This document shows, piece by piece, positions 1 to 64,000 of a stretch of 64,000 nucleotides of DNA. Every line of letters starts with the position of its first letter. Position 1 is the first letter of the stretch. The position numbers and the translations under genes are program-made. This stretch comes from Microvirga rosea (GTDB taxonomy: Bacteria; Pseudomonadota; Alphaproteobacteria; Rhizobiales; Beijerinckiaceae): NCBI RefSeq assembly GCF_020595095.1, contig NZ_JAJDOP010000005.1, positions 1 through 64,000 on the forward strand, read 5' to 3'. The notes beneath the pieces were generated by a model. The model had not been told where the DNA came from, made no database searches, and saw only the letters and a list, made by a program, of their open reading frames with translations.

Positions 1-872
1 GTCGTGCCGCCGACTCCGTCGTCGTTGGAGGTTGCAGTCGCTACCGTATCCACTTGGTGGCCGGTGCCTTCGGTCAGAACGACAGGCGTCGTCACCGTCG
101 GCGTCTGCGGAGGCTGATTGTCCTGCGTTGCCGTGACCTTTACGGTAAACTCCTTGAAAGCGAAGCCAGATGTTGCGTCACTTTCGGGATCGATAACCTT
201 CACGCGAACTTTGAAATCGGTGTCTTGAGCGACCTGGAGCTGGCTCTTGTCCCGGACATGCAGCTCAAACGTAGCGTTCTCGTCGTTGCCGATCTTTACG
301 ATCTCAAAGGGGCCATTTGTAATTGGCTGGCCTTGATCATTAACGATCTGGTAATTCAGAAAGCCCATGGCATTGAATTCGGCGTATTCATCATCGTCAA
401 ACGCGGACAGATTCCCGATTTTCGTACCGTTTTCGGTGTTCTCGCTGATAATGACCTGCCCAGCCGAACCATCTGCTTTGGTCAGAGCGATATCCTCGGG
501 ATTATCGTTTGCATCCATAACGATGGCGGAAAAATAAGCTGAGTATTCATAGTTTACAGCAGAGCCGGTTCCGGTAAAATTAAACTCGCCGTATGTATTC
601 AAGTTTTCATAGTCTATAGTTTGGGCAAGAACGATTTCCCACCGATTGGCTGCCTGATTATACTGAAAAGCGAAATTACCACCATCGTCACCAGCTGAAT
701 TTGGCGTAGCAACAAAGCTGAGACCAGCAAGATTCTCGCCTGGTTTGAAATTTGAAAGGTAGGCTATCACGGTGCCTGCCTGAATACTCTCATGAAACTT
801 GATCTCACCAGGACCGTCTTGGCTGGTGAGCCCTGCAACTGGAGTAATGTCAAGATTCCAATAGTTAACCAT
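1..872 (-). CDS. Partial secreted cadherin-like/RTX-type protein (C-terminus cut by window edge)
   Basis: The minus strand is open from an ATG at 872 down to base 1, about 290 codons with no stop, so the gene continues off the left end. A good ribosome site (AGAGGGGG, about 5 bases upstream) supports the start. The visible part begins MVNYWNLDIT and has no classical signal peptide. It contains beta-rich repeats of cadherin/VCBS style, with acidic loops such as VMDANDNPED, AFDDDEYAEF and VIDPESDAT, and a repeat junction near DNQPPQTP. Such modules bind calcium in large type I-secreted adhesins. The next gene upstream (1088-7939) has the same architecture and strand, so the two are probably related. 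Export by a type I system is inferred from the family; the C-terminal secretion signal is not visible here. Confidence 0.75.
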   Translation of the reverse strand, partial: MVNYWNLDITPVAGLTSQDGPGEIKFHESIQAGTVIAYLSNFKPGENLAGLSFVATPNSAGDDGGNFAFQYNQAANRWEIVLAQTIDYENLNTYGEFNFTGTGSAVNYEYSAYFSAIVMDANDNPEDIALTKADGSAGQVIISENTENGTKIGNLSAFDDDEYAEFNAMGFLNYQIVNDQGQPITNGPFEIVKIGNDENATFELHVRDKSQLQVAQDTDFKVRVKVIDPESDATSGFAFKEFTVKVTATQDNQPPQTPTVTTPVVLTEGTGHQVDTVATATSNDDGVGGT

Positions 873-994
873 GATAGCCCCCTCTTTAATGAGACAGATA
901 AAGACACGATGTAACATAACTAATTAGCATTGGTCCATTTGCTTTGCAATCATGGAGACCAGCAAAAATAGAAACTTTAATGCAAGACACACCG

Positions 995-1030
995 AAAAAA
1001 GAAGCCACCGAGGATGGCCCCGATGGCTTC
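995..1030 (-). terminator. Rho-independent terminator of the giant RTX gene
   Basis: On the minus strand the arms GAAGCCA and TGGCTTC pair around a GC-rich centre (1001-1030), and six T residues follow (bases 995-1000). It lies 58 bases past the stop of the 1088-7939 gene, separating it from the partial gene that starts at 872. Confidence 0.75.
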
Positions 1031-1087
1031 TAATTTTAGCGAACCTATCATCACCAATGGATATCGCCCTTGGCTGAAGAGTAAGCT

Positions 1088-4000
1088 TTAAATCACCCAG
1101 AGGTCGCTTGCCGACAGGCTAGGCTTCGTATTGGTAAAGGAGATGATCTCCTTTTCCTGAGCCACTGTACCTGAACCATCTTGATCCCAATACAATTTGC
1201 CGGTGCTCTCATTATATATGAAGCGCGTCTGCGCAGTTTTAGTTCCTGAACCCATCTTAAGGAACGCGTTAGCACTGAGCTCCTTATCTGCAGTCCCTGC
1301 GAGATTGAAGATAGATTTGCTCACGTAGATCTTGTCTGCATTGTTGCCAGCTGCGTTCTTACTGAAGTCGGTGATAACGTCTTTGTTGGTGGCGCTCACA
1401 GACCGATCGAAGACGAAGATGTCATTGCCATCGCCGCCGGTGAGGGTATCGTTTCCTGCCCGGCCGTAAAGCTTGTCGTTATCACCTCCACCAATCAGGA
1501 TGTCCTTACCGGCTCCTCCAATCAACGTGTCCTTTCCATCCAGATGGCCGCTCTGTAGTTCCAGGGTCGCATTTTCAGCTTGCCAATCACGAACTGTGAT
1601 AACGAAGTCTTGCGTCGGGTCTACAGTTGTATCCACTCCGTCGTCGACCGTTAACGTGACCTTCATCGTGGAGGCCTGTTCACGATCAATTTTCGCACCG
1701 TTCATCACGACAAGTTTATTGCCATCGATAGCAAAGATACCATCATTACTACCGAAGGTTCCATCGGCCTTCTTGATCTTCAATGTCCCCGTCGCGTTTG
1801 CTACTATCTGGCCAACAAGTGAGCCGCTGCCAGCCATCTCGCGAACAAATGTCTGAGAAAGATCTATTGTAGGCGTATTGCTTGCAGCCTCCACGTCCAC
1901 CGTATAAGCCGTCTCCGCACTCGCGTGACCGGAGTCATCGAATGCGACCACTTTGAGCGTGTGGACGAAGTCATCGTCCGCGGTCACTTTGCGGGCGAGG
2001 ACGATTTCGCCCTTGTCGTTGATGGTGAAAAGACCGTCCTTGCTCGTAGTGCCGAACCAATCGCCATCGACGAACTTGTAGTGGTTGTTCAGGAAGCCCG
2101 AGTCCTTGCCGTCCGGGTCGTCGTTCGTGGCGATTGCCACGAGGACGTCCTTGTCATTGCCGACGTGGACCGCATTCTTCGTCTCGACCGTGACATGCTC
2201 CGGTCCTTCGTTCACATCCGTGACGTTGATCCGAATGACCTGCGGGTCGGACCACGCGCCGTCTCCGTTCATGTCACGGGCACGGACGACCACTTCATAG
2301 TAGTGGGCGCCGGTCGTTTTATCGACGCTGGCATCCTCATAGTTGAGATGGACGTTGTTCTTCAGGTGGATCTGACCGCTGACGGCGTCGATTTCGAAGA
2401 GCGCGCTGTCCTCCATGAAGTAACGCAGATCGGCGACGTCGTGATCGTCGGACGCCACCACCGTCGGCCCGAAAGCCTGGCTGGCCACGTCTTCGGCGAA
2501 GGTGATTTCCGTTCCGCCTGACGTCAGGTGGACATTGTTGGGCGCCTGATTGCCAACGTCCGACTGGACGACGACATCGTATTGGAAGGCTTGGCTGACG
2601 ATCTCGCCATTCCCCGCATCATAGGCTTCGATTTGGAGGACGTGGTGGCCGGCATTGGCGGCTGCGAGCTTGGTGTTGACCTTGATCTGCCCGGTTGCCT
2701 GATCGATGAAGAACAGGCCGTCGGCGCTGATCAGTTTGTTGGGTCCCTGCCCGTCCTTGAAGCGGAAGAGATTGTTGCGATAGTCCGCATTCATGATGTC
2801 CGGATCATGGGCGGCCATGGTGACGACCACCGTGCCGACGTCGTTTCCGACATAGACATTCTTGTCGCCGGTGAAGACGATATTGTCCGCAGCCTCGTTC
2901 TCGTCGGTGAGATTGATGGTGATTTTCTGGTAGGCGGATTGCAATTCGTCTCCGCTCTTCTCGACAGCACGAACATAGACAAAGTACGTGCCCTTGGCCT
3001 CCAGATCGAGAAGCGCCCCTTCCTTTACATGGATCTGGCCGGTATCGGGATCGATGAAGAAGAGATCATTCGGATCCAGCATCTCATAGCGGAGGTTCGC
3101 TGTGTCCCCGTCGTCATCGGCGATAACCTTGCCGACAATCGTGTCAGGGCCCGGCGAGTTCTCGGCGATGGTCGCGATCACCACGTCGCCTTCGAGACGG
3201 GCATTGATCGGAGCCTTGTTGTCCTCCGTTTCCGGCATGCCCGGCAGGAAGTCGACTTTTTCTATTCCCTTGCTCATGTAATAAGCAACGGCGTCCTCAA
3301 GGTCCTTTTCCGTCGCATAAAGGCCTTTGTAGAGGTACGCGACGTCGTTGGAGCCGTGGATCGTCGTATTATTGTTGTCGCCGAGTTCTCCGGCGATTTC
3401 GTCGCCGACATTTACGATAATATAGGTATCGTTTCCATCGCCACCGTTGAGGATGTGAGCGATGCTGACGCCGGTGCCGCCGTCGAGGGTATCGGAGACG
3501 TTCGTGGTGCCACTGCCAAGGATGGTCGACGAATATTTGTTGCCGATCAGGTGGACGCCTTCGGTAAAGCCATCGCCGGCCCGGAGGACCTCGACCTGCG
3601 CGTTCTTGGCAAGGCGATACTCATCGTGAATGAAGACCTCGGCGATGTCGAACAAGTCGCCTGCGCCTTCGACAATGGCGTCGCCGGAATGACGGATCCG
3701 ATAGGTATCGTCACCGCTTCCGCCTTCGAGGACATCGGCGTCGGTTCCCGCACCACCATCGAGGGTGTCGTTGCCGCCCTCGCCTGCGAGGAGGTTGCTG
3801 GATGCGTTACCGATGATGAGGTTGGCGTCATCGTTGCCGATGAGCGTCATCTGGCCCGTGGTTCCACTGGCGTCAAGGTTCTCGAGGAAGGCATCGAGAA
3901 CGTAGCCCGTGCCCTTGAATGCATCTCCGACGAGCTTGACGGTGTCACTGCCGCCGGTCGCGTCGGCCACTTCATCAATCGTGATGCCGTCGAGGCGCGA

Positions 4001-7000
4001 CACGATATAGGTGTCGTCGCCCAAGCCGCCGCTCAGGTTGTCCTTGCCAGCGCTGCCGCCGTCGAGGGTGTCATTGGCATCGCCGCCGATGATCGTGTTG
4101 TTGAGATTGTTGCCCGTGACATTGATGCCGGAATCGAGCCCATCCCAAGCCTTCATCACTTCGATGCCATCATCGTCGTCGAGGGTGTAGTGCTCCGTGA
4201 TCTTTACCGTGGCGACATCGTATCCGCCCAGGATCGGATCCGGATCCTCGCCGAAGGTCTTTCCAACTTCATCGATGATATATTCATCATCGTTCGCGCC
4301 GACGCCTTCGATGACGACCTGATAGGTCTTGACCACCGACCGAACGGTTCCGTCCGTCGCATCGACGGCGATCACCTGAAGCGTAATGGTTTGGGACGGG
4401 ACATCGCGCCCAATCTTGCCGACGGTCGTAATGACGCCCGTGTCTTCGTCGATCTGGAAAAGACCGCTTCCATCTTTCGGGCCATTGGTGTCGGCAAACT
4501 TGAACTTATTCGTCCCGTAAGGCCCCATCGGGTTGTCCGGATCCGTCACGTCCGCGTCGACGATCGTCACGCCTGCTTCCGTGGCACCGGCATGAAGCGT
4601 GGTGGGCCCCGAGCGGTCGAGCGTGAGGACCGGCACTTCGTTGACGTCCGTGACGATCACCTTGATCGGGGTGGCGTCGGAGACAAGTCCGCCATCACGC
4701 TCGTAAGCACGGACTTCGAGCATGATGTAGTGGTTGCCGTCCTTGTCGACATCCAGCGCCTCATAGTTCAGAGCCGCCTTGACCTTGATGTTGCCGTTGT
4801 TGTCGACCTCGAAGAACTCACCGTTGGTCAAGATCTCGTAACGGAGCGGGCCACCGTTGTTGTCGTCGCTCGCCAGAACCGTCGCGACGGCGGAGCCGAT
4901 CGTGTTTTCGGCAACGGGCGAAACGTCTCCCTGGAGTTGCGGCGGATTCGGCCTCTGATTTTCAACCGGGTCCACCCAGATCGAGACCGGCTGCGGCGTG
5001 GTGTAGGAGAGGTTGCCCTTATCCGTTACCCGCACGAAGAACTTGTACTCTGTCGAGGAGGTAACATCCGGGATGGTGCCGTTGCCCCTCTTGAGGACAC
5101 CCGTTGTAGGATCCACCACGAACATGGCATCAGAGCCGAGAACGTTGCCCTGCAGATCCAGCAATTGATACGTGAAGCCCTGCGGTGTCGTGTCCGGGTC
5201 CGTTACAGATGGATTGATGCTGATGACGTAACCAGGAATGTCGGTCTCTTTGACGCGATAAGGCCCGCTGTAGACAAGGCTGGTCGGCGCTTCGTTCACG
5301 TCATTGATATAGACGCGGACCGTCGTGATGTCGGATGGAATCTTCGCGCTCGCGGTTTCAATGGCACGAACCTGAACCTCGAAATACTTCCTGCCATCTG
5401 TGCCTGTAATGAGGCCCGGTGTCTGACCTTCGAAGTTGATTGCGGTGGTCAAGTAGATCCAGCCGTCATCATCGACCCGGAACTTGTCTTGATGGCTGAG
5501 GATTTCGTACTTGAGCGGACCGCCAAGACTGTCAACATCGGTTGCCTGGACACGGCCGGCAGGACCGGTCTTCATTTCATCGATGGGCTTGAAGGTGTTG
5601 GCGACCTCTACGGGCTTGTTGGGCCCATAGTCGACGCTGCCGCCATTCAACCATTGGACGTCTTCGATATTGGCGAGCTTCCGTCCATCGAAGTCTTTGA
5701 CGGAGATATAGGCAGTGTCCCAGCCCTCGGACGTCAGATTAAACTCACGTGGGTCGTCGCTCAAATTATCGACATAATAGATATCATTACCGAGGCCGCC
5801 GATCATAGTATCGGCGCCAGCTCCTCCATTAAGAGAATTAACGCCGCTATTGCCCTGCAGGAAATTGTCAAGCGAATTTCCGGTCAGGTTAATCGGCGCT
5901 GTACCCGGATCTGCGTAGGCATATTCGACGTTCGCACCCAGTGTAAGGCTGACTGAGGTATAAACCTTGTCGATACCGCCGAGGGCTCCCCCTACGCTTT
6001 CAGTGATGACATCTTTATCACTATTGACCCAGTACTCATCGTCACCGGTGCCGCCGTCCATTGAGTCGATACCGGTACCACCATAAAGGCGGTCGTTACC
6101 TTCGCCACCAATTAAGGTGTCGTTCTCACTGCCCCCATCGAGAGAATCGTCCCCGATTCCGCCCTCAAGCGTATCGCTCCCGATCATACCAGCGAGAGTG
6201 TCGTTCCCATCGGCGCCCCAAATATGGTTGGCTACCGAGTTTCCGATAATCGTATCTCTGCTATTGGTTCCCTGTGCAAAATTGATGTTCACAAGAGAAT
6301 CGCCACCGCCAATTGACTTGGCGACGGTGCCTGCACCGAGATCGACGTTTACGTATCCAGCCAGGGAGATGTAGTCAACGGCACCAGAATCTGATCCAGC
6401 ATCGAACCGATCGTTGCCAGCAGAGCCATAGAAGATATCGTAGCCGAAACCGCCATACACGGTGTCGTTGCCGGCGCCCGTATAGAAATTATCGTTGCCA
6501 TCGCCACCATCGAACCAAACGCTGTAGTTGGCCGCCTTGAAGGTATCGTTGCCTCCACCTGTGGAGATTTGCCAGACGTTCTTTAAAGTGTCGGTATAAT
6601 TCCCGTCCGTCGCCGTTTTATTGATTAGATCAATCGTTCGATCGATGATGGGACCTTTATATGTAAAACTGAAATCATGTATGTTGTGGATATTCTTAGT
6701 GTATGTGAAATCAACATAAGAGACCCATCCACCCTCAAGAGTATCCTGGCCGTCTCCACCAAGTAGGATGTCCCCAAAGCCACCTACAAGCCAGTCATCA
6801 CCAGTCCCACCCCACAAAACATCTCCGGCGTTATCCTCAGCTAAACTTCCATACAACCAGTCATTTCCCTCCCCGCCTTGTAGGACATCCGCATCATTTC
6901 CGCCGTCGAGTGTATCATCCCCGAGTCCACTCTGGAGATTATCACTGCCTGCAAGTCCAGCCCAATGCCATGATTTCTTAAGGGTAGCCCAAATCCCGTC

Positions 7001-7939
7001 AAGATAGAACGTATCTCCACGGTCTGCAGAGCTATTCAAACCGATGATTTTTTCTATGTCGGGATATATATTTGCATAACTGCCAATGAATGCGCTGAAC
7101 CCGTCGAACAGCATCGCGTAACTTGAATTAAGTGGCAAATGGCTGAAATCGACCGTATCGAAGCCGCCGTCGCCATGATACTCATCACCACCGTCAGCTG
7201 AAAAGCGACCATAAATGTAATCATTGCCTTCGCCACCATAGATGGTTGCTTTTCCGGTTCCGCCGGCCTTAACAATATCGTCTCCTGCCCGCAGATCTGC
7301 ACGCACGGCAAAACCAGCAAACTGCGTCAGATCAATATTGTCTGGATTGTTAGGATCGTCTCTGCCTTCATAGTAATACGCTGCAAGAGGTACAGGCGTG
7401 CCGCTTGCAGCAGCTTTATTGGAACTCGACGCCGTCAATGCTTGATCACTTGACGTAGCGCCTTGCCTTGCTGGGGATGCAGTCCCGACGGAAATTGCAT
7501 CAAAAGTGGCATCGGAAGGATGCGAACCTGCAATCGAAAATCCTTCAACCTCAGCAATGATAGCATCGCTTTCGGGCGCCATAGCCAAATAGGCGCCCTC
7601 ATGGTCTATGCCCGCATAGCTAGAGGATGCCTCAGCCTCAAGAGAAACATCAATGACAGCCTTATGCTGTTGAGCACTCGTTACCTCCTCATTTCTATGA
7701 TCATGAACGTGAGTGGACGCTTCAAGGACCTCGATCGAACGACGCCCATTCTTATCGTCCTGGATCAGCCTTGATGCCGGAACCGGTTCATGCGCTTGAT
7801 CCGCAGCCGTCGGCGCGTCAGCCGGATCCGAAGAAGGAAGCACACTTGCTGCAGCGGCACCGACGAGCGTGTCGTCGAGCAAGTTACCGATGTCGGTTGT
7901 TTCGATAGAAAGCGACTTATCGAAGACCGGCTTGTTCAT
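1088..7939 (-). CDS. Giant RTX/cadherin-domain secreted calcium-binding protein
   Basis: A protein of about 2,283 residues starting at MNKPVFDKS. An in-frame start ten codons upstream (7969) is less likely, because AAGGGGACG lies seven bases before the 7939 ATG. Layout by residue: a Ser/Ala-rich N-terminus of about 210 residues without signal peptide; RTX nonapeptide repeats (GGxGxDxLx type, e.g. GGEGNDYIYG, GGTGDDWLVG) at about 220-770; cadherin-like repeats at about 780-1215 (NEAPTSL, NQRPNPP, NEVPVLT junctions); a second RTX block at about 1280-1510; a second cadherin block at about 1575-2110; and a final RTX block (GGAGKDILIG, GGDGNDIFVF) before a tail ending SASDLWVI. RTX proteins with such tails are exported uncleaved by type I ABC systems. 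No exporter genes are nearby. A role as adhesin or surface-layer matrix protein is inferred. Base composition is uneven along the gene. Confidence 0.9.
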   Translation of the reverse strand: MNKPVFDKSLSIETTDIGNLLDDTLVGAAAASVLPSSDPADAPTAADQAHEPVPASRLIQDDKNGRRSIEVLEASTHVHDHRNEEVTSAQQHKAVIDVSLEAEASSSYAGIDHEGAYLAMAPESDAIIAEVEGFSIAGSHPSDATFDAISVGTASPARQGATSSDQALTASSSNKAAASGTPVPLAAYYYEGRDDPNNPDNIDLTQFAGFAVRADLRAGDDIVKAGGTGKATIYGGEGNDYIYGRFSADGGDEYHGDGGFDTVDFSHLPLNSSYAMLFDGFSAFIGSYANIYPDIEKIIGLNSSADRGDTFYLDGIWATLKKSWHWAGLAGSDNLQSGLGDDTLDGGNDADVLQGGEGNDWLYGSLAEDNAGDVLWGGTGDDWLVGGFGDILLGGDGQDTLEGGWVSYVDFTYTKNIHNIHDFSFTYKGPIIDRTIDLINKTATDGNYTDTLKNVWQISTGGGNDTFKAANYSVWFDGGDGNDNFYTGAGNDTVYGGFGYDIFYGSAGNDRFDAGSDSGAVDYISLAGYVNVDLGAGTVAKSIGGGDSLVNINFAQGTNSRDTIIGNSVANHIWGADGNDTLAGMIGSDTLEGGIGDDSLDGGSENDTLIGGEGNDRLYGGTGIDSMDGGTGDDEYWVNSDKDVITESVGGALGGIDKVYTSVSLTLGANVEYAYADPGTAPINLTGNSLDNFLQGNSGVNSLNGGAGADTMIGGLGNDIYYVDNLSDDPREFNLTSEGWDTAYISVKDFDGRKLANIEDVQWLNGGSVDYGPNKPVEVANTFKPIDEMKTGPAGRVQATDVDSLGGPLKYEILSHQDKFRVDDDGWIYLTTAINFEGQTPGLITGTDGRKYFEVQVRAIETASAKIPSDITTVRVYINDVNEAPTSLVYSGPYRVKETDIPGYVISINPSVTDPDTTPQGFTYQLLDLQGNVLGSDAMFVVDPTTGVLKRGNGTIPDVTSSTEYKFFVRVTDKGNLSYTTPQPVSIWVDPVENQRPNPPQLQGDVSPVAENTIGSAVATVLASDDNNGGPLRYEILTNGEFFEVDNNGNIKVKAALNYEALDVDKDGNHYIMLEVRAYERDGGLVSDATPIKVIVTDVNEVPVLTLDRSGPTTLHAGATEAGVTIVDADVTDPDNPMGPYGTNKFKFADTNGPKDGSGLFQIDEDTGVITTVGKIGRDVPSQTITLQVIAVDATDGTVRSVVKTYQVVIEGVGANDDEYIIDEVGKTFGEDPDPILGGYDVATVKITEHYTLDDDDGIEVMKAWDGLDSGINVTGNNLNNTIIGGDANDTLDGGSAGKDNLSGGLGDDTYIVSRLDGITIDEVADATGGSDTVKLVGDAFKGTGYVLDAFLENLDASGTTGQMTLIGNDDANLIIGNASSNLLAGEGGNDTLDGGAGTDADVLEGGSGDDTYRIRHSGDAIVEGAGDLFDIAEVFIHDEYRLAKNAQVEVLRAGDGFTEGVHLIGNKYSSTILGSGTTNVSDTLDGGTGVSIAHILNGGDGNDTYIIVNVGDEIAGELGDNNNTTIHGSNDVAYLYKGLYATEKDLEDAVAYYMSKGIEKVDFLPGMPETEDNKAPINARLEGDVVIATIAENSPGPDTIVGKVIADDDGDTANLRYEMLDPNDLFFIDPDTGQIHVKEGALLDLEAKGTYFVYVRAVEKSGDELQSAYQKITINLTDENEAADNIVFTGDKNVYVGNDVGTVVVTMAAHDPDIMNADYRNNLFRFKDGQGPNKLISADGLFFIDQATGQIKVNTKLAAANAGHHVLQIEAYDAGNGEIVSQAFQYDVVVQSDVGNQAPNNVHLTSGGTEITFAEDVASQAFGPTVVASDDHDVADLRYFMEDSALFEIDAVSGQIHLKNNVHLNYEDASVDKTTGAHYYEVVVRARDMNGDGAWSDPQVIRINVTDVNEGPEHVTVETKNAVHVGNDKDVLVAIATNDDPDGKDSGFLNNHYKFVDGDWFGTTSKDGLFTINDKGEIVLARKVTADDDFVHTLKVVAFDDSGHASAETAYTVDVEAASNTPTIDLSQTFVREMAGSGSLVGQIVANATGTLKIKKADGTFGSNDGIFAIDGNKLVVMNGAKIDREQASTMKVTLTVDDGVDTTVDPTQDFVITVRDWQAENATLELQSGHLDGKDTLIGGAGKDILIGGGDNDKLYGRAGNDTLTGGDGNDIFVFDRSVSATNKDVITDFSKNAAGNNADKIYVSKSIFNLAGTADKELSANAFLKMGSGTKTAQTRFIYNESTGKLYWDQDGSGTVAQEKEIISFTNTKPSLSASDLWVI

Positions 7940-8682
7940 TTGACGTCCCCTTGGCTTGTGCCGCCACACTTCATGCCGTCGTGATACCCACTTCAGGCAT
8001 ATGATACGAGATTACATATCATTAAGCAGTTTATGCTTCCTGCAAAGCTCTTCGTACGGAGGGGACGCATCACGAAATTCAGATTCCGGGCGTATTCGGG
8101 GGAGGTTTTGACGATCTTGAGGCGGCTGACTCAATGGACGGGCCCGGTTGCCGCAAGGTCCATGGCCGTTAACCATGGCTAAAGCCGAGGCCGAAAACTC
8201 GGCATCTTTGCATTCTGCACAAAGTCCATTGGGAAAATTTGCAGAGTTCGTAGGAAGTTCTACTTGTCGCGATTGTAGATTTATTTCAACTAAAAATAAC
8301 AAGACCCCACGGCAATGCGCCTAAAAGTTGCCGAAACGCGAAACCACGCGTCCATAGCGGTCGTCTCGCAGATGCTCGCTTCAGGTGGGCTCTGTACCGT
8401 CCGACAGGACCCAAACAGGGGGACCGACCGCCAGCGGGACGACGATGCCTCAATCCTCGCCCCTTCTCTCCCGGTTCCAATGACGTTCTTTCGGAGGCGC
8501 AAGCGTCGACCGTGGCATGGGCTGCCGCAAGGGCGCTCCCTGCCCTGCCCCGCCCTGCCCCGCCCTGCCCCGTCACGCCATTCGCTCCCTGAAGGGCCTT
8601 ATCGTATTTCGGCGTGCGCTCTCGCCTCCGTTTGTCAGCCGCGCCCAGAAGCGCTATGTCCCGGCTTTCGGAAGAGCCTGGC
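7940..8682. other. Long intergenic region between the RTX gene and the methionine aminopeptidase gene
   Basis: 743 bases with no convincing gene. The left part is AT-rich and carries the inverted pair ATGATA/TATCAT (8001-8022), which may belong to the RTX promoter. The right part is GC-rich and holds three perfect tandem copies of CCCTGCCCCG (8543-8572). Overlapping open frames here on both strands show no recognisable motif or good ribosome site. Confidence 0.6.
8543..8572. repeat. Three tandem copies of a 10-base C-rich repeat
   Basis: The unit CCCTGCCCCG occurs three times without mismatch at 8543-8552, 8553-8562 and 8563-8572, about 110 bases upstream of the methionine aminopeptidase start. 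It is a likely slippage-prone microsatellite; no function is evident. Confidence 0.85.
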
Positions 8683-9432
8683 ATGACGATTTCAAACGAC
8701 GACGACCTCAGCCGCCTGAAAGAGATCGGGCGGATCGTCGCCCATACCCTCGAGGCGATGGGGAAGGCCCTCGAGCCGGGCATGACCACCCTTGAACTCG
8801 ACCAGATCGGGCGAAAGCTCCTGGAAGCAGCCGGGGCACGTCCGGCCCCGGAGCTGGCCTACGCCTTTCCTGGGGCGACCTGCATCAGCGTGAACGAGGA
8901 GATCGCCCATGGCATCCCGGGCGCCCGGCGGATCGCGCGTGGCGACCTGGTCAACATCGATGTCTCGGCCGAGAAGAACGGCTTCTTCGCGGATACGGGG
9001 GCGTCATTCGCCGTTCCGCCCGTCACCCGGTCGATCGAGCGTCTTTGCAGGGATGGCCGGCGCGCCATGTGGACGGGCCTGCGGCAAGTTGGAGCCGGCA
9101 AGCCGATTGCCGGCATCGGCGAGGCCATCGGGAGTTTTGCGCGGAAAAACGGCTACAGTCTCGTCAGGAATCTCGCCAGTCACGGTGTCGGCTTGTCGCT
9201 TCACGAGGAGCCGACGGAAATCGCCACGTGGCCCGACGCCTCCGAACGCCGCATCATGAGCGACGGCCTGGTGTTCACCGTCGAACCATTCCTGTCCTTC
9301 GGCGCGGAGTGGGCCGAGGACGGCGATGATCCCTGGACGCTCTACAGCAGCCCCAAGGCCCCGACCGTTCAGTACGAACATACGGTTGTCGCAACCCGAA
9401 ACGGACCATTGATCGTCACGATGGCCGGTTAA
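8683..9432 (+). CDS. map: Type I methionine aminopeptidase
   Basis: Removes the initiator methionine from nascent proteins in the cytoplasm. The 249-residue protein has the pita-bread fold signature with all five metal ligands and the accessory histidine: H76 (EIAHGIPG), D93 (NIDVS), D104 (FADTGASF), H167 (SHGVG), E201 (FTVEPF) and E232 (QYEHT). The start at 8683 is chosen because GGAAGAG lies six bases upstream; in-frame upstream ATGs at 8656 and 8614 would add residues with no family counterpart. The protein lacks an N-terminal zinc-finger extension. It stands alone, not next to rpsM or secY, so it may be a second, accessory Map; this is inference because other copies cannot be seen. Confidence 0.93.
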   Translation: MTISNDDDLSRLKEIGRIVAHTLEAMGKALEPGMTTLELDQIGRKLLEAAGARPAPELAYAFPGATCISVNEEIAHGIPGARRIARGDLVNIDVSAEKNGFFADTGASFAVPPVTRSIERLCRDGRRAMWTGLRQVGAGKPIAGIGEAIGSFARKNGYSLVRNLASHGVGLSLHEEPTEIATWPDASERRIMSDGLVFTVEPFLSFGAEWAEDGDDPWTLYSSPKAPTVQYEHTVVATRNGPLIVTMAG

Positions 9433-9701
9433 GGCCTTCGAAACGAGAGCCCGGCTGCCTCCGGTCCATAAAGGCGAACTCCGATAAATGCAGCCTCGCG
9501 CGCCAATACGCGACGCGAGCACCTGTCGCCGACCGGACTTGTCACAATGTCGGGAATTTAGGCGATATTGGTGGCTGAGGACCACTACCGTCAACCGCCA
9601 ACAGTCATCTATATGGTTCCAGTTACGCTCTTTCGGCCCCACCCGGGATTACAGGCAGCGTCCGCTTAGTGCCATTTCCTGACCTTCCGCCACTGAGGTT
9701 G

Positions 9702-11198
9702 TCATTTCACCTGTTGTACGGCCGGCGGTGTCCACGACCCATCGATGATCGCAGTCTTCGGCCAGTAAGCCCGTACATAGAGTGAGAAGTCGCCGCCCTT
9801 GGGCGCAGGAAGCCAGTTGGCCCGCTGGACCGGATCCGCGGGCTCGTCCGCCTGGATATAGAGCGTGAGAGACCCGTCCGCAGCCAGCTTCAGATCCTTG
9901 TTCTTGGTCCCAAGCGAGTAGCGGTTAATCGCGTTTGGCGAGAAGAAGTGGTGCTCGTTGTAGAGCGTCAGCGACCAGAAACCGTTGACCGGCGGCGTCT
10001 GGTCCTTCGGGAACGTCACCGTGTAGCGGTTGGCGCCGTTGAGCCGCCGGCCCTCCGCATCGAGATTCTGGTAATAGTATTTCGTCTCGTTGGGGGCGTT
10101 CACGAGGATGTTCGATTTCGCCACCGCCGTGCGGGTGAAGTAGTCGGTGCCAAAGGCGGCCTCGTTCGAGATCGTGCTCCAGTGGTGCGAGAGCTGCTGG
10201 CCATAGTTGCGGAACTCGAACAGCGGCGCCACCAGCGTCTCATCCGCCTCCTTCGCTCCTTCTATCATGGCCTGCTTCAAGCGCGGGTTGTCCCTGGCGG
10301 CTGCCAGCACCGCGAGCACCTGGGCGTAGCGCGCCTCCTCCCCGGGCAGCGGCGGGGCGTCAGCCAGCACGGCCGGCAGCGTGTCGACGAAGGACTCGGG
10401 CGGCACCCACTTCACCTCCTGCTCGCCAGTGGCGGCATTCGGCAGACGCTTGATCGTGCTCCAGTCGATGCTCTTCATTATACCGTCGTACTCGGCGAGC
10501 GGGTACATCAGGATCTGGCGCAGGACGGGCTGGATCGCCTTCCGGTCCTCGGCCGTGTCGTCGAGGAAGATGCGGGGCGCCACCAGAGCGGTGTTGCTCG
10601 GGGATCGGAACACCGCGGCGATGCCCTTGGGCACCTCTCCCTGCCAGTTTGGCCCGACGAGCAGGTAGAAGCCGGGCGTGGTGCCGTACATCTTGCCGAG
10701 GCGAACGAATCCGTCCGTGCGCAGGTCGACAGCTTGATACACCCAGAAGCGGTCGCCGACGTCCGGCACCTGGATCACGACGGGCGTCTGTTCCAGGCCC
10801 AGCGAGCCGACGCCATAGGCGACATCCTGGTTCGGGCAGGCGACGAGGCGCTCATCCGGGTCGACGTAGTCGGTGAGCATGGCGAGCCGGTTGAGCGGCG
10901 CGGCCGGGACCGGTCCGGTGTAGGCGAGTTCGGTCGATTGTTCCGCACCGCGCCGCTTGTTGTAGAGGTTGACCATCGGCCAGGCCCAGAAGAAAGCGTC
11001 GCGGGCCACATGCCGAGCGTAGGCCTCGGTGATCTTCACCCGCGTGTCCGGCCCCGGCGGCATCGCCTGCGCCCAGGTCGGTGAGGGCGTGACCAAGGAG
11101 GCTTGGGTCGGCGGCGTTTGGGCCAAGGCGTATGCTATCGGGCAAGCCAGCAACAGGGCACCCGGGACGCCTGCCTTCAGAAATTGCCGAACGTGCAT
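9702..11198 (-). CDS. Exported DUF1254/DUF1214 domain protein
   Basis: A 498-residue protein with a signal peptide (hydrophobic stretch in residues 9-24, Ala-Leu-Ala-Gln cleavage region). The N-terminal half matches the DUF1254 pattern (DAFFWAWPMVNLYNKR, an Asn-Gln-Asp segment at NQDVAYG, DRFWVYQ). The C-terminal half matches DUF1214 (NGFWSLTLYNEHHFF, SLTLYIQADEP). The start is supported by GGAG six bases upstream of the ATG. The biochemical function of this family is not established. It lies just downstream of a homologous gene (11251-12666) on the same strand, with 52 bases between, so the two are probably co-transcribed duplicates that have diverged. Confidence 0.9.
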   Translation of the reverse strand: MHVRQFLKAGVPGALLLACPIAYALAQTPPTQASLVTPSPTWAQAMPPGPDTRVKITEAYARHVARDAFFWAWPMVNLYNKRRGAEQSTELAYTGPVPAAPLNRLAMLTDYVDPDERLVACPNQDVAYGVGSLGLEQTPVVIQVPDVGDRFWVYQAVDLRTDGFVRLGKMYGTTPGFYLLVGPNWQGEVPKGIAAVFRSPSNTALVAPRIFLDDTAEDRKAIQPVLRQILMYPLAEYDGIMKSIDWSTIKRLPNAATGEQEVKWVPPESFVDTLPAVLADAPPLPGEEARYAQVLAVLAAARDNPRLKQAMIEGAKEADETLVAPLFEFRNYGQQLSHHWSTISNEAAFGTDYFTRTAVAKSNILVNAPNETKYYYQNLDAEGRRLNGANRYTVTFPKDQTPPVNGFWSLTLYNEHHFFSPNAINRYSLGTKNKDLKLAADGSLTLYIQADEPADPVQRANWLPAPKGGDFSLYVRAYWPKTAIIDGSWTPPAVQQVK

Positions 11199-11250
11199 AC
11201 CCCACTCCTAGCATTCCATCGATTGGGGTATCCGTCAGAGCTCGGTGCGG

Positions 11251-12666
11251 TTATTGTGCCGCGACCTTCTCCACGTCCGGCAGCACCCAGGCCTTGTCAA
11301 AGAATTCCTTGTTCGGGCCATAGACCCGGAACATCAGCTCGAAACCGTGCTGCGGATCTGTTGGTATCCAGTTGGCTTCTCTGCCAGCCAAAGCCTTTGG
11401 CCCGAACCAGACGTCGATGGAGCCATCGGCATTCTTCTGCACCTCGGCGCTGTTCGAGGCGCGGCTGGCGCGGTCCACGCCCTTGATGAGCGCATGGGTC
11501 TGGCGGTCGTAGGCGGTGACAGACCAGTACTGCTGCACCGGCGCGTTCGGCGGCACACGTAAGCGGTAGGTCTTGCTGCCATCGAAGCCATTGCCGTCCT
11601 TGTCGCGGATGGAAATCAGGTAGAACTGCGCCGTGCCCGGGCGTTTGATGGCGATATAGCCGTAGGTGTAGAGCAGTGCCCGTGCATCGACCGCGTACTT
11701 GTCGCGGTCTGCATAGCCCGTACCCTGCCCCTCGATGGCCTCTTGCAGGGTTGGATAGGTCCAGCGACTGTTCGGGAAGTACGGCGGGAAGCCGGCGTCG
11801 TAGCGTTGCTCCAGGGTGTCCTTTGCCTCACCGATAGCCGCGGTGAGGATCTTCTGCGTCGCCTCGCTCGGTGCGAAAGGCTTGCCCTTCTCAATGCCGA
11901 TTGTGCGGATCTGGTCGATCATCGCGCGGTCGCGCTCGATCCAGGGCTCGGCCTGCACGACGCGATTGAGATTGGTGAAGAAGCTCGCATCGTAGCGGAT
12001 CGTGCTGTCGTAAGTGACGTCTTTCACGTCGGTGAAGACCGTCTCCGGCGGGTTGGCTCCGGCCGAAAGCGGGTAGACCTTCACGCGCCTGCCGTAGGCG
12101 ATCGATGCCGCTACATCAGTCTCGGAGTGGCTCTTCATGTTCGAGCGCAGGAGCGCATAGTTGCCGTACGTGTCGGAGGGTAGTGCCGTGTAGCCAGGTG
12201 GGATGCTTCCCTTGAAGTCCGGCGGCAGGATCACGAACTTTCCGCCCGCTCCCCTGTCGATGCCAAGCAGGCCGACATCCTCGAGGGCGACCTGCCACTC
12301 GGTCATGATATTGCCGGTCAGCGACGCGCTGGCGTCTCCCGGCGGTATCTCTAGGACAACGGGACCGACCTCCTTGGTATCGAAGAACACCATGAAGTAG
12401 ATGACGTCCGGATTGGGAGTGAGCGTCTGGTTGCGCCAGTCGAGCGGGCGGCCCCAATAGATGACCTGGTTTACCTTGCCGGGCGTTTTGGTCAGCATTT
12501 CCTGACGCATCAGGTCGGTGTTGACCGCCGGCATGCCCCAGATCACCGCGTCGACGCCGCGGCGCTGGATCTGGCGGTCAGTCGAGGAACCAGGGGGTGG
12601 CGCCTGGGCGAGTGCCGTTGCCGTGACGGTCAGATAAGCAAGAGCTGCCAAAATGATCCGCTTCAT
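11251..12666 (-). CDS. Exported DUF1254/DUF1214 domain protein, upstream paralogue
   Basis: A protein of about 471 residues with a signal peptide (MKRIILAALAYLTVTATALA). It has the DUF1254 N-terminal pattern (DAVIWGMPAVNTDLMRQ, NPDVIYFMVFFDT) and the DUF1214 C-terminal pattern (QQYWSVTAYDRQTHALI, SIDVWFGP). The ATG at 12666 is preceded by GGGGAAG with four bases between; a TTG one codon earlier is less likely. It is the first gene of a two-gene unit with 9702-11198. The proteins share architecture but little close identity by eye. Function unknown; periplasmic location is inferred from the signal peptide. Confidence 0.9.
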   Translation of the reverse strand: MKRIILAALAYLTVTATALAQAPPPGSSTDRQIQRRGVDAVIWGMPAVNTDLMRQEMLTKTPGKVNQVIYWGRPLDWRNQTLTPNPDVIYFMVFFDTKEVGPVVLEIPPGDASASLTGNIMTEWQVALEDVGLLGIDRGAGGKFVILPPDFKGSIPPGYTALPSDTYGNYALLRSNMKSHSETDVAASIAYGRRVKVYPLSAGANPPETVFTDVKDVTYDSTIRYDASFFTNLNRVVQAEPWIERDRAMIDQIRTIGIEKGKPFAPSEATQKILTAAIGEAKDTLEQRYDAGFPPYFPNSRWTYPTLQEAIEGQGTGYADRDKYAVDARALLYTYGYIAIKRPGTAQFYLISIRDKDGNGFDGSKTYRLRVPPNAPVQQYWSVTAYDRQTHALIKGVDRASRASNSAEVQKNADGSIDVWFGPKALAGREANWIPTDPQHGFELMFRVYGPNKEFFDKAWVLPDVEKVAAQ

Positions 12667-13053
12667 CAAACTTCCCCAGGCCCTGCGGGTGTCGAAGGAC
12701 GTTTGAGTGTAGCCGCGCCCCCGAGAATGCCTATCAGGTGAAACCCTCAGATCCCGACAGGAAATAACGCAACACCAAACCTCCTGAAGGGCAACTATGG
12801 GTCAAAAGCAGGCATTCGCGACGAAAGTGGAGTTTGCTCACACAGCGAGGTCACCGCGACTTATCCATGCTTGGGAAGCGAACGCCAGCTGCTTACGTTT
12901 GACCGCGAATGAGTACGGTCAGTCATCGACCGTCGGCTAGCCGCTGATGAGGTGCAGTTCTTGAGATCATTGGGTTTCTTGAGCTGAAGGCGCTACCGCA
13001 AAGGGAATAATAGCGCTAAATTCATCTTCAATTTCAATGACTTATGTCATTAG
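12667..13053. other. Intergenic region upstream of the DUF1254 pair
   Basis: 387 bases between the DUF1254 gene start and the tRNA-Met gene. It presumably holds the promoter of the DUF1254 operon and downstream sequence of the tRNA. No open frame, repeat or clear terminator was recognised. Confidence 0.5.
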
Positions 13054-13130
13054 TGGTAGCGGAGGAGGGATTTGAACCCCCGACACAAGGATTATGATTC
13101 CTCTGCTCTGACCAACTGAGCTACTCCGCC
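13054..13130 (-). tRNA. tRNA-Met (CAU), elongator type
   Basis: The minus strand folds as a 77-base tRNA with encoded CCA. The acceptor is GGCGGAG/CTCCGCT, the D stem is GCTC/GAGC, and the anticodon stem GAGGA/TCCTT encloses loop ATCATAA, giving anticodon CAT. The first acceptor pair is G-U, unlike initiator tRNA where it is unpaired. The body resembles rhizobial elongator tRNA-Met rather than tRNA-Ile2(CAU). Confidence 0.93.
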
Positions 13131-13310
13131 CCAGGAACGGGGAAATATCCCCGCGTCAGACAGGCGCGATATAGGGAGGGTTCGGCTTGTCTGTCAAGGA
13201 AGAGTACGCGGTTTCGGCGCAGATTTACGCGGACGAACCCAACCCCTCCTTTGAGCGACCGAAACCGCGCGCCGGCGAGAGGCAGGGTGTGCTTTTGTCC
13301 ACTATGGCGC

Positions 13311-13529
13311 TCAGCCCTTGGGCTTGGTGCGCCAGAGCTGGAAGCCCTCCGACGAGATCGCCTGCTCGATCACGCGACGGGAGAAGTTGTGCGGCGGCGA
13401 CTGGCGGGACTGAAGCGTACCGGTCAGTCCCCAGGGGCCGTACTTCTCCGGCAGCTTGCTGCCGGATTCATCCCCGGCAAAGGCATGAAGCTCATCCCGG
13501 GATTGGGAAACGAACATGAAGATACGCAT
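13311..13529 (-). CDS. Small conserved hypothetical protein (72 aa)
   Basis: A 72-residue soluble protein beginning MRIFMFVSQS and containing HAFAGDESGSKLPEKYGPW and an AISSEGFQLWR ending. I recall similar short proteins in Hyphomicrobiales genomes, always of unknown function; this is family memory, not a search. The ATG at 13529 has only a weak ribosome site. It lies near two other minus-strand small genes (13575-13793 and cspA), possibly transcribed with them. No catalytic or binding motif is visible. Confidence 0.65.
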   Translation of the reverse strand: MRIFMFVSQSRDELHAFAGDESGSKLPEKYGPWGLTGTLQSRQSPPHNFSRRVIEQAISSEGFQLWRTKPKG

Positions 13530-13574
13530 GGGATCGACTTTCTAAGAGAAGCGAGCTGAGGATCTAGATAGGGC

Positions 13575-13793
13575 TCAGACTTCGGAAGTCAGCTCAATCG
13601 CCTGCGCGGCAAGTCCAAAACGGTAGGCGAGATGCCACCGCAGCTCGCGGGACGATTGATAAAGATAGGAACGGTCCAGCAGATGGCTGACCTCTCGCTC
13701 GTCGCCGGCTTCCCTGGCCCAGACCCGGGAAAGGGTAAAACCGGCGGTCCAATGGTTCTGGCCCACCGGCTCGGGAATGAAGCGGAATTGCAT
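13575..13793 (-). CDS. Small hypothetical protein (72 aa)
   Basis: A 72-residue frame starting MQFRFIPEPVGQNHW with AGGA five to eight bases before the ATG at 13793. The composition is balanced for a soluble protein and the ending is AYRFGLAAQAIELTSEV. Competing frames here (13589-14017 minus, 13632-14099 plus) run through the well-defined cspA gene and are therefore less likely. It sits between the 13311-13529 gene and cspA on the same strand. No function recognised. Confidence 0.5.
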   Translation of the reverse strand: MQFRFIPEPVGQNHWTAGFTLSRVWAREAGDEREVSHLLDRSYLYQSSRELRWHLAYRFGLAAQAIELTSEV

Positions 13794-13868
13794 TTCGTCC
13801 TGTTTCTCGACGCCCCTCGGCCGGCAGGAGACCCCAGCCTCCTGCGAAGATATGGCAAAAGCCTCGTC

Positions 13869-14078
13869 TCAGACGGACTGAAGGTTTCCGGCGGATTGCT
13901 TGCCCGAACGGCGATCGGTCTCGATCTCGAAGCTGACCTTCTGGCCTTCGACGAGGCCGCGCATGCCGGCTCGCTCAAGGGCCGTGGCATGGACAAAGAC
14001 GTCTTTTCCGCCGTCATCCGGCTGAATGAAGCCGTAGCCTTTGTGTTCGTTGTAGAATTTGACGGTTCCTTGGAGCAT
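13869..14078 (-). CDS. cspA: Cold-shock protein (CspA family)
   Basis: A 69-residue single cold-shock domain starting [10 protein letters not shown], with RNP1 (KGYGFIQ) and RNP2 (DVFVHATAL) motifs for single-stranded nucleic-acid binding. Cold-shock proteins act as RNA chaperones. The in-frame GTG at 14105 would add nine residues not found in the family, so the ATG at 14078 is preferred. The linker after RNP2 ([19 protein letters not shown]) and the tail SGKQSAGNL fit rhizobial CspA proteins. Confidence 0.92.
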
Positions 14079-14309
14079 TTTCAGGTCTTTCTGGCATGAA
14101 GGCACACAGGCTGCGCCAGAGAGCGCAACCTGCCCGGTTTTTCGATTTTTGGGAAGAAGACTGAACGCGCGCTTTCATAAAACGCGGCGGGGCCCAGAGA
14201 TCCGGCCAAACAACGATAAGATGAATCTAGGGACGGGTAGAAGAAATAGCAAGCGAAGCGGTATGAATTGCCTCCAAAGAGCCGCCTTCGACTTACGATC
14301 AGGCAGTCG

Positions 14310-14951
14310 TCAGCCTCTTTTGCGGATTCTCATCAACTTGAAAAATCCGACCGGGAAGAGCGCCTTGAGCTCGACCACTTCCATGCGCCCCGTGGCCCGG
14401 GCCCACGCCTCGACCCGAGACGCCTTGAAGGCGGAACTCCAGCCGATCGCCTTCGCGACGGGCGAAGCGAGCTCCTCAAGGGTTGCGATGGGGCCGGAGG
14501 GCTGGCCGAAATGATTGGCGAGCACGATTTCGCCGCCGGGCTTCAGCACGCGGGCGAACTCGGACAGGGCGACCTCAGGCTCCGGCACGAGGGTGATGAT
14601 GAACTGAGCCGTTACGGCGTCAAAGCTCTCGTCGGGAAAACCGAGACGGGTCACATCCATGACCTGGAGGCTTTTCACGTGGGTGAGGTGTCGCCGGTCG
14701 ACCTTGTCCTGGGCCCGGCGCAGCATGTCCTCCGAGAGATCGACCCCGTAAACCTCGGCATGGCTTGGATAATACCCCAGCGACAGGCCCGTGCCGACCC
14801 CGGCCTCGAGAACACGCGGACCGCAGGCCACGGCCGCGTTCACGGCGGCCCTCGCGGCCGGCTCCGTCAGCTTGTCGTAGACAACATCGTAGATCGGGGC
14901 CCAGCGCGCATAAGCCTTGCGCATCAGGGCCGTCGTGGGGGCATCCGTCAT
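14310..14951 (-). CDS. pmtA: SAM-dependent methyltransferase, PmtA-like phosphatidylethanolamine N-methyltransferase
   Basis: A 213-residue class I methyltransferase. It begins with a YARWAPIYDVVYDKL segment typical of the rhizobial/Rhodobacter PmtA family, followed by motif I (VLEAGVGTG, about residues 46-54), an acidic SAM-ribose position (GVDLSEDML), motif IV (FDAVTAQFIITLVPEP) and the VLKPGGEIVLANH strand. PmtA converts phosphatidylethanolamine to phosphatidylcholine at the inner membrane. The family assignment rests on the N-terminal block and length; a related small-molecule methyltransferase cannot be excluded. It lies 24 bases downstream of mnmA on the same strand, so co-transcription is likely. 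Confidence 0.75.
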   Translation of the reverse strand: MTDAPTTALMRKAYARWAPIYDVVYDKLTEPAARAAVNAAVACGPRVLEAGVGTGLSLGYYPSHAEVYGVDLSEDMLRRAQDKVDRRHLTHVKSLQVMDVTRLGFPDESFDAVTAQFIITLVPEPEVALSEFARVLKPGGEIVLANHFGQPSGPIATLEELASPVAKAIGWSSAFKASRVEAWARATGRMEVVELKALFPVGFFKLMRIRKRG

Positions 14952-14975
14952 GGAGCGTCCTTCAGTGGGGAAGCC

Positions 14976-16139
14976 TCAGGCCGCGGCGGGGGCGACCTCA
15001 GCTGTCGTTCGAGCGATGGTGCCCCCGCCCAGCACACGTGCCCGGGGAGCATCGCTCTCATAGATGACACAAGCTTGACCGGGAGACACCCCATCTTCCG
15101 CCGATAACAGCTCGACAGTAGTGCCGGTTCCGTCAACGCGCAGGATGGCCGGGCGCGGCTCGCGGGTGGAGCGGACCCGCACCGCCACCTCGACGCCCTT
15201 CTCCCCGACCCGCTCCAGAGGCAGGTCGCCGAGCCAGTTCACATCGGAGATCCGAATCAGGCGCGTCGCCAGGGCTTCCCGGGGGCCGACGACCACCCGT
15301 GCCTCCTTGGCCTCGAGGCGCACCACATACAGAGGCTCCCCGGTTGAAATGCCGAGCCCCTTCCGCTGCCCCACGGTGTAATGAATGATGCCGTCGTGAC
15401 GACCAAGGACGCGCCCGTCCACATGGACGATGTCGCCCCCCTGCACCGCCCCGGGCTTCAGCCGCTCGATAACGTCGCTGTAGCGTCCCTGCGTGACGAA
15501 GCAGATATCCTGGCTGTCGGCCTTTTCCGCCACGGTGAGGCCGAACTCGCGAGCCAGGGCCCGGGTCTTGTCCTTCGGCAACTCCCCCAACGGAAACCGA
15601 AGCATGTTCAGCTGCTCCGGCGTCGTCGCATACAGGAAATAGCTCTGATCCCGGTCCGGGTCGGCCGCCCGGTGAAGCGCCCGTCGCCCATCGGGCAGAG
15701 CGCGGCTGGCCACGTAATGTCCCGTTGCCAGCACATCGGCTCCAAGCTCCTGCGCGGTTTCGAGCAGATCGCGGAACTTGATGGAGCGGTTGCACTCCAC
15801 ACACGGGATCGGCGTCTCACCGGCGAGATAGCTCTGGGTGAAGCGGTCGATCACCGCCTCGCGGAAGCGAGCCTCGTAATCGAGCACGTAATGAGGAATG
15901 CCGATGGCCTCCGCCACCCGGCGGGCATCGTAGATGTCCTGGCCGGCGCAGCAGGCGCCTTTCCGATGAGCGGCGGCGCCGTGATCGTAAAGCTGGAGCG
16001 TGATCCCGAGAACGTCGTAGCCCTCCTTCTTGAGGAGAGCGGCAACGACCGAGGAATCCACGCCACCGGACATGGCAACCACGACGCGCGTCTGCGACGG
16101 ATCGCGGGGGAGATCGAGTGAGTTGAGCATCTGTTCCAT
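14976..16139 (-). CDS. mnmA: tRNA-specific 2-thiouridylase MnmA
   Basis: A 387-residue enzyme that thiolates U34 of tRNA-Lys, tRNA-Glu and tRNA-Gln. The PP-loop is AMSGGVDSS (about residues 23-31). Catalytic cysteines fit PCVECNR and SQDICFV. Other family landmarks are [30 protein letters not shown] and [10 protein letters not shown]. The C-terminal beta-barrel part is complete. The ATG at 16139 is kept; an internal ATG three codons later (MLNSLDLP) has a somewhat better upstream purine run. It is followed closely by the PmtA-like gene. Confidence 0.95.
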
Positions 16140-16305
16140 CCCGAGGCGCCGTTCAAGGCGGCGTACGGAGGGGCCAAAACTCTTCTATAGCGATTGAAGC
16201 GCCAATCTTCCAGAGCGCCGGCGAGCTCGAAACGTCACGGCTCGTTAACCCTTATGGCCGGATTGGGGCGCCTTCTTCGATCATACTGGTGCGCTTAGGA
16301 AAACA

Positions 16306-16323
16306 TTAAGCGGGGGCGCTTAA
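16306..16323. promoter_or_regulatory. Perfect 7-4-7 inverted repeat upstream of sciP
   Basis: TTAAGCG (16306-16312), four G residues, then CGCTTAA (16317-16323). The dyad is 43 bases before the sciP ATG and carries TTAA at both ends. CtrA recognises TTAA half-sites, but the spacing here is ten bases rather than seven, so it may be an operator for another dimeric regulator or an altered CtrA site. Confidence 0.5.
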
Positions 16324-16366
16324 GGTCACCCTCGACAAGGTCGTTGAATTTTTGTGTGAGCGTATC

Positions 16367-16642
16367 ATGACCGAACCCCACCGCCCGAGGGTCAAGTATG
16401 TCATCGGGCCCGACGGTAGTCCCTTGACGATTGCCGATCTTCCGCCGTCCAGCACCCGCCGCTGGGTCATCCGCCGCAAGGCCGAGGTTGTTGCCGCCGT
16501 TCGCGGCGGTCTCCTGAGCCTCGAGGAGGCCTGCCAGCGCTACACGCTGACGACGGAAGAGTTTCTCAGCTGGCAGCTGTCCATCGATCAGCATGGACTT
16601 GCCGGATTGCGGACCACGCGTATCCAACACTATCGCCAGTAA
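16367..16642 (+). CDS. sciP: CtrA inhibitor SciP (DUF1153 family)
   Basis: A 91-residue DNA-binding protein starting MTEPHRPRVKYVIGPDG. It is strongly characteristic of the SciP/DUF1153 family: SPLTIADLPP, TRRWVIRRKAEVVAAVRGG, and the helix-turn-helix LLSLEEACQRYTLTTEEF followed by SIDQHGLAGLR. In Caulobacter SciP binds CtrA at promoters and represses CtrA-activated genes in G1. A TTG start at 16352 is rejected because the ATG at 16367 matches the family start. A perfect inverted repeat lies just upstream. CtrA and ChpT, its pathway partners, are encoded 4-8 kb away. Confidence 0.93.
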   Translation: MTEPHRPRVKYVIGPDGSPLTIADLPPSSTRRWVIRRKAEVVAAVRGGLLSLEEACQRYTLTTEEFLSWQLSIDQHGLAGLRTTRIQHYRQ

Positions 16643-16731
16643 GGCAATCCAGTTGTCTTCAATCCAGTCGTCTCAGGGGCGCGGCCGCCAAGCTGCGCCC
16701 TTTTTGCGTCGGATGGGTCCTCGCAGGGCTG

Positions 16732-16746
16732 TTAAGCGATTCCTAA
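16732..16746 (+). promoter_or_regulatory. Near-consensus CtrA box (TTAA-N7-CTAA)
   Basis: TTAA at 16732-16735 and CTAA at 16743-16746 are separated by exactly seven bases, one mismatch from the CtrA consensus TTAA-N7-TTAA. The site lies about 50 bases before the chosen start of the Fis-like gene. Confidence 0.5.
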
Positions 16747-16796
16747 CCATCCTCGGACATCGTGCTCAGGCCCCATTGCTTCAGCAGGTTCCATCC

Positions 16797-17090
16797 GTGC
16801 CACAAATCCTCGATGTCTCGCCCTCGCGTGTTCCCTCCCCGGCGATGAGCCTTGCTTCGGCTCCCGGCGGATCCTTGGGTTTGCACACGATCGAGATCGG
16901 CCAGACCGTGGCCGACGTCGAGCGACACCTCATTCTCGCGACGCTGGGTTATTGCCAGGGCAATCGGACCCATGCGGCCAAGATCCTAGCCATCTCGATT
17001 CGCACCCTCCGGAACAAGCTGAACGAGTATGCGGAGGCTGGATTCCGCATTCCGGAGCCTGGGCAGCTCAGACACGAGGCAGCCTGCTGA
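16797..17090 (+). CDS. Stand-alone Fis-type HTH protein resembling the FlbD C-terminus
   Basis: About 97 residues. The second half is an HTH_8/Fis domain: TVADVERHLILATLGYC, GNRTHAAKIL, SIRTLRNKLNEYAEAG. This resembles the DNA-binding end of FlbD/NtrC regulators, but the receiver and AAA+ domains are absent. The start is uncertain: GTG at 16797 has AGG eight bases upstream, ATG at 16845 (MSLASAPGG) would give about 81 residues, and the open frame extends further up. A near-consensus CtrA box lies upstream. A role in flagellar or cell-cycle transcription is inferred from the domain and neighbours. Confidence 0.75.
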   Translation: MPQILDVSPSRVPSPAMSLASAPGGSLGLHTIEIGQTVADVERHLILATLGYCQGNRTHAAKILAISIRTLRNKLNEYAEAGFRIPEPGQLRHEAAC

Positions 17091-17095
17091 GGGTC

Positions 17096-17932
17096 TCAGC
17101 CGAACCGGCGCTTTCGCAGCCAAAGGCTGGTCTCCAAGGCGCCGGGCGGAACGGCAATGTCCGAGAGAATGCCGCCGCGCCCCTCGGGCCGCATGGTTCG
17201 GGCCACGAAATGGCTTGAGAAAACCAGCTCGTAGGCTCCCCCCTGGAGGAGCGCTCCGGCCAGGAGCTGCTCGTTGTATCCCCGCCATGACCACTCTTCC
17301 GGATACGCGTCGGGCAAGGTGATGTCATGGACATGGACCAGGGTTCCTTCCGCGAGCCGGGGCAACACATCCAGGAAGAGCCGGTCCACGTCGGTGCCCG
17401 GCATCGCGATATGACTTGAGTCGATGAAGAGCACGTCGCCCCGGTCCAGCTCGGCGAAGAGGCCAGGATCGGCATCCTTCAGCAGAACCGGCTTGTGCAT
17501 GACATCGAGCCGGCCCAGGTTTGCGCGGGGAGCCGGGTCTATGCAGGTGATCCGGGTCGGCAGGCCGCCATCCCGGACCGCCTGGGCCATGAAGCGCGTG
17601 GAATGGCCCGATCCCACCTCGAGAATACGCCCGGGCTTGGTGGTCCGGATCATGGCGTAGGCTGCAGCGGCGTCGAGCCGGGGAAACCAGTCCTGATCGA
17701 ACCGGGCCGGTCCCCCGCCGTCCGCGATCCGCCGCAGCTCCGGCGAATAGGTCTCGATATCGTCGAGAAGGGCGGAGAAACGGCCTCCGGCCTCTTCGAA
17801 CAAAGGCCGCAGCGCCGGATAACCCTGCGCCTCGACACCGGCGGCGTAGCGGTAAGGGATGAAGAAACCGCGCTCTTTCAGCCCCAGAAGGGTCGAAAGC
17901 CCGAACCCCAGGCGTCGCCAGCGCGTGGACAC
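17096..17932 (-). CDS. Class I SAM-dependent methyltransferase-like protein (Methyltransf_24 type)
   Basis: A 278-residue protein with motif I at GRILEVGSGHSTRFMAQAV, an acidic strand end (ITCIDPAPRAN), VLFIDSSH and VHVHDITLPDAYPEEW, a layout shared with TylF/CmcI-like and Methyltransf_24 proteins. Substrate unknown. The GTG at 17932 is the most upstream start; no strong ribosome site is visible. It begins eight bases after the stop of the UPF0104 gene, which suggests coupled translation and a linked role at the envelope (inference). Confidence 0.75.
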   Translation of the reverse strand: MSTRWRRLGFGLSTLLGLKERGFFIPYRYAAGVEAQGYPALRPLFEEAGGRFSALLDDIETYSPELRRIADGGGPARFDQDWFPRLDAAAAYAMIRTTKPGRILEVGSGHSTRFMAQAVRDGGLPTRITCIDPAPRANLGRLDVMHKPVLLKDADPGLFAELDRGDVLFIDSSHIAMPGTDVDRLFLDVLPRLAEGTLVHVHDITLPDAYPEEWSWRGYNEQLLAGALLQGGAYELVFSSHFVARTMRPEGRGGILSDIAVPPGALETSLWLRKRRFG

Positions 17933-17939
17933 GGAGGAA

Positions 17940-18941
17940 TCAGACCAAGGGGGATGGCGGCAGCGATCCGCCGCCCGGGGCGCCTCGTCCCCGCCAGGCC
18001 TGCGCCAAGCGGGCTCGCTCGAACAGGAGCACCACGATCAACGACAACGCGAAGGGGATCAGGAGGTAGAAGACGCGGAAAACGATCAATGCCGCCAGCA
18101 CATCGGGTTTTGGAATGTCCGGCATCGCCGTCAGGAAGACGAGCTCGAAGACTCCGAGGCCTCCGGGGGCATGGCTGACCAGGGCCGCCGAGAAGGACGC
18201 CAGGAAAACGGCCAGCACGACGATGAAGCTCGGCTCCCCATGGGCCGGAAGAACGAAGAAGATGATCCCGGCCGCTCCCAGGAGCTCGAGAGGTGCCGCC
18301 ATGAGCTGGCGCCAGAGGATCGCCGGACGCGGATATTCGATCTTGGCCTTCCGGATCACGAGCGGGGGAAGGTGCAGGATGGACCCCGCCACATAAAGCG
18401 CCACGAGGCCCAGAAGGATGAAGCCGACCGTCCGAGCCGTCGCCGGATTGGTCAGGACAGCGGGGAGAAGATCCTCGAGCCGGTGGAGAAGGGTCGGATC
18501 AACCGTCAGGACGATTCCGCCCAGCAGGATCGTCCCTAAGCCGAACGTGAAGGAGCACAGGGCCACGAGCACGGCGATCTGAGCGGCGCTCAAGCCCTTC
18601 GACGAATAGGCCCGATAGCGGACCACCGCGCCGGAGAAAACCGAAGCGCCGATATTGTGGGACAGGGCGTAGGTGGTGAAGGACGTGATGGAGACGAAGA
18701 GCCAGGAGATATGCCGCACGCCAAGGTGCAGGAGGGCGATCCGGTCGTACCAGGCCAACGCCCCGTAGGCGACCAGCGTCGAGAGGCCCGCCAACAGGTA
18801 GCGATGATTGGGCACCGCCTTCAGGCTTTCCCAGACATCATCGAGGGACAGGCCGCGAAGCTCGCGGTAAAGAAGCCAACCCGAAATGCCAACCGCCAGA
18901 AGCCCGATCAGGGGCCAAACGAACTCACGCACATTTTTCAT
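17940..18941 (-). CDS. UPF0104/YbhN-type integral membrane protein
   Basis: A 333-residue protein with about eight hydrophobic segments (first LIGLLAVGISGWLLY). Family landmarks are ALSHNIGASVFSGAVVRYRAY, SKGLSAAQIAVLVALCSFTFGLG and the SHAPGGLGVFELVFL motif, typical of lysylphosphatidylglycerol synthase N-terminal/flippase-like proteins. Members lacking the catalytic domain, as here, are annotated UPF0104 and suggested to move lipids; the exact function is unproven. AAGGAG lies 12 bases before the ATG at 18941. Transcribed with the downstream methyltransferase gene (eight-base gap). Confidence 0.85.
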   Translation of the reverse strand: MKNVREFVWPLIGLLAVGISGWLLYRELRGLSLDDVWESLKAVPNHRYLLAGLSTLVAYGALAWYDRIALLHLGVRHISWLFVSITSFTTYALSHNIGASVFSGAVVRYRAYSSKGLSAAQIAVLVALCSFTFGLGTILLGGIVLTVDPTLLHRLEDLLPAVLTNPATARTVGFILLGLVALYVAGSILHLPPLVIRKAKIEYPRPAILWRQLMAAPLELLGAAGIIFFVLPAHGEPSFIVVLAVFLASFSAALVSHAPGGLGVFELVFLTAMPDIPKPDVLAALIVFRVFYLLIPFALSLIVVLLFERARLAQAWRGRGAPGGGSLPPSPLV

Positions 18942-19258
18942 GGAGGCGGACGGCTCCTTCGCTCTTGATCTCTGTGTGCCCTACAAGCCTTTGCCCCGCA
19001 AGGGGGAAGTCGGTCGCGGCCCGGTGCTATTTCGGCGCGGAACACCCACGAAAGACTTTTGACCGGACGGTGTAGAACGGCTCTCTTTCCCGAAGCTCGC
19101 TCCGTGGCAAGATCGGAGCCCGTCGGACGGCTTGCCGCTGGCCCCCGGCGGCAACGGCTACGTGGAGGAAAGCTCCCAGGGCGGCCTCCCCGTTGCCCTC
19201 GCGTCCCGACCATGGGAAACCGTTCCGTAACGCAGCTTTTTCAGGACATGGTCGCAGA
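18942..19258. other. Intergenic region between divergent UPF0104 and GNAT genes
   Basis: 317 bases that should contain two divergent promoters. No gene, repeat or known operator was recognised; overlapping small frames lack ribosome sites. Confidence 0.5.
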
Positions 19259-19879
19259 ATGACGGCAGCCTCCTCCATGGCATTGAACCTCAACGGCTAT
19301 ACTGACCTGCCCGAGGGAAAGATCGCGGCCGTCGTGACCTATCTCCGGATGCACCGGCCCCCATCCATTCCCGGACCGGATGAAGCGGCGCCATGGAATT
19401 TGCAGCGCCTGACCGGCGATACGGAGCGATACCGCGCGCTGTTCCGGCGCATCGGAGAGCCCTGGCTCTGGTTCAGCCGGGCCGTCATGTCGGCAGACGA
19501 TCTCCAGGCGGTGATCGGGAATTCGCAGGTCGAGGCCTATGCGCTCAGCGACGGAACCGCCGATATCGGACTCTTGGAACTCGACTTTCGTACGCCAGGC
19601 GAAGCGGAGCTGGTCTTCCTCGGCCTCGTGCCCGGAACGATCGGCCAAGGCGCGGGGCGCTTCCTGATCCGGGAGGCGATCCGCAGAGCTTTCGAAAAGC
19701 CGGTCGACCGGCTTTTCGTCCATACCTGTTCCCTGGATCATCCCGGTGCCCTGTCGTTCTATCGACGTGCCGGGTTCGAGCCCTACAAGCGGGCGCTCGA
19801 AGTGGCGGACGACCCACGCCTCACGGGCCATCTGCCGCGCGATGCCGGGTCCCACGTTCCGGTGCTTGGCAAGGTTTGA
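19259..19879 (+). CDS. GNAT family N-acetyltransferase
   Basis: About 206 residues from MTAASSMALN. The GNAT fold is visible as IGLLELDFR, ELVFLGLVPGTIGQGAGRFLIREAI (acetyl-CoA binding, Q/RxxGxG/A type) and RLFVHTCSLDHPGALSFYRRAGFEPY. Substrate unknown. An earlier in-frame start (19193) gives a basic extension with no homology visible, so the ATG at 19259 is preferred although its ribosome site is weak. It converges on fliJ. Confidence 0.85.
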   Translation: MTAASSMALNLNGYTDLPEGKIAAVVTYLRMHRPPSIPGPDEAAPWNLQRLTGDTERYRALFRRIGEPWLWFSRAVMSADDLQAVIGNSQVEAYALSDGTADIGLLELDFRTPGEAELVFLGLVPGTIGQGAGRFLIREAIRRAFEKPVDRLFVHTCSLDHPGALSFYRRAGFEPYKRALEVADDPRLTGHLPRDAGSHVPVLGKV

Positions 19880-19943
19880 TCCCGGCCAAAGAAAAGGCGC
19901 ACCGTTGGGCGCGCCGATGGAATGGGAGAAGGGAAAGAGGATG

Positions 19944-20345
19944 TCAGGCCGAGGCGCGCATGGCTCTTGGCTGAGCGGCCTGGATGACGGCACCGTCACG
20001 CACCGGATCACCGGTACGCTCCCGGTCCTCGAGGCTTTCCGCACGCTTCAGATCCTCGAACGCTTCGCCAAGCTCCGCCTTGGCGTCGTCGAGCTGAACA
20101 TGAAGATTCTGGACCGATTGGCGTAGGTTGTCCCGGCGCTGCGCCGCAGCACGGGCATAGGTCGGATAGGCGAAGTGGTTCGGATCGGAGATCCCGGCTT
20201 TGTGCTCCTCCGCCGCGATTTCACGATCGAGATCCACCGCCATGCGGTCGAACTCAGCGATCATCATCTCGATCTGCGCCACCTTCCGACGTTTCTCGTC
20301 GACCTGAAAGCGCTTGAGGCGGATGAGCGTATCCCGCGACTTCAT
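19944..20345 (-). CDS. fliJ: Flagellar export protein FliJ
   Basis: A 133-residue predicted coiled-coil protein starting MKSRDTLIRLKRFQVDEKRRKVAQIE, the N-terminal signature of rhizobial FliJ. FliJ is a soluble chaperone and escort of the flagellar type III export ATPase FliI. It is separated from the rest of the flagellar genes here and sits divergent to ctrA, an order I associate with Methylobacteriaceae. The 518-base region between fliJ and ctrA therefore likely drives both. GGAG lies about ten bases before the ATG. Confidence 0.85.
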   Translation of the reverse strand: MKSRDTLIRLKRFQVDEKRRKVAQIEMMIAEFDRMAVDLDREIAAEEHKAGISDPNHFAYPTYARAAAQRRDNLRQSVQNLHVQLDDAKAELGEAFEDLKRAESLEDRERTGDPVRDGAVIQAAQPRAMRASA

Positions 20346-20863
20346 CTTGATTCAACTCCACACGTCGCTGTTTCACGTGCCCGGTGGATCGCTCAGTTAT
20401 CCCCCGGACGCGATTTACCATCACGCATGGAAGTTGACCTTTCCTTACCGCCGCCGAGGAAATCCTCAGGAAAGGTTGCAGTGAGATATGTCACTCAGGC
20501 AGCAATCTATCCACAGGCCCGGCGCCATCAACCTTTCGTTTACCGAACTCGTTAACACTGGGTTCGTCACAGCGAGTCTCCTTAGGGTCGATCGCATGGC
20601 CGGGGCGTAAAGCCCCGAAAAGCAAAGAGTTTCAGTCGGACGGAACGGTTTGGAATGGAGCCTCAAACCACACATGTCAGCGGCCCGGAACGACATAGGG
20701 GAAGAACCAAGTCGTTAAGCGCTTGCATGTCTGAATCAGGGTTTGTTAACCATTCTGAACTAGCGTTTCGAATCAGTTCAAGAGGGCATCCGCCACAGGC
20801 CCTGTGGCGGGTGGGCAGCCACCGGCTTGTCATTAACCCAAGGGCAAGGGCTGGGGAATAAAC
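20346..20863. other. Divergent fliJ-ctrA control region with GANTC sites, CtrA half-sites and hairpins
   Basis: 518 bases without a gene. It contains three GANTC motifs (20574-20578, 20733-20737, 20770-20774), the recognition sequence of the cell-cycle methylase CcrM. It also has a TTAACCAT motif (20746-20753) and another TTAACC (20833-20838), both CtrA half-site forms. A perfect 9-1-9 palindrome (20791-20809) and a small GGTGG/CCACC hairpin follow. This fits cell-cycle-controlled, autoregulated ctrA transcription as known in Caulobacter; actual promoter positions are not determined. Confidence 0.65.
20791..20809. promoter_or_regulatory. Perfect 19-base palindrome in the ctrA leader
   Basis: CGCCACAGG and CCTGTGGCG are exact reverse complements around a single C, ending 54 bases before the ctrA ATG. 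It could be an operator for a dimeric protein; as RNA the loop would need to open by a few pairs. Confidence 0.55.
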
Positions 20864-21565
20864 ATGCGCGTACTTCTTATCGAAGACGACAGCGCAACTG
20901 CGCAGAGCATCGAGCTGATGCTGAAATCCGAGAATTTCAACGTCTACGCGACGGATCTCGGCGAAGAGGGCGTCGATCTCGGCAAGCTCTACGACTACGA
21001 TATCATTCTTCTGGACCTGAACCTTCCCGACATGTCGGGCTACGAGGTGCTGCGCACGCTTCGCGTCGCCAAGGTCAAGACCCCGATCCTGATTCTCTCC
21101 GGCATGGCCGGCACCGACGACAAGGTGAAAGGCCTGGGCTTCGGCGCCGACGACTACCTGACGAAGCCCTTCCACAAGGACGAGCTTGTCGCCCGCATTC
21201 ATGCGATCGTGCGTCGTTCCAAGGGCCATGCGCAATCGGTGATCACCACCGGCGATCTGGTGGTGAACCTCGATACGAAGACCGTCGAGGTGGGTGGTGC
21301 GCGCGTTCACCTGACGGGCAAGGAATACCAGATGCTGGAACTCCTTTCGTTGCGTAAGGGCACGACCCTGACGAAAGAGATGTTCCTCAACCATCTCTAT
21401 GGCGGAATGGACGAGCCGGAGCTGAAGATCATCGACGTCTTCATCTGCAAGCTGCGCAAGAAGCTCGCCAACGCCTCTCAAGGCAAGAACTACATCGAGA
21501 CCGTTTGGGGCCGTGGCTACGTGCTGCGCGAACCAAGTGAATCGGACGAGCGGATCGCCGTTTAA
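20864..21565 (+). CDS. ctrA: Cell-cycle response regulator CtrA
   Basis: 233 residues. The N-terminal receiver has D51 as phospho-acceptor ([15 protein letters not shown]), an acidic pocket at E7-D8-D9 (LLIEDD) and the [10 protein letters not shown] lysine. The C-terminal OmpR-type winged helix carries [17 protein letters not shown] and [11 protein letters not shown]. CtrA is the master transcription factor for division, flagellar and chemotaxis genes in alphaproteobacteria, phosphorylated through CckA-ChpT. The ATG follows GGGGAA at five bases. A strong terminator follows. Regulation is suggested by GANTC and TTAACCAT motifs upstream. Confidence 0.98.
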
Positions 21566-21586
21566 GATCACGCTTCAAAGCATCGA

Positions 21587-21613
21587 AAAGCCCGGCATCC
21601 GCCGGGCTTTTTT
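21587..21613 (+). terminator. Rho-independent terminator of ctrA
   Basis: AAAGCCCGGC and GCCGGGCTTT (21587-21596, 21601-21610) enclose ATCC and are followed by a run of T to 21613, 22 bases after the ctrA stop. Confidence 0.9.
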
Positions 21614-21650
21614 GTTATAGTCGCGCACGCAAGGGACAGGAGTAATCCGC

Positions 21651-22088
21651 ATGCGCTCGATGATGGCGTCATGGCAATTCTGGGCATTGCTCTCGGCGGC
21701 TTCCGCAGCGCTGACGGCGGTCTTCGCCAAGATCGGCATCGAGGGAATCGGTTCGGACTTCGCCACCTTCATTCGGACGGTCGTGATTCTCATCGTGCTC
21801 GGCGCGATCCTGATCGTCACGGGCCAGTGGCAATCCTGGAGTTCCGTCTCGGCGAAGTCCTATGTGTTTCTGCTCCTGTCGGGGCTTGCGACGGGCGCCT
21901 CGTGGTTGTGCTACTTCCGCGCTCTCAAACTTGGTGACGCGGCGCGTGTCGCGCCGATCGACAAACTCAGCGTCGTGCTGGTGGCGCTGTTCGGCGTCGT
22001 GTTTCTCGGGGAGCGCCTGACCGGATGGAACTGGGCAGGGATCGTGCTGATCGCCGCAGGAGCGATCCTGGTCGCCTACAAAGGCTGA
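21651..22088 (+). CDS. Small EamA-family (half-size DMT) membrane protein
   Basis: A 145-residue protein with four to five hydrophobic segments (ALLSAASAALTAVFAKIG, TVVILIVLGAILIVTG, YVFLLLSGLATGASWLCYF, KLSVVLVALFGVVFLGERL, AGIVLIAAGAILVAYKG). It is one EamA repeat, about half the usual transporter length, and likely acts as a dimer like small multidrug transporters (inference). AGGAG precedes the ATG by nine bases. Substrate unknown. The neighbour on the opposite strand is a full-length EamA transporter. Confidence 0.88.
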   Translation: MRSMMASWQFWALLSAASAALTAVFAKIGIEGIGSDFATFIRTVVILIVLGAILIVTGQWQSWSSVSAKSYVFLLLSGLATGASWLCYFRALKLGDAARVAPIDKLSVVLVALFGVVFLGERLTGWNWAGIVLIAAGAILVAYKG

Positions 22089-22098
22089 CCACAGAGCT

Positions 22099-22938
22099 TC
22101 AGAGCCGCATCACGATCACGCCGCACGCGATCATCCCGGCAGCGGCGATACGCACGGGACCTGCTCTTTCCTTGAGGAAGAGAACGGCGAACAGAACCGC
22201 GAAGAGCACGCTCGATTCCCTAAGGGCAGCAACAAGCGCGATGGGTGCTTGCGTGAAGGCCCAGATCGCGATCCAGTAGGACGCGAGGGACATGGCGCCT
22301 GCGGTCAGGCCGCTGCGCCATGCCGGCGCCAGGCGCTTGAGGATTTTGGTTCCGCGCAAGGCGAACACGCAGGCGCAGGTGCAGATTCCATCGACGATGC
22401 TGAGACCGATGATATATCCGGACGCGGAACCGGATATCCTCGCCCCAAGACCATCGACCAGGGTGTAGGAAGCCGTGAAGGCCGCTGTCGCGAGAGCGAA
22501 CCCAAGCGCTTTCAGGGGGATCCGGTCTGCCGCTCCATGACGGAAGGACATGATGCAAACTCCGAAGCCGATCAGAAGGATCGCGGCCAGCTTCGCGAGC
22601 GTCACCGTCTCACCGAGAAACGCCGTGCTGGCGACCGCGACGATCAAAGGAGCCGTGCCGCGGGCCAACGGATAGACCTGTGACAGATCCCCATGTTCAT
22701 AGGCCTTGACCAAGGTGAGCTTATAGCCCGTATGGATCAGCGCGGACGCGATCAGCCAAGGCAGCGATGCGACGGCGGGGAGCGGAAAGAACGGAAGCAG
22801 CGCGGCGCAGATCAAGGCCGATGAAAGCGCCAGCAACGTCATGGACGACAGCCGGTCGAGCCCGACCTTCACCACGGCGTTCCATCCGGCATGCATGGCG
22901 GCAGCCAGCAACACAGCCCCAAAGACGACTGGCTCCAC
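22099..22938 (-). CDS. EamA/DMT superfamily transporter
   Basis: About 279 residues with ten hydrophobic segments in two EamA repeats. The conserved end of the first repeat is IAVASTAFLGETVTLAKL-like (VAVASTAFLGETVT) and of the second VLFLKERAGPVR. The GTG at 22938 is chosen because AGGGAG lies six bases upstream; the ATG at 22998 would add a 20-residue charged extension before the first membrane segment (VFGAVLLAAAMHAGWN). Substrate unknown. It is divergent from a LysR regulator gene (start 23074), which may control it. Confidence 0.88.
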   Translation of the reverse strand: MEPVVFGAVLLAAAMHAGWNAVVKVGLDRLSSMTLLALSSALICAALLPFFPLPAVASLPWLIASALIHTGYKLTLVKAYEHGDLSQVYPLARGTAPLIVAVASTAFLGETVTLAKLAAILLIGFGVCIMSFRHGAADRIPLKALGFALATAAFTASYTLVDGLGARISGSASGYIIGLSIVDGICTCACVFALRGTKILKRLAPAWRSGLTAGAMSLASYWIAIWAFTQAPIALVAALRESSVLFAVLFAVLFLKERAGPVRIAAAGMIACGVIVMRL

Positions 22939-23073
22939 GCTTTTCTCCCTCGCGTCGCGTGATGTTCGGTTCCGCTTGCGGCCTTCAAGAACCGTCATGC
23001 GGCGTCCCTTGTGTCACGGCACCGGAGGCTCGATAATCGATATGATCTAACGAACGATGTGCATTTTTCTCAC

Positions 23074-23979
23074 ATGGCCAGTCGCCGCCTCCCTTCCTTG
23101 AACGCCCTCGCCGCTTTTGAAGCCGCAGCTCGGCTGGGCCGCATGACCCTTGCGGCGGAGGAGCTGGCCGTCACCCATGGCGCCATCAGCCGCCAAGTGC
23201 GCCATCTCGAGGAGGTTCTCGGCGTTCGCCTGTTCGAAGGTCCGAAGAATGCCTTGCGCCTGACGGATGCGGGACGCACGCTGGTCACCCACCTCACCGC
23301 CGGCTTCGACCATCTGGAATTCGGCGTTCGCGCCGTGGCGGACGAGGAGAACGGCGCACTCGACGTTTCGTGCACCGGAACGTTCAGCATGCGCTGGCTG
23401 ATCCCGCGTCTTTATCGGTTTCAGGAGGCTCATCCGGATATCGAGGTACGGCTCTCGGCCTCTTACGCGCCGGTCGACTTCGCGCGCCATCGCTACGAGG
23501 TCGCGATCCGCCTCACCGATCACCTCATGCCGTCGGAGGCCGCGACCACGCCGCTCTTTGCCGAGTCCGTCGGGCCCGTGCTGGCCCCTGCCCTTGCGGC
23601 ACGCCTTGGTCTCAAGGATCCCGGCGATCTCAAAGGCGCTCCGCTGCTCCACACGGTCACCCGCCGATACGCCTGGCCGGATTGGCTGGCGCGCGCCGCC
23701 GGCGGCGCCAGGGTCGATCTGTCGGGAACGGAGTACGAGCATTTCTACTACATGCTCGAAGCGGCGACCGCCGGCTTAGGGATAGGGATCGCTCCCTGGC
23801 AGCTGGTGATCGACGACATCCAGGCCGGGCGGCTCGTGGCGCCCTTCGGGTTCATTCCGAGCGGGATGGATTATGTCGCCGTCCGTCGTCCGCAACGAAG
23901 CCGCAAGGCGCAGGCCTTCTGCGCCTGGCTTGAAACGGAAGCCGCCAGGACCCCTATGCCGACGTCGCCCGCAGGGTGA
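23074..23979 (+). CDS. LysR-family transcriptional regulator, GcvA-like
   Basis: About 301 residues. The N-terminal winged HTH is typical (LPSLNALAAFEAAARLGRMTLAAEELAVTHGAISRQVRHLEE, residues about 6-48), followed by a co-inducer domain of the GcvA subfamily (SMRWLIPRLYRFQEAHPDIEVRL). The ATG at 23074 matches the family start; the frame is open further upstream. Its divergent neighbour is an EamA transporter, a common LysR target arrangement. Its 3' end overlaps the 3' end of chpT on the other strand by 26 bases. Confidence 0.9.
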   Translation: MASRRLPSLNALAAFEAAARLGRMTLAAEELAVTHGAISRQVRHLEEVLGVRLFEGPKNALRLTDAGRTLVTHLTAGFDHLEFGVRAVADEENGALDVSCTGTFSMRWLIPRLYRFQEAHPDIEVRLSASYAPVDFARHRYEVAIRLTDHLMPSEAATTPLFAESVGPVLAPALAARLGLKDPGDLKGAPLLHTVTRRYAWPDWLARAAGGARVDLSGTEYEHFYYMLEAATAGLGIGIAPWQLVIDDIQAGRLVAPFGFIPSGMDYVAVRRPQRSRKAQAFCAWLETEAARTPMPTSPAG

Positions 23980-24595
23980 CCTCGTCGCCGTCGATGCTGA
24001 AAGCCGTCGTCATGCCGGAAGCGCGCGCGATCATCCCGGCATAATAGATCTGGATGCCGTGCGCATCGACCGTCCCGGTTTCGGATTCCCCCGCCAGAAG
24101 AGCCTCGGCATGGGCCGGGATACGTGCGTTGAGTCCCTTCGAGCGAATGATGAACTCGCATTTCTCCGTATCGCCCGACACGCTGGCCGATATCGACCCG
24201 CCGCGCGGAATGGCGTTGATGGCGATCATGATCAGGTTGAGCAGCAGCTTCACCCGGTTCTTTGGAAACAGGAGCCGGGGAGCGGACCATGCAAAGGAAA
24301 TCTTGTCGTCCTGAAAGAGGCCGCGTGCCACCTGCTCCGCATCGCCGAGATCGATGGCGGCTCCCGCAGACCCGGCGGCCCCGAAGGCAAGGCGGGCGAA
24401 CTGCAGGCGGGCCGATGCCTGCTTCGCGCTTTTCTCGATCAGCTCCAGGGCGAATTCACGCATGGATTGGTCGTTGTCGTCCTCCAGGACCTCAAGGCCG
24501 TTGACGATGGCCCCGACCGGGGAAATCACATCATGACAGACCCGCGAGCAGAGAAGAGCGGCGAGATCGAGCGAATCGAGAGAAATCGTGGCCAT
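23954..24595 (-). CDS. chpT: Histidine phosphotransferase ChpT
   Basis: A 213-residue protein starting MATISLDSLDLAALLCSRVC. The phospho-accepting histidine is expected at H21 in CSRVCHDVISPVGAI, followed by the NGLEVLED stretch. The C-terminal part is a degenerate ATPase-like domain (LLLNLIMIAINAIPRGG, resembling an N-box). ChpT relays phosphate from CckA to CtrA and CpdR. GGAG sits five bases before the ATG; the longer frame to 24739 lacks a ribosome site. It is encoded 3 kb from ctrA. Confidence 0.92.
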   Translation of the reverse strand: MATISLDSLDLAALLCSRVCHDVISPVGAIVNGLEVLEDDNDQSMREFALELIEKSAKQASARLQFARLAFGAAGSAGAAIDLGDAEQVARGLFQDDKISFAWSAPRLLFPKNRVKLLLNLIMIAINAIPRGGSISASVSGDTEKCEFIIRSKGLNARIPAHAEALLAGESETGTVDAHGIQIYYAGMIARASGMTTAFSIDGDEVTLRATSA

Positions 24596-24762
24596 AAGGG
24601 CTCCGGATAGACCGACAATCGGCGTGAGGCTTGCATAACTCGGTTTCGTTCTGCAAAGCTTAACCCCGAAGAGGAAAGAGAACGTGAACCGGGATACCCG
24701 GCTATGAGTTCTTTGAGAAGCGGGCAAAGGAATTCCCAAGCCCTGCGCAGCGGGCCGGAGCC

Positions 24763-25584
24763 ATGACGGAACTTGACAGCGACACCGATGCCGTCGCGCG
24801 ACAATTGGCCGTGATCGCCATCGAGGCGGGGCAGATTCTTCGGCGCATGGAGCATGCTCTGCTCGACCCTTATGTGAAGCAGGACGGAACCCCGAGCACC
24901 ATGGCCGACCTCGCGGCCGAAGAGCTGATCATCAAGCATCTCAACCGGGCTTGGCCTGGCATTCCGGTGATTGCCGAAGAATCGGCGAACCAGACCGAGG
25001 CTGGGCGCTATTTTTTCCTGGTGGACCCTCTCGACGGCACCGGCGATTTTATCCATGGGACCGGAGAATACAGCGTCAACATCGCCCTGGTCCGTGACCA
25101 GCGTCCCATCGCGGCCGTCGTCGCCGCCCCGGCAATGGGGCGTATCTGGATCGCCGGGACCCAGGCGGAAACCGGCACCGTTCCTGACGCGCCGGATGCC
25201 GAGATCGACTGGCGTCCGGTGGAGACCAGACAGGCCCCCGAGCAGAGCCTCGTCGCCCTCGTCAGCCGGCGCCACGGGGACAATGCCACGGAGAAATGCC
25301 TGGAATCTCTCTCGATCGGCACGCGGCGCACGGCGTCGTCGGCCCTCAAATTCTGCCTCATCGCCTCCGGAGAGGCGGATATCTACGTGCGATGCGGGCC
25401 TACCATGGAGTGGGACACCGCGGCGGGCGACCACATCCTGTCCTGCGCGGGCGGACGCGTGATCGGCCCGGGCGGCACGAAACTGACCTATGGTCACCGG
25501 GACCGGAACTATCGCAACGGCCCCTTCGCGGCGCTTGGCGACGTCACGCTGGCTCCCCGCCTGGCCCTGCCCGTTTCCTGCTGA
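24763..25584 (+). CDS. cysQ: 3'(2'),5'-bisphosphate nucleotidase CysQ / inositol-monophosphatase family
   Basis: A 273-residue metal-dependent phosphatase. Li-sensitive phosphatase motifs are IAEES, VDPLDGTGDF (the WDPLDGT-like metal site) and MEWDTAAGDHIL. The spacing and length fit CysQ, which hydrolyses 3'-phosphoadenosine 5'-phosphate from sulfate assimilation. Inositol-phosphatase activity is the main alternative. GGAG lies immediately upstream of the ATG. Divergent from chpT. Confidence 0.88.
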   Translation: MTELDSDTDAVARQLAVIAIEAGQILRRMEHALLDPYVKQDGTPSTMADLAAEELIIKHLNRAWPGIPVIAEESANQTEAGRYFFLVDPLDGTGDFIHGTGEYSVNIALVRDQRPIAAVVAAPAMGRIWIAGTQAETGTVPDAPDAEIDWRPVETRQAPEQSLVALVSRRHGDNATEKCLESLSIGTRRTASSALKFCLIASGEADIYVRCGPTMEWDTAAGDHILSCAGGRVIGPGGTKLTYGHRDRNYRNGPFAALGDVTLAPRLALPVSC

Positions 25585-25816
25585 CATTTCCGGTCGTTGG
25601 ACAGCGACGGCGGATCCGCGGAGCGCCCGGATGTCCCACGCGCCGATGCGCCATGGGCAAGCCGGGTTGTAGAGAGATTGTTAGGGTTATCGCCTTAGAG
25701 TGATCCACCGTCCGTGCTCAAGATGGCCTTTCCGGGCGGGTTAACCCGGTCCAAGGCCGGATTGTCCACGTCCTGTCGGAGCGACAGCTCCGACGTCTCA
25801 AGCGAGGAGATTGCTC

Positions 25817-26428
25817 ATGGGCTCGCGATACCGCTTTCTGCTGGCAGCCGCTATGGCCGCTCTCGTCGGGTTGTCCGCCTCGGGTGCATCCGCCCAGGCG
25901 TCCCGCCAGGTGACCCGCACCAACTACCCCGCCCCCAACGCGCCGAACTCCTATAATTCGAACGACCTCGTTCAATCGGGACACCAGTTCTTCGGATCGG
26001 CCTCCCGCGGGCTCGCGTTGGCCGTGGAAGAGGCGGTGCGGCGCTGGGGCGAGCCGAACGGCTATATTCTCGGCCAGGAAGCCTCGGGGGCCTTCTTCGG
26101 CGGCCTTCGCTATGGCGAGGGCAAGCTCTTCACCCGCAATGTGGGCGAGCGCCGCATTTTCTGGCAAGGTCCGTCCCTGGGCTTCGACGTGGGCGGCGAA
26201 GGTGCCCGCACGATGATGCTGGTTTATAATCTTCCGGCCATCAACGCCCTGTACAAGCGCTTCGTCGGCCTCGACGGATCGGCCTATCTGATCGGCGGCT
26301 TCGGCATTTCGGCGGCTGCGGCCGACGAGATGGTCGTGGTGCCGATCCGCACCGGGGTCGGCGCCCGCCTTGGCGTCAACATGGGTTATCTGAAGTTCAC
26401 CCCCGAACCGACCTGGAATCCCTTTTAG
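25817..26428 (+). CDS. eipA: EipA-like periplasmic DUF1134 protein
   Basis: 203 residues: a signal peptide (residues about 1-27, LLAAAMAALVGLSASGASA) and a DUF1134 domain (SGHQFFGSASRGLALAVEE, GLRYGEGKL, GFDVGGEGARTMMLVYN, FGISAAAADEMVVVPIRTGVG). The Brucella homologue EipA is a periplasmic envelope-integrity and virulence protein reported to be controlled by CtrA. The ATG at 25817 follows GGAG by seven bases. A TTAACC half-site lies at 25741-25746, about 70 bases upstream. The symbol is assigned by family, not by alignment. Confidence 0.85.
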   Translation: MGSRYRFLLAAAMAALVGLSASGASAQASRQVTRTNYPAPNAPNSYNSNDLVQSGHQFFGSASRGLALAVEEAVRRWGEPNGYILGQEASGAFFGGLRYGEGKLFTRNVGERRIFWQGPSLGFDVGGEGARTMMLVYNLPAINALYKRFVGLDGSAYLIGGFGISAAAADEMVVVPIRTGVGARLGVNMGYLKFTPEPTWNPF

Positions 26429-26539
26429 ACTGCGCTAGAAAGGCTTATCCAGAGCCTGAACAAAGCTCTGGCAAGCCGCGCGGGCACAAGACAAGGTGCT
26501 TGAGCGTTTCCGGTCAGGCATCTTGGAGTTTGAGTCCGC

Positions 26540-27625
26540 GTGGTCGAGACACTTATGATTTTCGCGCTGGGGTTTCTGGCTGCAACCCTGATTGCGCTCC
26601 TCATCATTCCGGCCATCAACACCCGCGCGGAGCGGCTCGCCCGCCGCCGGGTCGAAGCTCTCTTTCCCATGTCGATCGAGGAGCTGACCGCCGAAAAGGA
26701 TCATTTGCGGGCGGAATTTGCCGTTCTGCAGCGGCGGATCGAGCGCAAGGCCGAGGAAGCGCAGGCGGTCAAGCACCAGAGCATGGAAGAGCTCGGCCGC
26801 CGCGCCGTCCGCATTCAAGAGCTGGAAGATACCATCGCGGCCCGTGACGGCGTCATTGCCACCCGCGACACCGAGCTCAAGGCAACGCAGGACAAGCTGA
26901 CGGCGACGGAGGAAGATCTGGCCCGAACCCGGACCTCGCTGTCCGGCACACGGGAAACCCTCGCGGCGTTGGAAACCGCCCACCGCGCCACCCTCGACGA
27001 ACTGTCGAATACGCGCCGGGAGCTCGATGCGTCACAGGCTGAGCTGGCTCGAACCAAGGCGGCCGTTCAGCAGGCCGAGCAAAGACTCGCGGAGCGCGAC
27101 ACGGCCTATGGCGACGCCGATGCGCGCCTCACCGCCGCGCTCAGCGAACTGGACGTGAAGAGAATTACGATCTCCGATCTCGAAACACGTCTCATGACGC
27201 AAACGGCGCGGGGCAATGATTTCGAGCGAGCGCTCAACGAGCGTCACAGCGAACTTTCCGACGAGCGAAAGCGTCTCGCCGAGCTCGCCAAGGGCCTCAC
27301 GGCCGAACAGGAGCGCGGCCTGATTCTCGAGCAGAGAATCCGTGAGCTCGAAGCCGAGAGGGACGAGAAAGCCGCGCAGATCGTCGCTTTGGCCGGGCGG
27401 TCCGAAGGTGCGGCAGGTCCGAATGGCACCGCTCCTGGCAGCGCGCAGAACGACGAGCTGCGCGCCAAGATCACGGAACTTGCCAACCAGATCGTGACGG
27501 GCGGGAACAGCCAGCCGGCTAAAACCGATCAACCCAAGACGGATCAACCTAAGCCCAATCAGCCCAAGCCCGATCAGGCTAAGTCCAACCAGTCCAAGAC
27601 CAATCGGCGCAAGCGGACTGGCTGA
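26540..27625 (+). CDS. Membrane-anchored long coiled-coil protein with repetitive Lys/Pro/Gln tail
   Basis: A 361-residue protein. Residues about 6-24 form one membrane helix (IFALGFLAATLIALLIIP), followed by about 240 residues of charged heptad-like sequence (EELTAEKDHLRAEFAVLQRR, LSELDVKRITISDLETRL) that should form a long coiled coil. The end has tandem pentapeptides such as TDQPK, PNQPK, PDQAK, SNQSK. The start is GTG at 26540; an ATG at 26555 is possible. No family recognised; an envelope-spanning or scaffolding role is inferred from shape only. Confidence 0.75.
   Translation: MVETLMIFALGFLAATLIALLIIPAINTRAERLARRRVEALFPMSIEELTAEKDHLRAEFAVLQRRIERKAEEAQAVKHQSMEELGRRAVRIQELEDTIAARDGVIATRDTELKATQDKLTATEEDLARTRTSLSGTRETLAALETAHRATLDELSNTRRELDASQAELARTKAAVQQAEQRLAERDTAYGDADARLTAALSELDVKRITISDLETRLMTQTARGNDFERALNERHSELSDERKRLAELAKGLTAEQERGLILEQRIRELEAERDEKAAQIVALAGRSEGAAGPNGTAPGSAQNDELRAKITELANQIVTGGNSQPAKTDQPKTDQPKPNQPKPDQAKSNQSKTNRRKRTG
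27528..27605 (+). repeat. Degenerate 15-base tandem repeat encoding pentapeptide tail
   Basis: Roughly five imperfect copies of a 15-base unit of the form GATCAACCCAAGACG encode xxDQ/NQxK pentapeptides at the end of the coiled-coil protein. Copy number could vary between strains. Confidence 0.7.
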
Positions 27626-27630
27626 CCAAG

Positions 27631-27954
27631 CTATTTGGGGATGACGCTCTGATTGCCTCCGGGGCTTCCCGGAGGGGGGATGACCCGCGTGGTGCCGGGA
27701 TCCGGCACCGGTGCCGGGATGGTCATGTCCGGTGTCGCCGTTGCCGGCGGCCGGATCACGCCGTCGCTCTTCTCAAGCTTATCGCTCAAGGTGCCTGTCG
27801 ACCCCGTCTCGGACGGATCCGCCGGCCGGACCTTTTCGGCCGGCATGTCCTTCGGCGCCGGCATATTGGGCGCCTGGGGCTGAGCAGGAACCTGAGCCGA
27901 CGCGCCGGCGATGCCACCGGCGGTCAAGACTGCGAGAACCAGCAATCGCTTCAT
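27631..27954 (-). CDS. Small secreted proline-rich hypothetical protein
   Basis: 107 residues with a clear signal peptide (MKRLLVLAVLTAGGIAGASA) followed by a low-complexity Pro-rich chain (QPQAPNMPAPKDMPAEK, PAPVPDPGTTRVIPPPG). AAAGGAG lies eight bases before the ATG. No domain recognised. It converges with the coiled-coil gene, with five bases between the stops. Confidence 0.75.
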   Translation of the reverse strand: MKRLLVLAVLTAGGIAGASAQVPAQPQAPNMPAPKDMPAEKVRPADPSETGSTGTLSDKLEKSDGVIRPPATATPDMTIPAPVPDPGTTRVIPPPGSPGGNQSVIPK

Positions 27955-28007
27955 GAGTCCGCTCCTTTCAAAGGGAACGGGCCTTTGAAGCAGAGGTTCG
28001 GAACCGG

Positions 28008-28871
28008 CTATTCCGCCGCAAGGGCGGGCTGGCGCGCCATCTGGAGATAGAGATCACGCAGCTTCTGGGTAATCGGCCCCGGCTTACCATTCCCGATCTG
28101 GCGTCCGTCGATCGACACGATCGGAACCACGAAGTTCGACGCGCTGGTCAGGAACGCCTCGGCGGCATCGTAAGCTTCCTCGACCGTGAAACGCCGCTCC
28201 TCGAGGGAAACTCCCTCTTCCTTGGACAGGCGCAGCATGGACTGGCGGGTGATCCCGGGCAGGATCGCGTTGGACAGGGGGCGCACCACGATGCTGCCTG
28301 CCTTCGTGACGATGAAGGCGCTCGACGAGCCGCCTTCGGTCACATAACCGTCCTCGACCATCCAGGCTTCCTGCGCCCCCGCCTCCTTGGCCGCCTGCTT
28401 GGCGAGAACCTGAGCCAGAAGGCCGATCGACTTGATATCGCGGCGTTCCCAGCGTTGGTCGGGCACTGTGATCACGGCGATACCGTTCCGGGCGGCAGGC
28501 GCATCCGCGATGGACTTGGCCTGGGTGAACATCATCACCGTCGGAGCGCCTTCCTGAGGGAAGAAGAAATCGCGCTCGGCCACGCCGCGGGTCACCTGCA
28601 GATACAGGAACCCTTCCGTTAGATTGTTGCGTGCAACAAGTTCCTGCTCTAGACGCGTCCATTCGCTGCGGGAATAGGGATTCGCGATGCGAATCTCGCG
28701 AAGGGATCTTTCCAGGCGCTCCAGATGAGCGTCGTTGTCGATCAGCCGGCCATCCAGGACGCCGACACCCTCATAAATCCCGTCGGCGAACAGGAAGCCA
28801 CGGTCCATGATCGGGACCTTGGCCTCTTCCGGCGGGAGAAATGAACCATTCAGGAAAATGATGCGCGACAT
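28008..28871 (-). CDS. dat: D-amino-acid aminotransferase (PLP fold type IV)
   Basis: A 287-residue PLP enzyme that interconverts D-amino acids and 2-oxo acids, supplying D-Glu or D-Ala. The Schiff-base lysine is expected at K147 (RRDIKSIGLLAQVLAK). Other landmarks are the DRGFLFADGIYEGV block, VTRGVAERDF and the PLP-phosphate region EGGSSSAF. Branched-chain aminotransferase and aminodeoxychorismate lyase share the fold, but LLAQVLAKQAAKEAGAQEA favours Dat. GAGG lies five bases before the ATG. Confidence 0.88.
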   Translation of the reverse strand: MSRIIFLNGSFLPPEEAKVPIMDRGFLFADGIYEGVGVLDGRLIDNDAHLERLERSLREIRIANPYSRSEWTRLEQELVARNNLTEGFLYLQVTRGVAERDFFFPQEGAPTVMMFTQAKSIADAPAARNGIAVITVPDQRWERRDIKSIGLLAQVLAKQAAKEAGAQEAWMVEDGYVTEGGSSSAFIVTKAGSIVVRPLSNAILPGITRQSMLRLSKEEGVSLEERRFTVEEAYDAAEAFLTSASNFVVPIVSIDGRQIGNGKPGPITQKLRDLYLQMARQPALAAE

Positions 28872-28988
28872 GGAATCCTCGACAGCACTGGAACGGCCAT
28901 CCCCTGGTCTGCGCCGGCAAAGATCCTAAAAACCATATGGCTCGGGTTGCCTGAGCGCGAGGCGGCTTGGCTGATAGGTACCCAGATT

Positions 28989-29606
28989 ATGAAGTGGACG
29001 CTACACCTCTTTTCCGCATCCCTCCCCCTCCTTCTGGCCATGTCTCCCGGCCCTGCCCTGGCCGGACAGGAGCCGCAAGCGTGGTACCTGGAACAGGGCT
29101 ATGTCCCGCCCTTGAGGGACCGGATCATCGCCTGCCATGGCTATGGCTGCACAAGGAGGACGGCGGTCGCGGTCGACCCGTCCCTGCTTCACCGGGCAAG
29201 CGCGATCCTCAGATCGGCTAAAGCTTCGCCGGATACGGAACGCCGGGCTCTCGGTGAGGTGATCAGGCTCTACACGTCCTATCTGACGAGTCGCATCGGC
29301 AGCCCTCCGGACGTGCCGAAGTCGCCCCCCTCGGAGGCCGGGATCAGTGGTCAGATGGATTGCGTAGACGAAACGGCCAACACCACGAGCCTGCTTCTCG
29401 TCCTGGAAAGCTACGGCCTTCTCGCCTATCACGAGGTCGAACGTCCCCAGTCACGGGGCATCTTCCTCGATGGGCGCTACCCGCACACGACAGCCGTGAT
29501 CGCGGAAAAGCAAAGCCATCGGGAGTGGGCGGTCGATCCCTGGGCGAAGGCTCCAGGGGAAAAGCCGGATATCCTGCCGCTCGCACAATGGCGGCAGGAT
29601 TCCTGA
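28989..29606 (+). CDS. Secreted hypothetical protein with possible transglutaminase-like Cys-His-Asp triad
   Basis: 205 residues from MKWTLHLFSA, with a signal peptide (residues about 1-25). The mature part has a CHGYGC element (C49, C54) and a C-terminal region with C125 (GQMDCVDETANTTSLLL), H166 (RYPHTTAVI) and D183 (REWAVDPW). That order and the start of a helix after the cysteine resemble papain/transglutaminase-like hydrolases. This is a pattern reading, not an established assignment. The frame extends 14 codons upstream, but the ATG at 28989 places the signal peptide at the N-terminus. Confidence 0.7.
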   Translation: MKWTLHLFSASLPLLLAMSPGPALAGQEPQAWYLEQGYVPPLRDRIIACHGYGCTRRTAVAVDPSLLHRASAILRSAKASPDTERRALGEVIRLYTSYLTSRIGSPPDVPKSPPSEAGISGQMDCVDETANTTSLLLVLESYGLLAYHEVERPQSRGIFLDGRYPHTTAVIAEKQSHREWAVDPWAKAPGEKPDILPLAQWRQDS

Positions 29607-29619
29607 AGCGGCACGGAGA

Positions 29620-29931
29620 TTATTTCAAGTGCTGGGCGATGTGCTTGTTCATCTCGAACATGGTGACCTTGCTCTTGCCGAAGATCGGCTGAAGCTTGTC
29701 GTCCGCCAGAATCTCGCGCTTGTTCTCGGGATTCTGCAGGTTGTTCTTCTTGATGTAGTCCCACATCTTGCTCACGACTTCACCGCGCGGCAGCGGGTTC
29801 GAGCCGACAACGGCCGCCAGCTCCTTAGAGGGCTGCAGAGGCTGCTGAAGAGCATTGGGCTTGGACCCGGCCGCCTTTTTGGCCGCAGGCTTCTTCGCAC
29901 CGGCTTTTCCGTCTGTCGTCTTAGTCGGCAT
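29620..29931 (-). CDS. SWIB/MDM2-domain protein with Lys/Ala-rich N-terminus
   Basis: 103 residues. The first 30 are basic and histone-H1-like (KAGAKKPAAKKAAGSKP). The rest is a SWIB domain (LAAVVGSNPLPRGEVVSKMWDYIKKNNLQNPENKREILADD, FGKSKVTMFEMNKHI). In eukaryotes SWIB occurs in chromatin remodellers; free-standing bacterial copies occur in Hyphomicrobiales and Chlamydia and are thought to bind DNA or topoisomerase. The ATG at 29931 follows GGAGGAA; a much longer open frame upstream runs through the response-regulator gene and is rejected. Confidence 0.9.
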   Translation of the reverse strand: MPTKTTDGKAGAKKPAAKKAAGSKPNALQQPLQPSKELAAVVGSNPLPRGEVVSKMWDYIKKNNLQNPENKREILADDKLQPIFGKSKVTMFEMNKHIAQHLK

Positions 29932-30089
29932 GGATTCCTCCGAGGGTAGGTAGGGATAAACCCTTCGCAGCCGTGAAAGGGTCTGTAAAGTGTCCATCGG
30001 CCGGGCTGAAGCGATATGCCGGTCAGATGGCCAGTGGTCGCAGAGCTTATGTTTGCTCCAAGCAGTCAGCAAGACCGTTTTGGCAAGCA

Positions 30090-30542
30090 TCAACCTGTTT
30101 TCGAGAACGGAACGACGTTTGCCGGTAAATCCCTGAAGGATCGCGGATTTTTCGCTCCGCCCTGGATTCTTCTGGCGCGTTCCGCAGCGGAAATGACGTG
30201 GGAGACGATAGCCTCGTTCGGGCAGGGCTTCGCCAGGAAGGCCGCTCCAGGGGGCAGATCGCCCTGCGACGGCCATTGGCGGCCCGACATGATGAGAATC
30301 TCGGTTTCGCGCCAGCGGTCGTAAACCTGTCGCGCAAGCTCGAAGCCATTGCAGCCGAAGGGCATATCCACATCGGTGAGGAGAATGTCGACCGTCAGGC
30401 CAGCCTCGAAGATCGTGAGAGCTTCCGTTGAGTTCGCAGCCTCGACGACCTTGAAACCAGCTTCCTCCAGGAGGTCTGAAATGAAGAGGCGGATGAGAGG
30501 CTCGTCTTCTACTAAAAGAACTGTGGACTGATCCTCGATCAT
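30090..30542 (-). CDS. Single-domain response regulator under a stress promoter
   Basis: A 150-residue CheY-like receiver starting MIEDQSTVLLVEDEPLIRLF. The acidic pocket is E13-D14 (VEDEP), the phospho-acceptor Asp is in ILLTDVDMPFGCNGFE, and the conserved lysine is in FLAKPCPNEAI. No output domain follows, only a 30-residue tail. A perfect GGAAC-N16-CGTT promoter lies 30 bases upstream of the ATG. Such isolated receivers often tune stress-response kinases (inference). Confidence 0.88.
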   Translation of the reverse strand: MIEDQSTVLLVEDEPLIRLFISDLLEEAGFKVVEAANSTEALTIFEAGLTVDILLTDVDMPFGCNGFELARQVYDRWRETEILIMSGRQWPSQGDLPPGAAFLAKPCPNEAIVSHVISAAERARRIQGGAKNPRSFRDLPANVVPFSKTG

Positions 30543-30571
30543 CTACTGCAACTCGCGACTCGACGCTTCTC

Positions 30572-30596
30572 AACGCACGGCGTGGCGGACGGTTCC
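30572..30596 (-). promoter_or_regulatory. EcfG-type general stress promoter of the 30090-30542 response regulator
   Basis: On the minus strand GGAAC (30592-30596), 16 bases, then CGTT (30572-30575), an exact match to the alphaproteobacterial EcfG consensus. The -10 element is 29 bases before the ATG. Confidence 0.75.
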
Positions 30597-30679
30597 ATGA
30601 AAACGTGGACACACTTGAGCCCACCCCTTGGGCTCGACGCGCCTCTCACGGCCATTTCCTTCAACAAGCCAAGCATTTT

Positions 30680-31021
30680 CTAAGAAACGACCATTTCTTC
30701 GACCAAGCGAAGGACGGCCTCTTCCTCGAAAGGCTTAGGAATAAACGGCACGGCTTCGAGTATCCGTGGAATATCTCTCGGGAGGGAAGCGGACACGAAG
30801 GAAAAAGGGATGCGCCTCTCGAGCAGATCGGCAGCGACCCCGAAGCTTTTCCCATCCGCGACGTCGATATCCAGCAAGGCGCAATCGAAAGGATCTTGCA
30901 GATGCTCCCTGATCGCTCGGACAGAACCATAAATCCCGACGATTTCATGGGAATTGTCCTCAAGAATTGCCTGAAGATCCAGCGCGATAAGGGGATCATC
31001 CTCCAAAATCAGAACACGCAA
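30680..31021 (-). CDS. Single-domain response regulator with TTG start
   Basis: A 113-residue CheY-like receiver: LILEDDPLIALDL (acidic pocket), phospho-Asp in CALLDIDVADGKSFG, and FIPKPFEEEAVL lysine. The start is a TTG at 31021: AAGGAG lies exactly seven bases upstream, and no ATG is in a suitable place. Same strand as the second receiver gene and the SWIB gene but separated by 137 bases, with a separate promoter for the next one. The cognate kinase is not in the immediate vicinity. Confidence 0.85.
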   Translation of the reverse strand: MRVLILEDDPLIALDLQAILEDNSHEIVGIYGSVRAIREHLQDPFDCALLDIDVADGKSFGVAADLLERRIPFSFVSASLPRDIPRILEAVPFIPKPFEEEAVLRLVEEMVVS

Positions 31022-31108
31022 GCCCCCGCTCCTTCACATCAGCTCATGGCACGACCGTCAGCAAAAAAGACCTGAATTGCACTCTTCATCGCCCGAGAAC
31101 ACAGAGAG

Positions 31109-31133
31109 AACAGGCCAATGGAGCCGAAGTTCC
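31109..31133 (-). promoter_or_regulatory. Near-consensus EcfG-type promoter upstream of the TTG-start response regulator
   Basis: GGAAC (31129-31133), 16 bases, then TGTT (31109-31112): one mismatch in the -10 element. It lies 87 bases upstream of the TTG start. Confidence 0.4.
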
Positions 31134-31382
31134 GCATCCGGGCCTCCTTGGAGCCGGCTATTAAAGTCATGGTAAAGAACGCATTTTCGTCGCAACTCTG
31201 TCCGTATGCGGAGCGACATGACTTGAAACCGTCACATCGACTGCCTATCTATTCTTCAACCGGCGGGAATTCTGACGCCGGATACGGTCACGATGCCGAA
31301 GTGATGACGCCGGATGTACGCGCATCACCTCGCCGTGGCCGTTGTTTTTTGCACTGCCGTTCCTCACAAGCCGACCCAAACG

Positions 31383-31411
31383 AAAAGCGCCGGCCTGAGG
31401 CCGGCGCTTTC
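31383..31411 (-). terminator. Terminator of the 33568-31431 operon
   Basis: AAAGCGCCGGCC (31384-31395) pairs perfectly with GGCCGGCGCTTT (31399-31410) around a TGA loop. On the minus strand TTTT follows. It lies 20 bases past the last stop of the operon. Confidence 0.8.
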
Positions 31412-31430
31412 ATCATGAATTTTAGGGATT

Positions 31431-32207
31431 TCAGTGAGAGTTTGCGCCAGGACGGTCCGGCCGGAACTCGCTTTCATGCCGGCTGAACTGCTCCTCATCG
31501 CCGCTGAATGCTTCTTCCACGTATTCCCTACCCCGTTCCGTTGCGGTTCGAGCGTAGCGCAGACCTTGGTTTCGGACTTCGTCTGCCCATTCGCCGAAAA
31601 CCTCGTTCTCCCGGCGCGTCCGTGGCAGGAGAGCGCCGAGCAACAGCCCGGCCGCCAAGCCTACCAAGCCGACGACCATCGGATTCTCCGAAACGTAGTT
31701 CTGGATGCCGTTGCGGGCCTGCCCGAACTGTTTCGCGGAGCGGCTGCGGACATCCCGCAAGCGTCCTTGCTGCGACTGATAACGGTCGGATGCCCAGTCG
31801 GAGGCTCGTTCATAGGTATCCTGAGCCCATTCGGAAGCGGCCTCATAGGCGTCACCGGCGCGCTGGCGGGCCTGATCGGCGACCTCGCGGACCTTCTCGG
31901 TAGCCTGTTGCGTCTTGCCGCTCTCGCTGCCCGACGAGGCCGAAGCCTGATTACCCTGCTGCTGCGTGCGGTTGTCGGAACCGCGACCGCCTAGGGGTTG
32001 GGACGTATGAGAAGCAAGGGTCGAGCTTTGTGCAGGCTTGCTGCCGTTCTGCGCTCCGGTTTGGGCGTTCTGCGCGTGAGGCATCGGCGACTCGCCCACA
32101 TTGCCGACGGACGTTCCGGCAGAGATCTTGGCGCCGGACGTTTGGTCCGCACCACCGCTCTTCTGCTGTGACGGCGACTTGCCAGTTTCATTCTTCGGAT
32201 CAGCCAT
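31431..32207 (-). CDS. Gln/Ser-rich protein with amphipathic helices and one membrane segment
   Basis: 258 residues from MADPKNETGKSPSQQ; AAGGAG lies seven bases before the ATG. The N-terminal 110 residues are low-complexity (Gln, Ser, Asn, Gly). A long amphipathic stretch follows (VREVADQARQRAGDAYEAAS, with repeated YEAASEWA and YERASDWA), then one hydrophobic segment (MVVGLVGLAAGLLLGALLP) and an acidic tail. This resembles the C-terminal anchor seen in DUF883/ElaB-type stress proteins. It is the last gene of a four-gene operon. Confidence 0.75.
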   Translation of the reverse strand: MADPKNETGKSPSQQKSGGADQTSGAKISAGTSVGNVGESPMPHAQNAQTGAQNGSKPAQSSTLASHTSQPLGGRGSDNRTQQQGNQASASSGSESGKTQQATEKVREVADQARQRAGDAYEAASEWAQDTYERASDWASDRYQSQQGRLRDVRSRSAKQFGQARNGIQNYVSENPMVVGLVGLAAGLLLGALLPRTRRENEVFGEWADEVRNQGLRYARTATERGREYVEEAFSGDEEQFSRHESEFRPDRPGANSH

Positions 32208-32226
32208 AAAAAATCTCCTTTTGAAC

Positions 32227-32622
32227 TCAGATGCGCATATCGGTACGGGGGCGGACCAGGTCGTCTTGCGGGGATTGCAAGGTGGACGCGCCACGTTCGT
32301 AGAGATGAGGCTCGTCCGGGTAGATCGGGATGGTCTCGTCCACGACCACGCGCACATGGGTGCGAACCCTCGGCTTGCGGCTCATGCGATGGAACAGCAG
32401 ACCCACGCCCGCCGCGATCAGCATGACAGGCACGGGATTCCGTCGGATCGTCGCCAGCACATGATCGAAGGCCGGCGCGTAACGCCCGTTGCGGGCTGTA
32501 CCCAGCATGTCGTCGACCACACCTGAGACGGACAGCTTGTTTTGAAGCTGATCGATGGTCAGATCGAGCTTGGCGCGGCTTTGCTCGATGTCTCTTTCAA
32601 GCTCTTCTATGCTTTGCGTCAT
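32227..32622 (-). CDS. DUF3618 protein
   Basis: 131 residues. The N-terminus MTQSIEELERDIEQSRAKLDLTIDQLQNKLS is the DUF3618 signature. A single hydrophobic segment lies at about residues 64-80 (PVPVMLIAAGVGLLF), followed by a basic, then acidic tail. Its ATG overlaps the stop of the upstream gene (32619-32622), so translation is probably coupled. DUF3618 genes commonly travel with holin-like and DUF883-like stress proteins. Molecular function unknown. Confidence 0.85.
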   Translation of the reverse strand: MTQSIEELERDIEQSRAKLDLTIDQLQNKLSVSGVVDDMLGTARNGRYAPAFDHVLATIRRNPVPVMLIAAGVGLLFHRMSRKPRVRTHVRVVVDETIPIYPDEPHLYERGASTLQSPQDDLVRPRTDMRI

Positions 32623-33026
32623 CCAGCAACCCTTTCCGAAAGAACTTCGGCGTCACGTTTGATCGAGCGCACGGTCCTCTGCGGCGCGAGCGCGGAAAGG
32701 GACATGGCATGACGGGCGTAGAGCCCCAGCCCGATGGCGATGATGGCCATAACCCCGCCCACGATGAGTGCGGCGAGCGCTTCGGAATCGACTACCGTCG
32801 CGAGCCACTTCACCAGCGCGTCGGTGAACAGCATCACCGCAGCGATGGCGAAGATCGCCGCAACGACGATCATCGCGATACCGATGAAGAGCGTCCGGAT
32901 ATTGCCGGATAGCTCGGTGCGGAAAAGGGCGAATTCCTTTTGCGCCAACTCGCTGCTGTCGCGGATCGCTTCGACAACAAGTCCTTGAATAGTCTGATAT
33001 TCACGATCGGGCACGGCCGCCTCCAT
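32619..33026 (-). CDS. Holin-X/DUF1469-type membrane protein
   Basis: 135 residues with an amphipathic N-terminus (GLVVEAIRDSSELAQKEFALFRTE) and two membrane helices (LFIGIAMIVVAAIFAIAAVML and LAALIVGGVMAIIAIGLGLYA). This is the phage-holin-superfamily-6/DUF1469 layout, found in non-phage stress loci. No phage genes are nearby. Its ATG shares one base with the stop of the upstream gene (33026) and its stop overlaps the DUF3618 start by four bases. Confidence 0.82.
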   Translation of the reverse strand: MEAAVPDREYQTIQGLVVEAIRDSSELAQKEFALFRTELSGNIRTLFIGIAMIVVAAIFAIAAVMLFTDALVKWLATVVDSEALAALIVGGVMAIIAIGLGLYARHAMSLSALAPQRTVRSIKRDAEVLSERVAG

Positions 33027-33568
33027 CAAGTGGTCGCATTGCCGTTGCGAGATTGCGAAGCCTGATTCCGGCGCGCACCACGCTTCGTGCCTTGGGAGCG
33101 AGGCGTCACATAAGCATCCTCCCGGAGATCCTCGGCGGTGCTTTTGATGAAGCGCGCCGCCAGGAAACCGATCGCCACGGACACGGCCGCCACGGTCGCG
33201 GGCCTCTGGCGGGCAACGTTCTCCACGTCGTTGAAAATGTCGGCAAAGCTGCGGTCGCGGATCGAATCCGCAAGGTGCTCAAGCCCTTCAGCCGCACTGT
33301 CGACCACGGCCTGAATGTTGGGACGGCTGTCGAACGAGCGGGTCGACTCGCGCAGGGAGGTCGCAAAATCGGCCACCGACTGAGCCACGTCGCTCTTGCG
33401 ACGGTCCGCATAATCCGTTGCCTGCTCCCGGGCCGCGTCGATGAAATGCCACCCTTGCTCGACGGCGGCGTCGGCAATGTCGCCCACATCGTTCTTCAGC
33501 GTATCCCAGTTCTCGTCTTCGCCCTGATTTCGGCGGTTGGTGTCGCTGCTTTGCTGTCCCACGCTCAT
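33026..33568 (-). CDS. Nutrient-deprivation-type stress protein, first gene of the membrane-protein operon
   Basis: 180 residues from MSVGQQSSDTN; AGAGGA lies five bases upstream of the ATG. The N-terminus is polar, and residues about 35-110 look like amphipathic helices (AAREQATDYADRRKSDVAQS). A weak hydrophobic segment (RPATVAAVSVAIGFLAARF) is near residue 130, and the tail is basic. Similar rhizobial proteins carry the label nutrient-deprivation-induced; the mechanism is unknown. An EcfG-type promoter lies 27 bases upstream. Confidence 0.78.
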   Translation of the reverse strand: MSVGQQSSDTNRRNQGEDENWDTLKNDVGDIADAAVEQGWHFIDAAREQATDYADRRKSDVAQSVADFATSLRESTRSFDSRPNIQAVVDSAAEGLEHLADSIRDRSFADIFNDVENVARQRPATVAAVSVAIGFLAARFIKSTAEDLREDAYVTPRSQGTKRGARRNQASQSRNGNATT

Positions 33569-33595
33569 GGTATCCTCTTCCGATCGCGAGGAAGT

Positions 33596-33620
33596 AACCC
33601 CTTGAAACGCCGCAGGTTCC
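33596..33620 (-). promoter_or_regulatory. EcfG-type promoter of the 33568-31431 operon
   Basis: GGAAC (33616-33620), 16 bases, then GGTT (33596-33599), one mismatch from CGTT. It is 28 bases from the operon's first ATG. Confidence 0.6.
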
Positions 33621-33731
33621 GATGAACCTCGAGAGGCCCGCGAAGCGGGGCCTTTCGCATTGGGACGAGCGCAACATTTTCGTTCCTGACAGCGTTGCTT
33701 TCCTAAAGACAAGTTTGCTTCAGAGGATTGC

Positions 33732-34724
33732 ATGAGCGAGGTCGTTTCGGAGCGCGTGAACCATCTGAGAGCCCGTGAGCGCGGCCGCGGCCGGGACGCC
33801 AGGGGCCCCTTCCAGATTCCATGGCTAGGATGGAAAGACATCCTCCTGCGCCTCTGGGACGAGATTATCGAAGACAAGGTCGGGACGGTCGCCGCCGGGA
33901 CCGCCTTCTTTATTCTTCTCTCGCTGTTTCCGGCCTTGGCGGCGCTTGTGTCGCTTTATGGGCTCGTCGCCGATCCGCTCACCATCGGCGAGCATCTGGC
34001 CGACATGAGGGGGTACGTTCCTGCGGCCATGATCGACCTGCTCGGCGGGGAGCTTCAGCGCCTGATCAGCAACCGCGCCAGCACCCTGAGCTTGAGTTTC
34101 GCGGGGGGCATAGTCTTGGCCCTATGGAGCGCCAACAGCGGCATGCGTGCTCTGTTCGGAGCCCTCAACGTGGCCTATGACGAGACGGAAAAACGAAGCT
34201 TCTTCAGGCTCCTTTTCATCTCTCTCTGCTTTACCGTCGGCGCCGTCATCTTTTTCGCCGTCCTCATCAACCTCATCGTCGGCATTCCGTTGGTGGTGCG
34301 TTTCCTTCATCTCGGATTTGCGGGCGAACTGCTGATCACGTTTCTGCCGGCGATGCTGATGTTCGGCGTTGCCCTGTTCGGCCTCGCGATCCTCTATCGG
34401 TACGGTCCGAGCCGCCGGATCGCTCAATGGAGCTGGATTACGCCGGGCTCATTCATCGCCGCCGTGATCTGGCTGCTCTTCTCGATCCTGTTTTCCTGGT
34501 ATCTTTCCAGCTGGGCCAACTATTCGGCGACCTATGGCTCCCTCGGCGCCATCATCGGCGTCATGATGTGGATCTATCTTTCTCTCTGGGTCGTCCTCGT
34601 GGGCGCCGAGATCAACGCGGAGATCGAGCATCAGACCGCCCATGATACAACCGTCGGGCCCGCCAAGCCTTTGGGAGAACGCGGCGCAACGATGGCCGAC
34701 GATGTCGGAGAGGCGCGAGCCTGA
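33732..34724 (+). CDS. YihY/BrkB-family inner-membrane protein
   Basis: 330 residues with six hydrophobic segments. Family landmarks are VGTVAAGTAFFILLSLFPALAALVSLYG, LSLSFAGGIVLALWSANSGMRAL, the SFIAAVIWLLFSILFSWYLS helix and YGSLGAIIGVMMWIYLSLWVVLVGAEINAE. Once thought to be RNase BN, the family is now considered an integral membrane protein of unknown transport role. Divergent from the stress operon, separated by 163 bases. Confidence 0.92.
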   Translation: MSEVVSERVNHLRARERGRGRDARGPFQIPWLGWKDILLRLWDEIIEDKVGTVAAGTAFFILLSLFPALAALVSLYGLVADPLTIGEHLADMRGYVPAAMIDLLGGELQRLISNRASTLSLSFAGGIVLALWSANSGMRALFGALNVAYDETEKRSFFRLLFISLCFTVGAVIFFAVLINLIVGIPLVVRFLHLGFAGELLITFLPAMLMFGVALFGLAILYRYGPSRRIAQWSWITPGSFIAAVIWLLFSILFSWYLSSWANYSATYGSLGAIIGVMMWIYLSLWVVLVGAEINAEIEHQTAHDTTVGPAKPLGERGATMADDVGEARA

Positions 34725-34738
34725 TCGCCGCTCCGGCC

Positions 34739-35125
34739 TCAGCGCGACGAGGCCAGCCAATCCACCAGATCGGCAACCTTCCTGCGGGCCTCGCCATCCT
34801 GGAGGCGCAAGAAGCTGCGGACCAGACGCTCGCTTTCGGGCACCAGCATGAACTCGTTCATCAGTCCTTCTCCCGAAGTTCCACCTGGACCGATTTCCGG
34901 CAACCCCTCGAAGAAGAACTCTATTCCGACGCCGAGGATCTGACCGATGGCGAGAAGTCGGCTCGCCCCGATGCGATTGGTTCCCTTTTCGTATTTCTGG
35001 ACCTGCTGAAACGTCAGGCCGAGAGCATCGCCGAGCTTTTCCTGGCTCATGCCTACCGTGATGCGCCGAAGGCGGACACGATTGCCGATATGCTTGTCGA
35101 TTGGACCAGGCGACTTCTTCTGCAC
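34739..35125 (-). CDS. XRE-family HTH regulator, divergent from luxR
   Basis: 128 residues. The HTH_3 domain is IGNRVRLRRITVGMSQEKLGDALGLTFQQVQKYEKGTNRI in overlapping parts (residues about 13-52). The C-terminal segment (FFFEGLPEIG onward) is typical of rhizobial XRE proteins. The GTG at 35125 is chosen because GGAGG lies five bases upstream; the ATG at 35152 has no ribosome site. It could regulate the divergent luxR through two direct repeats in the gap (inference). Confidence 0.9.
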   Translation of the reverse strand: MQKKSPGPIDKHIGNRVRLRRITVGMSQEKLGDALGLTFQQVQKYEKGTNRIGASRLLAIGQILGVGIEFFFEGLPEIGPGGTSGEGLMNEFMLVPESERLVRSFLRLQDGEARRKVADLVDWLASSR

Positions 35126-35181
35126 GGGGACCTCCAGCGATGGCGCGAGCATAGCGGGCTTCGACCGACTCTCAAACCAAA

Positions 35182-35219
35182 AGTTGAATAGACTCGTCTT
35201 TCACCTCATAGTTGAGTAA
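35182..35219. promoter_or_regulatory. Direct repeat AGTTGAATAG / AGTTGAGTAA between xre and luxR
   Basis: Two 10-base near copies at 35182-35191 and 35210-35219, 28 bases apart start to start, sit in the short divergent promoter region. They could be binding sites for the adjacent XRE regulator. Confidence 0.35.
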
Positions 35220-35236
35220 GTTCTGGAGGATGTCCC

Positions 35237-35968
35237 GTGCTCGGCGACCGCACTGATTACGCAAAGGAAGCCTTCGCTTTCATCGAAAGCCTGGAGCTCT
35301 TGACGGCTCCTCAGGGCGTCATCGATGCCATGGAGCGATCCTTCTCCCGGTTCGGCTTCGAGAATTTCATCATCACCGGACTGCCTCACCCGGAGCAGCG
35401 GATCGAGCGGCTCGTCCTTCTCAAGAAATGGCCGCTGGAATGGTACCGGATATACACCAGCCAAGGTTATGACCGGTACGATCCGGTCATCCGTCTTTGC
35501 CGCCAGACCGTTCAACCCTTCGAATGGTCGGAGGCGCCCTATCATCCTCGCGAGGAGCCGAGAGCCGCCGAGGTGATGATCCGGGCAGGCGAGTTCGGCA
35601 TGCGAGAGGGCTATTGCCTGCCCATCCATGGCTTGAACGGGTACGAAGCCTGCCTGTCGATGAGCGGAAGGGCGCTGGACCTGAGCCCCCAAACCAAACC
35701 GGCCATCCATCTCATGGCCATGTACGCGTTCGAGCGTGCTCGCCAGATCCTCTCCCCGCCGCAAACGGACAACCCTTTAACGGCACGGGAGCGGGAAGCC
35801 CTGCGCTGGGCGGCAGCCGGCAAGTCCGCCCTGGACACCAGCATCATCATGGGGGTCACCGAACGGACCATCACGGCTCATATCGCCAGCGCCTGTCACA
35901 AGCTGAGCGCCGTCAACAAGACTCATGCGGTCGTGCGGGCTCTGCAGCACCGCTTCATTCATCTCTGA
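35237..35968 (+). CDS. LuxR-family quorum-sensing regulator
   Basis: 243 residues. The N-terminal autoinducer domain keeps the ligand-pocket pattern W69, Y73, D82 and W97 (EWYRIY, YDPV, FEWSE), with the same spacing as TraR W57, Y61, D70 and W85. The C-terminal LuxR HTH is at about 180-240 (LTAREREALRWAAAGKS, GVTERTITAHIASACHKL). The start is GTG at 35237, seven bases after GGAGG; an overlapping ATG is out of frame. It lies 94 bases upstream of luxI and probably senses its product. Confidence 0.93.
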   Translation: MLGDRTDYAKEAFAFIESLELLTAPQGVIDAMERSFSRFGFENFIITGLPHPEQRIERLVLLKKWPLEWYRIYTSQGYDRYDPVIRLCRQTVQPFEWSEAPYHPREEPRAAEVMIRAGEFGMREGYCLPIHGLNGYEACLSMSGRALDLSPQTKPAIHLMAMYAFERARQILSPPQTDNPLTAREREALRWAAAGKSALDTSIIMGVTERTITAHIASACHKLSAVNKTHAVVRALQHRFIHL

Positions 35969-35989
35969 TGGTTCGCCTGCCGTAACGGC

Positions 35990-36010
35990 ACCTGTAATTT
36001 CCTACAATAG
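35990..36010 (+). promoter_or_regulatory. Possible lux-box-like dyad upstream of luxI
   Basis: TGTA (35993-35996) and TACA (36003-36006) form a short dyad with six bases between, about 57 bases before the luxI ATG. The flanks match poorly, so this is a weak candidate for the LuxR binding site. Confidence 0.3.
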
Positions 36011-36062
36011 GCATCCGTCGTTTGCCGTGGACAGTGATCCTCATCACCGGAGATCACCCGAC

Positions 36063-36704
36063 ATGACAACGGTTCACGTCATTACTGCAGAGAACAGATC
36101 ATCCTACCGTACGATCCTCGATACGTACTTCCAGGCCCGGCACGAGGTCTTCGTGAAAGAAAGGGGATGGCGGGCGCTCGACCGTGGCGACGGCCGCGAC
36201 ATCGACGCTTACGATAACGACAACGCGACATATCTTCTTGCCCTTGAAGGAGACCGTGTCGTCGGAGGCCTCAGGCTCTACCCGACGATGCTGCCGCATA
36301 TGATCAGCGAAGCGTTTCCGCAGCTGGTTCACGGACGCATCCTTCGCGGCCACCACGTCCTTGAATGCACCCGCTACTTCGTGGTGCGGCAACGTCGGAT
36401 GGGCAGGACCGATTGCCGCCTGTTGGCCGCCTTTCAACAGTTCTGTCTCGATGAGGGCATTACGGAAGTCTCGGCCGTCGTCGAAATGTGGTGGCTTCCG
36501 CGCTGGCATCAGGCCGGCTTCAAGATCAGGCCCCTCGGTCTGCCCGTCATGGTCGAGGATCAGGCGTGCGTGGCCGTCTCGATTTCCGTCTCGTCCGACA
36601 GCCTTGCCCATCTTCGTCGCCTCGCCGGCCTGCAGGGCCCCTACCTCGTCAGGCAGGGCCTGTCCTTTCCGTCTCTCCCACAGGTGCCTTATGCGGCAGC
36701 CTAA
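36063..36704 (+). CDS. Acyl-homoserine-lactone synthase (LuxI family)
   Basis: 213 residues. All invariant LuxI residues are present: R26, F30, W36 (ARHEVFVKERGW), D48 and D51 (DAYD), R71 (GLRLYPT), E101 and R104 (LECTRYFV). The enzyme joins an acyl group from acyl-ACP or acyl-CoA to SAM to make the quorum signal. The frame is open upstream, but the ATG at 36063 (MTTVHVITAE) is the family-like start, with GGAG about ten bases away. It forms a unit with luxR upstream and a small ORF downstream. Acyl-chain specificity cannot be told. Confidence 0.95.
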   Translation: MTTVHVITAENRSSYRTILDTYFQARHEVFVKERGWRALDRGDGRDIDAYDNDNATYLLALEGDRVVGGLRLYPTMLPHMISEAFPQLVHGRILRGHHVLECTRYFVVRQRRMGRTDCRLLAAFQQFCLDEGITEVSAVVEMWWLPRWHQAGFKIRPLGLPVMVEDQACVAVSISVSSDSLAHLRRLAGLQGPYLVRQGLSFPSLPQVPYAAA

Positions 36705-36744
36705 CGACCAAGCCTACGGGGCCTTTGTTCAGGAGGAGATGACC

Positions 36745-36936
36745 ATGGCTGTCAGCGCCAGTATTTTGAAGGTCATCGAAGGCCTCTCTCCGATATCGCG
36801 CTTGCGCGTTCTGGCGTTTCTCCATCTTCTGGAGAACCCGAAAATCTTGAAGACGTCCTTGGAAGTCGACCCGTCCGGAGATCTGAGGCTGATCCTGACC
36901 GCCGGTGACCAACCGGTCCAACGGGCCAGTCACTGA
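36745..36936 (+). CDS. Small protein encoded directly downstream of luxI (63 aa)
   Basis: 63 residues: MAVSASILKVIEGLSPISRL, then a hydrophobic helix-like stretch (LRVLAFLHLLENP) and SGDLRLILTAGD. The ATG at 36745 has AGGAGG eight bases upstream, a strong ribosome site; ATGs at 36739 and 36691 are also in frame, the latter overlapping the luxI end. The gap to luxI is 40 bases, so it is probably co-transcribed. No family recognised. It is a candidate modulator of the quorum circuit. Confidence 0.7.
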   Translation: MAVSASILKVIEGLSPISRLRVLAFLHLLENPKILKTSLEVDPSGDLRLILTAGDQPVQRASH

Positions 36937-36944
36937 CGCATCTG

Positions 36945-36976
36945 GTCCCTTCCCCGCCTGTGCGGGGGGAAGGGAC
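36945..36976. terminator. Strong hairpin between convergent small ORF and DUF892 gene
   Basis: GTCCCTTCCCC and GGGGGAAGGGAC form a long stem. No T run follows on either strand, so it is a hairpin likely to act as a bidirectional terminator or RNA end rather than a textbook one. Confidence 0.5.
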
Positions 36977-37002
36977 AGACTATAGAGATAGGGAAGGATT
37001 GC

Positions 37003-37497
37003 TTACGCAGCCTTGGTGTTGACGCGAGCTTCGGCGAGCTTCGTCAGGAGCTCGTCGGTCTTCTTTTCCTCGGCGAGGTTCTGTTCGAGCAATCTCGCTG
37101 CGTCCTGCATGCCAAGTTCCATGGCCCAGGTCTTCAGGGTGCCGTAGCGGGTGATTTCATAGTGCTCAACAGCCTGAGCGGCGGCAAGAATTCCGGCATC
37201 CAGAGCTTCGCTGTCAGCGAAGTCTTCCATGACTTCCTTACCTTCTTCGATGATCCCGTTGATGGCTTCGCATTGGACGCCACGGGCCGGCTTGCCGATC
37301 AGCTTAAAAATCTGTTCCAAGCGCTCGATCTGCCCTTCGGTCTCGTCGCGATGGGTTTCGAAAGCCTGCTTCAACTCTTCGGACTCGGCGTTCTTGGCCA
37401 TCCTGGGCAGCGCCTTCAGGATCTGCTTTTCAGCGTAATAGACGTCCTTCAGGGTATGAAGGAACAAATCGTTCAAAGTCTTTTCCTTGCTCGGCAT
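37003..37497 (-). CDS. DUF892 (YciE/YciF) ferritin-like stress protein
   Basis: 164 residues from MPSKEKTLNDLFLHTLKDVYYAEKQ. The ferritin-like four-helix bundle carries metal-ligand candidates E and H in YYAEKQ, FETHRDE, AAQAVEHYEITRYG and LEQNLAEEKK. YciE/YciF proteins are stress-induced and of uncertain enzymatic role. GGGAG lies nine bases before the ATG. An exact EcfG-type promoter lies upstream, divergent from the one for the next gene. A paralogue is at 53715-54218. Confidence 0.92.
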   Translation of the reverse strand: MPSKEKTLNDLFLHTLKDVYYAEKQILKALPRMAKNAESEELKQAFETHRDETEGQIERLEQIFKLIGKPARGVQCEAINGIIEEGKEVMEDFADSEALDAGILAAAQAVEHYEITRYGTLKTWAMELGMQDAARLLEQNLAEEKKTDELLTKLAEARVNTKAA

Positions 37498-37530
37498 GAT
37501 GACAAACTCCCTATCGTTGAGCGTGGACTC

Positions 37531-37555
37531 AACGACAGCCAAGGTAGGTGGTTCC
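37531..37555 (-). promoter_or_regulatory. EcfG-type promoter of the first DUF892 gene
   Basis: GGAAC (37551-37555), 16 bases, CGTT (37531-37534): an exact match on the minus strand, 33 bases from the ATG. Confidence 0.8.
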
Positions 37556-37590
37556 CGCTCATTTCCAGTCTCCCCAAGATTCACGGAACT

Positions 37591-37616
37591 GGAACTCCCG
37601 CGCAGAGCGTCGCGTT
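37591..37616 (+). promoter_or_regulatory. EcfG-type promoter of the small YgaP-like membrane protein
   Basis: GGAAC (37591-37595), 17 bases, CGTT (37613-37616) on the plus strand, 30 bases from the start. It is back to back with the DUF892 promoter. Confidence 0.75.
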
Positions 37617-37646
37617 GCGGTTACGGTTTTCCCAAAGGAGATGAAC

Positions 37647-37877
37647 GTGGCGAATGCGACTTCCGACGAACAGAATCTCACGACCATGGAACGGGCTGCC
37701 TATATCGTGGCGGGGCTCGGGCTGGCCGCGGCAGGCGCGAAGCCTCGTCCCAATCCGCTCCTGAATGTCGCCGCTCTTCTGGGCGGCTCTTATCTCGCAT
37801 GGCGCGGTTATGTCGGCAGCTGCCCCGTCAAGGGCGCCCTGTTCGGCCCCGATGGCTCGACGCCGCGCCTCGGCTGA
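37647..37877 (+). CDS. Small DUF2892/YgaP-like membrane protein
   Basis: About 76 residues. It contains ERAAYIVAGLGLAAAGA and LLNVAALLGGSYLAWRGYVG, two membrane segments, followed by SCPVKGALFG, similar to the YgaP-type transmembrane domain (DUF2892). GTG at 37647 is preferred because AAAGGAG then has six bases of spacing; the ATG at 37641 directly abuts it. An exact EcfG promoter precedes it, so it belongs to the stress regulon. Confidence 0.75.
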   Translation: MANATSDEQNLTTMERAAYIVAGLGLAAAGAKPRPNPLLNVAALLGGSYLAWRGYVGSCPVKGALFGPDGSTPRLG

Positions 37878-37891
37878 GAATGCGCATGCGA

Positions 37892-37927
37892 AAACGGGCT
37901 GCAAGACGATCTTGCAGCCCGTTTGTT
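37892..37927. terminator. Bidirectional terminator
   Basis: AAACGGGCTGCAAG (37892-37905) and CTTGCAGCCCGTTT (37911-37924) are perfect reverse complements around ACGAT, with T-rich sequence after the plus-strand arm and A/T before it. It serves the 37647 gene and possibly the converging GlsB gene. Confidence 0.85.
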
Positions 37928-37947
37928 TGACGCCTTGAACTGAAAAC

Positions 37948-38217
37948 TCAGTACGTCGAGGTGGAGCGGCTGCGGCCGGCGATCAGACCCCAGATGAAGA
38001 GGACGATGATCGCGCCGACGACGGCGCCGATGAAGCCAGCGCCCTCATCCGCCCGATACCAGCCGAGAGCCTGACCCAGGTAAGTGGCCACGAAAGCCCC
38101 GACGATGCCGAGGATAGTCGTGAGGATGAAGCCCGACGGCTCGTTCCGTCCGGGCATGATGAGCTTGGCGATAACGCCAGCCACGAAGCCGATGATGATT
38201 GTCCAGATGATACTCAT
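37948..38217 (-). CDS. GlsB/YeaQ/YmgE-family stress membrane protein
   Basis: 89 residues with three hydrophobic segments rich in Gly: MSIIWTIIIGFVAGVIAKL, GFILTTILGIVGAFVATYLG and GFIGAVVGAIIVLFIWGLIAG. This is the transglycosylase-associated-protein family, small stress-linked membrane proteins. The ATG at 38217 matches the family start; an upstream in-frame start at 38247 adds a polar extension. A near-consensus EcfG promoter (one mismatch) lies upstream. Confidence 0.9.
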   Translation of the reverse strand: MSIIWTIIIGFVAGVIAKLIMPGRNEPSGFILTTILGIVGAFVATYLGQALGWYRADEGAGFIGAVVGAIIVLFIWGLIAGRSRSTSTY

Positions 38218-38251
38218 GTGATGTGTTCCCCGTGTCCGGTAGCTCACAGGA

Positions 38252-38276
38252 AACGCGCAGACGTAGCTAAGGTTGC
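38252..38276 (-). promoter_or_regulatory. Near-consensus EcfG-type promoter of the GlsB gene
   Basis: GCAAC (38272-38276), 16 bases, CGTT (38252-38255): one mismatch in the -35 element, 34 bases from the ATG. Confidence 0.45.
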
Positions 38277-38334
38277 GCAGGCAAATCGATTGCTGTGGAA
38301 ATCGGACGCTTTAAGGGGAATCCAAGGGATCGAC

Positions 38335-38411
38335 TGGCGCGGGCGACGGGGCTCGAACCCGCGACCTCCGGCGTGACAGGCCGGCACTCTAACCGACTGA
38401 GCTACGCCCGC
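38335..38411 (-). tRNA. tRNA-Asp (GUC)
   Basis: 77 bases with encoded CCA. Acceptor GCGGGCG/CGCCCGC, anticodon stem CCGGC/GCCGG around CTGTCAC (anticodon GTC), T arm GCGGG-TTCGAGC-CCCGT. Confidence 0.95.
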
Positions 38412-38422
38412 GCATCGATGTT

Positions 38423-38497
38423 TGGAGCGGGCGAAGGGATTCGAACCCTCGACCCCAACCTTGGCAAGGTTGTGCTCTACCCCTGAGCTACACCCGC
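38423..38497 (-). tRNA. tRNA-Gly (GCC)
   Basis: 75 bases with encoded CCA. Acceptor GCGGGTG/CGCCCGC, anticodon stem CAACC/GGTTG around TTGCCAA (anticodon GCC). Confidence 0.95.
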
Positions 38498-38520
38498 ACG
38501 CTCCGTCATTCCTCTTCGGT

Positions 38521-38596
<76 letters not shown>

Positions 38597-38703
38597 AAGC
38601 CGAACAGGATATGTCAGCCCCGGCACCCGAGCCTTACGACCGGGCTCCGAGGATAGTCTCTCCTCAAAGCAGCGCAATGCTGATCGAAGATTCTTCATAA
38701 GAA

Positions 38704-38780
38704 TGGCGCGCCCGAAAGGATTCGAACCTCTGACCCCCAGATTCGTAGTCTGGTGCTCTATCCAGCTGAGCTACGGGCGC
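38704..38780 (-). tRNA. tRNA-Arg (ACG)
   Basis: 77 bases with encoded CCA. Acceptor GCGCCCG/CGGGCGC, anticodon stem CCAGA/TCTGG around CTACGAA (anticodon ACG, read as ICG after deamination). Confidence 0.95.
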
Positions 38781-38897
38781 CTACTCGGTCGCCGCTTGCA
38801 AGAAGCAGCGTTGTCCGGAGGACGGCTGAATTAAAGTGTTCGAACCGGGTTGGCAAGCCTCTTTCTCACGAAGCTGCGCCCATGAATCAAAATTTTT

Positions 38898-40325
38898 TCA
38901 CGCAGCCTGCCGGTCGGGGATCTGCACGCGGAAACATGTGCCGGTGTTACTCTCCGCCAGGGAAATAGTGCCCCCATGGAGGTGGACCAGCTCGGCCGTG
39001 ATGGCCAGCCCGAGGCCCGTCCCACCTTTTCGAGCCGAACCTTGGAAAGGCGAGAAGAGATCCGCACGGACACGTTCCGGAATTCCCGGGCCGTTGTCCT
39101 TCACGTCGATGACGACGGCATTCCCCTCCCTGATCGCACTCACGGCGATTCGCGGAGAGCCTTCGAAGGATCCGGCCTGGCTCAGCGCCTGAACGGCGTT
39201 CCGGACCAGATTCACCAGAATTCGGGAAAGCTGATCGGGATCCGCATCGATCACGAGCCCTTCGGGCACATGCCGTTCGAAAGCGATTCCCTTCTCGGGA
39301 GCAAGATCGGTCAGATGCGCGAGATCCTCGACCATCGGCTCCAGGGGAATCAGTTGGCGCTGCGGCAGACGTTCCGTCGCCCGTCCATAGGCGAGTGTCG
39401 CCTCGCAAAAGGCGATCGCGCGCCCCAGCGTCGAGATCAAACGCGGAGCGATATTCTGGACCCGCTCGTCGTTCACGCGGTCCAGCCGGTCCGTCAGGAG
39501 CTGGGCCGTCGTCAACATGTTGCGCAGCTCGTGATTGATCTTGCTTACCGCGAGCCCAAGCTCGGCGAGCCGCCGCTTCTGTCGGAGCTCGTCGGCGAGC
39601 GTTGTTTCCATGCGTGCGAGCGCCTGCTCCGCCAGACCGATTTCGTCAGCGCGGTCGGTTGGCTGGATCACGCGGGACGCATCCTCCGGATTTCTGGAGA
39701 ATTCGGCGATGTTGCCTGTCAGGCGGCGCACGGGACGCACGATCACCCATTGAAGGGCGAAATACACCAGACACGCGGTCAGGCCGGAAATGAACAGCGA
39801 CACCAGCAGGATATTGCGCGAGAAGATCAGCATCGCATTCCGCAGAGGCTTGGTGTCGAGAAGGATTTCGACAAACTCGACCCCCATGCCCGAGCCGATG
39901 ATGCGGACGGGATGGGTGGGAGGATTGACCATGAGGTCGAAGGCGTCCCGGATGCTCTGTACCCATGTCACGCTGCGCAGGTCCACGGTCTTGTCGACCT
40001 CGGAAGGCATGTCTCCCGTGGCGAGGAGGCTTCGACGCCCCCCACCCCGGATGGCGATGGCCTTGGCCCCTACTCCGGAAAGAATCCGCATTTCCAGATC
40101 GCCCGCGGGGTTCTGATCCGGCGCCGCATCCAGCACCATTGCGGCGATTTGCGCCGCCGCGAGACGATCATTGAGCCAGGTGAGCCGGAAATTGGCGACC
40201 GACGGGACGTAAATCAGCACTTCCGCAATCATGACGAAGAGAATCGTCAGAAGGAGCAGGCGCGCGGAAAGGCCGAAACGCCTGAGGATTCCCCCTTTGA
40301 GGAAATGCGGTCGCTCAGCTCTCAT
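38898..40325 (-). CDS. Sensor histidine kinase with HAMP domain
   Basis: About 475 residues from MRAERPHFLKGG. Two membrane helices (LLLLTILFVMIAEVLIYV near residue 30 and NILLVSLFISGLTACLVYF near 205) flank a periplasmic sensor of about 150 residues. A HAMP linker (VRPVRRLTGNIAEFSRNP) follows, then a HisKA-type helix with the phospho-histidine in KINHELRNML. The ATP domain has LVNLVRNAVQAL (N), VKDNGPGIP (G1) and GTGLGLAI (G2). AAGGA is five bases before the ATG. It is the last gene of a coupled operon with a flavoprotein and a VTT protein; no response regulator is adjacent. Confidence 0.92.
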   Translation of the reverse strand: MRAERPHFLKGGILRRFGLSARLLLLTILFVMIAEVLIYVPSVANFRLTWLNDRLAAAQIAAMVLDAAPDQNPAGDLEMRILSGVGAKAIAIRGGGRRSLLATGDMPSEVDKTVDLRSVTWVQSIRDAFDLMVNPPTHPVRIIGSGMGVEFVEILLDTKPLRNAMLIFSRNILLVSLFISGLTACLVYFALQWVIVRPVRRLTGNIAEFSRNPEDASRVIQPTDRADEIGLAEQALARMETTLADELRQKRRLAELGLAVSKINHELRNMLTTAQLLTDRLDRVNDERVQNIAPRLISTLGRAIAFCEATLAYGRATERLPQRQLIPLEPMVEDLAHLTDLAPEKGIAFERHVPEGLVIDADPDQLSRILVNLVRNAVQALSQAGSFEGSPRIAVSAIREGNAVVIDVKDNGPGIPERVRADLFSPFQGSARKGGTGLGLAITAELVHLHGGTISLAESNTGTCFRVQIPDRQAA

Positions 40326-40333
40326 CCTGTCCT

Positions 40334-41797
40334 TTACCCCAGGCGGCCGACGAGACCGGCCAGACGTCTGAGCCATGGATTCTGCGCCGAGGGCTTCAGA
40401 AATTCCACTGCGGCAGTTTTCGTGGCTTCCGACAACGTCAGATGCGGATAGACAAGCCCCGCGAGATCCCCGACCTTCAGGCCCTTGGTCATGGCCAGGC
40501 CCCAAGGCACGATCAGATCCCCGGCCCGCGGGCCCACGATCGTACACCCGAGAATCCGCCCATTGGGCGTAACGACCGCTTTGACATGCCCGGCCATGTC
40601 CCGTTCCGCGCGCGCCCGGCCATTGTCGGAAAACGGGGATCGCAGGATGCGGATATGTCCGTATCGGGCGCGAGCCTCTTCCTCGGCCATCCCGATGGCT
40701 GCCAGCTCCGGGGCGGTTCGGACGATGCGCGGGATCGGGATTGCTTCCAAATGAACCGGGAGCCGGAACAGGATATTGCGGACGACAAGTCCCGCATGAT
40801 GGTCCGTTTCCTGAACTGGTGAGCCCGCATGGCCGCGGACGCAGGTCCCGATCGCATAAATTCGCGCATTCGCGGTGCGCAGGCCGCGATCCACCTGGAT
40901 CCCCGTGGAATCGGCCTTGATCCGAGCCTTGTCGAGGCCGAATCCTTCGAGGTTCGGAGAGCGTCCTGCCGCAACCAGGAGATGGCTTGCCTCCAAAGTC
41001 TCTTCAGACTCGCCATTCTTCACAACCGCCGCAAAGGCCGCATCGCCCCGCTTCTCGATTCGGTCGAGAATCATGCCCGTTCGGATGACGACGCCCTCCG
41101 AGCGGAGCGTTCGGTCGACCACGGCCGCCATTTCGGGATCTTCGTCTTCGAGGATGCGGGCACTGGCGCCGATGAGAGTGACCTGCGCCCCCAGGCGGCG
41201 ATAGGCCTGTGCCGCCTCGACCGCAACGGGACCGTCTCCGAGAACGATGAGGTGGCTTGGTAGTGTCGTGCGATCCAGCGGGGTGTCGCATGTCAGGTAG
41301 GGAATGGCCTCCAGACCCGGAATACCGGGAATCGACGACCGGGAGCCGGTCGCAAGGACGAACCGGCGGGCCCTGACGAGTTCGCCCCCGGCTGCGAGGA
41401 CGGCCCGGTCGACGAACTCGGCTCCGCCTTCGAGCACCCGGACGCCCATGGCCCTGTATCGCTCCAGAGCGTTCATGGGAGCAGCGGATCGAAGCACGTC
41501 CTGGACATGGGCCCGGACGGCTTCAAACGCGATATCCGGCTCCTGTCCCAGGCCGATTCCGAAGCGGCCGGCATGGCGACCACCGAATGCCTGATCGGCG
41601 GCGGCGCGCAGGGCCTGTGCCTGAAGGGTCCCGGCCGGGAGCCGATAGGTCTCCCTGTCGTGACCGACGAGCACCACCGACGCGCCGAACGCGGTCGCCA
41701 TGGCGGCAACGGACAATCCTGCGGGATCGCTCCCGATGACGCACACATCCGGTCTCAACGCGGCCCTTTTCTGATCGGGCTTCTTTGTCGAAGTCAC
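40334..41797 (-). CDS. Lipoamide dehydrogenase/mercuric reductase-fold flavoprotein lacking the redox cysteines
   Basis: 487 residues. The FAD-binding start is DVCVIGSDPAGLSVAAMA, with NAD(P) binding at LIVLGDGPVAVEAAQAYRRLG, FAD-ribose contact at IYAIGTCVRG and a C-terminal dimerisation domain ending PHLTLSEATKTAA, which keeps the His-x4-Glu dyad. The usual CxxxxC pair after the first FAD motif is replaced by RLPAGTLQAQALR (about residues 52-64). The enzyme cannot use the normal active-site disulfide. The start is GTG at 41797, six bases after AAGGAG and overlapping the upstream stop by four bases; the longer frame to 41953 would lie inside the VTT gene. Substrate unknown. Confidence 0.88.
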   Translation of the reverse strand: MTSTKKPDQKRAALRPDVCVIGSDPAGLSVAAMATAFGASVVLVGHDRETYRLPAGTLQAQALRAAADQAFGGRHAGRFGIGLGQEPDIAFEAVRAHVQDVLRSAAPMNALERYRAMGVRVLEGGAEFVDRAVLAAGGELVRARRFVLATGSRSSIPGIPGLEAIPYLTCDTPLDRTTLPSHLIVLGDGPVAVEAAQAYRRLGAQVTLIGASARILEDEDPEMAAVVDRTLRSEGVVIRTGMILDRIEKRGDAAFAAVVKNGESEETLEASHLLVAAGRSPNLEGFGLDKARIKADSTGIQVDRGLRTANARIYAIGTCVRGHAGSPVQETDHHAGLVVRNILFRLPVHLEAIPIPRIVRTAPELAAIGMAEEEARARYGHIRILRSPFSDNGRARAERDMAGHVKAVVTPNGRILGCTIVGPRAGDLIVPWGLAMTKGLKVGDLAGLVYPHLTLSEATKTAAVEFLKPSAQNPWLRRLAGLVGRLG

Positions 41798-42591
41798 GCT
41801 CGCTCCTTTACGGTCCGGCTCCGCCACCATCGAAACAGGATGGGAAACAGAGCCAGGATACTCAATACGCCCAAGGCTATCATCAATTCGGCGGTGAGAA
41901 GGTCTTGAAGGCTCAGGGAAACGCGACAGTCGCCCCGGCCGGTCGCCAGACACTGCTGAAGGATTTCATTTTCCTGGTCAATCACATGATCCAGTCCCGA
42001 CCCGGCGACCGCGAAGGCGAATGCGGTGGGGAGCATGCCGAGCTGCGTCGCCAGGATGAAGGTCTTGAGCCGCACGCCGAAGACCGCCGCGGCCAGATTG
42101 GTGACCCAGAAGGGCATGACCGGCAGGATGCGGAGAAACAGCACATAAGAGAACGCATTGCGGTTGAAGCCCTTGGCCAGGGCCTGGATCCGGGCGCCCG
42201 CCCAGCGGCGCAGCACCTCACCCAGGGAGGTTCGGGCGATCAGAAAGATGTTGGTTGCTCCAACCGTGGCCGATACGGCGGCGATGATGCCGCCGAACGC
42301 CCACCCGAAAAGATACCCCCCCAGCGTCGACAGGAAGGCGGAAGCCGGAATGGATAAGGTGGTGATGCCGATATATGCCAGGATATAGACCCCGAACGCC
42401 GCAAGGCGGCGCTCGTCCACAAAATGCCGGACCGCGTCATAATGGCGGACCAAGCTGTCAAGGCTGAGGGCATGGTGCAGACCGAAAGCAAAGAAAGCCC
42501 CCGCAGCGATCAGGACCAATCCGAGGGGGAGGAAACGCCATAGGGACGCACCGGGACCCTTCACTTCTTGCTGCTGTTCTTCGACGGCCAC
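41794..42591 (-). CDS. TVP38/TMEM64 (VTT/DedA-like) membrane protein
   Basis: 265 residues with about six hydrophobic segments. The VTT domain is marked by SIPASAFLSTLGGYLFGWAFG, VGATNIFLIARTSLGEVL and LRILPVMPFWVTNLAAAVFGV. DedA/VTT proteins are linked to lipid or proton-coupled transport. The start is GTG at 42591, with AAGGG upstream; an overlapping ATG is out of frame. It is the first gene of an operon with the cysteine-less flavoprotein and a histidine kinase. Confidence 0.9.
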   Translation of the reverse strand: MAVEEQQQEVKGPGASLWRFLPLGLVLIAAGAFFAFGLHHALSLDSLVRHYDAVRHFVDERRLAAFGVYILAYIGITTLSIPASAFLSTLGGYLFGWAFGGIIAAVSATVGATNIFLIARTSLGEVLRRWAGARIQALAKGFNRNAFSYVLFLRILPVMPFWVTNLAAAVFGVRLKTFILATQLGMLPTAFAFAVAGSGLDHVIDQENEILQQCLATGRGDCRVSLSLQDLLTAELMIALGVLSILALFPILFRWWRSRTVKERA

Positions 42592-42854
42592 ATTGTCACC
42601 CTTGTTCCTTCATCCATTTAGAGTGGCGAGGCGCCAAGCCCAAATGACGCTCACTTCCTCGTGAGGGGCGAATTGCCGGCCAAGCGCCCTGGACGAGCGT
42701 TGACTTTACGCCGCCCTTCCGTCATAAGCCCGCAAGCTGACGGCGCTCATTTCGGGCGCTGATCGTTTTTTCGAGACAGTTTCGGGGTTTCCCCACAAAT
42801 CCAGACGGGCGCGAGCCTTCGAGCACCGCTGCCCCATTCGACCGGAGATGAGCC

Positions 42855-42989
42855 GTGAAAAGGACGTATCAACCGAGCAAGCTCGTTCGCAAGCGCCGCC
42901 ATGGCTTCCGTGCGCGCATGGCGACCAAGGGTGGCCGCAAGGTCATTGCCGCTCGTCGCGCCCATGGCCGCAAGCGCCTTTCGGCGTAA
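42855..42989 (+). CDS. rpmH: Ribosomal protein L34
   Basis: A 44-residue basic protein with the invariant L34 sequence: [20 protein letters not shown] at the start and [18 protein letters not shown] at the end. The start is GTG at 42855 with GGAG seven bases upstream. It begins the classic rpmH-rnpA-yidC cluster, with rnpA 21 bases downstream. Confidence 0.98.
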
Positions 42990-43010
42990 CCTGGCTCTCA
43001 GGGCAGACCG

Positions 43011-43451
43011 ATGCGCGACCCTCGCGCAAGTTCGGTCGGGCGCCTGACGAAACGATCTGATTTCGTTGCGGCGGCCTCTGGCCGCCGCTTTCATACGGAG
43101 CGGATGACGGTCCAGGGCCGCCTGCGGAACGACGCTGAGCTTAGCGGCGACAGCAACCGCCTCAGGATCGGCCTGACGGTCACCAAGCGAGTCGGTCATG
43201 CAACCGAGCGGAACCGGATCAAGCGGCGGCTGAGAACCGCATGCCGCGTCGCAGGTCTGGATTATGCCGAGATCCATGCCGATATCGTGGTGATCGGACG
43301 GCGCGACATCCTCACCGCTGATTACGATCAGCTTCTTGACGATCTTCGGCGGGCGCTGCGCGTCGTCACCAAGCCGAAAACGGCGCGGCCCGAGGGCCGC
43401 CCTACCTCCTCACCTCCCAACGGCGAGCGTCGCGGACATACCCATGCGTAA
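43011..43451 (+). CDS. rnpA: Ribonuclease P protein component
   Basis: 146 residues. It carries the RNR signature [15 protein letters not shown] and the N-terminal [16 protein letters not shown] block. RnpA binds RNase P RNA to mature tRNA 5' ends. The C-terminal 25 residues ([19 protein letters not shown]) are a disordered extension beyond the usual family end. It overlaps the yidC start by eight bases, so the two are translationally coupled. Confidence 0.95.
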
Positions 43452-45288
43452 TGAGAACAAAAACCTCATCGTCGCCATCGTGCTGTCGATGGCGATTTTG
43501 ATTGGCTGGCAGTACTTCTTCGCGGCGCCGGAGGCTGAAAAGCATCGCCAGGCGGCCCAGACCGCTCAACAATCCGCGCAGACCAACCCGGCGGCTCCGA
43601 CACCGAGCCAGGCGGGAGGGCCGGCCGCTCCGGTTCCCGGAACGGTTCCGGCAACGCCCGGAGCGCCTGTGGTCGAATCCCGCGAAGCCGCGCTCGCCCG
43701 CTCGCCGCGCCTCCCGATCGAGACCCCCGCCATCATTGGCTCCATCAATCTGCGCGGCGCACGGGTCGACGACGTCTCCCTGCGGACCTACCACGAGACG
43801 GTGGATCCCAAGAGCCCCAACATCGTGCTGCTTTCGCCTACGGGCAGCCAGAATCCCTATTACGCGGAATTCGGCTGGGTCGGGGCGCAGCCCGACGCCG
43901 TCCCCGGCCCGAACACCGTCTGGACGGCCGACAAGGACAAGCTGACCCCATCGAGCCCCGTGACCCTTTCCTGGGATAACGGCAAAGGGCAGATCTTCCG
44001 CCGGGTCCTGTCCGTCGACGACAAGTTCATGTTCACGGTCAAGGACAGCGTGGAGAACCGCGGCTCGGATCCCGTGACGCTGCATCCCTATAGCCTCGTG
44101 TCCCGCCATGGCAGGCCGACCACCCTCGGCTACTACGTGCTCCATGAGGGCATGATCGGTGTCCTGGGCGACCAGGGCCTGCAGGAATATACCTACGCCA
44201 AGCTCGACAAGGAAAACCCCGTGGCCGGCCAGAACGTGGTCGGGCGGATGTGGGATAACGTGACCGGCGGGTTCGTGGGCATCACGGACAAGTACTGGGC
44301 CGCAGCCGTGATCCCCGATCAGGGACAGAGCTATCAAGGGTCCTTCACGGTTCGCCAGGATCCCAATGGACCGACCTATCAGGCCAATGTCCTGGGTGTC
44401 GCGCAGACCGTGCAGCCCGGCGCCACCGCCGAGATGACCCAGCGGATCTTCGCAGGCGCCAAGGAAGTGGCGACCGTCGATCAGTATGCGAACAACCTGA
44501 AGATCAAGAACTTCGATCTCCTGATCGACTGGGGCTGGTTCTATTTCATCACCAAGCCGCTCTTCAAGGTCCTGGACTTTTTCTACAAGCTCTTCGGCAA
44601 CTTCGGCGTGGCGATCCTGCTCGTCACCGTCATCCTGAAGGCGTTGTTCTTCCCGCTTGCCAGCAAATCCTACGCCTCCATGGCGAAGATGAAGGCCGTT
44701 CAGCCTGAGATGGCTTCGATCCGCGAGCGCTACGCGGACGACAAGGTGAAGCAGCAGCAGGCGCTAATGGAGCTCTACCGCAAGGAGAAGATCAATCCGG
44801 TGGCGGGCTGCTGGCCCGTGCTGATCCAGATTCCGGTCTTCTTCGCGCTCTATAAGGTGCTCTTCGTCACCATCGAAATGCGCCATGCGCCCTTCTTCGG
44901 CTGGATCCGCGACCTTGCCGCGCCCGATCCGACATCGGTGTTCAACCTCTTCGGCCTCATTCCGTACAACCCGGGCGCCGTGCCGGTGATCGGCCACTTC
45001 CTCATGCTTGGCGCCTGGCCGCTGATCATGGGTGTGACCATGTGGCTGCAGATGAAGATGAATCCCGAGCCGCCGGATCCGGTACAAAAGCAAGTTTTCG
45101 CCTGGATGCCCGTGATCTTCACGTTCATGCTGGGCTCCTTCCCGGCGGGTCTCGTGATCTACTGGGCCTGGAACAACCTCCTCTCGGTGACTCAGCAGGC
45201 CTTCATCATGAAGAAGAACGGCGTCAGGATCGAACTGGTGCACAATCTTCGCAGCACCTTCAGCAAGAAGGCCCCCGCAAAGGGCTGA
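43444..45288 (+). CDS. yidC: Membrane protein insertase YidC
   Basis: 614 residues from [20 protein letters not shown]. An N-terminal membrane helix and an Ala/Pro-rich linker lead to a large periplasmic beta domain (to about residue 350). The conserved insertase core follows: [40 protein letters not shown], and the final helices [20 protein letters not shown]. The ATG at 43444 lies inside the end of rnpA and fits the family start. A strong terminator follows the gene. Confidence 0.97.
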
Positions 45289-45318
45289 CGGTGCGGAAGG
45301 AATTGAAGACGACACGAT

Positions 45319-45348
45319 CCCCGGGCCCCAAACCCGGGGTTCTTTTTT
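45319..45348 (+). terminator. Rho-independent terminator of rpmH-rnpA-yidC
   Basis: CCCCGGG (45319-45325) and CCCGGGG (45333-45339) enclose CCCCAAA and are followed by a long T-rich run to 45348. Confidence 0.92.
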
Positions 45349-45364
45349 GATGGAGTTAATGTGA

Positions 45365-46006
45365 ATGCCGACCGGTCCCGATCCCCTGAATCCACATCCG
45401 ATGGCGGGTCAGCCGCGGGTCGGCTTTCTGAAGGCCTTCGTGGACCAACCCAACATCGTCGTGGGGGAATACAGCTACTACGACGATCCGCACGGCCCTG
45501 AGCGCTTCGTGGAGCGCTGCGTCCAGCACCATTATGATTTCATCGGCGACAAATTGGTGATCGGCAGGTTCTGCGCGATCGCCATGGGCACGACGTTCAT
45601 CATGAACGGCGCCAATCATGCCATGACGGGCTTTTCGACCTATCCGTTCAACATCTTCGGGAACGGCTGGGAGGAAGGCTTCGACTGGACGACGATCGAG
45701 GTCGGGCTCAAAGGCGATACGGTCATTGGAAACGACGTCTGGATCGGGCAGGACGCCACCATCATGCCGGGCGTCACGATCGGCGATGGTGCCATCGTTG
45801 CCTCCAAGGCGGTCGTGACGGGTGACGTGCCGCCCTATGCCGTTGTCGGCGGGAACCCGGCGAGGCTCATTCGCAAACGGTTCTCCGACGAGATCATCCA
45901 GGTCCTCCTGGATATCAGGTGGTGGGACTGGCCTCCCGAGAAGATCACCCGCAATCTGAACGCCATCCGCGGCGCGGATCTCGATGCCCTGAGAGAAGCC
46001 GCCTGA
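45365..46006 (+). CDS. CatB/Vat-type hexapeptide-repeat O-acetyltransferase
   Basis: 213 residues forming a left-handed beta-helix ([55 protein letters not shown]). The catalytic histidine fits [15 protein letters not shown], and the C-terminal [11 protein letters not shown] is diagnostic of the xenobiotic acetyltransferase family. Members acetylate chloramphenicol or streptogramins, but many environmental copies have other acceptors, so resistance should not be assumed. GGAG lies nine bases before the ATG. Confidence 0.9.
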
Positions 46007-46021
46007 GCGGCTCCTCGTCGC

Positions 46022-46606
46022 TCACGCCCGCATCAGGCCCTTCAGCTTCATGTGCTGAAGCAGCATGATCGTCTTGCCATCGATGATTCCACCCCGGTCG
46101 ATCATCAGCAAGGCCTCATCAAGGGTAGGCTCGAGCACTTCGATATCTTCCCCCTCATCCGCGGCCCCTCCTCCATCGCCGATGCGGTCGTGGGGCGCGT
46201 AACGGGCCACGAAGAAGACGAGCTGTTCCGTTACGCTGCCAGGGCTCATGAAGGCCTGGAACACCCGTTGCGGGTCGCGAAGACGATAGCCGAGCTCCTC
46301 CTCCGCCTCGTGGCGGATGCAGGTCTCCGGATCATTGTTGTCGAGAAGCCCGGCGCATGCTTCGATCAAGGGAGCCGGATGGCCGCTCACATAAGCGGGC
46401 AACCGAAACTGACGGATCAACAGAACCCTGCCGCGATCCGGATCGTAGGGCAGGATGACGGCGCCGTTGCCGCGATCGTAGGTCTGGCGGGTCTGGCGCT
46501 CCACCCGTCCATCCCGGCGCGTGTAGTCGAAGGTCACTTTCTTCAGAACGGCCCAATCGTCCGACAGGACCTCAACGGAGTGGATCCGGACCGGATCTGT
46601 CTTCAT
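46022..46606 (-). CDS. nudK: NUDIX hydrolase, NudK-like GDP-mannose pyrophosphatase
   Basis: 194 residues. The Nudix region is AGLLDNNDPETCIRHEAEEE, in which the canonical first Glu is Asp, as in NudK-like proteins. FMSPGSVTEQLVFFVARY and the N-terminal DYTRRDGRVERQTRQTYDRG also match E. coli NudK. It would hydrolyse GDP-mannose or related sugar nucleotides; ADP-ribose is an alternative. AGGAG lies six bases before the ATG. Confidence 0.82.
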   Translation of the reverse strand: MKTDPVRIHSVEVLSDDWAVLKKVTFDYTRRDGRVERQTRQTYDRGNGAVILPYDPDRGRVLLIRQFRLPAYVSGHPAPLIEACAGLLDNNDPETCIRHEAEEELGYRLRDPQRVFQAFMSPGSVTEQLVFFVARYAPHDRIGDGGGAADEGEDIEVLEPTLDEALLMIDRGGIIDGKTIMLLQHMKLKGLMRA

Positions 46607-46758
46607 GCTGGTCTCCTGGCTGCGAGAGTGAAATATGCTCGGTTAGCATCAAGACACGAAACGGACCCCCTGACACTCCGACAGGATCGTGGGGGGCGCC
46701 CCTATTTCCTGGGGGGTGATGAGCCCTAGATTCCTAAAAGCAACGATCGCGATCTGCC

Positions 46759-48318
46759 ATGGACAGTGCTGCCCCTAACCCTCCCCTGCCCGCCCACACT
46801 CCCTCGGGGCCGCGAGAGGTCGAACTCAAGCTCGAACTTGCGGCGGGCATGTTGGAGGATGTCCTCCGGCATCCCGCTCTGGCGAACGCATCAGCCTCAA
46901 CCGATCAAAGCGGGACCCTGCAGGCGACCTATTTCGACACGCCCGACATGGCCTTGCGGGGAGCGGGACTCTCGCTTCGCATCCGGGAACGGACCGGGCG
47001 CTTCGTTCAAACGCTCAAGACCGACAGCGATGGGCAAAGCCTCGCCCTGAACCGCGGAGAATGGGAATGGACGGTCGATGGTCCCGATCTCGATCTTGAA
47101 GCCGTCGCCACGACTCCTCTGGCGGATTTTCTCGCAAAAATTGCCTCTCACGATGAGCTGAAACCGGTCTTCGTGCTCGAAACGAATCGACGGGTGTTTC
47201 GTCTGGAAAAGGGTGACACTCTCATCGAGGCCTGTCTTGATCAGGCGGAGGCCAGGGCGGGGTCACGCAATTTTCCGTTTGCGGAAGTCGAACTTGAGCT
47301 GAAGCGCGGAGATGCGGCGGCCCTGTTCTCCATCGCCTCGGAGCTTCAAGAACATGCGCGCCTGCGTCTCTCCATGACGACGAAATCCGAGCGCGGCTAT
47401 CGGCTAATCGAGACACCCCATACGGGTGCCGTCAAAGCTCATCAGGTGGTCGTGGAGCCTGGAATGACCAGCCCGGAAGCGTTCCGGGTGATCGCCAGGT
47501 CCTGTTTGTCTCAGATCATCCGGAATGAGGAAATCCTGCGCCGCACCCGCAGCCCGGCCTCCCTGCATCAGATGCGGGTCGGTGTGAGACGGCTCAAGGC
47601 TGCCATCTCCTTCTTCGAGGACATGCTCGACGACCGCGAGAGCAAGGCGGTCATCGAGCGGGTGCGGTGGATCGGCAAGAAGCTTGGCCATGTCCGCGAT
47701 ATCGATGTTTATGCCGATGCCCTGAAGAACTCGGACGAAGGATGGGGCAGACGCGCTCTCGACGAAGCCGAAAGGCAGCGGGCCAAGGCCTACAAGTCTC
47801 TCCTCCGCACCTTTGAAAAGCCTCGCTTCATGCGTGCCATCCTCGGTCTCGCGGCCTGGATCGAGGCGGGCCGCTGGCATGCGCGCAGGAAAGCCCGCCT
47901 CGTTGCGGCGAGGGAGCTTCTGGCTGTGGACCGAGCCGCACGGGAACTTGAGAACCGCTGGGTGAAAATCCGCAAGACTTCAGGCGAACTCGGCGACATG
48001 AGCGATGGAAAGCGCCACAGGCTCCGCATCAGGATCAAGGAACTGCGCTACGGCCTTGAGTTCTTCACATCCACATTCGTGGGTGAACAAGCGGAGCAGC
48101 GTCAGCGAGAGATCCTGAGCGTTCTTGAGGATCTTCAGGATGACCTGGGCAAGATGAACGACCTCGTTGTCGCGAAAGAGCTTTTCCCCGGCTATGCCAT
48201 GGGATCCCATCGAACCAAGGGACGCATGAAAAAGCTCCTGAAACGGGCCAAGGCTGCCGCACTTCGGTTGAGGAAGACTGAGCCATTCTGGGAAGAGCGC
48301 GCGGCAGACGTGTCTTGA
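46759..48318 (+). CDS. CYTH-CHAD domain protein (triphosphatase/polyphosphate-binding)
   Basis: 519 residues. An N-terminal CYTH domain (REVELKLEL for ExExK, QATYFDTPDMALRGAGLSLRIRERTG in parts, NRGEWEW, residues about 20-210) is followed by a helical CHAD domain (LHQMRVGVRRLKAAISFF, HVRDIDVYADAL, RIKELRYGLEFF, residues about 240-500). CYTH enzymes cleave triphosphates, and CHAD binds polyphosphate through conserved His, Arg and Lys. Together they suggest tripolyphosphate or polyP metabolism. Upstream of engB with a 30-base gap. Confidence 0.93.
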   Translation: MDSAAPNPPLPAHTPSGPREVELKLELAAGMLEDVLRHPALANASASTDQSGTLQATYFDTPDMALRGAGLSLRIRERTGRFVQTLKTDSDGQSLALNRGEWEWTVDGPDLDLEAVATTPLADFLAKIASHDELKPVFVLETNRRVFRLEKGDTLIEACLDQAEARAGSRNFPFAEVELELKRGDAAALFSIASELQEHARLRLSMTTKSERGYRLIETPHTGAVKAHQVVVEPGMTSPEAFRVIARSCLSQIIRNEEILRRTRSPASLHQMRVGVRRLKAAISFFEDMLDDRESKAVIERVRWIGKKLGHVRDIDVYADALKNSDEGWGRRALDEAERQRAKAYKSLLRTFEKPRFMRAILGLAAWIEAGRWHARRKARLVAARELLAVDRAARELENRWVKIRKTSGELGDMSDGKRHRLRIRIKELRYGLEFFTSTFVGEQAEQRQREILSVLEDLQDDLGKMNDLVVAKELFPGYAMGSHRTKGRMKKLLKRAKAAALRLRKTEPFWEERAADVS

Positions 48319-48348
48319 AGAATAGCGCCTGAGCATCGATAAGGGGTC

Positions 48349-49008
48349 ATGACACACACGACGGCACCAGAAACAGATCCATACCTCGAAGTCGGCCGCA
48401 AGCTCTTTGCCGGCGAAGCGGACTTCAAGTGGGCGGCCAACTCCCTCAAGAACCTGCCGCCCATGGGGCAGGTCGAAATCGCCTTCGCGGGGCGCTCGAA
48501 TGTCGGCAAGTCGAGCCTCGTGAACGCGCTGACGGGTCGGAATACCCTTGCGCGGACGTCGCATACGCCGGGCCGGACCCAGCAACTCAACTTCTTCCAG
48601 ATCGGCGGCCGCTTCCAGCTCGTGGACATGCCCGGCTATGGCTATGCGGCGGTCGAGAAGGAGAAGGTGCAGGCCTGGACTCAGCTGATTCACGATTACC
48701 TGCGGGGGCGGGCCAGCCTTGCGCGGGTCTATGTGCTCATCGATGCCCGGCACGGAATCAAGCCGGTCGACGAGAACGTCCTTGAAACCTTGGACAAGGC
48801 CGCCGTCTCCTACCAGATCGTCCTGACGAAGGCGGACGAGCTGAAGCCGGGGGAGATCGAAAAGAGACTGACCGATACGGCCGGAAAGATCGCCAAGCGC
48901 GCCGCGGCCTTTCCGGTGATCATGCCGACATCGAGCCGCACGGGCGGCGGCATCGCGGAGCTGCGAGCCGAGATTGCCCGCCTTCTGGATGAACGAGGGG
49001 CCCTATGA
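48349..49008 (+). CDS. engB: Ribosome-biogenesis GTPase EngB/YihA
   Basis: 219 residues. GTPase motifs are G1 [12 protein letters not shown]2/switch [18 protein letters not shown]3 DMPGYGYA, G4 LTKADELK and G5 TSSR. EngB assists late assembly of the 50S subunit. Its last four bases overlap the start of the DUF423 gene, so coupled translation is likely. Confidence 0.96.
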
Positions 49009-49376
49009 CCCTCGCCGACCGGCTTCTCACGGTCGCGGCGGCCCTGGCCGGATGCCTGGGGGTCGCCCTTGCGGCAGCAGCCGCCCATGTGACGGGAGGC
49101 GGCAATCTGCAGACCGCATCCCAGTTCCTCCTGGCTCACGCCCCTGCCCTGCTCGCCTTGTCGGCCCTGGCGGCGAGCGGCTTGCTGAATCAACGGGTTG
49201 CCCGGCTTTCGGGCTATGTGCTCCTGCTGGGGCTCGCCCTGTTTTGTGGCGATCTCACCCGCCGCGCGTTCGCCGGAATGGCGCTGGCACCCTTGGCAGC
49301 ACCGACCGGGGGCATCCTTCTGATGATCGGGTGGCTCCTTGCCGGGGTGTCTGGCCTTCTTCGCCAAAGATCCTGA
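49005..49376 (+). CDS. DUF423 small membrane protein
   Basis: 123 residues with four hydrophobic segments ([73 protein letters not shown]-like end). DUF423 function is unknown. ATGA overlap with engB. Confidence 0.88.
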
Positions 49377-49450
49377 ACTGGCTGTTTCCACAGCCTCCCG
49401 GTTCGGCTAGAACCCTCGCCGTTCCGTTCATTCTCGCGCCGGGGCCCTTC

Positions 49451-50365
49451 ATGTCCAATTCCAATCCTGCAGCCCAGCAGCTGCCTGACGTCCATGTGCA
49501 AGCCGAAGTGCTGGTGCAGGCTCTCCCGCATATGCAGCGCTATGACCAGGAGGTCGTGGTGATCAAGTATGGCGGCCACGCCATGGGCGACCGAGCGGCC
49601 GCCGAGGACTTTGCCGAGGATGTGGTTCTGCTCGAACAATCGGGCATCAAGCCCATCGTCGTCCATGGCGGCGGACCTCAGATCGGCAAGATGCTCGACA
49701 AGCTCGGGATCAAATCCGAGTTCAAGGCCGGCCTCCGGGTCACCGACCAGGCAACGGTCGAGGTGGTCGAGATGGTCCTGGCGGGTTCCATCAACAAGCA
49801 GATCGTCGGCTGGATCGGGGCGGAAGGCGGCAAGGCCGTGGGCCTCTGCGGCAAGGACGGCAACATGGTCACCGCCCGCAAGGTGACCCGCACCGCCGTC
49901 GATCCCGATTCCAATATCGAGAAGGTCGTGGATCTCGGCTTCGTGGGAGAGCCGGAAAACGTCAACCGGGCCGTTCTGGACCAGGTTCTCAGCGCAGAGC
50001 TGATTCCTGTCCTGGCGCCGGTGGCGGTCGGGCGTGACGGGCAGACGTACAACGTGAATGCCGATACTTTCGCCGGAGCCATCGCCGGCGCGATGATGGC
50101 GAAGCGCCTGTTGCTTCTGACCGACGTGCCCGGGGTTCTCGACAAGAACAAGAACCTGATTCCCGAGATGACCATCGATGATTGCCGTCGCCTGATCGCC
50201 GACGGCACCATCACGGACGGCATGATCCCCAAGATCGAGACCTGCATCTACGCCCTCGAGCGGGGCGTGGAGGCTGTCGTCATCCTGGACGGGAAGGTTC
50301 CGCACGCCGTCCTGCTGGAGCTCTTCACGGATCACGGTGCCGGGACGCTGATCCGCCGGGGCTAA
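49451..50365 (+). CDS. argB: Acetylglutamate kinase
   Basis: 304 residues from [17 protein letters not shown]. Signature blocks are [47 protein letters not shown] and [20 protein letters not shown]. The enzyme phosphorylates N-acetylglutamate in arginine synthesis. The reading frame is open for 160 codons upstream, through the end of engB and the DUF423 gene, but the family start is at 49451. Order engB-DUF423-argB-nucleotidase suggests one transcription unit. Confidence 0.96.
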
Positions 50366-50407
50366 AGGGACTCTTCAAATCGGGCACTTCTGTGCCTATA
50401 TGACAGG

Positions 50408-50430
50408 AATGGGGCCATATCGGCCCCATT
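50408..50430 (+). terminator. Hairpin after argB
   Basis: AATGGGGCC (50408-50416) and GGCCCCATT (50422-50430) form a nine-pair stem with a five-base loop. The following T run is short, so termination may be partial. Confidence 0.45.
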
Positions 50431-50446
50431 GCCATCTTTGGGTGCC

Positions 50447-51175
50447 ATGAAAGCTTTACCGGCCGACGAGATCCTGCCCCTGCCCGATGCGCGAAGCTTC
50501 TCGCATGTCGATACCTGGATCTTCGATCTCGACAATACCCTCTACCCGCACACCTCCCGCATCTGGCCGCAGGTGGACGAGCGGATCACTCTTTATATCG
50601 CCGAGCTTTTCGGGATCGACGGGCTCTCGGCGCGGGCTTTGCAGAAGTATTTCTACCACAAGTACGGCACGACCCTTCGGGCGCTGATCGATGAATATAA
50701 TATCGATCCTTACGATTTCCTCGATTTCGCCCACGACATCGACCATACCGACATTGCCCTCGACGAGCGCCTGGGCGCGGCCATCGAGAAGCTTCCCGGG
50801 CGGAAGCTGATCCTGACCAACGGCTCCCGCAAGCACGCGGAGAACGTGGCCCGGAAGATCGGGATCCTCGATCACTTCGAGGACGTGTTCGACATCGCAG
50901 CCGCCAATTTCGTTCCAAAGCCCGACCGGCGCGCCTATGAGAGCTTTCTTGAGAAGCATGCGGTTGAGCCGACGCGGGCCGCGATGTTCGAGGACATTGC
51001 CAAGAACCTGATCGTTCCCCACGACTTGGGCATGAGGACGACCCTGGTCGTTCCCAAAACCGCCGATCCTTTCCGTGAGGAGTTCGAGCAGGAAGCCGTA
51101 CGGGCGGTTCACATCGACCACATCACGGATGATCTTGCGAGCTTTCTCGGGGAAGGCGTGCTGCCGTCCGTTTGA
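50447..51175 (+). CDS. HAD-family pyrimidine 5'-nucleotidase
   Basis: 242 residues. HAD motif I is WIFDLDNTLYPHTSRIW, motif II is KLILTNGSRKHAENV, and motif III/IV are KPDRRAYESF and AAMFEDIAKNL. The SDT1/YjjG-like subfamily dephosphorylates pyrimidine nucleotides. The ATG at 50447 is preferred to a TTG at 50429. It follows argB by 81 bases, with a hairpin between. Confidence 0.9.
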   Translation: MKALPADEILPLPDARSFSHVDTWIFDLDNTLYPHTSRIWPQVDERITLYIAELFGIDGLSARALQKYFYHKYGTTLRALIDEYNIDPYDFLDFAHDIDHTDIALDERLGAAIEKLPGRKLILTNGSRKHAENVARKIGILDHFEDVFDIAAANFVPKPDRRAYESFLEKHAVEPTRAAMFEDIAKNLIVPHDLGMRTTLVVPKTADPFREEFEQEAVRAVHIDHITDDLASFLGEGVLPSV

Positions 51176-51280
51176 GGAAGCTGCTGTGCCGGAAGGCTCA
51201 AAAATAATAAGCAGCGGCCTCTATTGATACGATATATTATATAGATTAGCCTGTGAGCTTTCCCTCAAGGAGAGACCTCA

Positions 51281-53641
51281 GTGGCTACCTACGACCCCGT
51301 CTCCAATACTTACACTCTCACGGCCCAGGAGCAGAACTACACCCTTTCTGCCACTGATATCGATGCCAGCATCATCGGCAATGCCTTGGACAACCTCCTG
51401 ACCGGGAATGACACGGACAACGCGCTGGACGGGCAGGAAGGCAAGGATACCCTGATCGGAGGCAAGGGCGACGACCTCTACGTCCTTCGCGCAGCCGAGA
51501 CAGTCATTACGGAACTCGCCGACGAAGGCGATGACGCCATTATCTCCTTTATCGACATAGACCTGAACGACTACGCCAATGTGGAACATGTTCTCCTCGA
51601 TGGCACGGCGCTTAACGCCATAGGAAACGACGGGGATAACCAGATCTACGGGAATGACCTCGACAACATTCTCGATGGCGGCAAGGGCCATGATACCCTG
51701 GATGGCGGCGACGGCGCAGACATCATGATCGGCGGGCTCGGCAACGACGTCTACTATCTCAATGACGCCAAAGATACCGTCATCGAAGCCGCCAATAGTG
51801 GGGACGACACGGTCTTTGTTCTCTTCGACTATTCTCTCGTGGGAACGGAAATCGAGAACATCGAGCTGATGGTGGGTCAGACGGCAACCGGCAACGATTA
51901 TAACAATCGTCTGATCGGCAATGCCGAAAGCAATATCCTGGACGGCGGAAAAGGCGACGACACTCTCGACGGAGGCTTCGGCGAGGATGATCTGAAGGGC
52001 GGCGAAGGCGACGATGTCTACGTTGTCGACAATCCCTTGGACCTGATCACGGAATTGGACAATCAGGGAACCGATACCGTGAAGGCGTTTATCGACTTTT
52101 CCCTAGAAGGGCTGGTCAATGTCGAGAATCTAACCTTGGTCGGTTTTGACAACATCGGCGGAACCGGAAACGCGCTTTCCAACACGATCCTTGGCAATGA
52201 CGGGAACAATATCCTGGACGGCAAGGCCGGCGCCGACGCGCTCAGTGGCGGCAAGGGGGACGACACCTACGTTATCGACGTCAATGACGACATCACTGAA
52301 GCAACCGACGAAGGGCGGGACACCATCAAGATCACCGATGTCTTCGCGCCCAACACGTATACTCTGAAAGACAATTTCGAAAATCTGCTGGTCACGGGAA
52401 CGAGAGATTTCGACGCCAGCGGCAATGCGCTGAACAACCAGATGACCGGCAACGGCGGCGCCAATACGTTCAAGGGCGACGAGGGAAATGACACCCTCGA
52501 CGGCGGCGGAGGCGGTGATCGCCTCGAAGGCGGCAAAGGCGAGGACATGCTCATTGGCGGCACCGGCGCCGACGTCATGATCGGCGGCGCGGACAACGAT
52601 CTTTACTTCGTCGATTCCAAGGACGACGTCGTCACTGAAGATGCCAATGGCGGCACCTTCGATCGCGTCATTTCCAAAATCAGCTACACTCTCGCCTCCA
52701 ATGTGGAATATCTCGCCCTTGAAAACGCCGGCGGCAACATCAGCGGGACAGGCAACAGCCTGGACAACACGATGTTCGGCAATGACGGGAGCAACATTCT
52801 CGATGGCGGCAGCGGACGCGATCAACTCTATGGCGCAACCGGCGCCGATACGGTCTATGGCGGAGAGGGCAACGACAGCATTCACGAAGCTGGCAATGAC
52901 AGCGATGCCCTCTATGGCGGCGCCGGCGACGACTCCTTAGAAGGCGAAGGCGGTAACGATTTCTTGGACGGCGGAATCGGCGCAGACCATCTGAAAGGCG
53001 GCGCCGGAAACGACACCTATCTGGTCGATAGTTCCTTCGATATCGTCACTGACGCTGCAGGCAATGGCGTCGATACGGTGCAGGCGAGCGCGACGTTCAC
53101 GCTCTCAGCGGATGCGGAAGTGGAAGTACTCCAGGCCTTAGGCTCCGCGGCGCTCAACCTGACAGGAAGCGCATCCGCGAACCGTATCACGGGCAACGCA
53201 GCTTCGAATACTCTCAAGGGCCAGAACGGCAACGACGTGATGAACGGCGCCGCAGGCAATGACAAGCTTTGGGGAGGATTTGGAACGGATGTTCTGACCG
53301 GCGGCACGGGGAAGGACATCTTCATCTTTGATGCGGCCCTCAATAAGAAGACCAACCTCGACAAGATCGCCGACTTTAACGTGAAGGACGATACGATCTG
53401 GCTCGACAACGCCATCTTCAAGAAGCTCGGCAAGGGCACCGAACTGAAGCCGGGCAAGCTCAACAAGGCGTTCTTCACCATTGGCACCAAAGCCAAGGAC
53501 AAGAACGACTATCTGATCTACGACAACAAGAAGGGCATATTGTATTACGATGCCGACGGCTCGGGTAAGGGCAAGGCAATGGAAATCGCCACCCTCAAGA
53601 AGAGCCTCAAGATGACTATCGACGACTTCAAAATCATCTGA
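51281..53641 (+). CDS. RTX calcium-binding secreted protein
   Basis: 786 residues. The start is GTG at 51281, eight bases after AAGGAG. No signal peptide. Nearly the whole protein is RTX: blocks of GGxGxDxLx nonapeptides (GGKGDDLYVL, GGLGNDVYYL, GGEGDDVYVV, GGKGDDTYVI, GGADNDLYFV, GGAGNDTYLV) alternate with 30-50-residue beta segments (NVEHVLLDGTALNAIGN type). The end has GGTGKDIFIFDAALN and a hydrophobic tail ending MTIDDFKII, like a type I secretion signal. The C-terminal region matches the giant RTX protein at the window's left in layout (FIFD..., LYYDADGSGKG versus LYWDQDGSGT). AT-rich upstream DNA (51195-51250) contrasts with its surroundings. Confidence 0.93.
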   Translation: MATYDPVSNTYTLTAQEQNYTLSATDIDASIIGNALDNLLTGNDTDNALDGQEGKDTLIGGKGDDLYVLRAAETVITELADEGDDAIISFIDIDLNDYANVEHVLLDGTALNAIGNDGDNQIYGNDLDNILDGGKGHDTLDGGDGADIMIGGLGNDVYYLNDAKDTVIEAANSGDDTVFVLFDYSLVGTEIENIELMVGQTATGNDYNNRLIGNAESNILDGGKGDDTLDGGFGEDDLKGGEGDDVYVVDNPLDLITELDNQGTDTVKAFIDFSLEGLVNVENLTLVGFDNIGGTGNALSNTILGNDGNNILDGKAGADALSGGKGDDTYVIDVNDDITEATDEGRDTIKITDVFAPNTYTLKDNFENLLVTGTRDFDASGNALNNQMTGNGGANTFKGDEGNDTLDGGGGGDRLEGGKGEDMLIGGTGADVMIGGADNDLYFVDSKDDVVTEDANGGTFDRVISKISYTLASNVEYLALENAGGNISGTGNSLDNTMFGNDGSNILDGGSGRDQLYGATGADTVYGGEGNDSIHEAGNDSDALYGGAGDDSLEGEGGNDFLDGGIGADHLKGGAGNDTYLVDSSFDIVTDAAGNGVDTVQASATFTLSADAEVEVLQALGSAALNLTGSASANRITGNAASNTLKGQNGNDVMNGAAGNDKLWGGFGTDVLTGGTGKDIFIFDAALNKKTNLDKIADFNVKDDTIWLDNAIFKKLGKGTELKPGKLNKAFFTIGTKAKDKNDYLIYDNKKGILYYDADGSGKGKAMEIATLKKSLKMTIDDFKII

Positions 53642-53668
53642 GAAAGCACCCGCATCGTCTCGAAAAGG

Positions 53669-53697
53669 AAAAGGCGACCATTAGGTCGCCTTTTCTG
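53669..53697. terminator. Bidirectional terminator between RTX and DUF892 genes
   Basis: AAAAGGCGACC (53669-53679) and GGTCGCCTTTT (53684-53694) enclose ATTA. T residues flank both ends in the proper sense, serving both converging genes. Confidence 0.9.
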
Positions 53698-53714
53698 TTG
53701 CGATTGAGTTCTGA

Positions 53715-54218
53715 TCAGGCCGCTTTGGTGTTGATCTTGCTCTCGGCAATGCGGGAGAGCTTCTGATCGGTGGCGCGTTCCTGCTCCATGATCTGGTGCA
53801 GCACCTGAGCGCAATCCTCGCGGCCAAGCTGCTTGGCCCAGGCCACCAGCGTTCCGTAGCGTGTAATCTCGTAATGCTCCACGGCCTGTGCGGCCGCGAG
53901 AAGAGCAGCATCCAAGACCTGCGGATCGTCGATATCGCCGGCGATATCCTGGGCTTCGTCGATAATCCCGTCGATGGCCGGGCAGGTCACGCCCTTCGGA
54001 TCGTGGCCGTGCATGCGGAAGACCTGCTCCACCATCTTCACCTGCTGCTCAGTCTCGCCCAGGTGGGTCTGAAACGCCTGCTTCAGCTGAGGATCGCTTG
54101 CTTTCGAGATCATCTCCGGCAGCGCCTTCGTGATCTGCTGCTCGGCGTAATAGATGTCCTGCAGCGTATGGATGAAGAGATCATCCAGTGTCTTGATGTC
54201 CTTCGACAAGAGACCCAT
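53715..54218 (-). CDS. DUF892 (YciE/YciF) ferritin-like stress protein, second copy
   Basis: 167 residues from MGLLSKDIKTLDDLFIHTLQ. Same helical bundle as the gene at 37003: YYAEQQ, FQTHLGETE, AAQAVEHYEITRYGTLVAW and a NTKAA ending. The ATG at 54218 is preferred to 54227, which directly abuts the AAAGG ribosome site. An exact EcfG promoter lies upstream. The two copies have probably both been kept for stress protection. Confidence 0.92.
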   Translation of the reverse strand: MGLLSKDIKTLDDLFIHTLQDIYYAEQQITKALPEMISKASDPQLKQAFQTHLGETEQQVKMVEQVFRMHGHDPKGVTCPAIDGIIDEAQDIAGDIDDPQVLDAALLAAAQAVEHYEITRYGTLVAWAKQLGREDCAQVLHQIMEQERATDQKLSRIAESKINTKAA

Positions 54219-54285
54219 AGTGCGCATCCTTTAGTTGGAAAAGCCAGCATGCGGAGCTGGCCGAAGTTTCGGCTGACGGTTCAAG

Positions 54286-54310
54286 AACGTCGCGCTGCTT
54301 CGGCAGTTCC
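54286..54310 (-). promoter_or_regulatory. EcfG-type promoter of the second DUF892 gene
   Basis: GGAAC (54306-54310), 16 bases, CGTT (54286-54289): exact consensus on the minus strand, 67 bases from the ATG. Confidence 0.75.
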
Positions 54311-54369
54311 CGGATCGCCAGTGGGAATTCATAAGGCGGCCAAGGAAGGTCAGATCGGAGCCATAGCTG

Positions 54370-55557
54370 TCATTCCACGGCACGCAGGCTTGGAGCATGG
54401 AGGCGAAGCCATTCGGCCCGGGCGGAGCTGTCCGCCTGTTCGAACTCGAGGGTCTCGATCTTCTGGCCACGCTTGACGATCTTCTCGGTCGAAATCCGGA
54501 TTTGCGAGACATCGTCCTGTGCCTGGCGGAAATGGGCATCAAGCTTGGCGACCCGCCCGTCGAGGCGCTCCACGTCTTCCAGGAGCTTTTGAACCTCAAC
54601 CTGGATCACATGGGCTTCTTCGCGAATACGTGCATCTCGCACGAGAGATTGCATGACCTGGATGGCAAGTGCGAGGAGTGATGGCGAAACGATGACGACC
54701 CGTGCCCGGTGAGCCTTCTGGACGATATCCTCGAAATGCTCGGAAAGGTCCGCGTAGATCGATTCGGCCGGGACGAACATCATGGCGATGTCCTGAGTCT
54801 CCCCGGGAATGAGATACTTCTCGGCGATGTCCTTCACATGGACCAGCATGTCGTTGCGGACGCGGGCAGCGGCCTTCGCCCTCCCCTCCTCGTCCCTGGC
54901 GTTGCGAAACACCGTGAACCCTTCCAGGGGGAACTTGGCATCGACAACGAGACCCCGGGCGTCCCCGGGGAGCCTCACGAGGCAGTCGGGCCGTGTCCTG
55001 TTCGACAAAGTCGGCTGGAACTCGAAGGCGCCGCCCGGCAGCCCGTCGCGAATGATCGCTTCCATGCGTCCCTGTCCATAGGCGCCACGGCTTTGCTTGT
55101 TCGACAGAACATCCTTGAGGCCCACGATCTCACCGGTGAGATCCTTCAGGTTCCTTTGGGCCGCGTCGATGACCGCAAGACGCTCGTTGAGCTTCGAGAG
55201 GTTTTCCGTCTGATGGCGCGTTGTGGCTTCCAGTCCTTGTCCGACGCGATGCTGGAGGCCATCGATGCGCTCGGAGATCAGGCGCACGAAGTCGCTCTGC
55301 CGGGAGCCGAAGACCTCGGCGATCGTCTGCATCCTCCCGGTCATCTCCGCCTGGATACGGGTCAGCTCAGCCATCTTGTCGTCCATCTCCCGCGCCCGTT
55401 CCGCGGCAATCGCCGCCTCGAAGGCTCTGTCCCGTCGGCTGCGCAGGAGGAGGACGAACAGAACCGCGAGAAGGACGAGGCAGGAAGCCGCGATCCCGGT
55501 CATCAATTGCCCGAAGGGTATGGCATAGGAGCCGAACAGGAGAACGGGATCACGCAT
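54370..55557 (-). CDS. rmuC: DNA recombination protein RmuC
   Basis: 395 residues. An N-terminal membrane helix (MTGIAASCLVLLAVLFVLLL) is followed by a coiled coil (about 45-130) and the RmuC nuclease-like core: RGAYGQGRMEAIIRD, RPDCLVRLPGDARGLVVDAKFPLEGF (in parts) and ETQDIAMMFVPAESIYADL. RmuC limits inverted-repeat recombination and is linked to plasmid defence in some species. Divergent from def. Confidence 0.93.
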   Translation of the reverse strand: MRDPVLLFGSYAIPFGQLMTGIAASCLVLLAVLFVLLLRSRRDRAFEAAIAAERAREMDDKMAELTRIQAEMTGRMQTIAEVFGSRQSDFVRLISERIDGLQHRVGQGLEATTRHQTENLSKLNERLAVIDAAQRNLKDLTGEIVGLKDVLSNKQSRGAYGQGRMEAIIRDGLPGGAFEFQPTLSNRTRPDCLVRLPGDARGLVVDAKFPLEGFTVFRNARDEEGRAKAAARVRNDMLVHVKDIAEKYLIPGETQDIAMMFVPAESIYADLSEHFEDIVQKAHRARVVIVSPSLLALAIQVMQSLVRDARIREEAHVIQVEVQKLLEDVERLDGRVAKLDAHFRQAQDDVSQIRISTEKIVKRGQKIETLEFEQADSSARAEWLRLHAPSLRAVE

Positions 55558-55643
55558 GGGACGAGGTTCCGGTTGACGAATTTATCCGAACATAAGACGA
55601 ACGATTTGACCATCCCGGTGCAACCGCTTATCTCCCGCCCATC

Positions 55644-56165
55644 ATGACCATAAGACCTCTCGTAATTCTTCCCGATCCTAAGCTCCGCCTCGTTTCCGAG
55701 CCCGTGAAGGAGATCACGGACGAGATTCGGACTCTGGCTGCGGACATGCTCGAAACCATGTACGACGCTCCGGGCGTCGGCCTCGCAGCCATCCAGATCG
55801 GCGTCCCCCTCCGCATGGTCACCATGGATGTGTCCAAATCGGAGACCGAGCGGCAGCCTCTCGTCCTCCTCAATCCCGAGATCGTCTGGACCTCCGAGGA
55901 AAAGCGGACCTATGAGGAGGGCTGCTTGTCGATCCCCGAATATTACGAGGAGGTCGAGCGGCCGGACCGGGTGAAATTCCGCTATATGGACCTCGACGGG
56001 CAGACCATCGAGCAGGAGGCCCGGGACCTGATGGCGACCTGCGTCCAGCACGAGATCGACCACTTGAACGGCGTTCTGTTCATCGATCACCTGTCCAAGC
56101 TCAAGCGGGACCGGGTCATGACGAAATTCAAGAAGGCCGCAAAGCGCGAGGCGAGCGGCGCATGA
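55644..56165 (+). CDS. def: Peptide deformylase
   Basis: 173 residues. The three Fe/Zn motifs are complete: [10 protein letters not shown] (motif 1), EGCLSIP (motif 2, metal Cys) and QHEIDHLNG (motif 3, HExxH). It removes the formyl group of nascent proteins. Its stop overlaps the fmt start by four bases (ATGA). Confidence 0.97.
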
Positions 56166-57094
56166 GCCTCCGGGTCGTTTTCATGGGCACGCCCGACTTC
56201 GCGGTCCCGACGCTGTCCGAAATCGTCGGACAGGGCCACGAGGTCGCCGCCGTTTACACCCGGGCTCCTGCGGCCGCGGGCCGTGGCATGGAGCTGCGCC
56301 CATCGCCGGTTCACCGGATGGCGGAGCGGTTCGGCCTGCCGGTTCTCACGCCCAAGACCCTTCGAACCGAAGAAGCCTCCGAGATCTTCCGGTCCCATGA
56401 GGCCGACGTGGCGGTGGTGGTCGCCTATGGGATGATCCTCCCGCGCCCGATCCTCGACGGCACGGCTCTCGGATGCCTGAACCTCCACGCCTCCCTCCTG
56501 CCCCGGTGGCGGGGGGCGGCTCCCATCCAGCGGGCCATCATGGCGGGAGATAAGGAAACCGGCGTCGCCGTCATGAAGATGGAGGAAGGGCTCGACACCG
56601 GCCCGGTGGGAATGGCCGAGCGGGTCGCGATCACGGCGGAAATGACCGCCGGTGAACTACACGACAAGCTGATGGGCCTTGGCGCCGATCTCATGGTCAG
56701 GGCCCTCGCCGCTTTGTCCCGAGGCGGCCTGAATTTCACGCCTCAGCCTGATCGAGGCGTCACCTACGCTCACAAGCTGGCGAACGACGAAGCCCGGATC
56801 GACTGGACGAAATCCGCCCAGAACGTTCACGATCATGTCCGCGGCCTTTCTCCCTTCCCCGGCAGCTTTTTCGCGGCGGATTTCGGCAAGGGAATGGAAC
56901 GGGTCAAGGTTCTCCGCACCACCCTGTCCGACGGCCAGGGGGCACCGGGCACCCTCTTGGACGACAAGGGACTGGTCGCCTGCGGTCAGGGAGCCATCCG
57001 GCTCCTGCAAGTCCAGCGGGCCGGCAAAGGCCCCATGGGCGCCGACGAGTTCCTGCGTGGTGTCCGGCTCGCCGCAGGATCCATTCTCCCATGA
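56162..57094 (+). CDS. fmt: Methionyl-tRNA formyltransferase
   Basis: 310 residues. The formyl-THF-binding core has [14 protein letters not shown], the catalytic [20 protein letters not shown] and the C-terminal OB-type domain ([23 protein letters not shown] in parts). It works opposite to def on initiator tRNA. It overlaps def and the next GNAT gene by four bases each. Confidence 0.97.
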
Positions 57095-57600
57095 CGCCCG
57101 ACCTGCGGATCCGGGCGGAAGAGCAGGAGGATCGGGCTGCGATCCATGCTCTCCATGAGGCAGCCTTTCGGGGCCATGCCGAGGCGGCGCTCGTCGACAA
57201 ACTACGCCGCGACAGCGATTTGTCCCTGTCCCTCGTTGCGTGTCGGGACCGGGTCGTCGTCGGACACATCGCTTTCTCGCCCCTGGCTCTTGCCGACAAA
57301 CCCGATCTAAAAGCCTTTGCGCTCGCTCCTTTGGCTGTTCTGCCGTCTGTCCAAAGGCAGGGAATCGGCGCTGCCTTGGTCGAAGACGGGCTTCAGCGCT
57401 TGGCCGATGACGGTGCGGACGTGATCCTGGTCCTCGGCGAGCCGGGCTATTATGGCGACTTCGGATTTGAAGCCGGGAACGCCAAGGCATTCACAACCCC
57501 CTATGACGGCCCCTACCTGCAGGCGCTCATCTTGAGCGATAAAGGGCAAGCGGCGCGGGGGCACGTGGATTATGCTCCTGCTTTTGCGGGACTGACTTGA
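57091..57600 (+). CDS. GNAT N-acetyltransferase between fmt and truA
   Basis: 169 residues. YhbS-like GNAT with [20 protein letters not shown] at the start, acetyl-CoA site [20 protein letters not shown] and [16 protein letters not shown]. Substrate unknown. It overlaps fmt by four bases and is followed one base later by truA, so it is translated within the def-fmt-truA operon. Confidence 0.92.
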
Positions 57601-57601
57601 G

Positions 57602-58345
57602 ATGCCTCGCTACAAGCTCGTCGTCGAATATGACGGCACGCCCTTCACGGGCTGGCAGCATCAAACGAACGGCCTCTCCGTCCAGCAGGCCGTCGAGGAA
57701 GCCATCGCTCGCTTCGCAGGCGGCCCGGTGCGCATTCATTGCGCCGGCCGCACCGATTCCGGTGTTCATGCGACCCATCAGGTGATTCATGTGGACCTCG
57801 CCAAAGACTGGCGCGAGGACACGGTACGAGATGCCACCAACGCCCACCTGAAGCCCGCGCCGGTTACCATCCTGGCGGCAAAACAGGTCCCGGACACGTT
57901 CCATGCCCGGCTTTCCGCCATCAGGCGGCATTACGTCTATCGCATTCTCAACCGCCGCTCTCCGCCGGCCCTCGAGATCAACCGGGCATGGCATGTGGCG
58001 TGGCCGCTCGACGCCGCCATCATGCACGAGGCTGCCCAGTCCTTGACCGGCCGCCATGATTTCACGACCTTCCGGGCGGCCGAGTGCCAGGCCAACAGCC
58101 CAATCCGCACCCTGGACCGACTCGACGTGGAACGGGCAGGCGACGAGATCAGAATTTTCGCCTCGGCGCGTTCATTTCTGCACCATCAGGTGCGCTCCAT
58201 GGTCGGAACCCTCGAGCGGGCCGGCGCCGGCCGATGGTCGGTGGCGGAGGTGCGTGCCGCCCTCGACGCACGCGACCGAACCCGCTGCGGCCCCATGGCT
58301 CCTTCCATGGGCCTCTATCTGATCGGCGTCGACTATCCGGATTAA
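57602..58345 (+). CDS. truA: tRNA pseudouridine(38-40) synthase
   Basis: 247 residues. The catalytic aspartate is in [13 protein letters not shown] (about residue 52), with [16 protein letters not shown] at the start and [18 protein letters not shown] near the end. Last gene of the def operon. Its stop shares a TTAA with the stop of the membrane-protein gene on the other strand. Confidence 0.97.
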
Positions 58346-58932
58346 GTCAGCAGCGCGCGCATAAGGGTGTCGATCAGGCTGTTGAGCGTCACGCCCAACG
58401 TCACGATCCCGAATGCTGCCAGGCCGGGAAGCCCCAGGGTTGCCTTCGTGGCAAACCATTGCGCGCGCAATACGATGACGAAGAACGCCAGGCTGAAGAG
58501 ACCCGCCAGAGGAGGCGTCGCCCATCCGAGCAGCAGAAGCATGTAGGGAACGGACATCACCAGCATGGCGATGACGTTGATCCAGTTCATGACGATGACG
58601 AACGGAACATAACGGTGGGTGAGACGCAGCTGCCGCGTTCCCCAGATCATCACGATCGGAAGCGCCAGGAAGCTCGCCAACTGCCCGAGGGCGACAACCA
58701 CGTCGATCTGAAAGCTGTCGAGCAGCGGGTGGTTCGGGCTCAGCAATCCGAGACGCAGCCGTTCGATGGCAATGGAAACGATATAGGCCGGAAGCGTCAG
58801 CCAGAGCGCCGCGAAGGAGCGCCAGAAACCCCGCTCGCTCATGTCGAAAGCCCTCAGGCCTTCAACCCTGCTGTTGAGCAGGTCGAGCGCGCCTTTGAAC
58901 GAGCGATTGACTTCGTCGGCGGTCACGATCAT
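58342..58932 (-). CDS. Hypothetical integral membrane protein
   Basis: 196 residues from [19 protein letters not shown], with five to six hydrophobic segments ([81 protein letters not shown]). Similar proteins are common beside truA and dapE in Hyphomicrobiales (from memory). No catalytic motif. GGAG lies nine bases before the ATG. Confidence 0.75.
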
Positions 58933-59052
58933 GGGCGGGCTCCAGGAGGAGGATTGCCCACGAAAACCTGCCAGCCCCACGAACGTTCCGACACGAACCG
59001 ACTTTCGTCGGATAAGGCCAAGCTCCGCCAGGCAAGTCAGGATGGCCCGATC

Positions 59053-59793
59053 TTAGCGTTTCGCCCTGATGCAGATGAACTGCGGCGTCTTCGCGAGTTG
59101 GTTGTAGATGCGCTCCGAAACCGCCTTCATCTCCGGAAGGGGACGCGGTTCGACGACTCGATCGAGCGTCCAGCCGGCCTCGGTGAGAGCGTTGAGAATC
59201 TCGGCAAGCGGCCTGCGATAGGCCTCCACATAGGGTGCAGGCTCTCCGAAGCCGCTCCAGTACATGCCGAACCTTGAGCGTTCGTAGTAAGTGCCGGTAC
59301 CTCGGATGTCCTCGTTCATCCAGTCGCTCATGGGATGGGCCATCGAGAAGACCAGCGTTCCGCCAGCCCGTGCGACGCGGTGGAATTCCCGCAGGACCGG
59401 CCCGAGCTCCATCACGTAATCGAGAGCCAGCGCACAGAGCACTTTGTCGAAGAGCGCATCCCCCAGCCAGTCGAGTGGCTTCGCCAGGTCCGCGATTCGA
59501 AACTCGGCGGATGAACCGGCGCAGCGCTCCCGTGCGAGCTCGACCATTTTGGGCGTCACGTCGAAGCCATGAACGATTGCGCCCTGTTCAGTCATCAGGG
59601 CACTGCCGATCCCTGGACCGCAGGCCGCATCAAGGATGCGCATGCCCCGGACCTCGCCGAGCAACGCCATGGTCGCGGGGCGTTCGTAGAGCCCGTTATG
59701 GGGTTTCGTCGGCGCGAGGGCAGAATAGCGGTCGGCAAAGGACGAATAGGCTTTGAGACCTATCGGCTCGTCAGGTGCGGCATGCTCGGACAT
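59053..59793 (-). CDS. Class I SAM-dependent methyltransferase
   Basis: 246 residues. Motif I is ILDAACGPGIGSALMTEQGA, the acidic position is GFDVTPKMVELA, motif IV is FDKVLCALALDYVMELGPVL and post-motif is ARAGGTLVFSMAHPM. Small-molecule methyltransferase of the UbiE/biotin-synthesis BioC type; substrate unknown. It lies just downstream of dapE on the same strand, with 30 bases between. Confidence 0.88.
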   Translation of the reverse strand: MSEHAAPDEPIGLKAYSSFADRYSALAPTKPHNGLYERPATMALLGEVRGMRILDAACGPGIGSALMTEQGAIVHGFDVTPKMVELARERCAGSSAEFRIADLAKPLDWLGDALFDKVLCALALDYVMELGPVLREFHRVARAGGTLVFSMAHPMSDWMNEDIRGTGTYYERSRFGMYWSGFGEPAPYVEAYRRPLAEILNALTEAGWTLDRVVEPRPLPEMKAVSERIYNQLAKTPQFICIRAKR

Positions 59794-59823
59794 GGCTGCG
59801 TCTCAACGATGTCAGCTTGGGTG

Positions 59824-60984
59824 TCAGCTTGGGAAATAGGCGTCGAGGACCTTGCGGTAGATCGAAGCGAGCCTGTCGAGATCGGCCACGGCGACGCGCT
59901 CGTCGATCTGATGCATGGTCTGACCGACCAGCCCGAACTCGACCACGGGACAATCCCGAACGATGAAGCGAGCGTCCGATGTCCCGCCGGTCGTCGACAG
60001 CTTCGGCTTGATCCCGGTCTCGGCTTCGATCGCCTTGGCGATGAACCCCACGAAATCGTTCGGCTCGGTCAGGAACGCGACCGCGTTGGTTGGCTCCATC
60101 GTCAGCGTATAGCGCACATGGTTCCCGGCCGCCTCACGGAGTCGGTCTGCGATTTCCGCTTCCAGGCTTTCCGGCGTCCAGCGATCGTTGAAGCGAATGT
60201 TGAAGGTGGCCCGCGCACTCGCCGGAATCACATTGGCCGCCGGGTTGCCGACATCGACCGTCGTAATTTCGAGGTTTGACGCATCGAAATGTTCGGTTCC
60301 GTGATCGAGAGGCTTGCCGATCAGCGCGCTGACCAAACGCAGGAGGCTCGGGATCGGATTATCCGCCAGATGAGGGTAGGCCACATGCCCCTGCTTGCCT
60401 TCGACGACCACGTGCCCCGTGAGGGAGCCGCGGCGGCCGATCTTGATCATGTCGCCGAGCTGGTTCGGGTTTGTCGGCTCGCCCAGGATACAGGCGTCGA
60501 AACGCTCTCCCCTCGCCTTGGCCCATTCAAGAAGTTTCACGGTTCCGTTGATGGCGGGCCCCTCTTCGTCCCCGGTGATGAGAAAGCCGATGGAGCCGCC
60601 GAAATCCGGCCGCTCACGAATGAAGGCGAGGGCCGCCGCCATCATGCACGCAACGCCGCCCTTCATGTCGACGGCGCCGCGCCCGTGCAGTTCGCCGCCG
60701 TCGATCACGCCGCCGAACGGGTCGTGACGCCAACGGCTCGCGTCCCCCGGAGGCACCACATCGGTGTGACCCGCGAAAAGAAGGTAAGGTTTGCCGCTGC
60801 CGTAGCGGGCGTAGAGATTTTCCACATCAGGCGTGCCAGGCTCGGAAAAGATCGGTCGATGCACTTCGAAGCCTGCCTCGCGAAGGACGCTTTCGATCAG
60901 CGCGAGCGCTCCGCCCTCTGCGGGGGTCACGGACGGGCAGCGGAGGAGGGACTGGGCGAGAGATAGCGGCGAGGTATCGAACAT
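59824..60984 (-). CDS. dapE: Succinyl-diaminopimelate desuccinylase
   Basis: 386 residues. M20 dizinc peptidase with [14 protein letters not shown] (metal His/Asp), [14 protein letters not shown] (bridging Asp), [13 protein letters not shown] (catalytic Glu-Glu) and the C-terminal [10 protein letters not shown] metal His. It makes LL-diaminopimelate for lysine and peptidoglycan. The ATG at 60984 matches the family; the frame is open up to 61092. Partner dapD lies 1.2 kb away on the same strand, with the peptidase gene between on the opposite strand. Confidence 0.96.
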
Positions 60985-61145
60985 AGGGTCACAACGACAG
61001 GTAATGGCGTACAGGCCGGGACCATACCGATTTGCTTCTTTTGTGCCAGCATTCAATGTAAGCTTGGCGCGCAGTTTCCTCCAAAGTCTCAAGGGCGGAC
61101 CCGTTGACGGCCTGGTTGACGGCCCTGTCGTGGGACGCGGCGCAC

Positions 61146-62147
61146 ATGTTCATGACCGACCTGTATCCTCACCTGGATCCTTACGATTCCGGTATGCTCG
61201 ACGTCGGAGACGGGCATCGGGTGTATTGGGAGATGTGCGGAAATCCGAATGGAAAGCCTGCCCTCGTTCTCCACGGCGGCCCGGGTTCCGGCTGCACCGC
61301 GAACGCACGGCGGTCCTTCGATCCCGATGCGTTCCGCATTATTCTGTTCCTGTTCGATCAGCGCGGGAGCGGGCGAAGCACGCCGCATGCGAGCGCGCCG
61401 GACATCGATCTTTCGACAAACACCACGCCTCATCTGCTCGCCGATATCGAGCGACTGCGGGACCATCTCGACATCGACAGATGGCTGGTGCTGGGTGGAT
61501 CCTGGGGCTCGACCCTTGCGCTTGCCTATGCCGAGCAGCATCCGGAACGCGTGAGCGAAATGGTGCTGTTCAGCATCGCCACGACAACGGCTTGGGAGAT
61601 CGACTGGATTACCCGCGGCGTCGGCATCTTCTTTCCCGAACCATGGCGGCGCTTCCGGGACGGTGTTCCCGAAATGGATCGGGAAGGAAGTCTCGTCGAG
61701 GCCTATCATCGCCTCCTCATGCATCCGGACCCGGTCGTTCATCACAAGGCAGCGCGGGACTGGTGCGACTGGGAAATCGCGCTTGTCGCGGTGCATGCGG
61801 ACGACAAGCCTCATCCGCGCTACGACGACCCGGCATTCCGTTTGGGCTTCGCGCGGATGGTAACGCACTATTGGCGCCATAGGGGGTGGCTTGAGGACGG
61901 CATCCTGCTGCGGAACATCGACCGTCTCGCGGGAATTCCCGGAGTGCTCATCCATGGCCGCCTGGATATCGGAGGCCCGCTCCTGACCCCCTGGCGGCTC
62001 CATCGGAACTGGCCGGGCAGCGAACTGATCCTCATCGGCGATGCCGGGCATGACGCGCGGGATCCCGGCATGATCGGGAGTATCATTGCCGCAACGGATC
62101 GCTTCGCGGCAGGAGAGCGGCCGAGAGAACGCAACGGCGGGTCCTGA
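61146..62147 (+). CDS. pip: Proline iminopeptidase
   Basis: About 333 residues. Alpha/beta-hydrolase S33 family: oxyanion [19 protein letters not shown], nucleophile elbow [10 protein letters not shown], acid in [10 protein letters not shown] and histidine in GDAGHDARD. It releases N-terminal proline from peptides. The start is unsure (ATG at 61146 or 61152; family members begin near [12 protein letters not shown]). It is on the opposite strand between dapE and dapD. Confidence 0.93.
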
Positions 62148-62204
62148 AGCCGGGCCCGCCCGGCCGACATGATTTTACAACCCGTTGAACGGGCTGTCGT
62201 CCGC

Positions 62205-63047
62205 TCAGTCCCGCAACAATTCGTTGATGCCCGTCTTCGCCCGGGTTTGCGCGTCGACGCGCTTCACGATCACGGCGCAGTAGAGCGATGGGCCGGGGGT
62301 GCCGTCGGGGAGCGGCTTGCCCGGAAGGGATCCGGGAACCACCACCGAATAGGGCGGAACACGGCCGACGAACACCTCGCCGGTGTTCCGGTCGATGATC
62401 TTCGTGGAAGCGGACAGGAACACGCCCATCGACAGGACGGACCCCTCGCCGACCACGACGCCTTCCACCACTTCGGATCGGGCGCCGATGAAGCAGTTGT
62501 CCTCGATGATGGTGGGATTGGCTTGCAGCGGCTCCAGAACGCCGCCGATGCCGACGCCGCCGGAGAGATGCACGTTCTTGCCGATCTGCGCGCAGGAGCC
62601 GACGGTTGCCCAGGTGTCCACCATCGTGCCCTCGCCCACATAGGCGCCGAGATTGACGAAGGACGGCATCAGGACGACGCCGGGCGCGATGAAGGCGCCG
62701 CGACGGACGGTGCAGTTGGGAACGGCCCGGAAGCCCGCCTCACGGAAGCGATTCTCGCCCCACCCGGCGAACTTCGAGGGCACCTTGTCCCACCAGGTCG
62801 CTTCGCCCGGACCGCCCTTGACGACTTCCATGTCGTTCAGTCGGAAGGACAACAGAACCGCCTTCTTCAGCCATTGATGCACCTGCCAATCGCCGGAATC
62901 CTTCTCGGCGACGCGGGCCCTGCCGGAATCGAGCAGCTCCATGGCCTGCTCCACGGCCTCGCGGACAGGCCCCCTGGTGGCAGGGCTCACATTCGCCCGG
63001 TCCTCCCAGGCGGCATCGATGGTACGGGCGAGATCGGTATGGGACAT
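62205..63047 (-). CDS. dapD: 2,3,4,5-tetrahydropyridine-2,6-dicarboxylate N-succinyltransferase
   Basis: 280 residues. Left-handed beta-helix acyltransferase with [60 protein letters not shown] and [20 protein letters not shown]. It uses succinyl-CoA, the step before transamination and DapE. Complete length. Confidence 0.97.
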
Positions 63048-63145
63048 GGGATGGCTCGGAGGCTTTAAAGGAAATGACCGGCAGCCTGATTAGCAACGGC
63101 GGCCGGGCCTGTCACCTGATGGTTCCGGCCCCGCCACGCATCCTG

Positions 63146-63751
63146 TCAAAAACTCGTCCGTTGCCGGATCGCCGCCGAGAGCGTGCCTTCGTCGAGATAA
63201 TCGAGCTCGCCTCCCACCGGTACGCCATGCGCGAGCTTGGTCACCTTCACCGGCAGGTGAGCGAGGAGCTCGGTGATGTAATGAGCCGTCGTCTGGCCGT
63301 CCACCGTCGCATTGAGCGCCAGGATGATCTCCGCGACGGCCGGCTCCGAGGCACGGGCGACGAGGCGGTCCAGATTGAGATGTTCGGGCCGCACGCCGTC
63401 GAGGGGGGACAGCACCCCGCCGAGCACATGGTAGCGCGCATTGATCGCACCCGAGCGTTCCAGCGCCCAGAGATCCGACACGTCTTCCACCACCACGAGG
63501 ATCGATGCATCGCGACGGGCATCCCGGCAGATCGTGCACGGGTCCGACGTATCCACGTTGCCGCACGACGAGCACACGACGATGCGCTCGTTGGCGACGC
63601 GCATGGCGTCGCTCAACGGGTTGAGCAGCGTATCCCGCTTCTTGATCAGGTGCAGCGCGGCGCGCCGGGCCGAGCGCGGCCCCAGGCCCGGCAGGCGAGC
63701 CAGGAGCTGGATGAGACGCTCGATCTCGGGGCCGGCAACGTTCTGGGCCAT
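63146..63751 (-). CDS. recR: Recombination mediator RecR
   Basis: 201 residues. HhH region ([17 protein letters not shown]), four-cysteine zinc finger (CSSCGN, CTICRD), Toprim motif ([14 protein letters not shown]) and Walker-like [20 protein letters not shown]. It acts with RecF/RecO to load RecA. It follows ybaB by nine bases, the usual dnaX-ybaB-recR order. Confidence 0.97.
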
Positions 63752-63760
63752 CGGAATTCC

Positions 63761-64000
63761 TTAAAACAGCTTCATCCCGGGCGGGAGCGGCAGACCCTTG
63801 GTCAGCTCCGCCATCCGCTCCTGGGCGGCCCGGTCGGCCTTGCCGCGGGCATCGTTCATGGCGGCGACGATGAGGTCTTCGAGAATTTCCTTCTCGTCGG
63901 CGTTGAGGAGGGAAGGATCGATGCTGATCGCCTTCAAGGCTCCCTTGCCGGATACCTTCACGGTCACGACGCCGCCGCCGGCGGTGCCCTCAACCTCGAC
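63761..64000 (-). CDS. ybaB: YbaB/EbfC nucleoid-associated protein, N-terminus beyond window
   Basis: The frame is open to the window edge (79 codons); residues read VEVEGTAGGGVVTVKVSGKG at the cut end and LPLPPGMKLF at the C-terminus, the YbaB family signature. About 25-30 residues at the start are missing. It binds DNA as a dimer and co-occurs with dnaX and recR. A GTG inside (63967) is not the start. Confidence 0.95.
   Translation of the reverse strand, partial: VEVEGTAGGGVVTVKVSGKGALKAISIDPSLLNADEKEILEDLIVAAMNDARGKADRAAQERMAELTKGLPLPPGMKLF

Follow-up and report, generated by a model that had tools for sequence, protein, structure and literature searches.

What use does a bacterium have for an oxidoreductase once its chemistry appears to have gone? 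The question is raised by three adjacent genes in the window (the whole stretch of 64,000 nucleotides from Microvirga rosea analyzed here), which encode a VTT membrane protein, a flavoprotein homologue, and a histidine kinase (Table 1). The first-pass annotation of this sequence had described them as an operon, and the operon is genuine: all three genes lie on the minus strand, and each has a Pfam match. The 4-base overlap GTGA, in which the GTG start of the flavoprotein gene runs over the VTT stop codon, and the 8-base gap between the flavoprotein and kinase genes are likewise borne out. The VTT protein belongs to the VTT/DedA family (PF09335, 75.4 bits against a cut-off of 33.9; E value, 6.8e-21), and the flavoprotein has the fold of the class I oxidoreductases (PF07992, 153 bits; PF02852, 90.2 bits). 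We hold it to be roughly an even bet that the flavoprotein is a pseudo-oxidoreductase that has probably lost catalysis, is selected as a folded dimer, and would act at the membrane by scaffolding or by binding a partner.

TABLE 1 Positions of genes and altered sites at the VTT-flavoprotein-kinase locus of the window
Feature	Position	Strand	Details
VTT (DedA/TVP38-type) membrane protein	41794..42591	-	265 aa, GTG start; PF09335
Lpd/MerA-fold flavoprotein homologue, putative pseudo-oxidoreductase	40334..41797	-	487 aa, GTG start; PF07992 + PF02852
Orphan histidine kinase	38898..40325	-	475 aa, H-box KINHELRN; PF02518
tRNA-Arg(ACG), 3' of kinase, conserved neighbor	38704..38780	-	ARAGORN
rnpA, divergent neighbor	43011..43451	+	Pfam
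yidC, after rnpA	43336-45288		Pfam
RLPAGTLQAQALR replacing CLNVGCVPSKALI, flavoprotein residues 52-64	41606..41644	-	Alignments
FAD GxGxxG changed to GSDPAG (middle Gly to Asp24)	41717..41734	-	Gly in 120/120 pair-bearing copies
Ribose-binding Glu changed to Gly45	41663..41665	-	Glu in 120/120 pair-bearing copies
Second FAD motif (YAIGD), Asp changed to Thr318	40844..40846	-	Asp in 120/120 pair-bearing copies
His452	40442..40444	-	Tyr in 118/120 pair-bearing relatives (landmark comparison)

Conservation of the locus

A search for the three-gene arrangement in other genomes, as the annotation had proposed, revealed that the order VTT-flavoprotein-kinase recurs and is widely conserved across the Alphaproteobacteria. 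Since the flavoprotein of relatives in the same arrangement usually carries CLNxGCVPSK, the window copy represents a derived state. In the genus, most loci have a VTT gene 5' of the flavoprotein or kinase gene; the same holds for 10 of 19 named loci, which are the clear orthologues (L117-L135) among the matches listed (80 loci; L136-L196 were excluded as other kinases). The surroundings are conserved too. rnpA and yidC were found by tblastn at all 36 genus loci L080-L115, and ARAGORN placed a tRNA-Arg at 35 of these, L096 being truncated at the start of its contig. For the 19 named loci among the matches listed, the corresponding counts are 15 for rnpA and 12 for yidC (tblastn), and 12 for a tRNA-Arg within 400 bases. 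In the nearest relative (G001), the VTT protein is recognizable only over residues 216 to 265, with flavoprotein and kinase retained. A scan of genome contigs with the window flavoprotein as query gave no match, and literature searches yielded no paper on the trio.

Loss of the redox site and erosion of the FAD landmarks

In alignments with close relatives, both redox cysteines and the following Lys are gone from the window flavoprotein, with RLPAGTLQAQALR in place of the CLNVGCVPSKALI segment and its redox-active CxxxxC. The annotation had reported the cysteine pair as missing, and its conclusion that the protein would be incapable of ordinary disulfide chemistry is supported by this absence. 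The AlphaFold2 pLDDT falls below 50 at residues 49 to 51, just before the altered segment. A local error of sequencing or reading frame at the cysteine site was ruled out, as four species without the pair have differing letters there and all their frames are open.

Among the 47 loci of the genus, the pair is kept in 16, the gene is full length without the pair in 9, and the intact gene has been lost in 22 (13 relic and 9 absent loci). A 3' remnant persists in 20 of these 22, and a genome-wide flavoprotein search of 17 of the 22 genomes found no further copy at an E value of 1e-60. The annotation had named a loss that is local only, with close homologues keeping the pair, as the finding that would speak against its reading. 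Such homologues exist (16 of the 25 full-length genus copies); the loss is not purely local, as the flavoprotein tree needs at least six changes of the cysteine-pair trait, placed on its starred branches. The sequences indicate that similar losses arose several times in related bacteria. The second cysteine alone is retained in 5 of 18 pair-less copies.

The cofactor sites have suffered as well. When five landmarks were scored, allowing Ala for Gly and Asp for Glu and leaving out the partial copy G050, the window flavoprotein kept two (ATG and the NAD GxGxxA), versus five in all 120 pair-bearing copies. The middle Gly of GxGxxG (now GSDPAG), the ribose Glu (now Gly45), and the Asp of GD (now GT) are lost, and across the four-member window clade the ribose Glu site reads G, D, G, and G. 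The earlier statement that FAD and NAD binding are kept is not confirmed for the FAD motifs other than ATG. The reported retention of a C-terminal His-x4-Glu is misleading: pair-bearing relatives have Tyr at this site or, in 2 of 120, Phe, and the aligned MerA also has Tyr. His452 is a secondary change, with His at this position in 5 of the 18 pair-less copies.

Because the FAD landmarks are eroded, flavin chemistry of the window protein is doubtful. This bears on the annotation's own reading of a working flavoenzyme without a disulfide, such as an NAD(P)H oxidase or quinone reductase. In favor of such an enzyme, the window copy retains the NAD GxGxxA and, by prediction, the overall fold, and all five dinucleotide landmarks are complete in 4 of the 18 pair-less copies. 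However, the window copy lacks the FAD pyrophosphate Gly, the ribose Glu, and the GD Asp, and members of its clade differ at several landmark sites, as expected under free drift, making a working enzyme quite unlikely here. As five pair-less copies have the second cysteine and four have all five landmarks, not every pair-less copy need be dead.

Fold and selection

The AlphaFold2 model of the flavoprotein (mean pLDDT, 91.1) predicts an intact fold, with TM scores of 0.85/0.90 against the top structural match, PDB 2eq6. Within the window clade, omega is 0.112, imprecise because dS is high (0.76 to 1.75), and omega = 1 is rejected (2 delta lnL, 624). All four domains are constrained, and the frame is full length in four of four species; when neutral evolution was simulated in a simple way with 0.38 substitutions per site, 8.2 stop codons arose on average, and at least 2 in every one of 300 runs. 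A pseudogene is ruled out by the omega of 0.11, the rejection of neutrality, and the predicted intact fold. With catalytic residues lost and purifying selection on the gene, the window flavoprotein qualifies as a predicted pseudoenzyme. Its best-preserved part is the dimerization domain: of the positions that do not vary among the 16 pair-bearing genus copies, the window retains 49 of 57 there and 35 of 55 in the first FAD part. For another pair-less set (G010, G022, G002, and G005), the omega of 0.044 comes with a tree length saturated at 17.7 and supports no inference.

Alternatively, the gene could be in slow decay, its open frame being a snapshot ahead of the loss seen in sister lineages. 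The relics (13 loci) and absences (9 loci) in the genus, with 3' remnants in 20 of these 22, fit this explanation, as does the pace of evolution. Flavoprotein identity in the window clade is 0.56 to 0.60 at a kinase identity of 0.86 to 0.89, versus 0.74 to 0.75 at 0.87 to 0.88 for pair-bearing copies, so that pair-less divergence is about twice as large at equal kinase divergence. Against decay stand the full-length frames of all four clade species at such high dS, together with the low omega and the constraint on every domain. We consider it rather improbable, if the strongest of the alternatives.

If the preferred reading of a selected, noncatalytic dimer is correct, NAD(P)H in the intact system would feed electrons via FAD and the cysteine pair to some acceptor, with VTT as partner. 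In the window copy this electron transfer would have stopped, leaving selection to act on the folded dimer, which would work at the membrane as a binding partner or scaffold and might touch the kinase. We infer a scaffold role at the kinase from the sequences; as the flavoprotein gene is lost in 22 of the 47 genus loci, any such role would be dispensable.

For the 3' tail that the dead gene leaves behind, a small protein was considered as product, but the frames are broken in several relics, and for this reason retention for kinase expression signals is favored. In pair-bearing genes, four-fold site conservation is 0.69 in the last bin and 0.62 in the last 43 codons, with 0.53 in the rest, and the value of the tail is reached by 4 of 454 sliding windows, which is suggestive only.

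The orphan histidine kinase

The third gene encodes a histidine kinase, with a HATPase_c match (PF02518, 86.8 bits; cut-off, 26.4) and a phospho-acceptor His265 that is unchanged in all 17 aligned orthologues; no HisKA-type Pfam match is listed for it. Two hydrophobic segments, judged by eye, flank its own N-terminal region, and a middling AlphaFold2 model (pLDDT, 78.3; pTM, 0.43) contains an alpha/beta region at approximately residues 75 to 157 between long helices. As the annotation had noted, the kinase has no partner regulator beside it: Pfam found no receiver domain, and hence no cognate response regulator, in the ten neighboring window ORFs. Of 48 genus genomes, 47 encode the kinase, and in the order it occurs in 130 of 140. 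This analysis brings to light an orphan kinase that is widespread and has a fixed place beside tRNA-Arg and rnpA/yidC; literature searches found no description of it.

The annotation had suggested that the flavoprotein might generate or read the signal of the kinase, which would make it a required input subunit. The adjacent genes, with their 4-base overlap and 8-base gap, are in keeping with this idea, as is the finding of pair-less copies only beside the kinase, a contrast that is not significant. However, the kinase carries an N-terminal region of its own, and no intact flavoprotein gene lies beside it in 22 of 47 loci of the genus, in 36 of 130 genomes of the order, and in 19 of 50 of the class, the last two by the thresholds used and perhaps including some contig ends. 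The suggestion is thus unsupported, and we rate a required input subunit as very unlikely. Dependence of the kinase on the flavoprotein was ruled out, the kinase being kept in the genus with or without it.

The adjacency itself was counted as same-strand genes with a gap below 1,500 bases in the order sample and below 2,500 bases in the class sample; some nonadjacent calls are contig ends (e.g., G050:C309, G170:C258, and G250:C304). The order sample comprises the 115 flavoprotein rows of at least 422 bits, and the excluded weaker, Lpd-like rows may hide divergent pair-less copies. In it, pair-less copies are kinase adjacent in 10 of 10 cases and copies elsewhere carry the pair in 20 of 20; in the class sample, all 26 readable copies elsewhere have it (56 of 57 counted, L343 being excluded as its contig ends before the cysteine site). 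The contrast falls short of significance (Fisher P = 0.21 for the order and 0.064 with the class sample), and the rows are related. Pair-less copies score low, and distant ones away from the kinase were possibly missed; eight further pair-less genus copies were sampled at the kinase locus, where adjacency is partly by construction.

Within a search range of approximately 1,300 bases upstream, VTT is missing from 8 of 10 pair-less versus 6 of 85 pair-bearing kinase-adjacent copies, the window being one of the two pair-less exceptions. This association is lost after correction for phylogeny (independent pairs, 4 to 0 with 2 ties; sign test P = 0.125). On a broader and, in our view, unlikely reading, a disulfide oxidoreductase would repeatedly and independently have become a noncatalytic regulatory partner of one core alphaproteobacterial histidine kinase, surviving only beside the kinase once the VTT/redox partnership weakens.

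Comparison with known systems

The closest parallel to the VTT-flavoprotein pair is formed by the COG0398 fusions (bifunctional TVP38/TMEM64-FAD oxidoreductases), in which the same two modules, DedA/TVP38 and PF07992 plus PF02852, are joined. A 2023 mBio paper (PMC10127716) describes the TVP38-FAD oxidoreductase as the commonest fusion of the COG0398 subfamily, and 2 of 10 plasmid rows among the matches listed are annotated as such fusions. COG0398 is likely the subfamily of the window VTT protein, judged from its partner flavoprotein. COG0398 proteins are reported to be essential in two alphaproteobacteria (PMC10127716); these may not be orthologues of this VTT protein. In contrast to the fusions, the window encodes the two modules separately, adds a histidine kinase, and lacks the redox cysteines.

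Among characterized enzymes, MerA provides the best solved-structure match by sequence (5x1y), with a Tyr near the C terminus like the relatives of the window flavoprotein, and dihydrolipoamide dehydrogenase shares the fold, providing the top structural match (2eq6). Membership in either family was ruled out by the curated cut-offs of TIGR02053 (MerA; 269.8 bits against 454.45) and TIGR01350 (Lpd; 247.9 against 408.8). The window flavoprotein differs from both in having no redox-site cysteines, and its relatives have Tyr for the catalytic His of Lpd. The best NCBIfam match is the PRK06370 FAD-containing oxidoreductase (NF004991; 303 bits over residues 15 to 481), below the cut-off of 620.

Pair-bearing orthologues, such as those of the Ruegeria, Roseibium, and Pseudorhodoplanes loci, have the same gene order but keep CLNxGCVPSK; identity to four named pair-bearing rows of alignment A3 is 38 to 47%. 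One syntenic locus in dozens of species offers a natural series from an intact gene through a putative selected pseudoenzyme and a relic to an empty site, which makes both the role of the VTT-flavoprotein pair and the use of an oxidoreductase without its chemistry testable.

A conserved operon with an altered redox site

The three genes form an operon that is real and conserved (see the table). The spacing described in the first-pass annotation, a GTGA overlap between the VTT and flavoprotein genes followed by an 8-base gap before the kinase, was borne out, as was its altered redox-disulfide site: in an alignment, the window flavoprotein reads RLPAGTLQAQALR versus CLNVGCVPSKALI in close relatives. 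The genome carries a single gene of this flavoprotein type, five further matches being paralogues with 29-32% identity, and no second VTT match was found in it at an E value of 0.001. The long open frame antisense to the kinase probably just reflects high G+C content.

Features of the operon and its surroundings (window coordinates)
Feature	Position	Strand	Remarks
VTT protein gene	42591-41794	minus	Pfam VTT_dom
Flavoprotein gene	41797-40334	minus	487 aa, full length; Pfam Pyr_redox_2 and Pyr_redox_dim
Equivalent of the surviving flavoprotein tail	40334-40470		
Histidine kinase gene	40325-38898	minus	Pfam HATPase_c
Antisense open frame	38976-40451	plus	491 codons, over kinase
DUF892 protein gene	37003-37584		Pfam; between quorum-sensing pair and tRNA cluster
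LuxR-type regulator with autoinducer-binding domain, then autoinducer synthase	35237-36704		Pfam

Loss of the cysteine pair among relatives

The 47 kinase loci of the genus comprise 16 with a full-length flavoprotein retaining the redox cysteine pair (pair-bearing), 9 with a full-length pair-less one, 13 with recognizable fragments, and 9 with none by protein search. In the order sample, 85 kinase-adjacent copies are pair-bearing and 10 pair-less, and all 20 copies away from the kinase keep the pair, as do all 56 readable copies of the class sample outside the genus and order sets (30 of them kinase adjacent). Kinase-adjacent and other copies do not differ significantly in this respect (Fisher P = 0.21 in the order sample; 0.064 when the class sample is included). 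"Pair-less" denotes any broken pair: 5 of 18 such copies keep the second cysteine (genomes G005, G070, G089, G137, and G171), and 13, including that of the window, have neither. A FastTree phylogeny of 119 kinase-adjacent copies, in which two long branches are placed unsurely, requires at least six changes of the trait on starred branches, and on the kinase tree the full-length genus copies alone require three. One genome (G011) has a second, pair-bearing VTT-flavoprotein pair (locus L036) with no kinase match in the DNA examined, besides a likewise pair-bearing kinase locus.

Association with the VTT gene

Within the order sample, VTT is absent beside 8 of 10 pair-less versus 6 of 85 pair-bearing copies (Fisher P = 9.8e-7), absences that were confirmed with a VTT profile. 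Across the 119 kinase-adjacent copies, the figures are 11/18 versus 6/101. Counted by independent pairs, however, the association comes to only 4 against 0, two further pairs being tied (P = 0.125). Three genomes (G041, G051, and G055) have two copies: the one beside the kinase is pair-less and lacks VTT, and a second, away from the kinase, is pair-bearing with VTT adjoining. G001 has the kinase closest to that of the window (89% identity); its flavoprotein and kinase are whole, but of VTT there is a fragment. From this co-absence, the second copies, and G001, we infer that the redox chemistry of the flavoprotein goes with its VTT partnership; the remaining protein body may serve the locus otherwise, perhaps with the kinase. 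The window itself is a counterexample, being pair-less yet retaining VTT.

Constraint on the pair-less flavoprotein

Five dinucleotide-site landmarks (the middle Gly of the first FAD motif, ribose Glu, ATG Gly, GD Asp, and NAD Gly) were chosen from an alignment to solved structures and from what is known of the family. All 120 pair-bearing copies have all five; the 18 pair-less copies keep five (4 copies), four (2), three (4), two (6), or one (2). The window flavoprotein keeps two, which contradicts the statement in the first-pass annotation that FAD binding is retained. Where it has His452, 118 of the 120 pair-bearing copies have Tyr.

Codon models gave omega values of 0.112 (flavoprotein) and 0.037 (kinase) for the four-species window clade (G000, G001, G029, and G071), and 0.069-0.109 and 0.044-0.060, respectively, for three pair-bearing sets. 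For the window clade flavoprotein, omega = 1 was rejected (2 delta lnL, 624), also in each domain. Pairwise, flavoprotein divergence relative to the kinase is about twice that of pair-bearing pairs, and omega is 0.18-0.47 in four other pair-less pairs. Confidence in the AF2 model is high (mean pLDDT, 91.1), the exceptions being the loop that once held the redox site and the tail at the N terminus. Given the omega tests and this model, the window flavoprotein is retained under real constraint, best seen in the dimerization domain: positions invariant in pair-bearing genus copies are kept at 49/57 there and 35/55 in the first FAD segment. It is most likely, in our roughly even judgment, a selected pseudo-oxidoreductase.

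The kinase as the steadier member

The kinase occurs in 47/48 genomes of the genus, 130/140 of the order, and 52/115 of the class; in the 140 order genomes, 95 of 115 flavoprotein copies used adjoin it. A search for the trio elsewhere, suggested in the first-pass annotation, found it again: among the matches listed in a kinase-profile scan, 9 of 19 named orthologous loci have the VTT-flavoprotein-kinase order, one lacks VTT, one (Brevundimonas) lacks the flavoprotein, and eight show neither partner, the DNA examined being short at some. All 10 flavoproteins among these listed matches bear the pair. The kinase is a widespread alphaproteobacterial orphan, mostly adjoining tRNA-Arg(ACG) and rnpA/yidC: among the same listed matches, the tRNA is encoded on the kinase strand, no more than 400 bases from the matched end of the kinase, in 12/19; rnpA is present in 15/19 and yidC in 12/19; and of genus loci L080-L115, 35/36 have the tRNA and 36/36 both genes. 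By these genome and locus counts, the VTT-flavoprotein module is the variable part of the arrangement and the kinase the steadier one. The suggestion that the flavoprotein might be the source of the kinase signal is not supported.

Of the 22 genus loci without an intact flavoprotein gene, 20 still show its 3' end directly upstream of the kinase when searched with a DNA profile of pair-bearing genes (0/22 in shuffled controls). What survives of the dead gene is about its last 120-200 bases (loci L081-L103), with longer remnants in G014, G015, and G019. In pair-bearing genes, four-fold sites are more conserved in this tail region. A kinase promoter or leader inside the 3' end of the upstream flavoprotein gene is possible.

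Comparison with known systems

No paper on the VTT-flavoprotein trio with the kinase was found in the open-access literature, outside which most subscription journals lie. According to PMC10127716, PF07992/PF02852 are the commonest domain-fusion partners of COG0398 DedA proteins, which are described there as possible phospholipid scramblases and, citing other work, as essential proteins of Caulobacter crescentus and of Dinoroseobacter shibae.
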